Assembly: GCA_963281255.1 (NCBI GenBank)
Contig: OY725499.1
Span: forward strand, 1,620,096-1,684,095
Direction of reading: 5' to 3'
Length of the DNA: 64,000 nt
Source of the DNA: Aphrocallistes beatrix
Taxonomy: Eukaryota > Porifera > Hexactinellida > Sceptrulophora > Aphrocallistidae
Position 1 is the first letter of the stretch, and every line of letters begins with the position of its first letter. This document shows, piece after piece, positions 1 to 64,000 of the stretch. Below the pieces are notes generated by a model. That model saw nothing but the letters and a program-made list of their open reading frames with translations, did not search any database and was not told where the DNA came from. A program made the translations under genes and the position numbers.

Positions 1-58
1 TCACTTGAGTTTATTTGTACGTAACTGTATTGTAATTTTACTTTATGCAAATCTCTAG

Positions 59-1374
59 TGTCATCATCTCTTTGGATTTAGTAGAGAATCCATATTAGCA
101 CATATCAAGAATTTCAAAGTATGTAATGCTTATTTTCTTAGTTTCATCTTTATTACTCTTGTTGTATATTTGCATTCACTTTATTGTCATTCCATCTAAT
201 TGACGTCAATGACACGAATTTGAAAGTTTTCACGTAAACATCCTGGACCTGTAAGATCTGACTAATTTTATAGATTTGCTTTTCATTAGGAAATTCTTGA
301 AGAGAATGTGCGAATTGGCACATTCATTACTCCTCTACACGAGGATTTACACAAGAAGCTGAGAGTATACCATCATTATGTGCCCAACTCCCTTCTATTT
401 CAGTTTTTGAAAGATGTCAAAGAAGAGCAAATGGTAAGTCTTGCATTTTTTAAGTTGATTATTATTACACATTATTTAGTAATAACTTATATGTTCAATT
501 TTGTCTAATTAGAAAAGAGAGTTGATAGAGATACTGCTTAGCTGGACATCTGACCTCTATCCTAATTTTACAGAAATTGAGGCTGCGAGATACACACACA
601 AAGTATTGTATTTTCTGGTAAATGATGCAACCATTTTGTTGGAAAATATTACTTTAAATATATATCTAATAAATATTTTGATAGGCAATGCAATATCTTA
701 ATACGATGCTTTGGGAGACATTCGAAGAATCGATTCCAGCTCACGGTCCTGACATTCCCACTTCTCCTGAGGTGAATGTAGTAAATCAACTCTGGCAAAA
801 GAACAAATGTAATCTTTTGGGACTACCGTTCGAATCGGTAAGCAAGCAGCCGGTTAATTACAATGGACAGCCACTAAAGAAATACAAACCCTGGGAAACA
901 GAGAACATTATTCGAGATGGTAATTGCCTGTTTCGATGCCTATCCAATGTCATCACAGGGAATCAGAACAGTCACCTACAGCTCCGTACAATTATCACTC
1001 GATATATCGCAACCAAAGGTACATCACGGCTTGGTTGGTATTTCAAAACAAAACAAACAACACCTTGTGAGTACCTTCTATCAGAAAACCTAACCTTGCT
1101 TGAAGGGACATGGGGAAGTGATGTAGAAATAATGGCCGCTTCTTCTATCTTAGATGTCGATATATACATCGCCAATGATGTTTATCGAAAGGAAGGGACG
1201 TTGATTCCTGAGGTGCGTTGGAGCTTGATCAGAGCAAGTCCCAATCCAACTGCCGCAATATATACTATAACCAACTATTGTGATCATTACGAGCCTGTTA
1301 TTTCAATGCTGGACAGCCCTACCCCTACATACGGAGTTACTATATCAGACGACAAAATTTACACAGTGGAATAA
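59..1374 (+). CDS. OTU-domain cysteine protease, 3' part of a multi-exon gene
   Basis: Four exons join in one frame with every junction between codons: 59-118, 290-433, 513-617 and 685-1374. Donors are GTATGT (119), GTAAGT (434) and GTAAAT (618); acceptor AGs end at 58, 289, 512 and 684. The gene enters from the left edge, so its start is missing. Counting from the Met at 688, the last exon has an OTU fold: DGNCLFR with Asp77 and nucleophile Cys80, WGSDVEIMAAS near 142-152, and NYCDHYEPV with catalytic His200. OTU proteases remove ubiquitin or act as viral or transposon-borne proteases. The roughly 100 residues before the domain (exons 1-3, for example HEDLHKKLR and ELIEILLSWTSDL) are not a domain I recognise. 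The catalytic residues and splice sites look intact, so the gene may be active. A hammerhead ribozyme begins 40 bases after the stop. It could be a cellular gene or a captured element gene; the OTU call itself is firm. Confidence 0.8.
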
Positions 1375-1413
1375 TAAACTTTTGCGACACTTTACCACCG
1401 ATCCATCTATCTT

Positions 1414-1470
1414 AAGTGTCTTGCGTGAATGGTAACGCAACTGATGAGTCCTAGCCGGGACGAAACACAA
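1414..1470 (+). ncRNA. Hammerhead ribozyme (stem III open, type III layout)
   Basis: All conserved parts are present in order. A GUC cleavage triplet lies at 1418-1420. Stem I is UUGCGU (1421-1426) with ACGCAA (1435-1440) around an 8-base loop. The core CUGAUGA is at 1441-1447. Stem II is GUCC (1448-1451) with GGAC (1458-1461) around UAGCCG. GAAA follows at 1462-1465. Stem III is short: A1465-U1419, C1466-G1418, A1467-U1417 and C1468-G1416. Predicted self-cleavage is after C1420. Nothing in the core deviates from the consensus. It lies between the OTU stop (1374) and a hAT-like insertion (1492). Hammerheads are known from Penelope-like elements, retrozymes, satellite repeats and a few 3' UTRs; which of these applies here is not settled by the sequence. 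Confidence 0.88.
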
Positions 1471-1491
1471 AATAGAATTAGAGATGATGAA

Positions 1492-1772
1492 CATAGGCGT
1501 AGAGTTTTCATATTTTTCCAAAAGAGTAAGGGGTCCAATTACCCACTGCTCACCATCAGTCTAGCGATAAATCTTAAAAGCAACATATTTTAGTTGATAC
1601 TTTGTACTGTCGCAATAATATAATTCAATACGTACTAAATTCTTCTAAAAAGAACTATAGTCTACCTCTCTAGCTGAGAACACCTTCAATTTAATTGGTG
1701 GATCTAGCCAGATCAACATATTGAAGTGTGGGGGGGGGGGCTCCCCCTAATTTGGCTAACTCTACGCCTATG
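1492..1772. mobile_element. hAT-like non-autonomous element (281 bp)
   Basis: The ends are perfect 15-bp inverted repeats beginning CATAGGCGTAGAGTT. They are flanked by an 8-bp duplication, ATGATGAA (1484-1491) and ATGATGAG (1773-1780), with one mismatch. Ends of the form CA...GGCGTAG and 8-bp duplications are typical of the hAT superfamily. There is no ORF. The interior contains a run of 11 or more G followed by CTCCCCC near 1729-1747. The same end sequence occurs at 23119-23528 and 32067-32376. Confidence 0.8.
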
Positions 1773-1780
1773 ATGATGAG

Positions 1781-2572
1781 TTCTGAATTTGTCACCGATT
1801 AAGCAGTACTCTTGACTGGATCGACTGACAATCACTCTACAAGTTGAACACTTAACTGGCTACTTTTGGTCTCTCGACTTAAATTTCTCCGAGAGAAGAA
1901 GGGATGGAAACAGAATATTATACACAGCCTTCCAATGATACAATCCTAATATTCCTCACCGATAAATCCACATATACTCAAATAGACAAATTACATTGTC
2001 GAATATTCAAAAAGAGTTGATACTTTTATTTATATGCATACAATTTTATACTGTATTGATTATATTTTTCTGTGTTTGAAGTTGTTTCAATCAATTATTA
2101 TCATTTCCACTCAAGTCTATATTTATATTATGTGACGAGTTAATTTAGTTAGCAAACTTTTAAAGGGGTGCACCAGCCATCACAAGAAGGTTGGCAGAAT
2201 TTAATTAAAATCTAAAAACAAAGTTCAAATATTTACGGACAAAGTTAATTTTGTGGATATTTTACAGTATGATGAATGTCACAAGTAGCTACATGTGATT
2301 AAATGCCCTGAAGTAAGCATCATGGGAGATAGTGCTGATAAAAATGAACAAATTTATTTAATTTAAGAGCATGAGTACATTAATATATAGTGGGATGGTT
2401 GAGTTATCGTTTGAGAAATGTAATGACAGTACAATATATACAGCTTAAAATCAAGTGACATATCTCTGGTACATACAATTCAAACGTCTCATAAAGCTAT
2501 GCAGCGCCTCAAAATACAACATATAAAAATCTAATAGCACATCCCTGGTCCACACTATACAGCGCCTCAAAA
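1781..2572. other. No gene seen; AT-rich intergenic DNA
   Basis: I see no coding signal. An 18-bp direct repeat (AGCGCCTCAAAATACAAC) occurs at 2503-2520 and again at 2561-2578, just before the first TTAA-A fragment. Confidence 0.5.
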
Positions 2573-2721
2573 TACAACGAAACAGTGCCAAGAATATGAT
2601 TTATTATTACAATTATCTCAAGCTGTTCTGAGTCAGGGGCCTCAAGGAAATTTGTGGATTTTCAGGGTACTATTGCTATTTTTTGTAAATATTTGGTTCG
2701 AATATACCTAAATCAGCAGTA
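2573..2721 (+). mobile_element. TTAA-A element fragment
   Basis: This stretch matches the internal GGGGCCTCAAGGAAATTTG region of the complete TTAA-A copy at 34702-36641 (around 35850-35990). It is cut off on both sides. It is followed at 2722-2725 by TTAA and a degenerate TTAA-A left end. Confidence 0.6.
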
Positions 2722-2725
2722 TTAA

Positions 2726-5700
2726 ACGCTAGTGCCCGCGAAAAACATTACCTAACGTAAAAAAAATGGCAAATTTTTTTATTACCAATTCCATTGTATC
2801 ACTGAGTGGTCTACCATCTAATCTTACGATTTCAACGGTATTTATTTAGATTTTTATAAGGCAACCCCCTAAAGTTTGATGTTACTAAAAATCAGAAAAT
2901 TTTGGTGGTTTTTCAGCGGATTTATCAATTCGTTTCTTGCTTATTTGATATTTTTTTAATGATATGGGCCTCAAAATTGTTTTAGCCCCTTTAGACATTA
3001 TAAATCACATTAAGGAAAAAGGCATATAAAATCCAATCAAAATATCTTTATAAAGGAGTTCATTTGAATAATGCTCTGGACATGGCCAGTGTGATATCAG
3101 ATATTTAGCGACAATTGTATCTAAAATAGATTTCTGATTATTTTTTTTAAAAATTGTTCAGATCCGACCATTTGTTCGTGAGATATCGCATATTATAGGT
3201 AAATTTCGGGCACTATAGCTCTCTATGGTCCCAAAAGAAGCCGATGTCATATCTAAAAAAACTATTGAAGATATAGGATATATGATAATCTTAAATAAAA
3301 GGATATATATGATAATATATAAGTTCCTCAAACATCTTTTTGTCAAAATGTGTCTATTTCTCGACTTTTCATAGATTTTATTGTAATACAAATTCTATGG
3401 AGAACTTTGAATATATCAGAAAATGGCGAATCTAATAATGGAATATGCGTCTAAAGTAGCTATTAAAGCTATTAAGCTAAACAATCATTGCAATTATCGC
3501 AAATAATGTGTACAGAAAAATTGTAGCACTTTTCATAATTATTTTGGAAGTTCTGCCCTTTTACCTCCCAGATTCGGTCAAAAACCCCTATTTATGGTCT
3601 AAAAGGAAATATCTACCTATCTCTTAAAATATATGCCAAAATTCTTAGCTTTCAATTCCTAATATACTTTTTATAACAGTATATATATGATTCTTTGACA
3701 ATAACTGTAGTACGTTCTATGGAATGCTTAAGATTTTTATCATGTGATTACGTAGCATTTTTCGAAAATCCTAACTTGGAAACTAAAAGTCGTAGACTCT
3801 CGCTCTAACTTCCTAATATACTTTTTAGAAGCTCTTTATTCATTCTAAACCGATGGATTATACTTTGTATCGCTAGGACTATGAATTATTTTCCCAATTT
3901 GTTCAAATTGTTCGGGAATTAGGCGCCTCAAGGAAATTGGTGGATTAGCAGCATACTTTTGCTATTTTGTTTGCATTATATCTAATTCATCAGTATAAAT
4001 TCCCATGAATTATTTTATTTAGCCTTAAGGATACCGCCCGTGAAAAATCCATAGGTTTGGCTTACAGCATATATCAAGAATAGAGATATATAAGATGTTA
4101 AGCGTGGGCAGGTAGTGCAATTAAAAAATATTGAGACATGCCAAACAGTTTTTGGTTCACATTTCTAGTTTTTGAATTACAGCGTCTCAAAGTCGGTTTT
4201 TTTCGTTTTTCCCTAGCACATCTTAATGGTAAGCCCTCCTCCACTCTGTGATTTTTTTAAAGCACATGTTTGGATCAAATGCTTCGAAAATTTATTCATA
4301 GATAGTCTATCATATTTGCCACTTCATAGGACCAAAAGAAAGTTAAAATTTTAAAAATTGTAAATTTTATCGGTGTCCGAATAAAAAGGGCCAAAAAACG
4401 GCGAAAAAAGCCCGATTTTCTTTGCAAATCAGCAATAAAATCACAAATTTATAAAATATCAAAAATTGAGTGGTCCTACGCTCATCGCCTAATGATATGG
4501 AACAACTGAAATTTTCAAACCTCTATCTCAAAGCAATTTTGAGTTAAAATTTTTGAAAGACGGTCAATTTTGGAATTTTAAAGTCCCGAGATATAAGGAT
4601 TTGAAGTTTTGATGGTAAGAACGATGTAAAATGAGCTATTAACGAAAAATAAAAGCATCCATGGACATTTAATCGCGTGTATACTAATGAATTAGATGTA
4701 TTCCAACAGATTATGGTGAAAATAGCAAAATTATACTGAAAATTCACAAATTACCTTGAGGCCCCTAACCCCGAATATTTTGAACCAATTAGGGAATGTA
4801 AATCATATTCCTAGCAGTACAATGTATAATTCATCGGTTTAGAATGAGTAAAGAGCTACCAAAAAGTATATTAGGAAGTTAGAGCGAGAGTCTACGACTT
4901 TTAGTTTTCAAGTTAGGATTTTCGAAAAATGCTACGTCATCACGTGATAAAAATTTGAAACTTAGCATTCCATTCCTTGTAGTACATTTATTATTTAAGA
5001 ATCAGATATATACCGTCTTGAAAAGTATATTAGGAATTGAGAGCTAAGAATTTTGGTGTATATTTCCCGAGATATGGAGGAATCTGTTTTTGGACCATAA
5101 ATGGGGGGCTTTGACCGAAATTTGGAGATAAATGCTTTGAACTTCCAAAATAATCTTGTTGAGTGCTTCAAAGTTTCTGTATACATTGCTAGTGACTATT
5201 GCATTGTTTTTTGAGTATAATAGCTACTTTTGGGAACTTATTTCATGACAAGATTCACAATTTTCTAATATATTCAAAGTTCTCCATAGAATTTGTATTA
5301 CAACAAAAACGATGATTAGTCAAGAAATATTTACTTTTTGACAAAGAGATGTTTGAGGAACCTATATATTATCATATATATCCTTTCATTTAAGATTATT
5401 ATAGATTATATATCTTCAATAGTTTTTAAGCATTGACATCGAGCACTTTGGGGGCCATAGAGTGGTTTGATGTCCGAACTTTACCTACAATATACTATAA
5501 CTTACGAACTAATGGTCCGATCTGAACAAACTTTTTTTTAAAATGTTCAGAATTTTTTTCTATACACAATAGCTAATATCACAACGGCCATTTCCCGAGC
5601 ATTTTAGAAATGAAGTCCCTCATAAAGATATTTTCGATTGGATTTCAGGTGCCTCTTTTTCTAAATTCATCTGTTTTATAATATTTAAAGGGGCCAAAAC

Positions 5701-5985
5701 CATTTTGAGGTTCGTATAATTGAAAAAATATCAGATAAGTTAGAAAATAATTGATGAATGCGCCGCAAAATCACGAATAACTTTCCGATTTTTAGTACGC
5801 CTGAGCTTTAGGTGCCCAGTTCTACAATATTAAAATAAATACCGTCCAACAAGTACGATTAGATGGTAGACTACTCAATAATCCGATGGAATTGACACTA
5901 AAAAATTCCACAATTTTTTTTTATGTTTTGCGATGTTTTTCGAGGGCGGTATCCTTAATAGCTCATTTACATTGTTCTTAACATT
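2726..5985 (+). mobile_element. TTAA-A element, degenerate, split by a second TTAA-A copy
   Basis: The left end is diverged (GCCCGCGAAAAA near 2733-2745). The body then runs parallel to the complete copy at 34702-36641 as far as 4024. It resumes at 5959 with TAGCTCATTTACATTG, the sequence expected next in the family, and is lost near 5985. The break falls exactly at a TTAA, now present on both sides of the inserted copy (4025-4028 and 5955-5958). This shows directly that TTAA is the duplicated target. Confidence 0.7.
4029..5954 (-). mobile_element. TTAA-A element, complete, 1926 bp
   Basis: The copy is bounded by TTAA (4025-4028 and 5955-5958) with inverted ends GGATACCGCCC...GAAAAA of about 19 bp. 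It lies in reverse orientation relative to 34702-36641 and is inserted inside an older TTAA-A copy. No ORF is longer than about 67 codons and no transposase motif is visible, so it must be mobilised in trans if at all. TTAA duplication is known for the piggyBac and Kolobok superfamilies. The end sequence GGATACC does not match piggyBac ends I know, so the superfamily is left open. Confidence 0.75.
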
Positions 5986-6482
5986 TATTTCAGACAGGAA
6001 ATATTATTTGTCTTTTCATCCGTTTTCTCGAATATCTTATGATGCTAATAATGATTTTTAAAATAAATTTCTCCAAGAGATGGTTTAAGATATAGCGTTA
6101 AAACTTTCCAAAAACATGTAATATATGATGATGTATATATCTAACGAAGCCGATTTTCTATTTTAAATTTTGTTTCGCGAATAAGTGTGAATAATGTTGA
6201 AAATTTCGAAAACCCCCGAAAAATCGGTAAAAATCGGCTATGGTAATAAGAGAGCTTAAATGCTGCGATCATTGTCTTTCTAATATTCAATTTAAACATC
6301 GTTATCTGCATTTATAATGCTTGATTTTCTGATAGAGCAACAATAGGAAGACCTCAAGCCAAAAAATCTAAAAATTTTAGTTAGAATGTATATGTATTCC
6401 TCAGTTGCTATGGAAACAAAAAATTACATGTTTAAGCCATAACTCGAAAAGTATAGATCGTTGACACTAAGAAATTATGCAC
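5986..6482. other. No gene seen
   Basis: This is AT-rich sequence between the TTAA-A nest and a small inverted repeat. I recognise no coding signal or known repeat in it. Confidence 0.45.
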
Positions 6483-6685
6483 TTAATCCGTAATCTATTA
6501 TTTCCTATATGAGAATAATACTATTCACATGTCTATTTTCAATAAATTCTGAGTTATCTAGGATTTTGTAACATTTCATTACTTCTCTATAGATCATGAT
6601 GGAATCCTAGATAACTCAGAACTTATTGAAAATAGACATGTGAATAGTATTATTCTCATATAGGAAGTAATAGTTTACGGATTAA
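6483..6685. repeat. TTAA-bounded inverted repeat with 83-bp arms
   Basis: The arms 6483-6565 and 6603-6685 are reverse complements with about four mismatches, separated by 37 bases. Both outer ends are TTAA followed by TCCGTAA. The right-hand TTAA (6682-6685) also serves as the flank of the truncated TTAA-A copy that follows. It looks like a small foldback element that also targets TTAA. Confidence 0.7.
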
Positions 6686-7338
6686 GGATACCGCCCTCGA
6701 AAAAACATATGATTTGGCTTACAACATACGATGAAAGGAGAGCTATAAGAGATGTTAAGCGGGGGGAGGTATCTCCATCAATAAATACTGGCACATTCCA
6801 AACCGTTTTTGATTCTCATTTCTAGTTTTTGAGATACATGTCTCAAAGTCTGTTTTTTTCGTTTTCCGCTAGCACAGCTTAATGGTAGAAATTCGGGCAC
6901 TCAAGGAATTGTTTAGGACATACCAAGGAATCAAATGCTTCTAAAATCGAATCATAGATTGTCTACCATATTTGCAACTTCCTAGGACAAGAAGAAAGTT
7001 AAAATGACAAAAATTGTAAATTTTAATGGTGTCCAAACAAAAAGGGCCAAAAAACGGCGAAAAATGTCTATTTTTTTGGGAAATCAGGAATAAAATCACC
7101 AAGTTAATAGATATCGAAATAAAGTGGTCCTACGTTCATCGCCTAATGATATGGAACAACTCTTGAAATTTTCAAACCTTTATCTCAAACCAATATTGAA
7201 TTAAAATTCTGTAAAGACGGTCAATTTTGAAATTTGAAAGTCCCGAGATATAGGGATTTTAAGTTTAGATGTTAAGAAATGTGTAAAATGACTTATTAAT
7301 TGTGAACAAAAGCATTCTTAGACATTTATTCGCATTAA
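6686..7338 (-). mobile_element. TTAA-A element, truncated
   Basis: It starts at TTAA with GGATACCGCCCTCGAAAAA and continues as the reverse complement of the right third of the family, through the GGCGATGAACG-type segment and the TTATTCGCAT segment. It then stops near 7338. Confidence 0.75.
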
Positions 7339-7592
7339 CGCTAGTGACCTCGAAGTTCTATTACGTTATATGGCTACTTTCCCAATCTTGAAGTATAGCT
7401 TAAATCTTTATAGCTACTTTACATTCAGTATGAAAAATGCAAATTTTAACCATATCAGCATACATATTTTAGAATCACGAGGGTAGTTATTTTTAAACTG
7501 CATTTTTTCGCTTCCATCCTTTATAATACAACCAATACTATTTTTCTCAATTACTCAATACAATGAAATCAATGTTTCAGCTTCTAATTTGT
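7339..7592. other. No gene seen
   Basis: Short AT-rich spacer between TTAA-A and TTAA-B copies, with no recognisable content. Confidence 0.4.
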
Positions 7593-7596
7593 TTAA

Positions 7597-8786
7597 GGTT
7601 GGCCTTTCCTATGGGCATTTTGTTTTTTATCAAAAATTTAAAAGGACTTTTTAATCATTTTTAGATACCTAAAAGGGTTCTAAACATTAATTTCGATTTT
7701 TAGAATTTCAATGGTAATATTTCGCCACTTAGAGCCACTTGTACCACCTGGTCTCGCCCAAAAAAGGACACATTTTTGAACCGAAATGTCTCAAATCCAT
7801 AACTTCTTTAAACCATGTCCGATCATTATTTTAATGCTAAATTCGTCCTCAGCACTAGATTTCCAGCAATTTGATATATATATTGGGCACATTTGGAGAA
7901 ATTCTTTGGCTGCTGATTCCTAGCAACGGCCAGGAATGTGAAAAAATTCTTGCAATGCACGGACATCCAAAAAATCTCCAAATATGGTCAATATATATAT
8001 CAAATTGGTGGAAATGTAGTGCTGAGTACGAAGTTAGCATTACAATGATGATCAGACATGGGTCAAATAAGTTATTGATCTGGAATTCCTGCGGATACTA
8101 TCGAATGTGGTTATTTTTGGGTGGCTAGTCATCAATGACCAGTTTTCACACTTTTGATTGTGAAAAATTTGATATACCATTTTTGAAGTTAAGTACTGCT
8201 ATAAATTGTCGAATAAGGATATTTGCATGTTATTTAATACTCCAAAGCAGTTAAAACTAATGGAAATTGAGGGACTTATATAAATATTTTTTAAATCCTA
8301 TTTTCTCCGACTTTTTTTTCATCAATTATAAAGGTGATAACTTTTTGAAATTCCACATAGGGGCGAAAACTCAACGGTTTTTGATAGATCTCGAAGAGTA
8401 GAACATAATGAACAGACAGATTTTTGATATTAGGAATAAAAAGAGAATAATGAAAAAAATAGTGTCAAAATTACTAAAAATATAATTCCTCGGGTGTTTT
8501 GGTGTGAATTATTAACAATTTTCAAAATTTCAAGAATATGTCAGTTCATTAGTTAAAGCATCGATTTATGAATGAATTTGAAAAGTTTCTAAAGGATTGT
8601 AGGCATATTGTGTCTGATTTCTTCCTTGTAAAATGACCAAATCTATTTTTAAAAATGTATATCTGTTGCAATATTTCGATTATTATTGCAGTTTTGCAGA
8701 TAACTCTCCGATTCAAATCTGCACTGAAAAAATTAAATGAATCGGTTGAAAAAGTCAAAATTTCGCTATTATAGGAAAGGCCAACC
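7597..8786 (+). mobile_element. TTAA-B element, complete, 1190 bp
   Basis: The left end is GGTTGGCCTTTCCTATGGGC after TTAA (7593-7596). The right end reads TATAGGAAAGGCCAACC before TTAA (8787-8790). The inverted ends are about 16 bp and the two subterminal regions differ, so orientation can be read in every copy. The interior contains the hairpin-forming GGCCAGGAATGTG...CCAGGAAT motif and no ORF with a recognisable domain. The right-hand TTAA is shared with the next copy. Confidence 0.8.
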
Positions 8787-8790
8787 TTAA

Positions 8791-9392
8791 GGTTGGCCTT
8801 TCCTATGGGCATTTTGTTTTTCATCAAAATTTGCGAAAGGCCTTTTTAATCATTTTTAGATCCCTAAAGGAGTTCTGAACATTAATTTCGATTTTTAGAA
8901 TTTCAATGGTAATATTTCGCCACTTAGAGCCACTTGTACCACCTGGTGTCGCCCCAAAAAGGACACATTTTTGAACCGAAATGTCTCATATCCATAACTT
9001 CTTTGAACCATGTCAGATCATCATTTTAATGCTATATTCGTCCTCAGCACGAAATTTCCAGCAATTTGATATATATATTGGACATATTTGGAGAAATTCT
9101 TTGGCTGCGGGTTCCTAGCAACAGCCAGGAATGTGAAGAGATTCCTGGCCGTTGCTATGTACGCACATCCAAAAAAATCTCCAATTATGGCCAATATATA
9201 TATCAAATTCCTGGAAATATAGTGCTGAGCACGAATTTAGCATTAAAATGATGATCAGACATGGTTCAAAAAGTCAGTGATCTGGAATTCCAGCGGATAC
9301 TATCGAATGTGGTTATTTTTGGGTGGCCAGTCATCAAGACCAGTTTTTCACACATTTGAAGTTTAAAAATTTTGATATACCATATTTTGAAG
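8791..9392 (+). mobile_element. TTAA-B element, left half
   Basis: It begins at the TTAA shared with the previous copy. It breaks at GAAG|TTAA (9393), where another TTAA-B copy is inserted. The right half is not found after that insertion; sequence of the GCB family follows instead, so material has been lost or rearranged. Confidence 0.75.
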
Positions 9393-9396
9393 TTAA

Positions 9397-10145
9397 GGTT
9401 GGCCTTTCCTATAATAGCAACTATTGACTTTTTCAACCGATTCATTTAATTTTTCAGTGCAGATTTGAATCGCAGAGTTATCTGCAAAACTGCATTAATA
9501 ATTGAAATAATTAAAGAGATAAAAAATCTTTATAAAAAGATTTGGTCATTTTACAAGTAAGAAATCGGAAACAATATGCCCACAATCCATTAGAAACTTT
9601 TCAAATTCATTCATAAATCGATGATCTAACTAATGAACAGACAGATTTTTGAAATTTTGAAAATTGTTAAAAATTCACACCAAAACACCCGAGGAATTTT
9701 ATTTTTAGTAATTTTGAAACTATCTTTTTCATAATTCTCTTTTTATTTGTATTATCAAAATTCTGTCTAATCATTATGTTCTACTCTTCGAGATCTATCA
9801 GAAACTGTTAAGTTTTCGTCCCAATGTTGAATTTACAAAAAGTTATCACCTTTATAATTGCTGAAAAAAAAGTCTCAGAAAATAGGATTTAGAAAATATT
9901 TATATATGTCCCTCAATTTCCATTAGTTTTAACTGCTTTGGAATATGTTATGGACATGAGACAAAATGTGTCCTTTTTTAGGCGACACCAGGTGGTACAA
10001 GTGGCTCTAAGTGGCGAAATATTAGCATTGAAATTCTAAAAATCAAAATTATTGTTTAAAACCCCTTTAGTTATTCTAAAATGGTTAAAAAGGACTTTTG
10101 GCAAATTTTTGATAAAAAACAAAATGCCCATAGGAAAGGCCAACC
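9397..10145 (-). mobile_element. TTAA-B element, internally deleted, 749 bp
   Basis: Both TTAA flanks (9393-9396 and 10146-10149) and both inverted ends are present. The middle, from the GGAATATTAAATAAC region to the GTTATGGATATGAGAC region, is missing relative to the 1190-bp copy. It was inserted into a TTAA inside the preceding TTAA-B copy. Confidence 0.75.
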
Positions 10146-10149
10146 TTAA

Positions 10150-10372
10150 TGTGTGTATATATATTTTTATCTTTAACTTATTGATTGTAGAAACTGCCTT
10201 GCACAGAAAGCTGATTTTGGCATGTAGGAGGAGTCTTTTTGTTATGGTTCCACCAAAATTCGGAGAAATATGGTTATATTTAAAGTACATCAGGATAATC
10301 GAACTGATATATTTCAATTCAGATTATTTAGACATCTTAAAAAATATCTAAAATAATATTAGGATGTAATTG
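10150..10372 (-). repeat. GCB repeat fragment (tail portion) and spacer
   Basis: The reverse complement of the GCB tail is recognisable: GATTGTAGAAACTGCC, then AGAAAGCTGATTTTGGCATG, then GGTTCCACC near 10185-10260. The GC-rich block is absent. The following 10373-10500 contains GGGAGGGGGCATAGCTCCC and no gene. Confidence 0.5.
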
Positions 10373-10505
10373 GATTTCGAAATTATTTTAAAAATTGGGG
10401 TCTTTCACTTTTTAAATGGACATCCAAATGCTATTTCGGGAGGGGGCATAGCTCCCTACCCCCCAACTATACCACCGTATCAGTATCTATACAAGTGATA
10501 ATTAA

Positions 10506-12013
10506 GGTTGGCCTTTCCTATGGGCATTTTGTTAATCATATTTAGATCCCTAAAGGGGTTCTAAACATCAATTTCTACTTGCACCAGCTGGTGTCACCCC
10601 AAAAGGACACATTTTGAATCGAAATGTTTCATATGTATAACTCTTATAACCATGCCAGATCAACATTTTGATGTGAATTCGTGCTCAGCACTAAATTTCC
10701 AGCAATGATATATGATATATATATATTGAACACATTTGGAGAATTTTTTGGCCGCGGGTTCCTAGCAACGGCCAGGAATGTGAAAAATATTCCTGGCCGT
10801 AGCTAGGCACGAACAACCAAAAGATTCTCCAAATATGGTCAATATATATATCAAATTGCTGGAAATTCAATGCAAGACACTTCAATTGGTAATCTGGAAT
10901 GTTTGAAAGAAATTATTGATCTGGGACTCCAGCGGATACTATCGGATCTGGTTATTTTTGGGTGGCCAGTCATCAATGACTAGTATTTCACACTTTCGAC
11001 GGTGAAAATTTTTGATATACCATATTTTGAAGTTAGGTACTGCTATAATTGTCGAATAAGGATAATTGCGTGTTATTTAATATTACAAAGCAGTTAAAAC
11101 TAATGGATATTGAGGGACATATGTATGTATATAAATATTTTCTAAATATTTTCTAGACACTTAAAATCCTTGCCGTTGCTAGGCACGGATAACCAAAAAA
11201 TTCTCCAAAAATGGTCAATATATATATCAAATTGCTGGAAATTCAATGCTGGATACGAATTCAGAATTCAAATGAAAATCTGGCATGTTTGAAAGAAGTT
11301 ACAGATCTTGGATTCCTGCGGATACTATCGGATGGGGTTATTTTTGGGTCGACAAGGATGAATGACCAGTTTTTCACACATTTGAAGGTGAAAATATTTG
11401 AAATACCATATTTTGAAGTTAAGTACTGCTACAAGTTTTTGAATAAAGATATTTGAATGCTATCTAATATTACAGAGCAATTAAGACTAATGGAAATTGA
11501 GTGATTTATATAAATCTTTTAAAATCCTATCATCAGAGCCTTTTTTTTCAGCACTTATAAGTATGAGAACGTTTTGCAAATTCAACATAGAAGCGAAAAC
11601 TCAACGGTTTTTAATAGATCTCGAAGAGTAGAACATAATGAGCAGACATATTTTTGATATTACGAATAAAAATAGATTTATGAAAAAATAGTGTCAAAAT
11701 TACTAAAAAACAAATTCCTCGGGTGTTTTAGTGTGAATTTTTACCAATTTTCAAAATTTCAAAAAAACTGTCCGTTCATTAGATAGATCACGCATTAATT
11801 ATATGAATTTGAAAGTTTTCTAACAGGTTTTAAGCATATTGTGCCCGATTTCTTCCTTGTAAAATGACCAATTTGGTTTTTATTAGATTTTATCTGTTGA
11901 ATTATTTCAATTATTAATTTTTGCAGATAACTCTGCGATTCAAATCTGCAATGAAAAAATTAAATGAATCAGTTGAAAAAGTCAAAAGTTAGCTATTATA
12001 GGAATGGCCAACC
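10506..12013 (+). mobile_element. TTAA-B element with an internal duplication, 1508 bp
   Basis: TTAA flanks lie at 10502-10505 and 12014-12017, and both end types are present. The segment with CCGTTGCTAGGCACG, CAAATTGCTGGAAATTCAATG and GATACTATCGGAT occurs twice (around 10790-11130 and 11170-11520), which explains the extra 300 bp over other copies. Confidence 0.7.
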
Positions 12014-12017
12014 TTAA

Positions 12018-12995
12018 GTAAGGCGCCTCATATGCATTTCATTCTTGCCTTATATATCCCACTTCAATCTGTGATATTAGGAGTTGTTGTTTCCCCAAGT
12101 CTTGCATGAAGTAGTCTGGATGTGATACATACATAAATGCCATTTAGGGTTTGTTTGGTCCGTCTAAAACAGGTTTTGAAAAGAACGGAAAACAAAATAG
12201 AGCAAAAATAAATCTATATCTTTAATTAATGGGTGCAAAAATTTCAAATTTTACTGATACATAGAACCTTATTCAAACAATGATGATTATTCTAGAAAAT
12301 GCCTTAAGCTAATTAAGATTTTTTTAAATGAACGAAATTCCAAATGATAAATCTTCGTATTCAGCTTCGAACATCCATCGAAAAAAGCAAAAGTATCACA
12401 AGGAGCAAAAACTCATTTATAATATAAAACATTATAACCCTAAGGTTTTAAATGTACAATCTCCATCTCCGCATAACTCGGCGATTTTGAGGATATTTTG
12501 ATTCTCTTGATTGCAATCGACGTAGAATTATCACATTTTCAGATGATTGACTCAGAATTGTGATACGAGGGTATCTTTCGAGTTATAGTGTTTTAAAGTT
12601 CAAAATCTTCCGAATTCAGTTTTTGATCTATGTGACAATTTATCACCCAAAGTCCACTTTTAGGGCATTTGGAATGGATAGATTAATCATAAAACTTTAA
12701 AGTTCTTTTTTGAAATTGTGAAATTTATTACATTTACTGAATGTTATGCTTATTAAAATGGAATAAATGTCCATTGAGACAACAGTAGATCGTCAGTTAT
12801 ATGTACTCCAGTTTTTTTAACACTTCAGTTATCCGAATTCCGTACTGATATAAATTTTGAAATGATCCTACTTAAGCAAATAGTATTTAAAGAATTAAAA
12901 CACACAATTCCTCCACTCCTGACAGCAGGGGGGTAGACTAGGACTCAGGATTGGTAAAGCCATTTTGGACAAATCGTTTCATGGATAATAGAAGA
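12018..12995. other. No gene seen
   Basis: About 1 kb of AT-rich sequence with no coding signal and no repeat that I can tie to other parts of the window. Confidence 0.45.
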
Positions 12996-13893
12996 CAAGC
13001 GCGCTTCGCTTGCATGTGCTCCGCGGCTGGCGGACACTTTGTGTCTGCCGAAGGCGTGCTTTGGGCGCCTGGGATCATATTGATTAATTATGAGGGAGAT
13101 AATATCTCAAAATACGTCTGTCCAACTGTTATAGTCGATATCACTGGAAAAATCAACAAGTTTGTCAAATTTTGATGCATAATGATAACGTCATAATAGA
13201 GTGATGAGCCATCATTTTTGGATGATAGTTATATCATATGTGAAGAATATTAATATACATATTCTATTAAAATGTCAGCCTTCTATCACCTCAAATGGCT
13301 GAGTTATTGCCGAAAAACTAAAATTTCTAATTATAAAAAAGGTGACAATGACGTTATAATTCCATGATGAGTCGACATTTTCGTCTGAGCTCAGAACTTA
13401 GTAGAGCTGTTGCATGAAAAAATGCCCCCACCATGGATATTCATATAATATGGGGGGGGGGCAAAATTTAATGGAGTTAGCGTGAACAATTGCCCCCCCG
13501 TGAGAAAATGCCCCCACCATTGAACTTCTAAAGTGTGCCAGTGCTTATACAAAACATTTTGAATGTTATTTGACTTCTATTCGTTTACTAAAACATTGCA
13601 AATCAACAAACTAGTCGTGTGAAGTAATAACAACGACTTTCATAAATGTATCGTATATAAATAGTATCAGCAATATTTAGTGTTAAACTCAAGAATATCC
13701 ATGGTGGGGGCATTTTTTCATGCAACAGAGCCATAGGTAAAAGACTCCCACATGCCAAAAATCAGCTTTCTGCGCCTAGCAGTTTCTTCAATCAATTACA
13801 GAAATATATATATATATATATACATACACATAAATCGGGTTTAATAGTAAAGAAAGATATATATACACATTAATCGAGTTTTAATTCTAAGGA
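12996..13893 (+). repeat. GCB dispersed repeat, split by a small inverted-repeat element
   Basis: The GCB family starts CAAGCGCGCTTCGCTTG and passes through a GC-rich block of short palindromes (GCGGCTGGCGGACAC, GTGTCTGCC). It then runs through about 400 bp of AT-rich sequence containing TGACGTCA-like sites and ends in an AT microsatellite with ATTAATCGAGTTTTAA. This copy has a 321-bp insertion at 13407-13727. The small reading frames across it are not conserved between copies. Confidence 0.7.
13407..13727. mobile_element. Inverted-repeat element with TGTTGCATG ends, 321 bp
   Basis: The left end TGTTGCATGAAAAAATGCCC (13407 on) and the right end match as inverted repeats for about 34 bases, including the CCCCCACCATGGATATTC segment. 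The target word GAGC is duplicated (13403-13406 and 13728-13731), judged against uninterrupted GCB copies that read GGAGCCATAG. There is no ORF. I cannot assign a superfamily. Confidence 0.7.
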
Positions 13894-14060
13894 TAATATC
13901 CCTCGATTAATTATTGGCAGAGCTATAGCCCTACTTACCCTACCAGAACTTATACCTACAGTCTGTCCCATAATTGTTGAGAAATTATTTCTGGTTAGTT
14001 TTGTACAACCATATTGATTAAACGCAATAGAAACAACAGTGTTACCAATTTTACTGAACA

Positions 14061-14616
14061 CAAACGCGCTTCGCTTGCTTGCGCTGCGCGGCTGGCAGAC
14101 ACTGCGTGTCCGCCGGAGGCTCCCTTCGGTCGCCTGGAGGTGACAGTGGTTAATTAAACGGGATATATAATATCTAAATATGTCCATCTTAGTTTTAAAA
14201 TCGATATCGCTCGAAAAAACACCAAATTTGTCAATTTTTAAAATTTTGATGAGTAATGATGACGTCATAGCAGAGTGATGAGTCATAATTTTTTGATGAT
14301 AGTTGCATCATATGTGAGACGTGTTAGTATACAGATTCTATTAAAATTTCAGCCTTCTATCTCCTATAATGGCTGAGTTATGCCCGAATAACTGTGTTGC
14401 TTAACTTTTAAAAATGTGACAATGACGTCATAATTCCATGATGAGTTGACATTTTCGTCTGAGCTCAGAACTTACTGGAGCCATAGCCAAAAAACTCCCA
14501 TATGCCAAAAATCAGCTTTCTGTGACTGGCAGTTTCTTCAATCAATTCGTTACAGAGATATACTATATATATAAATAAATATATAAATATACATTAATCG
14601 AGTTTTAATAGTAAGA
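14061..14616 (+). repeat. GCB repeat inside the Tc1 element
   Basis: A near full-length copy, from CAAACGCGCTTCGCTTG to ATTAATCGAGTTTTAATAG. It contains GATGACGTCATAG and AATGACGTCATAATTCC and the tail CAGTTTCTTCAATCAATTCG. It lies between the Tc1 left end and the transposase start, so it arrived after the Tc1 element. Confidence 0.75.
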
Positions 14617-14781
14617 ATATACATTATAAACATTCCAATTCTAAGACCGTTACACCTTTTATTTTATTTTTCTCAATACAAAAATGTGATACATCATGAT
14701 GACGAGACAAAATTAGGAATTTCAAAGTGTTTGACTTTTACTTCTGTTTTTACTTTAAGTCAGTAGATTATAGTATCCAAA

Positions 14782-15763
14782 ATGGTTCAACTTGAAACTA
14801 GAGAGAAAGTGAAACAATATTTAACAGAAGCAAAATTTACTCCAAAAGAAATTACTAAGCTTCTTGGCGTTTCACAGGCTACAGTTTATCGTGTAATAAA
14901 GAAAATCAAGGATGAGGAGTCATTACAGCACAAAAGGGGTGCAGGGAGACCGCCTTGTAAGCGAAATGCAATTAAAAAATTTGTGGGACAGTACATTAGA
15001 CACGATTCAACTAGACCAGTACGTGAGTTGGCCTCTGTGATCTCAGACAAGATTGAATACGTTTCCAAAAGTACAGTTCATCGATGCTTAACGCATTTAG
15101 GGTACAACAACGGTTTTCCCAAGCCAGTAGCCTTATTGTCTGAAAAGAATAGGTTGAAACGAATTGAACGAGCCAAAAAGAATGAAAAAAATTGGTGGAG
15201 AAACGCATTTTTTTGCGATGAGGCATCATTCTGGCTTTTAGGTGGCAGAGTTAAGATGTGGTCAAAACAGGACCGCAAACGATTCCAACCAACAGTAAAA
15301 CACTCTGCAAAAGTTAACATATGGGCCGCATTTTCCTCCATGGGAAAAGTTTCCCTTATGCATTTTTCAACAGAATATGAATGCTCAATTATTTGTCAAC
15401 ATATTAAAGTGGCATTTACTTGTCCAAGCTAAAGTTTTTCATGGGAATAGTTGGTTCTTAATCGAGGACAACGACCCAAAACATACCTCAAAGTTGGCGA
15501 AAAAGTGGATGACCAAAAATATGCCAAACAAACTACTTGACTGGCCCAGTCAAAGCCCCGATCTTAATCCAATTGAAAATCTCTTCGCCTGGATGAAACA
15601 TCAACTAGACAGAAAGCGTCCCAAGTCAATAGAAGCCCTCAAATCCAGGATTCAAGAACTTTGGGATTTTCTAACTCCCAAATTTTTAGAACCCTACTGG
15701 AAGTCAATGCCTCGTAGGTGCAGAATGTGTGTCGAAGAAGATGGATACTTTATTAAATACTAG
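14782..15763 (+). pseudogene. Tc1-like transposase, one frameshift
   Basis: The first reading frame (14782-15432) has an N-terminal helix-turn-helix (EITKLLGVSQATVYRVIK, residues 23-40), the AT-hook-like GRPP at 55-58, a second DNA-binding region, and the first catalytic Asp in FFCDEASF (D146). A one-base change in the segment just before 15374 (CAACAGAATATG) shifts the frame. The second frame (15377-15763) continues with IEDNDPKHTSK (second Asp, residue 31) and SPDLNPIENLF (Glu67). The two acidic residues are separated by 35 residues, not the 34 usual for Tc1. The ATG at 14782 is supported because the terminal repeat and untranslated leader lie just upstream. It is a cut-and-paste transposase, now inactive because of the frameshift. 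Confidence 0.88.
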
Positions 15764-15869
15764 AGTATTATAGCTGGTATTCATAATGTAGCAATAACTA
15801 TTTGAAATGAAATACTAATTGTTGATTGTTATGTAGAAGCGATTCTCAATAATTATGGGACAAACTGTA

Positions 15870-16339
15870 TGCTACGTATAAGACAAACATCAAATGCTTT
15901 ACATCGATCTCAATAAATTAAGTTTCCATAGAAATAAGTACTACATCACATTTCTGGTTCGTTTCGTCGCTTTGGAAATTGAATTAATCAACAACATTAC
16001 ATGGTAAATTAATATCAAATCAACATGAATGATTATCACTAAGGAGAAAGTTAAGGTGAGGCTAATCTCAAAATTGGAAATTTGGGATGAATATTAGATT
16101 TGTTTTAAATTGATATATTTCTAGTCTGATATCCGAACTAGCTTATCTGTAAGTTTTTAAGAAAAATTTCCATTATTCATGCGATTATATGGCTTCAAAG
16201 ATGACGTCATTTTATAATTTTGTACAAAAATTCCAAAAAAATTTTTTCTTTTAATTTTTACGACTGAGGTACATTGTGTCACAAAGTTATAAGGTTGTTG
16301 TAGAGATAGAGCTTAGCTCTTTGTTTTATAATGGATGGT
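15870..16339. other. No gene seen
   Basis: AT-rich spacer between the Tc1 element and a truncated TTAA-A element. No coding signal. Confidence 0.4.
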
Positions 16340-17555
16340 ATTATCATGAGATAAGTTCCCAAAAGTAGCTATTATACTCAAAAAACAATGCAATAGTCAC
16401 TAGCAATGTATACAGAAATTTTGAAGCACTCAACATGATTATTTTGGAAGTTCAAAGCATTTATCTCCAAAATTCGGTCAAAGCCCCCATTTATGGTCTA
16501 AAAACAGATTCCTCCATATCTCGGGAAATATAAACCCAAATTGTTAGCTCTCAATTCCTAATATACTTTTCAAGACGGTATATATCTGATTCTTAAATAA
16601 TAAGTGTACTACATGGAAAGGAATGCTAAGTTTTAAATTTTTATCACGTGATGACGTAGCATTTTTCGAAAATCCTAACTTGAAAACTAAAAGTCGTAGA
16701 CTCTCGCTCTAACTTCATATGCTTTTTAGAAGCTCTTTATTCATTCTAAACCGATGAATTATACTTTGTAGTGCCAGGAATATGAATTATATTCCCTAAT
16801 TGGTTCAAAATATTCGGGGTTAGAGGCCTCAAGGTAATTTGTGAATTTTCTGTATAATCTTGCTATTTTCACCAAAATCTGTTGGAATACATCTAATTCG
16901 ATAGTATACATGCGATTAAATGCCCATGGATGCTTTTATTTATCGTCAATAGCTCATTTTACATCGTTCATAACATCAAAACTTCAAATCCCTATATCTC
17001 GGGACTTTAAAATTCCAAAATTGACCGTCTTTCAAAAATTTTAACTCAAAATTGCTTTAAGATAGAGGTTTGAAAATTTCAGGAGTTGTTCCATATCATT
17101 AGGCGATGAGCGTAGGACCACTCGATTTTCGATATCTTATAAATTTGTGATTTTATTGCTGATTTCCAAAGAAAATCGGGATTTTTAGCCGTTTTTTGGC
17201 AATTTTTATCAAACCCCTATAAAATTAACAATTTTGATTATTTTTTTCTTTTAGTTCTATGCGATTGCAAATTTTAAAGACTATATATGAATAAATTTTC
17301 GAAGCATTTGATCCAAACATATGTTTCAAAAAAATCACAGTGGAGGAGGGCTTACCATTAAGATGTGCTAGGGAAAAACGGAAAAAAACTGACTTTGAGA
17401 CGCTGTAACTCAAAAACTAGAAATGCGAACAAAAACTGTTTGGCATGTCTCAATATTTTTTAATTGCACTACCTTCCCACGCTTAACATCTTATATATCT
17501 CTATTCTTGATATATGCTGTAAGCAAAACCTATGGATTTTTCACGGGCGGTATCC
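16340..17555 (+). mobile_element. TTAA-A element, 5'-truncated
   Basis: It matches the right two thirds of the family and ends CACGGGCGGTATCC before TTAA (17556-17559). The left break is near 16340. It is closest to the copy at 4029-5954, sharing the CACGGGCGG variant of the end. The 67-codon reading frame in it has a near-identical counterpart in that copy but is broken in others. Confidence 0.7.
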
Positions 17556-17559
17556 TTAA

Positions 17560-18151
17560 ATTAGTTAAAATAGAATAATTTATCATAGTTTCAATGTTAT
17601 TTATTCTACATTGGATAAATGAGAATAATTATGTGAGATACTCTACTAAGCAAAAAGAGCTAAAAAAGGTATGCGACATGTCGCATTTTGCCGCGGATAT
17701 TGGGATATGAGTCGATATGTAGCAATTGCCGCATTCATATTGTTTAAAGCATTCAGTTTAAATTTTAAAGTATCGAATTCATTTTATTACAAAATCCGTT
17801 TCTTAACTGTTATATACATCAACAAGAAATGCTTAGAATGTAGATTAGTATTGCTTCGATTGTAAAATTTAAGGATTTACAAATATTTTGCTTGCTTCGT
17901 GCATAATATGTACAAGCGCGCTTCGCTTTTATGAGTTGTATCATATTTGGAGATATATTAATATACACATTCTTTCAAAATTTCAGCTTTCTATCACCTA
18001 CATGGTTGTGCATAAGTTCTACACCAAAATTGAATTTCTGCTGAGACTTTCCCTATTGTTTTATAGTAATAATTATTGTTCATATATTATCTTGTATACC
18101 TCTTTAAACAATGTTTAGAGAATTTAGCACCAGTACTGCTAAATTTCTTGA
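17560..18151. other. No gene; short GCB remnant
   Basis: A deleted GCB remnant begins at 17913 (CAAGCGCGCTTCGCTTTTATG) and jumps to the middle of the repeat (TCAGCTTTCTATCACCT near 17980). The remainder shows nothing recognisable. Confidence 0.45.
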
Positions 18152-18875
18152 ATGATGGATAAGGAAGCAAAAAAGACACTCATCATTAAGCTATATAATG
18201 AGGGCAAATCACACTCCGAAATAACAAAAGTTCTATCCCAAAATAGATAGATAGTCTATAGCACCATCAAACTATATGAAGAACCTGGCAGAATCCAGGA
18301 AAGGTAGAACTCGTTCAGGTCGTACTCTAGCTGTCAGGAAGGTCGTCCGGGAGAGGGTTTGGAAGAATCCGATCCGAAGTATCCAACGCATGGCCAATGA
18401 GCTCAATATTTCAACCAGACTGTAGAAATGACGTACACTCGTCAAAACAGTAGAATTCTTGCTCCAAATCAAAAGTCAATTGCACCATCAGTACGTACGA
18501 TCAAAAGAACTGCATCGGTTATGGTTTGGGGAGCCATTACCTCTGATGGTCGGACACCCCTGGTATTCATAGACCAAGGTGTGAAAATAAATGGAGGTCT
18601 ATGTAGAAAATACTTTGGAGAATACATTGAAGTCTTTGGATGGTTAGTACTTCTGGTTAAAGAGCAATGTACCGAAATTCATATTACCTGAAGAAAATCG
18701 CCGGCCTCTTCACCAGATCTAAACCCTATGGATTTCTGTATATGGTCTATCTTAGAGTTCAGGGTATGTGCAACGCCTCACCAGAGTGTGGAAATTCTAG
18801 TCTTCCTTGAGAAGAGAGTGGGAGCTAATTGGTGAGGATGTGTTGCGTGCCGCATCAAGAATTTCTACAAGTGAT
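18152..18875 (+). pseudogene. Tc1/mariner-like transposase relic
   Basis: Broken frames preserve the order of a transposase. First comes an N-terminal helix-turn-helix (IIKLYNEGKSHSEITKVLSQ, from 18180). Next is a linker with RTRSGRT and VRERVWKNPIRSIQRMANEL. The central ASVMVWGAITSDGRTPLVFI is near 18508-18567. The last motif is SSPDLNPMDFCIWSILE near 18710-18760. The final acidic position appears to be Asp (PMDF), as in mariner or maT-type enzymes rather than Glu as in Tc1. The first catalytic Asp region is not preserved. Several stops and shifts rule out function, and I did not find its terminal repeats. Confidence 0.75.
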
Positions 18876-19030
18876 CGCGCTTGTGTATCAAAGCAAATAC
18901 TTTCGAAAACCTAGATTAATTTCGTATCCTTATTGTGTTTATTCACTGATTCAATAATTATTTCAAGCACTATTATGGTAACATTAGAAATATTCCACTT
19001 TATGCTTGTTGTAGAACTTATGCCTAGCCC

Positions 19031-19252
19031 TGTAAAATGGCTGAGTTACGACGTATAGAAAAACTGAAATTTCTAATTATAAAAAGGTTATAATGAGTTC
19101 ATAATTCCATTATGAGGTCAGAACTTAGTGAAGCCATAGCCAAAAGACTCTTACATGCCAAAAATCAGCTTGCTGTGCCAGGTAGTTTCTTCAATCAATT
19201 CGTTGCATATATATATATATATATACAAACATTAATCGAGTTTTAAAGTAAG
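19031..19252 (+). repeat. GCB repeat, tail half
   Basis: Only the last 220 bp are present, from ATGGCTGAGTTA through CAGTTTCTTCAATCAATTCG to an AT microsatellite and ATTAATCGAGTTTTAA. Confidence 0.65.
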
Positions 19253-19332
19253 GATAAGTGATTAAGTAAATACATTTAACAATAAACAAATTAAATATTC
19301 TAGATTATATTGAATACGTTTGTATATAGTTA

Positions 19333-22300
19333 CTAATTAGGTTTTCCAAGAAAATTATATATTTGCAATAATATGAACAAAATTGTGTCTTTGGATTCCC
19401 AATAACATGTGTGTGCTGTGAGAAAATTTAAATGAGAACTTTCCAACATGCCTTCTTTTAAAGAGAAATCTAATCTTTCTATTAATCGTTCACTGAATGA
19501 AACAGTACTATCATCGTTTAATATATCTTTGGAATTAATATTTTCAGATGATATGTTCGGGTAATTTGGGGACAATTTAGGAATTATACGCGAAAACATG
19601 CTCGACTTTTTAGCTTGAGGGATTTTAGGCATATATTGACCCATAGATTGCACATGAGCTTCTTTGGAGGGCTTGGAATTGGCGCTCTCAATACCAATTG
19701 GTCGAATTTGTGAATAGATCTCACTAATAATTGGTTCAATACGATAAGTTATGGGATCTGCAGGATGAAATATGTTATAAAATCTCTTACAAACATCATA
19801 TGGAAAAAATGCCAATGTTGATTTCTTGGAGATATCAATATACTCATCGATATTACGTAGAATTAGGAAAACAGATAGTGGTGAACCAATGGCAAAGAAA
19901 TGCTCTATACTGAAAGATAGTAATCTAGAAGTACACTCTGGACTATGATATATAGAGCTGAGATGATTTGGTCTTAGTTCTTGCTCTTTTTTCCACAATT
20001 TTTCGAGACGATCTTCTAAATTAGCTATTTCCTTTTGGTTTTCTGTTAATTCTTCACTTGATTTATCATTGTCTAAAAGAAATAGGAATTTTAAAAAATA
20101 AAATTGTACTGATATTTTAATCATAAAATTGTGCTTCGGTATTTACAAAGAGTGCAGATAGAAATTTAGAAATTATTAACGCTTCATAAATTGACAATCC
20201 TTGCGACCAGAATGTCCTAAAAACTATTTTTTACATTTTTGTTTATTTTAGGCCTTTACATCCCGTGCAAATTACAAAATTTCAAATATTTCCCCAGTCG
20301 AAGTGGATGATGCTATCTGGTTAATCTATATCCTGTTCTATATTTTAAATTTACCGTACGGATTTTTGATATTGATCTTAGATTTCAATCTAGAATACAA
20401 TTTGTATTAAAATTTGTCAAAAACCTGTAAATCGCCACTCAAAGTGGTTTTCGTAATATATTTTGATGGTATACAACTTTGGAGCATAAAACGTTCGATA
20501 GGGAATCACAAAATTTGTCATATAAAAAAGTGAAACATTTTTCAACATTGATAAAATTATGTTTTTTTTAGTAATAGGTCATTTCTGTTGCATTACGGTC
20601 TATGGAGGGTAAAAATCGAAAAAAATCCAAGGAGCCAAAAGATATTAATGACATTTGAAAACCTAGGATTTACCTCATTATGTAACCGGACTATCTAAAC
20701 TTAGTAGTTATCGTGTATAGAGAACTAAAATATTTCTGCACAAGTCTAATCCAATAAGTAGATCTAGTATTAGGTAGCGTTAATGGCATATAGGAATTTT
20801 AATATCAGCGAATTAAATACACAACTAGAAGAGATATACTACTCGATGGTGGTAAAAACGCATTGGATTTAAAGTGGTTACTGGCAAGTTCCACTAGACA
20901 ATAATGTTCTCAAGAAGTCTGCATTTTCTCCAGGATATACTAGATCATGTTTATTTGAATTTAATGCAATGCTATTCGGTCTAACCAATGCCCCTGGTAC
21001 GTTTCAACGGTTAAAGAATAATGTACAGCGTGGCCTGGATGATTTCTGCTTTCGTTTGTTGACGATATTCTAATAATCTCGCATTGCTATAGACAACATA
21101 AGACTTAATAATGAGGAGTCATATAGGACTCAGACAGGTTTAACACTGAAGGAGAAATGTGTAATTGTTAAAAGCATAGTGAAATATTGGCAACTCTAAA
21201 TCAGGAGCCAAGCTGAAATTTGGTTATTATTGAATGTCTAATTCCGTTTAATGTAAAGGAAGCTAGATAAATATTCGGAATTGCAGATTCCTCTCGTCGC
21301 TTTGTTCAAAACTTCTCAGATATGTATCTCCCTTGTTTGCATTCTTAAGAAGACTAAGCTCACTTGGAATATATAACATGAAAAAATCATTCCACTTAAT
21401 TAAACATCGACTAACAACTGCTCCAATTCTTGCTTTCCATCAGTCAGTAAGTAATGTGTACTGTATACTAGGGTAGTTCGTTTTACGATATTTTTCTCAA
21501 TTTAAACAATATTATTGGGAAATTACTCAGTTTTAACCAAATTTTAAGTGTCCCGCAAGGTCCAATTCTATTTAAGGGAATTATTATAAGCGGCGTTCCT
21601 GATGTAAATAAGAGAAACTATGGAGTTTCGTCAGGCTACAAATGTTATAATTGTATATTGTAATTTGATTTAAAATGTCCTTTTAGTTATTAAATTCAGG
21701 AAATGCATATATGGAACTGAGTTCCATGGGACCCAATTGTTACTTATGCTAGTTGTAGAGTAATACTTATATGTGCATTCAATTATTCGAATTAAAGACA
21801 TTCAAATATAATTCCATTTGATGGCGAATAGACTCTTTCCTATTAAGCGATAATATAATTTATTTGTCTAAATTCAATGGTTTACGAGTTATTAGACAAT
21901 TTATCATATTGGTCACATTTGGTAATTTGTCGAATATCTCGTAAACATTTGAATTTAGACTTCGAAATTATATTGTTACTTAATAGGAAGTAGTCGATTT
22001 GCTATCAAATGTAATTATATTTGAATGTCTAGCTCTCGCGGGTCTAAGATATGACCCTAACTGACCAAAGCACGTTTCCATAGCAACACTGGAATGTAGC
22101 AACATTCCATGGAAGAATTCCCAATATTTCGTATTAACCCATTCACATCTCAATTCTATGGCTTAAATTTTATAATAAAAACACTTTACTGTGCCCTTAA
22201 ACGGCCTCTGAAATCACTAAAATGGTCACAAATATATCTAATTGCTCAGATCAACCGTTGAAAGCTAGTTTCTAGGATACTTTTGAGATGTTTACTTTAT

Positions 22301-25300
22301 GTATCTATAGTCAACATAGGTAAACAAATTGATCATCAAATTTGCTCGAAAATATGATATTCGAAATCTACACCCCGGAAAACCCCATGTCAACCGTTGA
22401 AAGCTATTTTCAAGGATATTTTTGAGATTTGTTTACTTTATGTTATCTATTGTAATCAAAAGTAAACAATTGATTATCATATTTACTCGAAAATACGATA
22501 TTCGAAATCTACACCCCTGAAAACCCAATGTCAAACATTGAAAGCTAGTGTCTAGCATATTTTTGAGATTTGTTTACTTTATGTATCTATTGCAAACAAA
22601 AGTAAACAAATTAATTATCAAATTTATTCGAAAATATGATATTCGAAATCTACACCCTTGAAAACCCCATGTTAACCGTTGGAAGCTAGTCTCTAGCATA
22701 TTTTTCAAAATTCGTCAAATGGTGTGAAAATATGGACATAATCTTTTTTATTGCCATACACTATAATACATTTAAGATATAAAACATAAGTTGTGACTTT
22801 GAAGTATTAATAACAATGACGATCTATTGTAGTGTCGTACAATGGTTTCTATTGTGATAGTGAAGCCGTACATAGTATTGTATAGAAAAGGTGTGAAAAA
22901 TTGTTTTCCATTTTTTTTGCAGAGGTGCTAAAATTTCGCTTAGATCTTAGAACTTAATCGTAGTCATATCATTTGACACCTATATGCCAATTTTCATATC
23001 TCTATGACTTGCCAATTCTTCAATCAATTCGGACAAACAAAAACAAAAAATCCTAGCGTTTTAATATACTATAAGAAATCCTGACTATCAATATATTTCG
23101 GGTCTTTATAGAAGTCTTCATCGGCGTAGCAACATCGTTTGCGATGGAGGGGCGATAACAAGCAAGGAAAAAAATTAGGTTGTCTACCCCTTTAAATACC
23201 AAAACGTATTTGAGAACCACAATGCACAACAGCGCCTAAACCACGTCACCGGAATCCACATACACAAACAGGAGATGGACAAAATCAATAGACAAGAGTT
23301 ATTGGATGAGTTTGTATCACGAAATCAGTTTAGAAAAATGTTTTTTCATTCAGCAAAGACATTAATTAGGCTATTATGTTTTTCGATTTAAATCAGCTCG
23401 TAATATTTGGGTAAAAGGGTGAAATAACATGCTACTTCATGGAGGGGCGGGGTAGGATTTTAGTAATGGCCGCCCTCCCATGGCCAAGGCATGGAGGTGC
23501 GTTGCCCCCCCCTTATTCTACGCCTATGGAAGTCTTGATCAATCCACTTGTTATTTTACGGCTCTCGCATACATTTTAGTGCTCTCAAATCGACAAAAAC
23601 TAATATTTAATAGAATTAATAACATCAAATTACACCTAATTTCTAAACCATTGAATAAAAATACATATATATTGTTAATTTGTAATTATTCATGAATCAC
23701 ACACTAAAATAGAATTTGTCCTAAACCCTACCATCCTAGCGTACCCCAGGTTGGGAACCCTTAATTTAGACACGACTCAAGGAATGGAAAAATTGTAGTT
23801 TTGATGAATAAGAGATGGCGAGGTACGCGGTAATGTAGGATGTAGTAAAATGACTAGTGATAAGTTGCCAATTGGCATAGGTTTATAATAATTAACCATA
23901 GCATTATATACATTAAGGCAATGGTTCTAATTAGTGCACTTGGACTAGGGATTGGCTAGATCAGTCAATTTTGATTTCCTAAAAATTGTTTGATTATGCT
24001 AGCATATAGCTTTGTACTAGCTTTGTACATTTTATAATGATTTTTTTCATTAATTCTACATCGATTTACAGCAATATGTTGGATGATTGCACTGTAGACA
24101 ACCTGAAACTATCCGCAAAGTTCAAGGCTGATGCTAGTCATAGGGAGGTTAGTGGGACTGAAAGTGGCTCTAACTCTGTTGGTGCCGTAGAAGATGTCGG
24201 AGCAATGTAGAGCTTTCAGTCATGATTAATTTCTCAGTCATTTATGTTGGATTGTTAGGCATATGGGCATGAATAAAATATATATAAGTGTTGGGAAGTA
24301 TCTGCCATTCACAGATATCCGGATACGAATATTTATTTTTTTTGAGCTCCGAAACCAACTGACAACATTTCTGCGGGATAAAAAAAACAAATGGGCGGAA
24401 CTTTTTCTAGATATAAACTGGAATGCAAAGCTGGCATTTCTATCTGATATATTCTCAAAGCTTAATGAGCTCAACAGGTCAATGCAAGGTAGGATGGCAA
24501 CTAATTTTGTAACAGCCAACGAGATTGACGGTTTTAAACAAAAGTTAGTGGCAAAATCGGGTCTCTCGAGGATGTTACAATAAGTTTCCAAATTTATCGG
24601 AAACAATTGATAGTGAAAGTGGACTTGATGCTACTGCTTTAAGAAATATCACAGCTGAACATTTGAAATCACTAGCTGAGCGCTTTGAATTTTATATCCC
24701 CAAAGAACAAGATCCTAGAGATGGAAACGGTTGGATCTGTAATCCGTTTTTGCCATTGAAGGACGATTTGAATGTTTATTTAGAAGAAAAATTATTATCC
24801 CTGGCTGGGGATGAAGGATTAAAAAATATTTTTATAGTGAAATAACACTCGCTGAATTTTGGATTTTTGAAGGTTAGACCAGAATATCCAGAACTTTGTG
24901 AATTGGCTCGGAAAGTTATTCTCCCACTTCCATCTACTTACCTTTATGAGATGGGGTTTTATACCATAAGCATTATAAAAACAAAGCATAGAAATGCTCT
25001 GGATGTCAATAATGAATGATTTTATAATATAAAACACAATTGATAATTTACACGTGTTATGTCTCTTATATATATTAATATAATACAATAATAATAATAA
25101 TAACAAGCGCGCTTCGCTTGCTTGCGCTGCGGGGCTGGCGGACACTTTGTGTCCGCCGGATGCGCCCTGCGGCCGCCTGGGGTCACATTGATTAATTATA
25201 AGGGAGATAGCATCTCTAAATACATCTGTACTACTGTTATAATCGATATCGCACGAAAAATCACCAAATTTGTCAATTTTTAAAATTTTGATGCGTAATG

Positions 25301-28300
25301 ATGACGTGATAACAGAGTGATGACTCATCATTTTTTGATGATAGTTGCATCATATGTGGGGTATGTTAGTATACAGATTCTATTAAAATATCAGCCTTCT
25401 ATCTCCTATAATGGCTGAGTTATGCTCGAATAACTGTATTGCTTAACTTTTAAAAATGTGACAATGACGTCATAATTCTATGATGAGTCGACATTTTGCT
25501 CTGAGCTCAGAACTTACTGGAGCCATAGCCAAAAGACTCCCACATGCCAAAAATCAGCCTTTTACGCCTGGCAGTTTCTTCAATCAATTCGTTACATATA
25601 TATATATATACACACAAACAAACAAATATTAATCGAGTTTTAATAGTAAGGATAATAACAAATATTTACTAAAGATGAGACCGTGGGCGAAAAGAAGCAG
25701 TGGTCCGTGTAATTGTGATCAAGAAATTATTGGTCCGCGACATAGACAACTTAGAGAAGCACTGTTATACTAGTGTATTGCAATAAAAAAGGTTATGTGC
25801 ATTGTGCATATTTTTACACCATTTGACTAATTTTGAAAAATATGCTAGACACTAGCTTCCAACGGGTGACATGGGGGTTTTAAGGAGATTTCGATTCATT
25901 GCATACTTTGTTTACATTAGATACATAAAGGAAACAAATTTCCAAAATAGGCTAGAATGAATAACTCCAGGCACCCACAGAGCGACTCTGCGGACACAAA
26001 GCTTCCGCAAGCCGCGGAGCGAAAGCAAACGAAGCGCGCTTGTGATAGATAAGTTGTTAGTTAGTTAATTTTCAGATCTCATTTCTTACCAACGTCGACC
26101 TACGAAACGCCTAATTAGCTGATGTGTCCAATAACTATTTTTATTAAGATAACTATCTCAGAATCATATCTTCCCTAACAGGCTCGAATACAAAATGACC
26201 GATTAAAAAGAAAAATAAATCATTTCGGGTTATATTTCAAATGTCTAGTTCAAACTATAACATTTCTTATTGTAAAATTTTGGAGTGTACATCGACTTAT
26301 TATCTAATCGACTCACATTTTTCGATTAAACAACAATCCAATAATCCTAGTATTGGACTGTGAATTGGGACCGTGTTTCAGCTCCTCGCCCGCATCAATA
26401 TTTTGCTACCGCATAGATTGTCATTTTGGGACCAGCATCCAATTATATTTCAGGTACAGGGAATTTAATGCTAAAGATTGAGTTATACAGTCGATATACC
26501 AGCATTTCAAAATATATTGATGCCATTGCGACTTCAATGCGTGTATCAAATTTCTTGTTTGTAGCTAATTATATATCAAATTATCAGCCTTGATTATATT
26601 ATAAAATAATGAGATAATGGTCATGATATAACGCCTGCCCGCATTCCCACTGAAGATCTTTTTAGAGCTGAAGCACCTTTACACTTAACAGTGATCATAT
26701 CTCTTAAAGAATATATAAAATTCTACAGAGGATTTAATGAAGAAATGTATTTAATAGATTTTGATTTTGAGTTTGTTACAAATGAAATATAATATATTGC
26801 TGACTATTATCCAGAAAATATTCATTCAAATTGACAACTCTGAAGTTAATCGAAGACAATTTTATCCTGGTTCAACTCGTACTAAATCAATGGCATTTAT
26901 TTTAATCATAGCTGAAGACAAATGGATTGAAAAGTGAAGAGAGGTGTATTGTTGTAATGTATGACGATGGGATATATAGATTAATAAATATTGTAGTACC
27001 CATCTATAACCGTATCCTCGCTAAAAAATAAGGAATTATAATCGTCTAATGTCAAAAACAAACAACTATAAACTTCAAAAGTATAATTATTATTATTATT
27101 CTTAGGTAGAATAGCGCTTCGCTTGATAGCCCAGCGCGGATGGCGAACACTTTGTGAATGCCAGAGGCGCATTTTGGGAGCCTAGCCTCATATTGATTAA
27201 TTATACGGTGTACAACATCTGTAAATACGTCTGTCTTACTGTTATAATCGATATCGATAAAAAATCACCAAATTTGTCAATTTTTAAATTATTGATGCGT
27301 AATGATGACGTCATAACAGTGATGAGTAACCATTTTTTGAGATATATTATACTCATTCTATTAAAATTTAAGCCTTCTATCACCTTTTAAATGGCTGAGT
27401 TGAGTCAAAAAACTGAAATTTCTAGTTATAAAAAAGGTGACAATGATGTCATAATTCCACGATGAGTCGACATTTTCGTCTGAGGTCAGAAATTAGTGGA
27501 GCCATAGCCAAAATACTTACACATGCCAAAAATCAGCTTCCTGCGCCTGGTTGTTTCTTCAATTAATTCGTTACAGATATATCACCTCGGGACCAGAGCT
27601 GGGAGCCCCGGTTAGGGAGTGCCCCAGTTTTCGAGTGATTAGATGTACGGTATCAAGTTAGTATAGCTCGTGACAAAAACAAAGCATTTTAAGAGAAATA
27701 ATATTGGGGCCGTGTAAACTAGCATCCTCAATCATTATGCTATAAGGGAATTCCATCTCAAATCAATCAGCCATTTCACCATCATCAATCGATTTGTCTG
27801 AAATTTGCTGTGCACTAAGCCACTAATACGTCTTTACTTTTGTGAAAATTTCTAGTATAGAACTGAGCTGTGAATGGGCTAATGCGAAAAGTTTTTCATG
27901 GAATGTTGCTACATTCCAGCGTTACTATATAAACTCATTTCGATCAGTTAAGGTCATATCTTGAAAACCGCAATAACTATGCATTCAAATTTGATCTTAT
28001 TTGATAGCCAATATACCAGTTCCTATAAAGCCACAACATAATTTCCACATCTAGATTCAATGGTTTACGAGTTATTAGACAAATTACCAAATGTGACCAA
28101 AGTGATAAATTACCAAATGTGACCAAAGTGATAAATTGTATAATAACTCAGTCGAAAACCACATGACCGATTGATCTGAAATTTTCACAAAAGTAAAGAG
28201 GTATTAGTGGCTTGTCGCACAGCAAATTTCAGTCAAATCGGTTGATAGTGGTGAAATGGCTGGTTGATTTGATTTGGAATTCCCCTATAGTAAGACCACT

Positions 28301-31300
28301 CCAAAAAGGGATACGGCTCTCACATACCCGCCGAACCAGTTGTTTCGCCCTTGTATAGTACATACGTATGTACACACTATACAGTCAGTCTGTCTCATAG
28401 GTATTACATTGATGACAGTAAAATTTGCACTTTGACTCTAATTCATCGTGGCACCCACACCCATAAATGCTGTGTAACAACTTAAAAATTAAGCATATAC
28501 AAATGGAATGTTTTCAACTAAAACATAATTTTGCAAAGGAAAATATCATCCAAACACGCCCCGGTTTCTGAGAGTAATTTGTTGCGCCCATATATAGTAT
28601 ATATGTATATATATATATACTCCCAGAACAAAAGTATTCGTACACCCAATATTTCCCCATACAAATAGTTATAATACTGATTATTTAGCGTTTCAAGAAT
28701 ATTAGGACAGACGTATTTAGAGATGTTATCTCTCCTATTATTAATCAATGTAACCCCAGGCGCCCAAAGGGCGCCTTCGGCAGACAGAAAGTGTCCGACA
28801 TCCGCGCAGCGAAAGCATGCGAAGCGCGCTTGTAGGCTATAGTTACGGAGGCTGTATATATATCTGTAACGAATTGATTGAAGAAACTGCCAGGCGCAGA
28901 AAGCTGATTTTTGGCATGTGGGAGTCTTTTGGCTATGGTTCCACTAAGTTCTGAGCACAGACGAAAATATCGACTCATCATGGAATTATGACGTCATTGT
29001 CAATTTTTATATAATTAGAAATTTCAGTTTTCTGACCATAAATAACCCAGCCATTTAAGTGCTAATAGAAAGCTGAGATTTTAATAGAATGTTCATATTA
29101 ATATACCTCACATATGATGTAACTATCATCAAAAAATGATGACTCATCACTCTGTTATGACGTCATCATCACGCATCAAAATTTTTAAAATTGACAAATT
29201 TGGTGATTTTTCGAGTGATCGATTTTAATACTAAGATAGACATATTTAGGGATGTTATCTCCCTTATAATTAACCAATAGGACCCCAAGGGACCGAATTG
29301 AGCCTTCGGCAGACACAATGCATCCGCCAGCCGCGCAGCGCAAGCAAGCGAAGCGCGCTTGTATATATATAAATACACATTCATTGAGTTTTAATTACTG
29401 TGACAAGACCCGATAAAGGATGAAGAAAATAAAAGTGATGTCTCACGGATTAATGACTGTTTTGATCTTCCTTAATCCAACAATTTTATCTTCTCTTCAT
29501 AACATCCTTCAGTTTACTAACTTTAATCCATGTAATCCAGCCTTTCAATAATGAGTATTCGTATGTACTTAGTGCTAATTGTTAATCTTGCTGTCCTGTG
29601 TGCTATGAATCTATTCGAATGTATCATGTTTGTTTGCTAATTAAAATCGAACTTATTATGATTATGAACGCTCATTGATTAAAAGCATAACCTTTTGAAC
29701 CTAATGATATGAATATATAAGTGTGGTGTGTAGAGCGCTTGTTATCTTACGGCAGATTCGAAGTCACACTTAATCGCTTATAACTCGGAAAGTATTCATC
29801 CTAGATCAAAAATAATCACACCAGGGGAAAGAAGAGTGTTGGTGTATTTCATTTTATTTTTTAAATTTTCACAAAATCCCATATATTTTACCAAATAATC
29901 CAGACATCGGACGAAGCGCGGCAATACCAAGGTACTGACTTGGTATTACGGCGCTTCGTCCGATGTCTGGATTATTTGGTAAAATATATGGGATCTGGGG
30001 CAGCATTTACAAACATTTAAAGTTCTGGCTCAATGCTCAAAATTGTCCCACTTGCTAGACGATACCTACTGGTGACGCGGCGCATTTGTGGGATGTCTGG
30101 ATGGCGACTGCATGATGAATTTGGTAGCAATTGGGGTATTTTTAAGATATGTTATTTGGAAAAACAGTAATTCTATTTTCATTTTGTTCTCACAAAATTT
30201 CGGCATAAAATGGCAATGGATTGCTAAATTCGATGTATGTTTAAAAGCATAAAAATTAGTAGTAAAATTTGATAACTTACAAAATTTACTATTCATTTGA
30301 TGTTTCTGGGTTGAGAATAAAGCATCATACATCACTACACTCCCTAAAGAATGTGCTAAAACAGAAACCTTTCCTCTTGAAACAAAGTCAGGGTTATTTT
30401 GAATAAACTTGAGGTACGTTTCGTTCAATTGTAATAATAAACTATCTAAAATTTCGGGTCCAAATTTGGCGCTAGTATAATACAGCACATCGCCAACAGA
30501 TAAATTTAGCATATTACGTAATCCTTTAGCATCTGATAAAGTAACCTTTGAGACGAATCCTTTGTCCAAAATTAATTGTGTTCTCCAATTTACAGGAATG
30601 AATTCAACTCGGCAAGATCTTGACCTCGTTGGAAAGTACTTTTCGCACAAAACATTTGATATGTCACGGATGGAATCAGCACATCTTATAATTGAAGCAC
30701 TCTCCATAGCTTGGCCTACTCCGTGTAGTACAAACACTATATGAGCAATGGGGGGGAAATTATCTGACAATGTCGATAGAGTTTTATAACCACGTTTTAC
30801 AGGATTCCCTTTAAATCCTAATAATTTTGAAGCAATATCTAACTTAGATCGACGAATGTCTATAGAACTATACCAAATAATTTCGCTGTCTGCAATTTGA
30901 ACCTTATCTTTCAACTTGCTTAATGCACATGGCTCATCTCTCTCATTTTGTAAAACCAAAACATGTTTAGATTCTAAGACTGTACTTTCGTCTTCACTAA
31001 AAGGAAACCAAGAATCACCAATTACTTCAAACCACCATGAACGGGCCACAATTGTATCTTTTCGAGACTCGCACCAATAAGTCGGTTTCATTAAACGAGA
31101 ATTAATATCTACTTTATACATTCCGCCCAACACAGGAACTATACTGTGAGGAAGAGATTGTTCCAAAACGATAGAATCAGCACCACAAAAAGGCTTCCAA
31201 AATTTCTCAGGTTCACGATAAAACCAGCGTATTTGATTAGGATCAAGAGAAAACGCAGATAAATTAGAATCTACATCTTTGTTAAGGATTACATCAGATG

Positions 31301-31409
31301 TGCCTGGTGGAGATACTAATCTGCCCATAGGTGAATTAAAAAGTTTGGAATTTTCAAAATTATTTGAAACATTGTCTTCAGAATTAAAAAGGCTTGAATC
31401 TGAAGTCAT
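19333..31409 (-). CDS. DDHD-domain phospholipase A1 (PA-PLA1 type), two exons
   Basis: Exon 1 is 31409-30281 and exon 2 is 20072-19333. The donor (GTAAGTT, read on the minus strand from 30280) and the acceptor TTTTAG before 20072 join in phase 1, giving about 622 residues. This family of intracellular lipases hydrolyses phosphatidic acid or related phospholipids at ER, Golgi or mitochondrial membranes. Exon 1 has the WWE-like N-terminal region (RWFYREPEKFWKPF at 61-74, SWWFEVIG), an HGVGQ oxyanion motif (229-233) and the lipase elbow LAHSLGSVV with nucleophile Ser354. Exon 2 has FFAIGSPLSVFLILR, the FHPADPITYRIEP segment and the EGMLESSHLNFLTAHTCYWESKD end of the DDHD domain. The ATG at 31409 is the first in frame. 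The protein is shorter than vertebrate DDHD1 (about 900). Nothing breaks the frame, so the gene may be active despite a 10.2 kb intron full of transposon relics. The match is to DDHD1-type enzymes; exact orthology was not tested. Confidence 0.88.
20850..21455 (+). pseudogene. Ty3/gypsy retrotransposon reverse transcriptase relic
   Basis: Broken frames encode SGYWQVPLD (20873 on), then FEFNAMLFGLTNAPGTFQRL, then the catalytic box FVDDILIIS (near 21056) after a frame change. Later come GLTLKEKC, SRRFVQNFS and LTTAPILAF (near 21420), the start of the RNase H region. This order is that of a gypsy pol gene. No LTRs were found. It lies antisense within the DDHD lipase intron and is dead. Confidence 0.8.
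21456..21795. other. No gene seen
   Basis: Intronic AT-rich sequence between the gypsy relic and an inverted repeat. No recognisable content. Confidence 0.4.
21796..22030. repeat. Inverted repeat, about 235 bp, related to the foldback family
   Basis: The outer words AGACATTCAAATATAA and TTATATTTGAATGTCT and the inner TTCCTATTAAG and CTTAATAGGAA face each other around a centre near 21913. The CACTGGAATGTAGCAACATTCCAT segment just outside (near 22090) matches similar segments in the foldback elements at 57156, 59955 and 60517. It looks like a truncated relative. Confidence 0.6.
22251..22720 (+). repeat. SAT141 tandem repeat array, about 3.5 units
   Basis: The word CAACCGTTGAAAGCTA recurs at about 22252, 22391, 22532 and 22673, giving a period of 139-141 bp. 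Each unit has TGTTTACTTTATG, TCTATTG, AAACAAAAGTAAACAAAT and a GATATTCGAAATCTACACCC join. A second array of the same unit lies at 46120-46580. The array is followed to about 23100 by a tail segment shared with the GCB family. Confidence 0.8.
22721..23110 (+). repeat. SAT141-associated tail segment
   Basis: It runs from GGTGTGAAAATATGGACATA to TTCTTCAATCAATTCGGACAAAC and ends GCGTTTTAATATACTATA. The last 130 bp resemble the GCB tail (CATGCCAA..., CAGTTTCTTCAATCAATTCG, GTTTTAATA). A second copy is at 46590-46970 and an inverted one at 47020-47330. Confidence 0.6.
23119..23528. mobile_element. hAT-like non-autonomous element (410 bp)
   Basis: It is flanked by a perfect 8-bp duplication GAAGTCTT (23111-23118 and 23529-23536). 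The ends are CATCGGCGTAG and CTACGCCTATG. The interior has C- and G-rich runs but no ORF. It is the same family as 1492-1772 and 32067-32376, and lies in the DDHD lipase intron. Confidence 0.88.
23537..24262. other. No gene firmly seen
   Basis: A 45-codon stretch at 24076-24210 (MLDDCTVDNLKLSAKF...) precedes the hAT relic and could be a further decayed piece of it, but I do not recognise it. The rest is intronic AT-rich sequence. Confidence 0.35.
24263..25019 (+). pseudogene. ZBED5/GTF2IRD2-like hAT transposase relic, C-terminal half
   Basis: Three frame segments follow each other. The first (24263-24583) has ELRNQLTTFLRDKKNKWAEL, WNAKLAFLSDIFSKLNELN and MQGR. The second (24663-24845) has EQDPRDGNGWICNPFLPL and LAGDEGLKNIF. 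The third (24850-25019) has LAEFW, RPEYPELCELARKVILPLPS and EMGFYTISIIKTKHRNALD, the hAT dimerisation domain that ends such proteins. This order is that of the ZBED-type hAT transposases often found as domesticated genes in animals. Stops at 24581 and 24843 and frame changes make it dead. The N-terminal BED finger and RNase H-like core are missing. A GCB copy begins 85 bases downstream. Confidence 0.82.
25104..25651 (+). repeat. GCB repeat, full length (548 bp)
   Basis: This is the cleanest copy: CAAGCGCGCTTCGCTTGC, a GC-rich block to GGCCGCCTGGGG near 25180, AAGGGAGATAGCATCTC, GATGACGTGATAAC, AATGACGTCATAATTC, a tail with CAGTTTCTTCAATCAATTCG, an AT microsatellite and ATTAATCGAGTTTTAATAG. 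It is preceded by an AAT microsatellite. Confidence 0.75.
25800..25945 (-). repeat. SAT141 unit, single, inverted
   Basis: TGCTAGACACTAGCTTCCAACGG and TTGTTTACATTAGATACAT identify one decayed unit in reverse orientation. Confidence 0.6.
25968..26042 (-). repeat. GCB GC-rich block only
   Basis: The GC-rich block alone, ending GAAGCGCGCTTG. Its outer flank AAAATAGGCTAGAATGAATA is similar to the flank of the isolated block at 59192-59270, so the two are a distinct subfamily. Confidence 0.6.
26043..27110. other. No gene firmly seen
   Basis: A coding-looking stretch after a possible acceptor (CTTAACAG, 26691 region) reads ISLKEYIKFYRGFNEEMYLI before a stop near 26790, and another reads QFYPGSTRTKSMAFILII near 26860. 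I recognise neither and they may be chance. The segment otherwise shows only AT-rich sequence. Confidence 0.3.
27111..27588 (+). repeat. GCB repeat, near full length
   Basis: It runs from AGCGCTTCGCTTGATAGC to GTTTCTTCAATTAATTCG. It contains AATGATGACGTCATAACAG. The GC-rich block has decayed by transitions. It lies in the DDHD lipase intron. Confidence 0.65.
27740..28290. repeat. Inverted repeat element, 551 bp
   Basis: CTATAAGGGAATTCCATCTC at the left faces GGAATTCCCCTATAG at the right. The arms match for well over 100 bp (CAGCCATTTCACCA, GAAATTTGCTGTGC, CTTTACTTTTGTGAAAATTT). The centre near 28010-28140 contains a 30-bp direct repeat with TACCAAATGTGACCAAAGTG. No ORF. No clear target duplication. 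Confidence 0.65.
28291..28699. other. No gene; possible Tc1-type terminal fragment
   Basis: TACTCCCAGAACAAAAGTAT at 28619-28638 resembles a Tc1-family end, but no partner end or transposase is nearby. A TA microsatellite precedes it. Confidence 0.35.
28700..28832 (-). repeat. GCB repeat, head part only
   Basis: Reverse orientation: AGAGATGTTATCTCTCC, the GC-rich block GGCGCCCAAAGGGCGCC, and GAAGCGCGCTTG at the end. Confidence 0.65.
28853..29361 (-). repeat. GCB repeat, full length
   Basis: Reverse orientation, from TGTATATATATCTGTAACG to GCGAAGCGCGCTTG. It contains TTATGACGTCATCATC and ATTATGACGTCATTGTC. It follows directly on the partial copy above, so two copies are stacked head to tail. 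Confidence 0.7.
29397..29876. other. No gene seen
   Basis: Intronic AT-rich sequence with no recognisable feature. Confidence 0.4.
29877..29993. repeat. 117-nt near-perfect hairpin
   Basis: Arms of about 55 nt (29877-29931 and about 29940-29993) are reverse complements except for one or two positions, with a loop of about 7 bases (GTACTGA). The arms include TTTACCAAATAATCCAGACA and CGGACGAAGCGC. Because it is symmetrical it would fold in a transcript of either strand. It lies inside the DDHD lipase intron, about 290 bases downstream of exon 1 in the direction of transcription. No larger element was seen around it. It could be a tiny foldback element or a source of small RNAs. Confidence 0.8.
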
Positions 31410-31640
31410 GAAGTTGAAAATGTATTAAATCTAAAATAATTGAAATTATAAATTATCCCAAAATATGAGAAAATAATGTTGGGAGAAATAATATGAAACC
31501 AAAATTGATCTCTTTTGAGGTATTAAAAATTAGATTTGCATGTGCAATTGACACATATGGTAACATTGCATACGATCAATTGATAAATTTCGGTGAGATA
31601 TCATCTATTAATGTATGTATAAAATTAATATATGTGTTTC
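31410..31640. other. Upstream region of the DDHD lipase gene
   Basis: This is where its promoter and 5' leader would lie (gene on the minus strand). I see no clear TATA box placement or other site that I would commit to. Confidence 0.3.
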
Positions 31641-32420
31641 TTAAGTTTGGTCTTTCCCAAGGACCATTGGTTTTTTATCAAACATTACGTTTGATAAAAA
31701 ACCAAACGTTTTATATTCCAATGCCTATATTTCGCCACTTAGAGCCACTTATATCGTCTGGTGTCACTCTTAAAAGGACACATTTTGAAAAAGAAATGTC
31801 CCTCATCTACAACTTATTTTAACAATGCTAGATCACCATTTTAATACAGAATTGGTGCCCAGGATTGAATTTCCAGCAATTTGAAATATACACATATTGA
31901 CAATATTTGAAAAAAATTTGTTTGTCTGTGCCTATCAACGGCCAAGAATTTTTTAGGATTCCTGGCAGTTGCTAGGAATGTGCAGTTAAAAAATTATCCA
32001 GGACGTGATCATTTTTTGGTCCTCAATCATGAATGACAACTTTTCCACAATTTTGAAGGTGACAAGCATAGGCGTCGTAAACTTTATTTCCTTTCCTTGG
32101 ACTGCCCGGCCACAATAATCCAGGGCCGTATCTTCAGCTGATCCAGCGTTACCGTCAGCCAAATGGGCCGTGAACCCTTGATCTACATGAGGAATTAGTA
32201 ACAGTCAATCACCAGTACATAATAGCACTAAGCTTTTTACCGGGTAGTACCCGGTCTTTTTACCGGATAGCATCCGGCATTAGACCGGATAGCACCCGGC
32301 CTGCCGGGTAGTACCCGGCATTCACTCTGGGGCGCCCGGCAATTGCCGGGTAACCGGGTGGGTTACGACGCCTATGGTGACAAGATGTGAAAATTTTAGA
32401 TATACGTCCATATTTTGAAG
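31641..32420 (+). mobile_element. TTAA-B element, left half, diverged, with hAT insertion
   Basis: It follows the TTAA-B order: TTTCGCCACTTAGAGCCACTT, CTGGTGTCACTC, TTTCCAGCAATTTGAAATAT, a decayed hairpin GCCAAGAATTTTTTAGGATTCC, and AAAATTTTAGATATACGTCC. The left end is altered to GGTCTTTCCCAAGG. It is interrupted by a hAT-like element at 32067-32376. Confidence 0.6.
32067..32376. mobile_element. hAT-like non-autonomous element (310 bp)
   Basis: It is flanked by a perfect 8-bp duplication GTGACAAG (32059-32066 and 32377-32384). The ends are CATAGGCGTCGTAA and TTACGACGCCTATG. The interior holds repeated inverted words such as CCGGGTAGTACCCGG and CCGGATAGCACCCGG, making it far more GC-rich than its surroundings. 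Confidence 0.88.
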
Positions 32421-32424
32421 TTAA

Positions 32425-32832
32425 GGTTGGCCTTTCCGATAATAGCTAACATTTGAATTTTTCAACCGATTCATTTAATTTTTTCAGTGCAGATTTGATT
32501 CGCAGAGTTTTCTGCAAAACTGCTTTAATAATTGAAAAATTGCAACAGAGAAAATCATTTTTTTTTAAATTGGTCATTTTACAAGGAAGAAATCGGACAC
32601 AATATGCTTACAATCCTTTAGAAACTTTTCAAATTCATTCATAAATCGAGGATCTAAGTAATGAACAGACAGATTTTTGAAATTTTGAAAATTGTTAAAA
32701 ATTCACACCAAAACACCCGAGGAATTTAAGTTTTAGTAATTTTGACAATATTTTCCATAATTTTCTTTTTATTCCTAATATCAAAAATCTGTCTGTTCAT
32801 TTTGTTCTCCTCTTCGAGATCTATCAAAAACC
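32425..32832 (-). mobile_element. TTAA-B element, right-end fragment
   Basis: It begins after TTAA (32421-32424) with GGTTGGCCTTTCCGATAATAGC in reverse orientation. It is cut at ATCAAAAACC, where a truncated TTAA-A copy starts. The insertion point GAAG|TTAA is the same position within TTAA-B as that used at 9393. Confidence 0.7.
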
Positions 32833-33945
32833 AAAAATTGGCGTACTTTTGATAATTATTTTGAATGTTCTGGCCTTGGACCTCCCAGATTCGATCAAAA
32901 TACCCCATTTAGGGTCCAAAAAGATCTCTCAATCTCTATAACTATAAGTCGAAATTCTTAGTTCTCATTTCCTAATATACTTTTTATGAGGTTACACATA
33001 TTATTCATTGATAATAATTGCATTACATCCTATGGAATGTAAGTTTAAGATTTTGTCATATGATGACAAGCATTTTTCGAAAACTAAAAGTCGTAGACTT
33101 TCGCTCTAACTTCCTAATATACTTTTTGGAAGTTCTTTATTCATTCTAAACTAATGGATTATACTTCGCAGTGCTAGGAATATGAATTATTATTCACAAA
33201 TATCTCAAAATATTCGGTGTTAGGGACCTCAAGGTAATTGTGGATTTTCAGGCTACCATTGCTATTTTATGTAAATATTTGTCTCGAATATACCTAAATC
33301 ATCAGTATAAATTCAAATAAATGTATGTGAATGCTTTTGTTCATTTTTAATAACTCATATTACATTGTTCTTAACATCTAAACTTAAAATCTCTATATAT
33401 CGGGACTTTATAATTTCGAAATTGACCGTCTTCACAGAATTTTAAGTCAAAATTGGTTTGAGATAGAGGTATGAAAATTTCAATAGTTGTTCTATATCAT
33501 TAGACGATGAACGTAGGACCACTATATTTTCGATATCTTATAACTTGGTGAATATATTACTGGTCATTTTTCGCTGTTTTTGGCCCTTTTTATTGAGACA
33601 CCTATAAAATTTACATTTTTTGTCATTTTAACTTTCTTTTGGTACTATGAAGTGGCAAATATGATAAACTATCTATGTTTCGATTTTGTAAGCATTTGTT
33701 TCCTTGGTATGTCCTAAACAACTCTTTGAGTGGCCGGATTTCTACTATTAAGATCTGCTAGCGACAAACGAAAAAAAACAACTTTGAGACGCTGTATCTC
33801 AAAAACTAGAAATGAGAGTCAAAAACGGTTTGAAATGTGCAAGTATTTCTTGACGGAGATACCTGCCCACGCTTAACATCTCTTATAGCTCTACTTTCAT
33901 CGTATGCAGTAAGCCAAACCATATGGTTTTTCGAGGGCGGTATCC
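32833..33945 (+). mobile_element. TTAA-A element, 5'-truncated
   Basis: The right half of the family, ending TTTTTCGAGGGCGGTATCC before TTAA (33946-33949). Confidence 0.7.
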
Positions 33946-34061
33946 TTAAGCGAACTTGATTAAATACACATCCTATCTAAAAAATGAGATTGGGACCAAG
34001 AGGTTTTTTCATAATAAACGAACGTTCATATTAAGCGGGTTCATAATAAACGGCCCTGACT

Positions 34062-34466
34062 TTGTATATATTTATAACGAATTGTTTAAAAAACTACCAG
34101 GCACATAAAGCTGAATTTTGGCATGTGGGAGTCTATTGGCTATGGCTCCACTAAACTCTGACCTCAGAGGCAAATGTCGACTCATCATGGAATTATGACG
34201 TCATTATCACTTTTAATTAGAAATTTCAGTTTTTCGACTATTACTCAGCCATTATAGGTGCTATCATAGACGACTGACATTTTAATCGAAGTGTATATAC
34301 ATATTTTTTTCATAGACAACTATCAACAAGAGATGATGATTCATCACTCTTTTATGACGCTATAACAAGCATCAAATTTAAAAATTGACAAATCTTTGTG
34401 ATTTTTTGAGTTATATCGATTATAACAATAAGACAGCCGTATTAAGAGCTAAGTTGCCTAATTCAT
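34062..34466 (-). repeat. GCB repeat lacking the GC-rich block
   Basis: Reverse orientation: TATAACGAATTG, CTACCAGGCACATAAAGCTG, GCATGTGGGAGTC, ATTATGACGTCATTATCAC and GATTATAACAATAAGACAGCCG. It stops before the GC-rich head. Confidence 0.65.
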
Positions 34467-34701
34467 GAATTAAAGTTGGCCTTTCCTATAATAGCTAATT
34501 TCTGACTTTTTCAAACGATTCATTTCATTTTTTCAGTGCAGATTTGAATCGCAGAGTTATCTGCAAAACTGCTTTAATAATCGAAATTAATTAAAAAGAT
34601 AAATTTTTTGAAAAAGATTGGTCAATTTACAAGGAAGAAATCGGACATAATATGCTTACAACCCTTTAGAAACTTATCAAATTCCATCATTGATGGATTA
34701 A

Positions 34702-36641
34702 GGATACCGCCCTCGAAAAATCTTGACTAGCGTAAAAAAAAACTGCAAAATGTTTTATTGCTAATTTTATTGTATTACTGATCGGTCCACCATCTGATAG
34801 CACTATTTGGACGGCATTTTTTTGTATTTTTTGCGAAATAACCCCCTAAAGTTTAGCGCTAATAAAAATTGAAAATTATTAAAGGATTTTGACTCATTTA
34901 CCAGTTAGTTTTTAACTTATTTGATATTTTTTTAATGATATGAACCTTCACATTGTATTAGCACCTTTGGAGATTATAAAACACAAATATTTAAAAGAAT
35001 GGGCAAATAAAATCCCAACAAAATAGCTCTATAAGGGAGTTCATTTATATAATCCTCGGGAAATCGCAAGTTTGATCTCAGATATTTAGCGATCACTGGG
35101 TCAGAAATAAAATTCTGATCGTTTCAAAAAAAAATTTGTTCGGATCCGACCATTTGTTCTTGAGATATCGCATATTATAGGTAAAGTTCGGCCATAATAT
35201 CCCTCTAAGGTCCCGAAAGCGGCTGATGTCATATCTTAAAAACTATTGTAGATATATCATATATTATATCCTTAAATAAAAGGATATATGCGAAAATATA
35301 TAGGTTCCTCGAACATTCCTTTGTCAAAAAATAAATAATTCTCGACTTATCATTGATTTAATTGTAATACAAATTCTATGGAGAACTTTGAATCTATTAG
35401 AAAATGGCGAATCTAATCATTAAATATGTGTCCAAATTTAGCTATTATGCTAAATAGTGAATACAATTGCCGTTAATAATATGTACAGAAAAATTGGAGA
35501 ACTTTTGATAATTATTTTGAAAGTTCTGGCCTTGGACCTCGCAGATTCGGTCAAAAACCCCCATTTAGGGTCCAAAAAGAGATATCTCTCTATCTTTGTA
35601 AATACAAGTCCAAATTCTTAGTTCTCACTTCCTAATATACTTTTTACTAGTGTACATATATGATTCTTTGATAATAATTGCACTACACCCTATGGAATGT
35701 TAAGTTTTAGATTTTTGTCATATGATGACGTAGCATTTTTCGAAAATCCTAACTTGGAAACTAAAAGTCGTAGACTTTCGCTCTAACTTCCTAATATACT
35801 TTTTGGAAGCTTTTTATTCATTCTAAACTGATAGATTATACTTCGCAGTGCCAGGAATTTGAAATATTATCTACAATTATCTCAAAATATTCGGAGTTAG
35901 GGGCCTCAAGGAAATTTGTGGATTTTCAGGGTACTTTTGCTATTTTTGGTAAATATTTCGCTTTAATATACCTAAATCAGCAGTATGGATGCGAATAAAT
36001 GTCTGTGGATGCTTATGTGCATTATTAATAACTCATTTTACATTCTTCTTAACACCTAAACTTAAAATCTCTATATCTCGGGACTTTAAAATTTCAAAAT
36101 TGACCGTCTTTACAGAATTATTTCTCAAATTTGGTTTGAGATAGAAGTTTGAAAATGTCAAGAGTTGTTTCATATCATTAGGCGATGAACGTAGGACCAC
36201 CATTTTTTGGATATATTCTAACTCGGTGATTTTATTCATGATTTCCCAAAAAAAACAGACATTTTTGGCCCTTTTTTGGCCCTTTTTTTTCGGACACCGA
36301 TAAAATTCACAATATTTGTCATTTTAACTTTCTTCTGGTCCTATGAAGTTGCAAATATGGTAGACTATCTATGATTCGATTTTGGAAGCGTTTGATTCCT
36401 TGGTATGTCCTAAACAATTCATTGAGTGCCTAAATTTCTACCATTAAGATGTGCTAGCGGAAAATTTAAAAAACAGACTTTGAGACACTGTATCTCAAAA
36501 TCTAGAAATGAGAATCAAAAACGGTTTGGAATGTGCCAGTATTTCTTGATGGAGATACCTCCCCACGCTTAACATCTCTTATAGCTCTACTTTCATCGTA
36601 TGCTGTAATGCAAATCATATGTTTTTTCGAGGGCGGTATCC
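34702..36641 (+). mobile_element. TTAA-A element, complete, 1940 bp
   Basis: TTAA flanks lie at 34698-34701 and 36642-36645, with 19-bp inverted ends GGATACCGCCCTCGAAAAA. It is inserted in a TTAA-B element. This copy is the best reference for the family. Its reading frames are short and not shared with other copies, so I call it non-coding. Confidence 0.82.
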
Positions 36642-36959
36642 TTAACTATCTAATGAAAAAACAGATTTTTGAAATTTTGAAAATTGTTAAAAATTCACAC
36701 TAAAACACCTGAGGAATTTCCTTTGCAATTTTGACACAATTTTAGTTCTCTTTTTATACGTAATATCAAAAATCTGTGGTTCATTTTATTCTCGTCTTCG
36801 AGATCTATCAAAAACCGTTCGAGTTTTCGCACCAAAGTTGAATTTACAAAAAGTTATCACCTTTATAATTGATGAAAAAAAAGTCTCAGAAATAGGATCT
36901 AGAAAATTTTTATATATGCCCCTCAATTTCCATTAGCTTTAACTGCTTTGGAATATTAA

Positions 36960-38760
36960 GGTTGGTGTTTCCTTCCAGAACTAACTCAAAAAGTTTTCAT
37001 TATTTTCTCCTGAATTTTTTTGTGGAAACTGTTCTCGATGAGTTATCTGCAAAGATACACTTTTCGGGAGCTCAAGAAGTAAGATTTTTTTCCCCAAATC
37101 ACCTAATTTATAGAGGACATTCAAGGAAACTTCAATGGCTTATGCCTCTTTTACTCAATTATTCTTGCACGAAATTGTTGAATAAATAAAATAATAGGAA
37201 TAGAATTTTCAATTTTAACCCAATTAATTTTTTTCTTTGCAATTTCGTTGCTTCAATATTTAGAAGCAGATTTTCGTCAGGAAAAATATTTAACCTTTTT
37301 CAAAGTAGAATATCGAAAATTTGTCTCTATCATTTTGTTCTACGTGATGAGATCTTTCCAAAACCGTCGATTTTTTACTCTGACTTTTGTAACTAGAGAT
37401 TCCTCCGTTGTAAAATTGATTTTTTTGAGTGCTAAAAACAGGCTACAAAGCAATTTTCTTCGGAAAGGCTTGATTTCCATTAGTTTTACTGTGTGCTAGT
37501 ATTGAATAACATCTAAACATCCTAAATCAACAACTTATACTAGTACTTAACTTCAAAATATGGCATATCAAATATTTTCACATCATGACACCTTCAAAAA
37601 TGTGAAAAAGTTGTCAGTTATGACTGGGGACCCAAAAATGACCTTGTCCGATAGTATCCGCCGAAATCCCACATCTACAACTTTATTTGATTATGCCAGG
37701 TCGTTATTTTAATACTGAATTCGTGCGCGGCACTAAATTTCCAGCAATTTGATATACAGGCAGCCCTCGCCGTTCGCGAGTTTGCTATTCGCGGTTTCGA
37801 CTATCCGCGGAAATTTTTTTGAGTCTTGTTTTGCTATTCGCGGTTTTCGTTACTCTCTTCAGTAGTCTCATGAGCTACCATAAGTCCATAACGGTTATGG
37901 ACTTAAGGTTATGGCATAACCTTATACGTATCTCCATATTATCCTGGAAATATCATTTATTGTTCTATACTAATACTAGACTATATTGTTTCTACGTATA
38001 CTTATAATTTTCTACTTAATAATTACACCATGCCTAAGAGGAAGTTAGTTTGTGATTGTAAGGCTATACTTTACTATTTAGGTATGGCACTTAGGTTTGC
38101 TACTAGGGGATCTATATCTTTCATTTGTCACTTCATTTATTACTACCATTTCACTTGTGCCAGTGTTTGTATCGGTATTACAGCTCAACTTTTGAATCAA
38201 TAACGTATTTAGCAAACTGTATCTAGCGTCGTTTTATATTCTAGTAACATAACCACACTATTCTCATTGAACTAACGACTTGCCGTTCGCGATTTTGCCA
38301 TTCGCAGAAATTATCAGGAACGTAACCCCCGCGAACGACGAGGGATACCTGTATATATTGACCATATTTGGAGAATATTTTGGTTGCCTTTTCCTAGCAA
38401 CGGTCAGGAATGTTAAAAATTCCTGGCCGTTGCTAGGCACGGTCAAACAATAATGTTTCTAAATATGGTCAATATATATATCAAATTGCTGGAAATCTAG
38501 TGCTGAGCATGAATTCAGCATTAAAAAGATGATCTGGCACTGTTAAAAGAAGTAATAGCTGTGAGACATTTCGCATTTAAAATGTGTCGTTTTTAGAGCG
38601 ACACCAGGTGATACAAGTGGCTCAAAGTGGCGAAATATTGGGGCTGGAGTTATAAAAATCGGAATTATTGTTTAGAACCCCTATAAGGATTTAAAAATGA
38701 TAAAAAAGCAATTTGAAACATTTTTAGAAAAAAACAAGTGTCCAATGGGAAACACCAACC
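36960..38760 (+). mobile_element. TTAA-C element, complete, carrying a pogo-type insertion
   Basis: The ends GGTTGGTGTTTCCTTCC and (reverse complement) GGTTGGTGTTTCCCATTGG are flanked by TTAA (36956-36959 and 38761-38764). Without the 37757-38351 insert it is about 1.2 kb. The end is similar to TTAA-B and the interior shares the hairpin motif, so C is a subfamily of B. The frames at 36962 and 37248 have no recognisable domain. Confidence 0.78.
37757..38351. mobile_element. pogo/Tigger-type non-autonomous element (595 bp)
   Basis: The ends CAGGCAGCCCTCGCCGTTCG and (reverse complement) CAGGTATCCCTCGTCGTTCG are flanked by TA (37755-37756 and 38352-38353). CAGG...CCTCG ends with TA duplication are typical of pogo/Tigger elements. 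A short MPKRKLVCD reading at 38031 could be the remnant of a transposase start, but nothing beyond it is recognisable. Confidence 0.82.
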
Positions 38761-39412
38761 TTAAATAACATGCAAATGTCCTTATTCAAACTTATAGCAG
38801 TCCTTAACTTTAAAATATGGTATATCAAAAATTATCACCGTCACAAGTGTAACAAACTGGTCATTAAATGACTGGCCACCCAAAAATAACTACATTCGAT
38901 AGTATCCGCCGGAATCCCCGATCAATAACTTCTTTCCATCATGTCTGATCGTCATTTGATTCTGAATTCGTGTCCCGCATTGAATTTGCAGCAATTTGAT
39001 ATATATATTGACCATATTTGTAGAATTTTTTGGTTGTCCGTGCCTAGCAATGACCAGGGATTTTTTAACATCCCTGGCCGTTGCTAGGAACCCGCAATCA
39101 CAAAATTCTCGAAATGTGTTCAATATATACATCAAATTGCTGTAAATTTAGTGCTGAGCACGAATTTAGTATTAAAATGATGGTCTGACATGGTTCAAAG
39201 AAGTTATGGATATGAGACATTTCGCTTCAAAAATGTGTCCTTTTTTAGGCGACACCAGGTTGTACAAGTGGCTCTAAGTAGCGAAATATTAGCATTGAAA
39301 TTCTAAAAATCGAAATCAATGTTTAGCCCTTTAGGGATTTAAAAATGATTAAAAAGGACTGTTGGAAAATTTTTGTTAAAAACAAAATGCCCATAGGAAA
39401 AAGCCAACCTTC

Positions 39413-39620
39413 AAATGATTAATAATTAATAATTCATCAACCCTGAGAAGAATTTTTCAAAATATACTGAATTATATGAATGAATTTTTCAAATAATTCA
39501 CAATTCAGGATTTTGAATAATTCGAATGATTCATAATTCCTGAATTATGAATTATTTGAATAATTCATGCTTGAATTATGAATTATTCGAATAATTCTTC
39601 GCCAATTTTTAATAAATTAG
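39413..39620 (+). repeat. AT-rich GAATTATT repeat, inverted partner at 47805-47945
   Basis: Built of variants of GAATTATGAATTATTCGAAT. The segment AATTCATCAACCCTGAGAAG... is found again as a reverse complement at 47805-47945, 8.3 kb away. Confidence 0.6.
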
Positions 39621-39635
39621 TCAACTTAGATTAAG

Positions 39636-39745
39636 AGAGTTATCTACCTTACAATTAATAATGTGTCTATATGCCCAAAAGGCTACTCAAGCGGGCACTA
39701 ATTGTTCGCCAGCCGCTTAGCGCAAACGAGCGAAGTGCGCTTGTT
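39636..39745 (-). repeat. GCB repeat, head part
   Basis: Reverse orientation: GTTATCTACCTTACAATTAAT, a decayed GC-rich block, and GCGAAGTGCGCTTG. Confidence 0.55.
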
Positions 39746-40997
39746 ATGAATAAAAATTAGAATTATGAAAAATATAATGGCGAAATTGCTCTAATAAAGT
39801 TTGCCGGGGGGTGTCAGTCTGAATTTTCATGTCAAAATTTCAAAAAGCTGTGTGTTAGTTTAGTTCGAGTATAAATGATCCTCTCGGATATATAGTCCAT
39901 TTGTACTAATTATAAAATTTTAGTACAAAATGTTCCCCACTGAATTACACAACGCTTTTTAGTATCAGATTAATAAGGCTTCATCCAACACTGAATTACT
40001 AGCTTTATAATATCTTATTTTGCCCAGTCATACAGTATAATAGTTTTAAACAATCACCTGCGATACTGTGATTATCACTGTGCATTTAAGTTCTTTCATT
40101 GAGCCAGTTCTAGTATTGAATAAAATGAGTTGTTCGCTAGACATTACAGAGAAATTAATCTCAATCGGCAGACTGATAGAGCAGCTCCATTACGTGACTC
40201 GGGCATTTATATAATATACATCCTTAATTGAACTTTTTTTTCTCATCCAATCAAATTTCAAGTTTAGAATGTGATCCTAACTTGCTTACTTGTATTGAGT
40301 TATGCATAATTCATATTAACCAATTATTTTGAATTTTCGAGTAAAATTCAAATCTTTTAATTTTATTGGCTGATACTTTTTCATTTCAGTCAATCAGATT
40401 TTTTAAAAGTTTAGAAAGTAATTACATACTTGCGAAATGTCCAGCTTTTTCCACTCTTCTATTGAGCTAATTTCTCGACTTTTACATGAAATTTCCTCAT
40501 TATGTCCCGCTTTTTTGATTCTATGTATAGTACTTTTCTATTGCGTCCCGCCATGTCCTGTGAAATTGAACGCAACGTCCCGCTTTTATCATGGCTCAGG
40601 TTGACATGTATGTAATCATGACTTGTTTACATGAATTTAGTTAGGTATAATCCATATTAATCGGTTATATTGAATTCTCTTTAAAATTAAAACTGAAATT
40701 TAATTGGAAAGTGCATTTTGTCACATTTTGAGGTGAAGTGTGAAAATATGAATAATCGTTACATTAGACTAGGAGTGATTCTAACTTGTATATGTTCATT
40801 GAGTTTGGTATAATCTCTATTAATCAATAAAATCAAAGTCAACTAGTATTTTTGATAATTTTCTCGCCATGTCTCACAAAGTTATTCAGTTATTAAATCA
40901 AACCCCATTTTAATATATGCCCAGGTCGGTTCAATGATATAACATCCCTACTCATCCATACAAACCAACTTGTGATGAAATTAAATTATTCACTTAA
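39746..40997. other. No gene seen
   Basis: About 1.25 kb of AT-rich sequence. I find no coding signal, and no match to the other repeats of this window. Confidence 0.4.
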
Positions 40998-41113
40998 CAG
41001 GCCCGGCGAAAGCAACTTTTTATTGGTCCGGCCAAAAGCAAATTTGCATATGAAAATAAGCCATAATTGCATAAAATTGGTCCGGACCAGCCGGACTATT
41101 TCCGCCGGCCATG
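40998..41113. mobile_element. Small inverted-repeat element (116 bp)
   Basis: CAGGCCCGGCGAAAG at the left and (reverse complement) CATGGCCGGCGGAAA at the right, with CTTAA on both sides (40993-40997 and 41114-41118). The ends look hAT-like but the duplication is only 5 bp, so the class is uncertain. Confidence 0.5.
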
Positions 41114-41426
41114 CTTAAGGAATAAGAGCTCATAAACGATCCATTCTTGTGAATGTATGCTATGTTAGAAGATTTATAATTCTTTAATTGATGTATTTTT
41201 TGAAACCCCTTTCACTAATAAACATTATATAACAATGTAGGAGTCAGATTTTATTATTTATTAAGTAAATATAAGCATTCATTGTAAAGATATCAAAATA
41301 GTAACATTTTTGATAAAATCTAGTAATATTATCAGGACCGCGCGAGTTCGTATCACAGTCGGGTTCTTATCGATTCATCAGACAAACAAACAAATGATTA
41401 ACTCACGTGTACTTCATATCCTCATT

Positions 41427-41484
41427 CTTGTGTTTCGTCTCGGCTCAGACTCGTCAGTTGCGCTGCCTTTCTCGCAATATACTT
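41427..41484 (-). ncRNA. Hammerhead ribozyme, second copy, probably impaired
   Basis: On the minus strand, stem I is UUGCG (41477-41473) with CGCAA (41462-41458). The core CUGACGA is at 41457-41451, allowed because the fifth core base is variable. Stem II is GUCU (41450-41447) with AGAC (41440-41437) around GAGCCG. GAAA lies at 41436-41433. Relative to 1414-1470 the stem II pair C-G has become U-A, a compensatory change. The cleavage triplet is AUA (41480-41478) instead of GUC, which breaks the C-G pair next to the site, so activity is doubtful. Flanking words (CCATCT, CAAGT, CGAAACACAA) are also shared with the first copy. It lies about 650 bases downstream of the CXC-like relic gene on the same strand. 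Confidence 0.8.
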
Positions 41485-42134
41485 GAGATGGTTGAGTGAT
41501 AGAAAAGTGTTAGTTGGTAGTGCACGCGAAGAACAATCTAGTAAAAGGTAGGAGGTATTTACTCCATGAGCCAGGGGAGTTGGTGGTTCCAATTCGAGGG
41601 GCTAACGCTAATGTTGATTTTTGGAAAGCTATATACTCCCAGAGTTTATGATGGACTCGCAGGGGAGGTAGCTTTTGGTTGTTACTGGCGTTATTCGTGA
41701 CCGACTGTCAGATATTCGGACGAAACACCTTTTAATATTAAATGATCATATATATGGGTTTTAAGTTTCTAGTTGCACTCAGTTGACCGAACGGAGGCGA
41801 AAGACGGTCACTCGATATGTTACAAAATGTTTGAAAATACAATGGTGTCACATTCTTGGATTGTTATGGTGTTGCTAGGGTGATAACCTGCGCCGAATAT
41901 AGTCTTGTAACCCCACAAATTGCTGGAAATTTTGTTATCATTACGAATAACATAGCTTTTAGAGGTCAGGGACCTGCTTTAGGTCCATGATGCAGGCTTA
42001 AAATTATGAATTTAGTATCATTTTGTATTAACAGTTTATGTTAAGATAAAGTGAAACGATTCAACATTCCTTGTGGATAACTCAACTACGCTTGTCATTT
42101 TTCATGCTAACAAAAATGTCAGTACACCAACTGC
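41485..42134. other. No gene seen
   Basis: Sequence between the hammerhead copy and the end of the CXC-like relic. If both belong to one transcription unit this would be its 3' untranslated part. No coding signal. Confidence 0.4.
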
Positions 42135-42343
42135 TCAATAAATATCACAGTTAAGTACCTCATTATCTGAGTAATCTTGTGAATCTTGCACTTGATTGTT
42201 CTCTTCATGCCAATTGTTGCAGTCTTGAAGTCTACATGAAATTGTGCATTTTAATCCTTTGACAAGGCCCTGGCAATTTGGTAACTTGCAGACTGAGGTG
42301 CACTTGCAAGATAGGAATTCAATGATGGCATTTGGGGCTGGTA

Positions 42344-43649
42344 CGAGAGGCACTCGAAAAGTTTTGACGTTCACCTACATATCAAATAGTTAATATGAAG
42401 ATTTATATAACATTTTTTCAAAATACTCTCCATGAGAGTCTATACATTTTTTCATTCTACTAAACCACTTCTGAAAACACATTTTCCACTCATCTTTGGG
42501 TATGGCTTCGATTACCTTGAAAAGTGCCCCCGCCAGCTCCTCATTCGATGAAAATCTCCTTCCACGCAACTCATTCTTAATCGTAGGGAACAGCCAGAAG
42601 TCGCAAGGGGCTAAGTCTGGACTGTACGGAGGATAGGCAGTGTTCAAGTCCACAATCTTCCAAAAACTCGCGAGTTCTGAGTGCGGTGTGAGATGATGCG
42701 TTATCATGATGGAGCAAAATTCCCCTGAAACCCGTCTTTTCACGCTGAGAATTTATTTCTGTGATGACTTTGGGGAGGCATACTGTGGTGTACCAATCGG
42801 CAGTAACTGTTTTTCTATCCTCAAGCGCCACAGCTGCTACAAACCCACTGGATCTGAAAAAAATTGCCCACATTTGCTTCCCTACAGATTTCGCCCTTCG
42901 TACTTTTGTTGGAGGTGGAGCATCTTCCACCCACTCCTTCGATTGTTGTTTTGTTTCCGGATCATAATGGTTTATCCATGTTTCATCCCCTGTAAGAATA
43001 TCAGAAACAGCCCTTGCAGTTCCATTATCAAATCTTTTGAGCATAATTTTGCAAAAGTCAACTCGGGCCGATTTTTGCTCTAAAGTCAAAGAATGGGGGA
43101 TCCAGCGGGCACACAACTTTCGTAGACAAAGTTCTTTATGTATAATGACATTAATAGTCCCCGATGAGAGGTCAGTTTCATGCTCTATCTGAGCGTATGT
43201 AACATGAGAATCCTGGATCACTAGTTCCAATACTTGATCCACATTTTGTTCATTGTGGAAAACACTCGGCCTCCCTGCACGAGGAGCATCCTCTAGAACG
43301 AAGTTCCCATGAGTAAATTCTCTGTACCATCGCTCAACTGTACTCAAAGAAGGAGCAACATCTGGGAAATGTTCCTGTAAAGTTTCATGGATCTCCTGCC
43401 TCGTCTTTTGCATTTTGAATAAAATCAAAATCATTGCACGAAAATCTCGTCTTGTGAAATCTGAGGATGATGTAAGCAAGTTAGAAGCCATGCAGACTAA
43501 CAAGTCAAATATTTCTGGAAGTATAAAAGATAAATGAATGAAATTTTCAGTGTATACTAATAACCGCAGATTGAAACGAATTAGCAATATATCTTTCTTC
43601 TAGATTAATGGTTTCATAGCAAACGTCAAAACTTTTCGAGTGCCCTACG
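42344..43649 (-). mobile_element. mariner transposon, complete ends
   Basis: The inverted ends contain GGCACTCGAAAAGTTTTGAC at both sides (42349 on, and ending about 43645 in reverse complement). They are flanked by TA (42342-42343 and 43650-43651). The element is 1306 bp, the usual mariner size. It sits exactly between codons for WMTGL and PAPNAII of the surrounding relic gene. Confidence 0.85.
42390..43491 (-). pseudogene. mariner transposase, one frameshift
   Basis: The likely start is the Met at 43491 (MASNLLTSS). The N-terminal helix-turn-helix region (RDFRAMILILFKMQKTRQEI) and EDAPRAGRPS linker lead to TGDETWINHYDPE (first catalytic Asp) and LLHHDNASSHTA (second Asp). A one-base shift near 42650 moves the frame, which continues PPYSPDLAPCDFWLFPTIK (third Asp), RGRRFSSNEEL and WFSRMKKCIDSHGEYFE. 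The DDD triad is intact, so inactivation is by the frameshift only and appears recent. Confidence 0.88.
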
Positions 43650-46089
43650 TAATCCTGTCATCCAGCGAATCGCAATGATCCACCCATGACCACTTGGATT
43701 GGGAATCTTGGGATACTGTTCGAGATCGATGCCACACTCTGGAAATTTGCCCGAAGACAATGCATGAAGAGGCAGTCTTCACAACCGGGCAGCTGTCCTG
43801 ATTCGATCTCCCCTTTCTTTGCCCTGAACATTTGAAAGTGTAGCTCGTTCACAGTGGTAGATGGACATTTGTTAGCATATAGCTTACAGGTGAACTCATG
43901 GTCAAGAATTTGATTAAGTTCGTTTTACTTTTGGATAACGACAAAAGACACCTTCATTGCTTTATCTTATGGCCAGCTACAATGTTGCCGAAGAGAAGAC
44001 CATTGTCTGATCCATGGTTAACTCGCTCGGCATCCTTAAAAGTCTTATTGTCGCCGTGAGCTTTTTGTACAAGGCTCATTCCATCAATAATGAAAGCTGA
44101 TGGTTGTGGAATGATTTCTGCTGAAGAAACATTTTTCTCAAATTTTCGCGCCAGGGTAGCTTTACTGGTTTTCTTCAGGGTACCATCACAATTACTGAGG
44201 GACCATGGCAATGGTCCAAGAGGGTGATCCAGAACTGAGCTCATGTCCAACTTTCTACTCTTCGCAATGAGGACCATGTGACCAAATAATTGTGTTCAGC
44301 TTTGAGGATAACTTCTTTGTTGTTACTTTTAGCCACTATGTTTGTTCACATTAGAAGATGTCTTTAATTTGTGCTTGGGAAGTGGATCATGAAAAAGCAT
44401 ATCTCTGAATTAAATTCTGTTCTATTGGAATGCTTGTATGCTGTGTCTCCAATCTTCTTGGCTGTTAGAAGATCACTTACAAAATCAGAAGGTGCAGTAG
44501 TACCTGCTAAAAGACTGATCAGCTCAGTCGACTCTCCACTAAATGGGTTAATCCATTCATTTTCCATCAAATCAACAAGCGATTGTACAGCTAATTCATC
44601 CTTTCGAATACGAGATGATTCTAAGTCGTGATGGCTGATGCCAGCTGGCCTGATATCTGTCAATTCCCGTCGTTGTTTTAGACACGTACTTCTATACTCT
44701 ACAATAGCGACTCAATGCAGCCGGCTTGAGGCAAAATCCCTTCGTTCCTCCAGCGGTCTGTGTGTCCTTTTTAATCGTTTCCTCAATGGTTTGGCCCACT
44801 GGAATTCTTCCAAAAGGGATTTTCTCTGCCAATTTGTACAGAAAACCCTCCATTACTAAATTGGTCATGTACATTCGGATGATCAATTGAGAGATTGGTC
44901 ATTTCGTCATAGTAAACGGAGAGGTAACGACTACACGTAATGTGTTATATCGTAAGCAAAACACCAAAGGAGAACAGCACGAATGGCATACAGATGAAGT
45001 AACCAATTTCCTTCTGTTGAAGATTTAATCAAATGTTGAAGTGCCTCGACCATGTAAATGTATGACATCCAAAATTGTGCCAAAGGCCCCGCCTCAGATC
45101 TCAGGATTGAAAGATATTACTGGAAGAGTTCGAACAAATGGGTAAAACGTGGATTGAGATGAATGTCAACTAAGTTTTTTGGGTAACTCACTGATTAAGA
45201 TTGACAAACAATGATCGTGTGTCATCTAACACAGACTGAAACTCTTTTTCCATTTTTGAAACCATTCAAGGAAACTCTTCAAAGCTAGTCTGTGAATCTC
45301 GAAGGCCTGCGTCAAGAAACCGTTTCCCAATAATTCCTAAGAAGTTGCATATTCTGTGAAATCCACCCATCTTCAGTACAATTGGTTTAAACTTATCTGG
45401 GTGTTTCCATACGATGTCTACTGCCTTTGCGTACAATGCTTGGTCAAAAACGCATACAATTTCCCTTAATCTAAGATATTCATTTATCTTGAAAGCCTGT
45501 GTTATGATTTCATTCACTGTGCTTAAAGCTGCTGCAGGTGCGTTGATAGTTGGGAGGTAACCTATTGTGTCCTGAGTGATAGGAGTTTGATCTCTCGTCA
45601 TGATGTTAAAGCCAGTCCAACCACAAAGCTTTGCTCGGTGATGTTGATTTGTCTTGTCATACACCAGTAAAGTTCTTCATCTGTGCTGTTTTAACTACAG
45701 CACTGAAATTAATTCGTATAGGTTTAAATGCAGGTGGACCAACGCTCGTCGGCATTTAAAGTTAGCAGAACAAACTCTACTTGGGCAATGCTTCTCTACT
45801 TTTGTTGTGAAAACAGGTGCTGATGCTTCACATGTATATGCCATTGGTTGAACCACTATACCATTCACTCGGTGAGAAGTTTCACCTCCCTAAGTGTTTC
45901 TTCCAGTCGGTCAATATTATCGAAAGCCAATGTTGGAAGACGCCAGGATAGCAATTTGATGGTAAGATGATGCCCATTTCGTCACTACTGTCAAGCTTAA
46001 TTAAACACAGTGCCGTTTCTATTTCCTCTAGTTTTGAATAGGAAACTCATGGCCCAGGCGGTTTAATATAAATATTGTAAACAAAGGTT

Positions 46090-47510
46090 AACGAATAATT
46101 TCTCAAATGCATCCTAAAATATAATATTCGAAATCTACAGCACTAAAAACCGTCAGCCGAAGCTAGTCTCTAGCCTATTTTTTTAATTTGTTTACTTTAT
46201 GTATCTATTGTAAACAAAGGTAAACAAATTGATCATCAAATTTACTCGAAAATATGATATTCGAAATCTACACCCCTGAAAACCCCATGTCAACCGTTGA
46301 AAGCAAGTTTCTAGCATATTTTTGAGATTTATTTGCTTTATGTATCTATTGTAAACAAAAGTAAACAAATTAATTATCAAATTTACTCGAAAATATGATA
46401 TTAGAAACCTACACCCCTGGAAACCCCATGTCAACCGTTGAAAGCAAGTTTCTAGCTTATCTTTGAGATTTGTTTACTTTATGTATCTATTGTAAACAAA
46501 AGTAAACAAATTAATTATCAAACTTACTCGAAAATATGATATTCGAAATTTATACCCCTAAAAACTTGTTGGAAGCTAGTCTCTAGCACTTTTTTCAAAA
46601 TTCGTCAAATGGTGCGAAAATATGTATATAAAGGTGTGAAAATATGCACATAATATTTTTTATTGCCATGCACTATAATATATAAGATATCAAACATAAG
46701 TTGTAGCTTTGAAGTATTGATAACAATGACGATATATTGTAGTGTCGTACAATGGTTTCTATTGTAATAGTGCAGTCATTTATTTTGTATAGAAAAGGTG
46801 TGAAATGTTTCTATTTTTTTCAGAGGTGTGAACATTTCGCTTAGATCTTAGAACTTAATCGTAGTCATATCATTTGACACCTACATGCCAATTTTCACAT
46901 CTCTATGAATTCCCAATTCTTCAATCTATTCGGGCAAACACACACACAAAAAAATCCTAGCATTTTAATATATAAGATATATACGGTGTATATAGTACTA
47001 TCTTATATACACGTATTAAAACACCAGGATTTTGTTTGTTTGTCCGAATTGATTGAAGAATTGGCAAGTCGTAGAGATATGAAAATTGGCATGTAGGTGT
47101 CAAAAGATATGACTACGATTAAGTTCTAAGATCTAAGCGAAATTTTCACACCTTTTCTATACAGCATAAATGACTAAGCTATCACAATAGAAATCATTGT
47201 ACGACACTACAATAGATTGTCATTGTTATTAAGCCACAACTTATGATTGATATCTTAAATATATTATAGTGTATAGCAACAAAAAAGATTATGTGTATAT
47301 TTTCACACCTTTATATACGTATTTTCATACCATTTGACGAATTTTGAAAAATATGCTAGAGACTAGCTTCCAACGGGTGACATTGGGTTTATAGGGGTCT
47401 AGATTTCGAATATCATATTTTCAGATCTATATGATAAATTATTTGTTACTTTTGTTTATATTAGATACATAAAGTAAACAAATCTAAACATTTGTTAGAA
47501 ACTTGCTTTC
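46090..47510. repeat. SAT141 array and its inverted partner
   Basis: 46120-46580 holds about 3.5 units (period 141 bp, CAACCGTTGAAAGC at 46291 and 46432). 46590-46970 is the associated tail. From 47020 the same tail and then one or more units follow in reverse, so the whole is a large palindrome centred near 47000. The right arm passes into the Merlin relic at 47531. Confidence 0.72.
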
Positions 47511-47530
47511 AACGAGTAACATGGGGTTTC

Positions 47531-47803
47531 AACTGCTACGCTACTACTTATTGTCCAAACATCTTTTTACCTAGAACAACTATATACACTGATGAATGGG
47601 CATCTTGCAACATTTTAGCGCGTACAGGTTATCATCACGAGACAGTGAATCATTCTGAAATTTTGTTGATCCAACCACTGGAGCGCATACTCAGAAAATT
47701 GCAGGCAGTTGGGGAGGAGCTAAACGAAAGCTGAGATCACAAACCACTAACCCTGATCTATTTGAAACCCAAGTTTGACTAATTCATTAAAGAATGGCAA
47801 GGA
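47531..47803 (+). pseudogene. Merlin (IS1016/ISXO2-like) transposase relic, C-terminal part
   Basis: The first frame reads TTIYTDEWASCNILARTGYH then HETVNHSE, the region with the second catalytic Asp of the DDE_Tnp_IS1595 fold. One base is lost after that, and the next frame reads DPTTGAHTQKIAGSWGGAKR (near 47672), where Merlin enzymes normally have the third acidic residue position, here AGSW. It then reads LRSQTTNPDLFETQ and, after a further shift, FIKEWQGI. Merlin elements are cut-and-paste transposons. This fragment has no visible ends. It directly abuts a SAT141 unit. Confidence 0.8.
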
Positions 47804-47804
47804 A

Positions 47805-47945
47805 TTATGAATTATTCGAAAAATGCATTCATATAATTTATGATATTTTCTTGTAAAATACTTCAATTTTGAATGATTCTTCTCAGGCTTGAGGAATTAT
47901 TAATTATTCTAATAATTCATGAATTCATGAATTAGTTAACTTAGC
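47805..47945 (-). repeat. AT-rich GAATTATT repeat, inverted partner of 39413-39620
   Basis: GAATTATGAATTATTCGAAA, CATTCATATAATTTATG, TGATTCTTCTCAGGCTTGAG and GAATTATTAATTATT match the earlier segment in reverse. Confidence 0.6.
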
Positions 47946-47949
47946 TTGA

Positions 47950-48791
47950 AATGCACATTGTAGAAGTATGCCGGAGGAGGATATGCAAGAAGGAAAGATG
48001 AATCACTTTATGAAGCTGGCCTTTAAAAGAGAGAAAATTTAAATATAAGAACATAGAAATTAACCATCAAATTTGCCTAATGACGAGCCCAGAGTTAGAA
48101 TCGGGGTCATTTTTCAGAACCCGATTCTAACTAAATGAGCAATGTCTAGCTTGATTTCTCCAGGGGTAGTATAGTTATTGAGCAAGTACATGCAACAAAA
48201 GTTAAATTACCTTCCATTTAATATGCACTAGATATTAGTATTTGAGGAAATTTAATGAACATTTACATTCAACATCAACAAACGTTATAACCAAACTTAA
48301 ACAGCATAGCTGATACCAACCTTGGTTAATAGTTATCAAGTTACCAACAAGTAAAAAGCAAAATGCAAATAGCGCACTTAACAGCACGTTGATAAAGAAT
48401 AGCGAAAATATTCAGTATAATGTAGTGCAACTTTTTATATATAATTTAAAGACCTGGAATAGTGAAATCGCACCTAATTTAAAGTAGGAAAACATTTTGA
48501 GAAAAGTATAGATGTTAATTTTCCTTTTTAATTTGCTGAGAATGGTCTGTATCGTCATACGGCTCACATTTTATTATAAAAGTTAAATAAAATGAAAATT
48601 TTCTAGATTGTGCAAAATACACAACACAACAAGATTTTTCATCAGAGATCACATACCTCTATCTTATCTTACTTTTCAATAGTATCGTGTTACATAGATA
48701 CTAAATTACTATATAGACGTGTATTTTGTTTCAATTATCTTGACTAAAAATAACTTTACTCATTTCAATTCAAAGAAATCAAATTCTAATC
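47950..48791. other. No gene seen
   Basis: AT-rich sequence without recognisable features. Confidence 0.4.
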
Positions 48792-48799
48792 ATGCATCG

Positions 48800-50340
48800 A
48801 GCTTGTACAAATCATCCCACAATTTTTGCTACGTTTGTGGTCATTTTTGCGTCAAATCTCAAAGAAGAACAACACGAATCAATTGAAGAATATCTACGAA
48901 TTGTATTTCGGATGTCCACTTGGCGACCAGGACAAGTCATGGACACCACATGTGATATGCACTTCTTGTTCAAGTGGACTACGTGATTGGTTAAATAAAA
49001 GGAAACTTTCAATGCCATTTGCAATTCCCATGGTCTGGAGGGAACAGAAAAATCACTATGATGATTGTTACTTCTGTCTTATCGACATTACAGGATTTTC
49101 AAGCAAGAATAAGCATACCATTGTTTACCAAGACTTGGAATCTGCTCGCAGACCAATTCCACACGACATCTTACCAATCCCAATTCCTAAGCCACAGCAA
49201 ATCAACTTCGAGTCTGAAATGGTGGAAGATTTGGAATTTCCCGCGGAAGAAGTTCATACATATTGTACATATCCTAACTATGTCCCAGAAGATGAATTAC
49301 TAGCGCCAAACATTTTCACAGGGAGAATTGAATGACCTGATCAGGGATTTAGACTTATCTAAAGAAAAAGCTGAACTTCTTGCATCCAGGCTCAAACAGA
49401 AAAACCTACTCGACAAAGATGTCTTAATATCTCACTATCGCAAGAGAAATTTGGATATCGCTCAACACTTCACCACTGATGGTCCACTGTGTTATTGTAA
49501 TGATATAGAAGGACTCTATGCAAACCTATTACAAGAATATTCTTCCTCTGATTGGCGACTTTTCATTGACTCATCAAAACGCAGTTTGAAGGCTGTTCTG
49601 TTGCATAACGGAAATCTAAAGCCTGGACTTCCAATTGCTCACTCCGTCTATCCAAAGGAAACCTTCGTAAATTTGCAGGAAGTTTTAGAGGCAATAAAGT
49701 ATAGAACATATGTATGAAATATCTGCGGTGATCTTAAGGTAATCGGGCTATTGATGGGTTTTACAACAAGGTTTAACGAAGTATTGTTGTTTCCTTTGTC
49801 TATGGGACAGCCGTGCAACTGGTGAACATTCCAAAAAATGTGATTGGCCGAAGAGAACCTATGAAGTGGGAAAAAACAATTTGCAACATTCACCATTGGT
49901 TGATCCAAACAAAATTTTCTTACCACCACTTCATATAAAACTTGGATTAATGAAAACATTCGTAAAAACAATGGGCAAAACAAATTCAGCAGGATTTCAG
50001 CATTTGGAGAGCAAATTTCCAAATTTAAGCGAGGCAAAGATAAAAGTGGGATTCTAAGTCGTCAGAAGTCGTCGGATTATAGAGAAGGAGTGGAAACCTT
50101 GCTTAACGCATATGAGAAGATGGGCTGCCGTATGTCGCTAAAGCTTCACTTCTTGCACTCTCACCTCGATTTCTTACCTGAACGGAGAGCTCCTGATGGA
50201 TGGATACAAGATAATCCGTCGTTACGAGAAATTGCTAAAAAATTGCAGCCTGGTCGTCTATTGCCAGCGGGCCCTTTCTGTCACTCGCATGATGGAGATG
50301 GAGGCCCCCTGCATCTTGCCAAGCCTGTGGTTAGAAGTGC
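48800..50340 (+). pseudogene. Uncharacterised repeated-family protein (zinc-finger-like start), broken
   Basis: Segments in changing frames read NFCYVCGHFCVKSQ (48820 region), then YELYFGCPLGDQDKSWTPHV and CTSCSSGLRDW with MPFAIPMVWREQK and CYFCLIDITGFSSKNK (48826-49335). Then NDLIRDLDLSKEKAELLASR and WRLFIDSSKRSLKAVLLHNG (49328-49717), then CGDLKVIGLL, VDPNKIFLPPLHIKLGLMK (49890-49960) and MSLKLHFLHSHLDF (50132-50173). I recognise this order from proteins of unknown function present in many copies in arthropod genomes, probably of transposon origin. Paired Cys residues in the first 60 positions suggest a metal-binding domain. At least four frame changes rule out function. Confidence 0.68.
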
Positions 50341-50344
50341 AGAT

Positions 50345-51580
50345 TGATTGTAATACAAATTCTATGGATAACTTTGAATATATTAGAAAATGGCGAATCT
50401 AATCATTAAATATGTATCCAAATGTGGCAATTATGGTAAATAATGAATACAATTGTCGTTAATAATGTGTACAGAAAAATTGGAGAACTTTTGAAAATTA
50501 TCTTGAATGTTCTGGCCTTGGACCTCCCATATTCGATCAAAAACCCCCATTTAGGGTCAAAAAAGAGATCCCTCTATCTCTGTAAATATAAGCCCAAATT
50601 CTTAGTTCTCACTTCCTAATATACTGTTTATGAGGGTACATATATGATTTATTGATAATAATCGCACTACATCTTATGGAATATAATATTTTTTAGATTT
50701 TTGTCATATGATGACGTAGCATTTTTCGGTCGTAGACTTTAGCTCTAACTTCCTAATGTACTTTTTGGAAGCTCTTTATTCATTCTAAACTGATAGATTA
50801 TACTTCGTAGTGCTAGGAATATGAATTATTATTGACAATTATCTCAAAATATTCGGGGTTAGGGGCATCAACGGAAATTTGTGGATTTTCAAGGTACTCT
50901 TGCTATTTTATGATCCAAATATACCTAAATCATCAGTATAAGTGCGAATAAATGTCTATCAATGCTTTTGTTCATTTATAATAACTCATTTTACATTTTT
51001 CTTAACATCAAAACTTAAAATCTCCATATCTCGGAACTTTAAAATTTCAAAATTGACCGTCTTTACAGTTTTAAGTCAAAATTGGTTTGAGATAAGGTAT
51101 GAAAATTTCAAGAGTTGTTCCATATTATTAGGCGATAAACGTAGGACCACTTTATTTTCGATATCTTATAACTTGGTGATTTTATACCTGATTTCCCCAA
51201 AAAAACAGACATTTTTTGCCATTTTTTTTCGGACACCGATAAAATATACAATTTTTGTCATTTTAACATTCTTTTGGTCCTATGAAGTGGCAAATATGAT
51301 AGGCTATCTATGATTCGATTTGAGAAACATTTGTTTCCTTGGTATGTCCTAAACAATTCCTTGAGTGGCCGAATTTCTACCATTAAGATGTGCTAGCGAT
51401 GAACGAAAAAAACAGACTTTGAGACGCTGTATCTCAAAAACTAGAAATGAGAATCAAGAACGGTTTGTAATGTGCAAGTATTTCCAGACGGAGATACCTG
51501 CCCACGCTTAACATCTCTTATAGCTCTACTTTCATCGTATGCTGTAAGCCAAATCATATGTTTATTCGAGGGCGGTATCA
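50345..51580 (+). mobile_element. TTAA-A element, 5'-truncated
   Basis: It starts abruptly at ATTGTAATACAAATTCTATG and ends TTATTCGAGGGCGGTATCA before TTAA (51581-51584). The 123-codon frame at 50942 has no recognisable domain and is not conserved. Confidence 0.7.
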
Positions 51581-51584
51581 TTAA

Positions 51585-53681
51585 TGCTGAATTCATCCTC
51601 AGCGCTAGATTTCCAGCAATTTGATATATATATTAACCATATTTGGAAACTTTTTTGTTTGACCGTACCTAGCAACGGCCAGGAATTTTTTTACATTCCT
51701 GACCGTTGCTAGGAAAAGGCAATCAAAATATTCTCAAATATGGTCAATATATATCAAATTGCTGGAAATTTAGTGCTAAGCACGAATTCAGTATTGGATT
51801 AAGGTTGGCCTTTCCTATGGGCATTTTGTTTTTTATCAAAAATTTGCCAAAAGTCCTTTTTAACCATTTTAGGATAACTAAAGGGGTTCTAAACAATAAT
51901 TTTGATTTTTAGAATTTCAATGCTAATATTTCGCCACTTAGAGCCACTTGTACCACCTGGTGTCGCCTAAAAAAGGACACATTTTGTCTCATATCCATAA
52001 CTTCTTTGAACCATGTCAGATCATCATTTTAAAAATTCCAGCAATTTGATATATACATATATTGGACATATTTGGAGAAATTATTTGGCTGCGGGTTCCT
52101 AACAACGGCCAGGAATGTGAAAAAATTTCTGGCCGTTGCTATGCACGGACATCCAAAAACTTCTCCAAATATGGTCAATATATATCAAATTGTTGGAAAT
52201 TTAGTGCTGAGCACGAATTTAGTATTAAAATGATGATCTGACATGGTTCGAAGAAGTTATTGATCTCGAATTCCGGTGGACACTATCGAATGTGGTTATT
52301 TTTTGGTGGCCATTCAGCAATGACCATTTTTCCCACTTTTGATGGAGAAAATTTGATATACCATATTTTGAAGTTAAGTAGTGCTATAAGTTGTCGAATA
52401 AGGATATTTGCATGTTATTTAATATTCCAAAACAGTTAAAACTATTGGAAAAATTGAGTGACATATATAAATATTTTCTAAATCTATTTTCTCGGACTTT
52501 TTTTAGCAATTATAAAGTTGATAACTTTTTGTAAATTCAACCTAGGGGCGAAAACTCAACGGTTTCTGATAGATCTCGAAGAGTAGAACATAATGAACAG
52601 ACAGAATTTTGATATTAGGAATAAAAGGAGAATTATGAAAAAAATAGTTTCAAAATTACTAAAAATATACTTCCTGGGGTGTTTTGGTGTGAATTTTTAA
52701 CAATATTCAAAATTTCAAAAATCTGTCTGTTCATTAGTTAGATCATCGATTTATGAATGAATTTGAAAAGTTTCTAAAGGATTGTGTGCATATTGTGTTC
52801 GATTTTTTCCTTGTAAAATGACCAAATTTTTTTGCAGATATCTCAGCGAATCAAATCTGCACTGAAAAAATTAAATGAATTGGTTGAAAATGTCAAAAGT
52901 TAGCAATTATAGGAAAGGCCAACCTTAACGACCTGGCATAGTCAAATAAAGTTATAGATATGTGATTTCGACGGATACTATCGGACATGGTCATTTTTGG
53001 GTCCCCAGTCATAACTGACAACTTTTTACACTTTTGAAGATATCATGATGTGAAAATATTTTATATGCCATATTTTGTAGTTAAGTACTACTATAAGTTG
53101 TTTGATTTAGGATATTTGGATGTTATTTAATACTAGGATGCTGTAAAACTAATGGAAATCAATCCTTTCCGAAGAAAATTGCTTTGTAGCCTGTTTTTAG
53201 CACTTAAAAAAATCAATTTTACAAAGGAGGAATCTTTAGTTACAAAGGTCGTAGACTAAAAAACTCGACGGTTTTGGAAATATCTGGTCACGTTGAACAA
53301 AATGATAGAGACAGATTTTCTATATTCTACTTTAGAAAAACGTTAAAATATTTTTCTTTTCCAAAATCTGCTTCTAAATATTGTAGCAACGAAATTGGAA
53401 AGAAAAAAATTAATTGGGTTAAAATTGAAAATTCTATTCCTATTATTTTCTTTATTCAACCATTTCGTGCAAGAATAATTAAGTAAAAGAGGCATAAGCT
53501 ATTGAAGTTTCCTTGAATGTCCTCTATAAATTAGGTGATTTGGGGGGAAAAAAAATTTTTCTTGCTTCTTGAGCTCCCGAAATGTGTATTTTTGCAGATA
53601 ACTCATCGAGAACAGTTTCCACAAAAATTTTGAGAAAATAATGAAAACTTTTTGAGTTAGTTCTGGAAGGAAACACCAACC
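51585..53681 (-). mobile_element. TTAA-C element, one half missing, split by a TTAA-B element
   Basis: It runs from TGCTGAATTCATCCTCAGCG to 51798, is broken at TTAA by the TTAA-B copy 51803-52924, and resumes at 52929 (CGACCTGGCATAGTCAAATA). It ends CTGGAAGGAAACACCAACC at 53681. Comparison with 36960-38760 shows the joined sequence (CAGTATT...TTAA...CGACCTGGCATA) is continuous. The other half is lost beyond the adjoining TTAA-A fragment. Confidence 0.7.
51803..52924 (+). mobile_element. TTAA-B element, complete, 1122 bp
   Basis: GGTTGGCCTTTCCTATGGGC to TATAGGAAAGGCCAACC with TTAA at 51799-51802 and 52925-52928. No coding capacity. Confidence 0.8.
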
Positions 53682-54059
53682 TTGAGCCCTTTTAACCCAT
53701 ACCTGCAGAATCATGAGCTACAGGCCTCGATGCAGTTTTTCTACTCGAAGACCGGAGCGCCCTTCTAAAGTGCATTAGTCCCCTGGGTTTTGCAAGTGCA
53801 CTTGATATATATACAGTCGCAGAATACTGTTTAATACGGGAACGTTCGGATTTTAAGGTTGTTATTATAAAACTCTATTGACTAAAGTTGTCAAATTTGA
53901 ACTTTTGCATGCACCCCGTTTAAGACCACTCAAAGAAATTTAATAGTAATGACTTTTTGAGACTATATTTTTGGGAATACTAATTTTTATTTTACCCAAG
54001 CGATAACATGTAATCACCCTAAAATTTTTCTTTAGAATATATTTAACTAACTAATATAA

Positions 54060-54450
54060 TTTTCTCTGGAAAAAAGTCGGATCTTACTCCTATATTTAGT
54101 GCACAACTTCTTACTGATTTTCAGAATGGAAGGAGCCAAAGAGCTATAGCATCTCTATTTATACGTGAACTCGAAAATTGCTATACACCATGTGATAGCT
54201 CTGGTGTAAGAATTCTTCTCAATTTGCGGACCTCCAGAAGAAAGGATGCCCACGCATTACTACTGCAAGGTATGATCGCATGAATAGACGAATGGCCTTG
54301 CCGTCCTGGTATTTCACACACAAAATTGCTAATGCTCTCAGACTTATAGAGCCAATGTAATGACTCGTACGATTCGGAACCTACTAGAGAGGCAATTTGA
54401 AGGCTTGCAGACCAGAAAAGAAACCGCGACTAACTGGTCCCATTAGTCTT
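54060..54450 (+). pseudogene. Tc1-like transposase N-terminal relic
   Basis: Frames read LLTDFQNGRSQRAIASLF (helix-turn-helix, near 54107), then GCPRITTARYDRMNRRMAL and NALRLIEP with MTRTIRNLLERQFEGLQTRK (54247-54420), the order of the two DNA-binding domains of Tc1 transposases. The catalytic part is missing. Confidence 0.65.
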
Positions 54451-54568
54451 TCCCGCCTAGCTCGTTAAGCTCGCTATTTTACCTGAATATCTTTCTCATG
54501 CTGTCCAGGAAATTTACTTGCTACTTTTTTACCCGCCATCCAGAATATTTAGATGCTACCTTTTTTAA

Positions 54569-55767
54569 GGTTGGCCTTTCCTATAATAGCTAACTTTTGA
54601 AGTTTTCAATCGATTCATTTAATTTTTTCAGTGCAGATTTGAAACGCAGAGTTATCTGCAAAACTCCATTAATAACTGAAATATTGAAACAGATAAAATT
54701 TTTAAAAAACATTTAGTCATTTTACAATAAAGAAATCGGACACAATATGCTTACAATCCTTTAGAAACTTTTCAAATTCATTCATAAATCGATGATCTAA
54801 CTAATGAACAGACAGATTTTTGAAATTTTGAAAATTGTTGAAAATTTACACCAAATCACCCGAGGAATTATATTTTTAGTAATTTTGACACTATTTTTTT
54901 CATAATTCTCTTTTTATTCGCAATATCAAAAGTCTGTCTGTTCATTATGTTCTCCTCTTCGAGATCTATCAAAAACCGTTGAGTTTTCGCCCCTATGATG
55001 AATGTACAAAAAGTTATCACCTTTATAATTGCCGAAAAAAAGTCTCAGAAAATAGGATTTAAAAAATATTTATATAAGTCCCTCAATTTCCATTAGTTTT
55101 AACTGCTTTGGAATATTAAATAACATGCAAATATCCTTATTCAACAACTTATAGCAGTACTTAACTTCAAAATATGGTACATCAAAATTTTTCATCATCA
55201 AAAGTGTGAAAACTGGTTATTGATGACTGGCCACCCAAAAATAACCACATTCGATAGTATCCGCCCGGAATCCCAGATCTATAACTTCTTTGAACCATGT
55301 CAGATCATTTTTAATGCTAAATTCGTGTTCAGCACTAAATTTCCAGCAATTTGATATATATATTGACGATATTTGGAGAATTTTTTAGTTGTCCGTGCCT
55401 AGCAACTGCCAGGAATTTTTTCACATTCCTGGCCGTTGCTCGGAACCCGCAGCCAAAGAATTTCTTCAAATGTACCCAATATATATATCAAATTGCTGGA
55501 AATCTAGCGCTGAGGACGAGTTTTTCATTAAAATGATGATCTGACATGGTTCAAAGAAGTTATGGATATGAGACATTTCGGTTCAAAAATTTATCCTTTT
55601 TGGGCTACACCAGGTGGTACAAGTGGCTCTAAGTGGCGAAATATTTTCAATAAAATTCTAAAAATCGAAATTAATGTTTAGAACCCCATTAGGGATCTAA
55701 AAATGAGTAAAAAGGTCTTTTGGCAAATTTTTGATAAAAATCAAAATGCCCATAGGGAAGGCCAGCC
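54569..55767 (-). mobile_element. TTAA-B element, complete, 1199 bp
   Basis: Reverse orientation, TTAA at 54565-54568 and 55768-55771. The ends are GGTTGGCCTTTCCTATAATA and CCCATAGGGAAGGCCAGCC. This is one of the least altered copies. Confidence 0.8.
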
Positions 55768-56025
55768 TTAAAAAAAGGTTGTAAGTAGCAACTAAAAAAA
55801 AGTAGCATGTAAATCCCTGCATCGTATAAGACTAGGATTTTTATTGTTAATCTTTCTGGTTGAGTTATTTAATTCGGTGAATGCCTGAAATTACCAAATA
55901 TATTAAGTGGTCTTAGAAATTTTTCCGCGACTGCATAGCGCATTATATGTCTAGATATTCTAAATATTTTCCTGATTTATGTCTTATCGAAATGTATATT
56001 TTCTATTAGTCTATGTTATTAATGA

Positions 56026-57130
56026 ATGGAAAAATTATCAATGCCAATTTATAATTGCTTTTGTTGCATTTGCAAGAATGTTATATACACTTCTGATGTA
56101 ATTGACAGACAATTTCAAAAATATGAGCACAGATGTAATTTAATCCCATCATCTAAAGGTGAAGATAATGTTTTTCACCTTTTTAGTTTTCATGAAAGGT
56201 GTTATTCTGAATTCCTAAATTCTTTTTCATCCGATAAAGCTCCAATATTGCATTCAATAATTTGCTATCATCTTTTCCCTAATAACTATACTCATACTTG
56301 TCCATTGAAATCTTCTCATTGCAAATGTACATCAGAAATTAAATTTGTTTTAAAGCATATGGAAAAACACCATATATACCGATTTTGTGTCACATGTAGA
56401 CATGTTTATCGTGCAATTCGAGAGCATGCTTCAACCCATCAAAATCACAATTCTAGAATTCTCCAATCTTTTCTTTATAATGAAGCTTGTTTTGTTCCAT
56501 TTTGTTCCATTGCAAGACGGGAGTTAGCGTTTTCTGATCCTAACTTTTTTTGTGCACCAGTGAAATATAATTCAGAATCGTCTAACTTTAGATATTTCAA
56601 TGGGGCCATCTTGGAAATTAATGATTTTTGTATCGGAAATTTATCGATGAATCTTCAATGCTATCAAAATAGTGTTAATTTTTGCAGAATAAAAGATATA
56701 GGGAAAGGTTCTAATGGCACTGTTACTCTAGCCCGTACAAATTTTGACAGATATTTTGCTATTAAAAAGTTTCATTCTAAATTTCTTCCAGATGGTACAT
56801 GTACTTCCAATGAATCTACTTTATTATCTTCGATTTCCCACCCAAATATTGTTCATTGTTTTGGTGGACTTGAATTCTCTGATTTTAATGTCATGTTCAT
56901 TGAATATACATACTATTCTAATCTTGATGAGCATATCGATAATCAGAAAGGCTTCAGCTCTTTTCAAACATTATTCTATCTCCGTCAGCTTGCATCTGCT
57001 TTGGAATACCTCCATTGCAGACATATTTTGCATCGTGATGTCAAAGACGAAAATGTATTGTTATTTGATTCAGGGTATATATGTAAATTGTGCGATTTTT
57101 CTGAAGCAACCTATTTAAATAAATACATAG
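56026..57130 (+). CDS. Ser/Thr protein kinase, exon with Cys/His-rich region and N-lobe to DFS
   Basis: The frame starts at ATG 56026 and stays open for 368 codons to a donor site ATAG|GTTAGT (57130/57131, phase 1); the ORF's stop two codons later is intronic. Residues 1-160 are rich in Cys and His (CFCCICK 11-17, CVTCRHVYRAIREHASTH 121-138), possibly zinc-binding. Residues 220-369 are a kinase domain: glycine loop IGKGSNGTV (225-233), AIKK lysine (247), HPNIV (272-276), catalytic HRDVKDEN (336-343) and CDFSEA (356-361). The metal-binding motif is DFS rather than DFG. An upstream start is unlikely because a Tc1 relic ends at 55933. A foldback element lies 25 bases into the intron. The C-lobe is not in this exon; a decayed match is at 61454-61753. 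I cannot name the kinase family. Confidence 0.78.
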
Positions 57131-57155
57131 GTTAGTTTTTAAATATAGATTAAAG

Positions 57156-58235
57156 CATAGCCTACTCTAATAATGCCTCACAGTAGACTGAAATTCATGG
57201 ACTAGGGATGAAGTAATAGCCGAATGGATTAATACACGATTAGCCTAAAATCGTTAACCATGCAGAATATGCATTAAGAATGTATTACCAGCATATATAA
57301 ACATGGTATCAAAGTATATATATCCGTTGGAAAAATTTCGATTAGTCATCATATCATTGCGCAACAGGTCATTCTAAGGATAATTTTAGCGATTTTCTAA
57401 GCAGTTTTAACCCTATTTCTAAATGGTATTAAGGTGTGATTTTTGTGTTGAACCAAGATTAGTACGAGTTGATTTGAAAAAATTAGAATTTTTCAATGGA
57501 ATGTTGTTACATTCCTGCGTTGCTATGGTAAAGCATTTTGGTCAGTTTGGGCCATTTCGTGTAAACTGTAGTAACTAGAGCTTCAAATTTGATCGTGTTT
57601 GATAGGCAATTGGCCACTTCCTATTAGGTGATAATACTACTTGAACTTCTAAATTCAACGAGTTTTGAGTTATGGGTTGATTTTAAGAATGTGACCAAAA
57701 CACTAAATTGTCGCATAACTCTATAGTCTGTTAATTTAGAAGTTTAAATTATATTATTACCTAATAGGAAGTAGCCAATTGCCTATCAAATACGATTAGA
57801 TTTGAAGACCTAGCTCTTACAGTTCGCAGGATATGGCTCAAACTGATCAAAATACTCTACCATAGCAACGTAGGAATGCAACAACATTCCATTAAAAAAT
57901 TCTTTAAAAAATTCTTTCAATTTTTCAAATCAATTCGTACTAATCTTAGTTCTACATAAAAATTCTACCTTAATAACATTTAGAAGTAGGCTTAAAACAG
58001 CTTAGAAAATTGGCAAAATAGTGCTTAAAATGACCTGTTGCGCAATGATATGATGACTAATCTAAATTTTGACAACGGATATATATACTTTGATACCATT
58101 TTTATATACGCTGGTAATACATTCTTAATGCCTATTCTGCATGGTTGACGATTATAGGCTAATCGTGTAATATTCCATTCGGCTATTACCGCATCCTTGG
58201 TTATTTACTGTGAGGAATTATTAGAGTAGGATATG
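57156..58235. mobile_element. Foldback element with 7-bp duplication, 1080 bp
   Basis: Exact ATTAAAG on both sides (57149-57155 and 58236-58242). The ends CATAGCCTACTCTAATAATG and (reverse complement) CATATCCTACTCTAATAATT continue as inverted arms of about 500 bp that fill nearly the whole element. Inside are TTTCAATGGAATGTTGTTAC and its inverse. No ORF. It sits just inside the kinase intron. Confidence 0.82.
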
Positions 58236-58424
58236 ATTAAAGTTAAATTTTTCATTGATGTTAATTCTGATCCATTTTTCAAATGCTTACATTGTCAAAT
58301 TTCCTCCATCGATGTTTTCAGCTTGATACATCAACATAATTAATATTTGAACCAGTGTCACAATTTGTAGTATGTACTTATTTTGGTAATGCGGAAATGG
58401 TTCGACTTTTCGAAAAAGGAAATA

Positions 58425-58932
58425 CAGTCGACTCTCGTTAATACGAACACGGATAAGGAGTACAATCGGATAAGAAGTACAAGTTTTGATTCCCCAACCT
58501 AATCTATGGCAAAATATATACAAACGAACTCCGGTTAACACGAACACGGATAAGACGAAATATCGGATAATAAATACGATTTATGGGTCCCCTTCAGTGC
58601 GTTTTCAATACTAAATACATCGGTTAATACGAACACGGATAATACGAACAGGTGTGTGCCTACGAGCACTTGAATATGGTACGTAGTATGTACGTAGATA
58701 TATACTGGACAGATATTTCTCAATGAAAATACAGTCGAATCTCGTTAATACAACATGGATAATGAGTTCTCTATTTGACAAGTACAATTTCATACTCTCA
58801 CGTAGTTATCACTATGTATATTAAGTATTTTGGACAAATGTAGCTATGTACGTATTTCGGTTAATACGTACTCCGGATAAGGAGTACAAATCTCCACGGT
58901 CCCTTGGTGTACGTGTTAACGAGAGTCGACTG
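58425..58932. mobile_element. pogo/Tigger-type non-autonomous element (508 bp)
   Basis: CAGTCGACTCTCGTTAATAC at the left and GTTAACGAGAGTCGACTG at the right are inverted ends flanked by TA (58423-58424 and 58933-58934). A second, inner start CAGTCGAATCTCGTTAATAC at 58732 and several ACGAACACGGATAA words suggest internal duplication. It is inserted in a segment with facing GTTCGACTTTTCGAAAAAGG and CCTTTTTTGGAAAGTCGAAC words. Confidence 0.78.
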
Positions 58933-58934
58933 TA

Positions 58935-59191
58935 GTTCGAATTGCAAATTTAGGAAATAGTTCGACTTTTATCATTAGGATTAATGGTGGTTTTTATGTG
59001 AACTATTTCCTTTTTTGGAAAGTCGAACTATTTCAGTTTTTTTGCGAACTACTTCTACCATGCCCTTATTTTATATGTAGTATTATTTTAAACTAGAAGG
59101 ATATATTTTGGGAAAATCATCTAGATTATTAATTATTATGTCAATGCAAATTTAATCCGTATATTGAGGATCTTTGATTACTTAATTGCTA
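58935..59191. other. No gene; short inverted words
   Basis: GGAAATAGTTCGACTTT (near 58955) faces AAAGTCGAACTATTTC (near 59020), a small hairpin. Otherwise nothing. Confidence 0.4.
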
Positions 59192-59270
59192 CAAGCGCGC
59201 TTCGCTTGCTTGCGCTGTGCGGCTTGGCGACACTTCGTGTCCGCAGAGTCGCTCTGCGGACGCCTGGAAT
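59192..59270 (+). repeat. GCB GC-rich block only
   Basis: CAAGCGCGCTTCGCTTGC, GTGTCCGCAGAGTCGCTC and GCGGACGCCTGGAAT. It has the same flank as the isolated block at 25968-26042. Confidence 0.62.
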
Positions 59271-59954
59271 TACTCGATCCAGCCTATTTTGCTAAACCAT
59301 AACAGGCTTGAATACGCTATCAAATTATGATAATGACAGTGGAATACCGCCCGCCCGCATCCCTACAATGGTGTTTTTGAAGCTGTAACAAGTTTTCTAT
59401 TCTACAGGGTGACTCTTAAGTTCTGTTACAAGCTTCATTAGGTATAAAATTTCTTATACTCAAACGATCTTAGTTATTATGGTCCTTAGAGATTGTAATT
59501 CGAATATTTTCAATGATTTTAAAAGATTTTTCGATTCTATGACTTAGAAATGTGTTTTGTATGGTGAGTTTTGAGAAAAAAAAATGTGTCCTGGCACGCA
59601 GCGAAAATCGCGAGTCAGGGCCCACTGCTTCTGTAAAAAATGTCTTCATAATCGATGTCCCATGACGATTTAGCACCAGGTACCTTTCATTCGCCATAGA
59701 AATATTTCATAAATCCAAAGTTATTCAGTCGAAGTTCAAATTAGGTACATTTTGCAAAATTCCCCAAATGGCACTTTTTTTTCACATCACAAAAAATATA
59801 ATCCAATTGGTCTTCAAAATGCACTGATCTGAACATCTTATATCTCTACAAATTTAGAGTGTTCGAGGAAAATGTGTGAGCTTTATGCATCATACGTGTA
59901 CTTGTATAGTAGTTTATAAAAAAGATTGGCATGTCAACACTTAATGAATCAAAT
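59271..59954. other. No gene firmly seen
   Basis: A 75-codon frame on the minus strand (59697-59470) has no recognisable domain. The first 80 bases resemble the flank at 26100-26650 (AACAGGCTTGAATAC, CCGCCCGCATCCC), so this is part of an unnamed repeat. Confidence 0.35.
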
Positions 59955-60488
59955 CATAGCATATTACATATTAGGCTTCACAGTAACTTGCGGATTTTGG
60001 ACTAGGGATGCGATGAAGATGGTTGAACCAATACATGACTCCGGCAGGGTTGATAAAAATCATAATTCTTTTTTTGATTTCTGTTAAATGCTTTTTGTAA
60101 TTCAATTCACATTTTGTTATATTATTTTGGAATAAATCCACAATATTGAGAATCAGATAGTTCAATAGCATATTATTGATTAAATTTTGCTTGAATTCAG
60201 CATGTTTATAATTAATTGCAATAGGAAAATGTAAATTTCAACATCTAGCTCTTCGGCTGTCAAGATATGACCTTAACTTACCAAAACAAGTTTCCATATC
60301 AACACTGGAATGTAGCAACGTTCCATGAAAAAGTCCAAATTTTTCGTATCAACCCATTCATTATCCAGTTCTATGAGTATTGTGCGTGGTTAATGATTTA
60401 ATGCATCTCATGTATTAGTTCAACCATCTACCGCACCCTAGTCTTAATTCTGCAAGTTACTATGAGGCCTGATAAATAGTAGGCTATG
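59955..60488. mobile_element. Foldback element with 7-bp duplication, 534 bp
   Basis: Exact ATCAAAT on both sides (59948-59954 and 60489-60495). The ends are CATAGCATATTAC and (reverse complement) CATAGCCTACTATTTATCAG. GGCTTCACAGTAACTTG faces CAAGTTACTATGAGGCC. It is an internally shorter member of the family at 57156 and 60517. Confidence 0.8.
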
Positions 60489-60516
60489 ATCAAATATTAT
60501 TAAAATTATGGTTGGT

Positions 60517-61451
60517 CATAGCCTACTCTAATAATGCCTCACAGTAGACTGAAAATCATGGACTAGGGATGAAGTAGTAGCCGAATGGCTTAATACACGA
60601 TTAGCCTAAAATCGTTAACCATGCAGAATAGGCATTAAGAATGTATTACCAGCATATATAAACATGGTATCAAAGTACATATACCTGTTGGAAAAATCTC
60701 GATTAGTCATCATATCTTTGCGCAACAGGTCATTCTAGGGACAATTTTAGCGATTTTCTATGCTGTTTTAACCCTATTTCTAAATGGTATTAAGGTGTGA
60801 TTTTGTGTTGAACCAAGATTAGTACGAGTTGATTTGAAACATTTAGAATTTTTCAATGGAATGTTGTTAAATTCCCGCGTTACTATGATAATAGTTATGG
60901 GTTGATTTTAAGAATGTGACCAAAACACTAAATTGTCGCATAACTCTAGTCTGTTAATTTAGAAGTTTAAATTGTATTATTACCTAATAGGAAGTAGCCA
61001 ATTGCCTATCAAATAAGATCAAATTTGAAGACCTGGTTATTACAGTTTGCAGGATTAGGCTCAAACTGATCAAAATGCTTTACCATTGCAACGTAGGAAT
61101 GTAACAACATTCCATTAAAAAATTCTAATTTTTCAAATCAACTCGTACTAATCTTAGTTCTATACAAAAATTATACCTTAATAACATTTAGAAGTAGGCT
61201 TAAAACAGCTTTAAAATTGAAAATTGCCAAAATAGTGCTTAAAATGACCTGTTGTGCAATGATATGATGTCTAATCGAAATTTTGACAACGGATATATGT
61301 ACTTTGATACCATATTTATATATGCTGGTAATACATTCTTAATGCCTATCCTACATGGTTAACGATTTTAGGCTAATCGTGTAATAATCCATTCGGCTAT
61401 TACCGCATCCTTGGTTATTTTCTCTGTGAGGCATTATTAGAGTAGGCTATG
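60517..61451. mobile_element. Foldback element with 7-bp duplication, 935 bp
   Basis: Exact GGTTGGT on both sides (60510-60516 and 61452-61458). The ends CATAGCCTACTCTAATAATG are matched by the exact inverse at the right. It is closely similar to 57156-58235 but lacks about 140 bp near the centre. Confidence 0.85.
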
Positions 61452-61453
61452 GG

Positions 61454-61753
61454 TTGGTTATAAATGTTCACTTACTATTGCATCCCTGGTACTATATTTC
61501 ACCTTTACTGAATGGCCTTATACTATACAGTAGACTATATAAGTGCGTTCGGAAATTGTTAGCAGTAAATATTATTTCATTATCCTTCACATATATTCTT
61601 AACTCACCATATTTAAGTTCCATCAGTTATAAAAACTTAAAGTATACACCCGACTTTTTAAAAAACCATAAGCATAGCATAATTTTCTGCAAAATCTTTT
61701 CTAAAAAAATTCTGACATCAAATTTTATACGTATTATTGCTCACACATTTTGA
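61454..61753 (+). pseudogene. Probable decayed kinase C-lobe exon
   Basis: One frame reads YYISPLLNGL near the start, and another over the same bases reads GT then ALYYTVDYISAFG. The first frame resumes with NSPYLSSISYKNLKYTPDFL and ends IIFCKIFSKKIL...RIIAHTF before a stop at 61751. Together they follow the order of a kinase C-lobe (GT..YISPE.LNG, a Y...D.YS.G helix, a PY...Y segment, then a C..CL...P..RP...I..H.F ending). The conserved APE Glu and the RP arginine are lost and at least two shifts are needed. It follows the kinase exon at 56026-57130 on the same strand with only repeats between, so it is the likely original continuation. Confidence 0.45.
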
Positions 61754-61800
61754 CCTATCTTTTCCAACTTCAACCGTCTGTACTTTTCCACAACTTTGGA

Positions 61801-63190
61801 ATGAAGGCCCAGGAAAAGAATTAAATCAAGATAAAGGGACTCTTTGAAGCTGGGATAACAAAGGCGACTGAAATATCGTGACGCATCGCTATAGCCGAGC
61901 GGACAGTCGATCGTGTTTTGAAGTCAATTCCTGACAAAAAGAGCTTGACTCATAAGAAAGGAGCAGGTGGACCTCCTAAATTACACAAAGCCGTTAGGAA
62001 CCGGATTATGGCACTCGTTCACAATCCAATGATCACCCTGAATGAATGCCGAGCAAAATTGAGTACTCCAGTTGCCAAAAGTACACTATCGGAGGAAGTG
62101 AAGAGGAGAGGCCTACAATATCGTCAGGCAGTCAGAATTCCCGCCTTGTCACCTCTCAATATTGCTAAGCGAATGGAATGGTGTAGGAAAATGAGGGCTC
62201 AAGACTGGTCTAGGGTGTTCTTTACTAATGAATGCTCCATATGGATGAATACTGGTAAGATCTATGTATGGACAAAGAAAGGACAGCCCATCAACCGGCC
62301 AAATTTCAAACATCCATCGAAGCTCCATATTTGGGATGGGATTTCGGTAATGGGTAAAACGAACCTCAAAACTTTCACCGAAAACTTCAACCAGGAACGA
62401 TATAAATTGTTTTAAATGAGTGTCTTGTATATGAAGCTAATGCCTTACAGGGATTCCAGAACTGGTAAAAAAAGTTGTACGGATTTTTTTGCCAACCGTT
62501 TACTTGCTACTTTATTTTTTCCTCCATTTTAGATTTTGTTTTACTCACTCACTACTTTTTTTTACTTGCTACTTATTCTTTGGCCAGCATTTAGTTGGCG
62601 TGAGGAGAAGAAATAATTGATTGTGCATTATAAGACCGAAACGAGGGCGCATCGAGCGATTTGCAGAAATATTTGAGCATTTCAGAATCATAATTTTCTT
62701 AATTTAACCATGTCCATTTCATCAGGTGTCCGGAAAATTTACTTAATACTTTTTTTTGCTGGACATCCAGAATATTTACTTACTACCTTTAATTTTCCTC
62801 CAAAATAATTAAAAATGGAGTAAGTAGCAAATGAAAAAAAAGGAGCAAGTTAATACCTGATGCCTTATATGGAAATCAATGGTTATTGCAAGAGGATAAC
62901 AACCCTATCCACACTGGAAATGCGGCAAGGGCATGGAAACAGGAATTTGTCCCCAACCTGATCGACTGGCATTCCAATAGCCCCGATCTCAAACCCAATT
63001 GAGAATCTTTGGGCTGTAATAAAGAAAATACCCCTCAAAAAGAGATTCACCTGCACAAATGAGTTGAAGAAAGGTATTTTCGAGATATGGTACACATTTA
63101 ATCCAGACTTTTTACAGCCATTTTGTCTAAGCATGGACAAAAGAATTCGGTTATGTGTCAAAGCAAATGGCAAAAAATTGAATAATAAAA
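61801..63190 (+). pseudogene. Tc1-like transposase relic with an insertion
   Basis: The frame begins MKAQEKN at 61801 and has two in-frame stops (near 61822 and 61879). It continues as AERTVDRVLKSIPDK and GAGGPPKL (61918 on), AKSTLSEEVKRRGLQYRQ, RVFFTNECSIWMNTGK and WTKKGQPINRP with GISVMGKTNLKTF (to 62415). The first catalytic Asp is Asn here (FFTNECS). An insertion of about 400 bp separates this from ALYGNQWLLQEDNNPIHTGN (62855 on, second Asp present), then SPDLKPN and, after a one-base shift, IENLWAVIKKIPLKKR (Glu present). It ends near 63190. Its terminal repeats were not identified. It is dead. Confidence 0.82.
62452..62853. mobile_element. Small element with TTTACTTGCTACTTTTTT-type ends inside the Tc1 relic
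   Basis: The word ATGCCTTA from the transposase gene occurs on both sides (62441-62452 region and 62860 region), as expected for a target duplication. Inside, TACTTGCTACTTTATTTTTT and GGAGTAAGTAGCAAATG face each other. The same sequence (GTCCAGGAAATTTACTTGCT, CCATCCAGAATATTTA) lies in the Tc1 relic at 53814-55933. Boundaries are approximate. Confidence 0.5.
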
Positions 63191-63787
63191 GGACAATATA
63201 ATAGATTATTTATTCATGGATCATGGCTGGTTAATTTTGATTTAAATCCATACTGTTGACCTAATATAATAGATTGTATGAAATAGATTATATGAAAAGG
63301 TTTCTAGCAATATTGCTAGAAACCTTTTCATACAATCGTACATTGATGCACCAAAAATTGGTGAAATTGTAAAAATCACGAATCGTGATGGTTGTGGTTA
63401 AATTTTAATTAGATTTGTTCTGATAGTTCTACACAGGTTTTTGATTCAACCTAACAGTTTGGAGTAATAAATTCCCCAAAGTGGGGCTTTGGAGTTTTAT
63501 GATGTAAGAATATATCTCCTATACAAGGAGCTGTACTGATAAATCAGTATGCCAACAATTGACTTTCTTCTACTCACTTCTTTTCAATCAATTCCCCATA
63601 GATAGTCTCTTTCAATATATTTTTATAATAGGTATATATGTAAATCTAGAAAATATTTTAAATTGCCATGAATCCTCAAAAAATATTTCCCATTCGAAAA
63701 TGGCTTGGTATCTGTACTGAAGAACTGGTTGTATTAGATAAAGAAACTAGTAGCAATCAAAGGGTTATATCATTTAATATCGAGTTT
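63191..63787. other. No gene firmly seen; contains a perfect 42-nt palindrome
   Basis: 63291-63332 is an exact palindrome (arm TATGAAAAGGTTTCTAGCAA plus T). A 57-codon frame at 63668-63841 (KWLGICTEELVVLDKETSSN) has a look of a FERM or PH-like strand pattern but runs into the next repeat, and I do not assign it. Confidence 0.4.
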
Positions 63788-64000
63788 CATAGCCTACTGA
63801 ATATAAGGCCTCACAGTAGTAACTTGTTGATTGGAGACTAGGGATACGGTAGTTAGAAAATGTTTGAATTAATAAATGAACTGTCTTAAATTATTAACCA
63901 AGCATAATAGAGCTTGAGAATGTATTACCAGCATATTTAAATATGGTGTCAAAGTACTCATATCCGTTGTTAAAATTTAGATTAGTCACCATATGATTGC
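63788..64000. mobile_element. Foldback element, left part, cut by the window edge
   Basis: CATAGCCTACTGAATATAAG, then GGCCTCACAGTAGTAACTTG, GACTAGGGATACGG, AATGTATTACCAGCATAT and ATCCGTTGTTAAAATTTAGA follow the order of the foldback copies at 57156 and 60517. The expected right duplication (CGAGTTT, 63781-63787) would lie beyond the window. Confidence 0.7.

Follow-up and report, generated by a model that had tools for sequence, protein, structure and literature searches.

Hammerhead ribozymes of type III, gathered in Rfam as RF00008, are known from plant satellite RNAs and LTR retrozymes. Where eukaryotic mobile elements carry hammerheads, the known cases are retroelements and circular RNAs, in which the ribozymes process RNA intermediates. 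According to passages of two articles (PMC7761336, PMC6431247), the hammerheads of Penelope-like elements, Terminons and animal retrozymes are of type I, and often minimal or tandem. Type III hammerheads are described in animals as well, in passages on the 3' UTR of mammalian Clec2 (PMC6155905) and on HDV-like RNAs of toad and termite (PMC7761336). The Clec2 motif is discontinuous, has a very large helix I and belongs to a host gene, and a part in the choice of polyadenylation site has been suggested for it (PMC6155905). Ginger1 transposons, as presented in passages of Bao et al. 2010 (PMC2836005), have inverted repeats of 40-270 bp, a 4-bp duplication, a CCGG or CCGT target, a 5' TGTNR end and a C-terminal OTU or Ulp1 domain; the word "ribozyme" is absent from the main text of that paper. 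Passages of a review that names both report hammerheads in Terminons and retrozymes and discuss Ginger separately (PMC6431247). Within the open-licence literature, represented by titles, the starts of abstracts and passages, no hammerhead was found reported from a cut-and-paste transposon, and of the papers listed in a loose search for sponge or placozoan hammerheads none contains the term "hammerhead ribozyme".

The window analysed here, a stretch of 64,000 nucleotides from the sponge Aphrocallistes beatrix, contains a motif that is very probably a ribozyme belonging to a Ginger1-like transposon; its position, predicted structure, covariation and copies, and the ends of the transposon, were obtained by computation. 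It has the core, the three helices, the open stem III and the NUH site of the type III hammerheads in RF00008, and differs from them in scoring below the Rfam cut-off, in being carried by an animal DNA transposon, in loops between which three Watson-Crick pairs could form (GGC/GCC and variants) and, in one family of relatives (family C, below), in an extra U preceding stem II. With the hammerheads of Penelope-like elements, Terminons and retrozymes, as the passages cited above describe them, it has in common that the carrier is an animal mobile element, whereas here the layout is type III, the ribozyme is single and the carrier moves by cut and paste. The type III-like form and the position in a 3' UTR recall Clec2. 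The original prediction had suggested an undescribed animal lineage of type III ribozymes; Clec2 and the HDV-like RNAs show that the type itself has animal precedents (PMC6155905, PMC7761336).

The hammerhead motif and its carrier transposon

The type III hammerhead lies on the forward strand at 1416-1468, and its invariant core, read from the sequence, is complete. With a caret at the predicted cut, it runs GTGT/C^TTGCG-TGAATGGTAA-CGCAA/CTGATGA/GTCC-TAGCCG-GGAC/GAA/ACAC. Stem I (UUGCG/CGCAA) has 5-6 bp, stem II (GUCC/GGAC) 4-5 bp and stem III (GUGU/ACAC) 4 bp, around the core CUGAUGA and GAAA; the base preceding the cut, C17, ends a GUC triplet. The structural descriptor, the Rfam match and the fold all leave stem III open and cap stems I and II. 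The complete core with its helices, the cleavage site after a GUC and the type III layout with open stem III are thus present as first proposed. The features are collected in Table 1.

Table 1. Ribozyme and transposon features in the window, with positions counted along the window.
Feature	Position	Strand	Basis
Type III hammerhead ribozyme, predicted cleavage after 1420	1416..1468	+	sequence, Rfam, descriptor
Stem III 5' strand, partner 1465-1468	1416..1419	+	descriptor, covariation
Stem I hairpin, loop GGU at 1431-1433 can pair with loop II	1421..1440	+	descriptor, covariation
CUGAUGA core	1441..1447	+	sequence
Stem II hairpin, loop GCC at 1454-1456	1448..1461	+	descriptor, covariation
GAA core and stem III 3' strand ACAC	1462..1468	+	descriptor
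Second class-B ribozyme copy, stem III A.C mismatch, fails descriptor	41430..41482	-	
ORF piece 5' of OTU exon	290..505	+	0 Pfam matches; exon limits by eye
OTU-like cysteine protease ORF, 228 aa, stop 1372-1374	688..1374	+	Pfam PF02338 E 2.2e-9; PDB 4bop E 2.5e-6
AATAAA overlapping OTU stop codon, 47 nt before cut	1373..1378	+	
Right terminal inverted repeat, 87 bp, of 5,838-bp transposon	2498..2584	.	
GTGC target-site duplication; partner directly precedes left repeat	2585..2588	.	

An Rfam scan of the 64-kb window at the gathering cut-off gave no match. Aligned end to end with window positions 1413-1471, Hammerhead_3 (RF00008) scores 35.5 bits against a gathering cut-off of 48.5, which is a curation threshold and not a property of ribozymes; the E value is 3e-6 over 301 bases and 6.3e-4 over the whole window. 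Of the Rfam support for which the original prediction had looked, a sub-threshold Hammerhead_3 match was therefore obtained and one above the cut-off was not. The ribozyme reading stands despite the missed cut-off because the covariation and conservation across copies, described below, outweigh it.

The minimum free energy fold of 1408-1474 is the hammerhead, at an unremarkable energy (z -1.25; 21 of 200 shuffles fold equally well). In longer transcript context the complete ribozyme is retained in the minimum free energy fold of none of the four copies tested, and in the window copy stems I and II alone survive. A purpose-written structural descriptor found one match in the 64-kb window, with a score of 14.5; in 40 dinucleotide shuffles, searched on both strands, three matches reach 9, one reaches 13 and none reaches 14. 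A chance match to the hammerhead pattern, which the low Rfam score and the ordinary fold energy would allow, is refuted by these shuffles, by the 62 related places in the genome against none for the reversed pattern and by the covariation among copies, and we give it practically no probability, in agreement with the earlier judgement that chance was very unlikely.

The predicted cut follows the stop codon of an OTU-protease ORF at a distance of 46 nt. This ORF is probably the final coding exon of a transposon gene, and the ORF piece at 290..505 probably contains an earlier exon of that gene. The DNA around the motif, taken for intergenic in the original prediction, is therefore that of a transposon just behind its coding sequence. 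Upstream of the window (L065) an H2C2 zinc finger (PF17921, E 1.3e-12) matches above the cut-off and an rve integrase core (E 7e-7), split between exons, below it, so that H2C2, rve core and OTU follow in that order; an E motif and a GPY/F-like stretch were recognized in the integrase by eye, and we infer that the OTU domain is spliced onto it. No reverse transcriptase was found in the scanned ORF pieces of the element. The window OTU protein resembles 39 entries in the protein database, most of them nameless, including two from freshwater snails at 34-38% identity. Three Frizzled matches point to an animal as host.

The left inverted repeat starts with TGTTTCG at position 1616842 of contig C13, about 3.25 kb ahead of the window, which gives a transposon of 5,838 bp with inverted repeats of 87 bp and GTGC flanking both ends. 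Its closest copy, on contig C2, is 5,868 bp long, shares its ends and is flanked by GGCC on either side, and a more distant one, L061, starts with TGTTGCG and has GTAC on both sides. All three copies read at both ends thus show 4-bp duplications, and none has the Ginger1 target CCGG/CCGT. The 5' end TGTTT of the window element and the C2 copy is unlike TGTNR, which TGTTG of L061 fits. In a Gypsy-type integrase with zinc finger, DDE and GPY/F-like motif, in the OTU domain, in inverted repeats with 4-bp duplications and in that no reverse transcriptase was found, the element agrees with Ginger1 as the cited passages describe it; it differs in its duplications, in its TGTTT end and in the presence of a ribozyme. 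The carrier is a cut-and-paste DNA transposon close to Ginger1, filed as Ginger1-like because the target sites differ and the window element does not end in TGTNR. An LTR retrotransposon was considered and rejected on account of the inverted repeats with 4-bp duplications and the scanned pieces free of reverse transcriptase, and with this the comparison to animal retroelements, in which the original prediction had framed the motif, does not apply to the carrier.

Copies, structural families and selection on the RNA

The original prediction had pointed to further genomic copies and to covariation among them, and both were found. Places matching, with up to two mismatches, a pattern built from relatives are referred to as class B; the 100.5-Mb host genome has 62 of them and none for the reversed pattern. 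CTGANGA and GAAA are kept in 58 of the 62, and 47 pass the whole descriptor, with A (44) or C (3) before the cut.

The OTU protein occurs at 151 or more genome places, 150 of which are among the matches listed. About 600 bases were read behind 40 copies, taken first from the highest-ranking matches and after that to widen the spread; the sample includes some near-copies, as well as L077, for which a class-B match had been established beforehand. An intact hammerhead follows 15 of the 40 and a degenerate one three (L073, L074 and L077); in the approximately 600 bases behind the other 22 no hammerhead was found, so the transposon persists without the ribozyme. A search for other ribozymes behind OTU, with Rfam at E 0.5, had no match in 18 of the 22 ribozyme-less copies or in L073 and L077.

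Three further structural families account for the 15 intact hammerheads. Family B' (L066-L069) has UUACG/CGUAA in stem I and loops GGG/CCC; family D (L080-L082) has GYUGGC/GCCAGC in stem I and loops CUA/UAG; and family C (L085-L088, L091-L093, L102) has a nine-pair stem III and the extra U ahead of stem II. A descriptor that allows one extra base scores all eight family C loci at 18 to 19, matches none of 25 ribozyme-less or degenerate loci, and in 40 shuffles of the window yields one match at 9 and none at 11. When nine loci of these families were searched with Rfam at E 0.5, L066 (32.9 bits) and L080 (25.5 bits) matched, and L082 and the six family C loci did not; family C rests, therefore, on its core and pairing. 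Genome-wide, B' has four places, C 15 (up to two mismatches) and D 24 (up to three), with no match to any of the controls, which brings the four families to 105 places in the host genome, at up to 2-3 mismatches.

Compared with the 150 listed OTU matches, 58 of the 105 ribozyme places have OTU upstream on the same strand, at no more than 370 bp (26/62 in B, 4/4 in B', 10/15 in C and 18/24 in D), and within 2.5 kb none has it downstream or on the other strand. With flanks of 1.5 kb, an integrase, OTU or L064-type ORF was found upstream of 27 of 30 class-B loci, the other three being L035, L036 and L059; several of the OTU-less ribozyme places are, for this reason, shortened or different copies of such transposons. 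The L064-type ORF (L064:5956-7287, 444 aa) stands in place of OTU in ribozyme-bearing elements. It has a sub-threshold zinc-ribbon match in Pfam and none in PDB; a USP-like identity, suggested by a ubiquitin-protease look by eye, was dropped, as neither Pfam nor PDB supports it.

Pairing was assessed in an alignment of 28 sequences, namely L066 and 27 of the 50 distinct class-B sequences, hand-picked for the main variants. Over the hammerhead and the loop-loop contact, 87.6% of the cells are paired against 80.6% in shuffles, a percentage that would fall if the sequences left out, among them five with a mutated core or a changed neighbouring base (L077, L122, L124, L130 and L132), were included. 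Cells changed on both sides number 40 against 11.2, and the covariation score is 0.238 against 0.116; for each of the three measures none of 500 shuffles, which ignore the relatedness among the sequences, reaches the observed value. With the structure slid by 1-3 columns, 10 cells at most are changed on both sides. The signal is weaker in the number of pairs in which both sides change (9 against 6.0, reached by 14 of 500 shuffles) and in further pair types (20 against 17.9, reached by 89 of 500). Pairing between columns 21-23 and 45-47 is present in 96.4% of the cells, and column pair 23/45 appears as CG in 22 sequences, UA in three, UG in two and GC in one; these columns fit a putative contact between loops I and II.

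Between the window element and its B1, B2 and B4 relatives, and among those relatives, the 53 nt of the ribozyme are 83-91% identical, against 29-45% for third codon positions and 38-67% for amino acids. Because the paired positions covary and the identity of the ribozyme is far above that of third codon positions, it seems to be under selection as a component of a DNA transposon rather than of a retroelement.

A tree of 33 OTU proteins, rooted at its midpoint for drawing only, has ribozyme carriers on both sides of its deepest split. The ribozyme label requires seven changes, six of them forced by well supported branches, and the ribozyme is therefore either an old device that was often lost or one that was regained. 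B2 elements, with OTU, and B3 elements, with the other ORF, have in common a block of 127 nt around the ribozyme at about 91% identity, beyond which the 3 kb compared align just in weaker repeats further down; likewise, several family C pairs align over only 100-130 nt around the ribozyme, at 88-93%. As these blocks align alone, the ribozyme unit has a history of its own, through strong constraint or through exchange.

Other hammerheads and repeats in the genome and the window

A second group of type III hammerheads was observed in the host genome (L001-L017, L020, L023 and L024), with 12 matches above the Rfam cut-off. It lies partly in short dispersed units, including one of about 137 bp common to L002, L004 and others, and the L001/L009 hammerhead is near a reverse-transcriptase-like stretch (RVT_1, E 2.8e-4, below the cut-off); the group may be retrozyme-like. 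A search for type I hammerheads had no match in the host genome and equally none in the control genomes, and is thus uninformative. Four class-B hammerheads with altered stem I (L035, L036, L111 and L112) lie within 0.4 Mb of contig C1, at 11.18-11.58 Mb; no transposon protein was found within 1.5 kb of L035 and L036, and the cluster is possibly a local copy retained by the host.

Directly behind the transposon, window positions 2611-5968 hold long imperfect inverted repeats that may represent a fold-back element, with arms as long as 262 nt. A near-perfect palindrome at 6515-6653, which scores below the cut-off for MIR6288 on both strands, is probably a small inverted-repeat transposon. Arrays of what appears to be the same 141-bp tandem repeat lie 24 kb apart at 22251-22705 and 46160-46565, and the ORFs at 14782-15432, 42577-43587 and 61918-62415 are similar to mariner/Tc1 transposases.

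Possible roles of the ribozyme

Across copies with a readable stop codon, the predicted cut follows it at 46-190 nt: 46 nt in the window, 57 in B', 71 in two B4 copies, 81-97 in C, 87-93 in D, 113 in B2, 132-165 in B1 (four of five copies read) and 190 in B3. The figures for L057 (198) and L051 (317), with broken frames, are not counted from a true stop. Of the 40 sampled OTU copies, the 15 with an intact ribozyme all lack AATAAA and ATTAAA between stop and cut. Two of 15 class-B copies, the window copy (L058) and L018, have such a signal in the 250 nt preceding the cut; both belong to the window's subfamily, and their AATAAA is 36-47 nt from the cut. The spacer between stop and ribozyme is poor in G and rich in C in eight of nine B and B' copies (6-15% G, 29-38% C), L060 with 21% G being the exception, and 14 stretches behind ribozyme-less OTU genes are unlike it (7-20% C, 29-47% T). 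GTGAGT, noticed by eye downstream of the ribozyme in several class-B copies and in the L066 group, was considered as a general splice donor and dropped, as it is broken in some B copies and absent by eye in families C and D.

Since cut-and-paste elements move without an RNA intermediate, a ribozyme kept in one would have to act on gene expression or transcription. The best explanation, to which we give roughly even chances, is that the transposon-borne ribozyme cuts the transposase/OTU message behind its stop codon. The transcript would fold the ribozyme and cut itself after 1420, shortly 3' of the stop. From the geometry of stop, cut and signal, cleavage would deprive the transposase message of its poly(A) site in most of the copies examined: the cut would come before any canonical poly(A) signal in most relatives examined and leave the coding RNA without a tail. 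Such a tail-less, dampened mRNA would keep transposase output low, as a built-in brake on transposition. This mechanism we propose tentatively, at somewhat less than even probability; the AATAAA that precedes the cut in the window's own subfamily, and the loss of the complete fold in longer context, count against it.

In a co-transcriptional cleavage element one would expect the cut to follow a poly(A) signal, and that AATAAA, together with the location of the ribozyme between the last exon and the right transposon end, would suit a role in 3'-end formation or termination, in which the cut admits a 5'-3' exonuclease and transcription stops ahead of the right inverted repeat, sparing transposase binding. 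We regard this as unlikely, since the other families examined have no canonical poly(A) signal between stop and cut, and the right end is not close, at 1.1 kb from the ribozyme in the window element and about 2.4 kb in L061. The blocks common to otherwise divergent elements, both B2 with B3 and the family C pairs, and the many OTU copies without a ribozyme would also be expected if the ribozyme block were a passenger, inherited or swapped by recombination and of no function to the transposon. The compensatory changes, the retained core and a conservation far exceeding that of third codon positions oppose such hitch-hiking, as does the arrangement wherever OTU was found nearby, with the ribozyme behind it on the same strand in 58 of 58 cases, and it appears improbable. 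Circularisation of element RNAs, as in retrozymes, has a parallel in the type III hammerheads in short dispersed repeats of the same genome. The elements at L061, L062, L063 and L064, however, each have one class-B ribozyme in 10 kb, and the terminal repeats are inverted, not direct, and flanked by 4-bp duplications; the scanned pieces without reverse transcriptase, with the type III layout, set the window element apart from Penelope-like elements and Terminons as well. The production of circular RNAs is accordingly very unlikely. We think that a brake on transposase output is the most likely role, with termination second.

Taken as a whole, and more tentatively still than the brake itself, the data suggest a cut-and-paste lineage that may regulate itself by a catalytic RNA severing the tail of the transposase message behind the stop codon, a device that was either retained or gained anew, in four or more structural forms, as silent positions neared saturation. 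The transposons offer natural ribozymes behind stop codons, in many related copies with or without the ribozyme, and the long-standing question of how genomic hammerheads benefit their carriers becomes directly testable with reporters.
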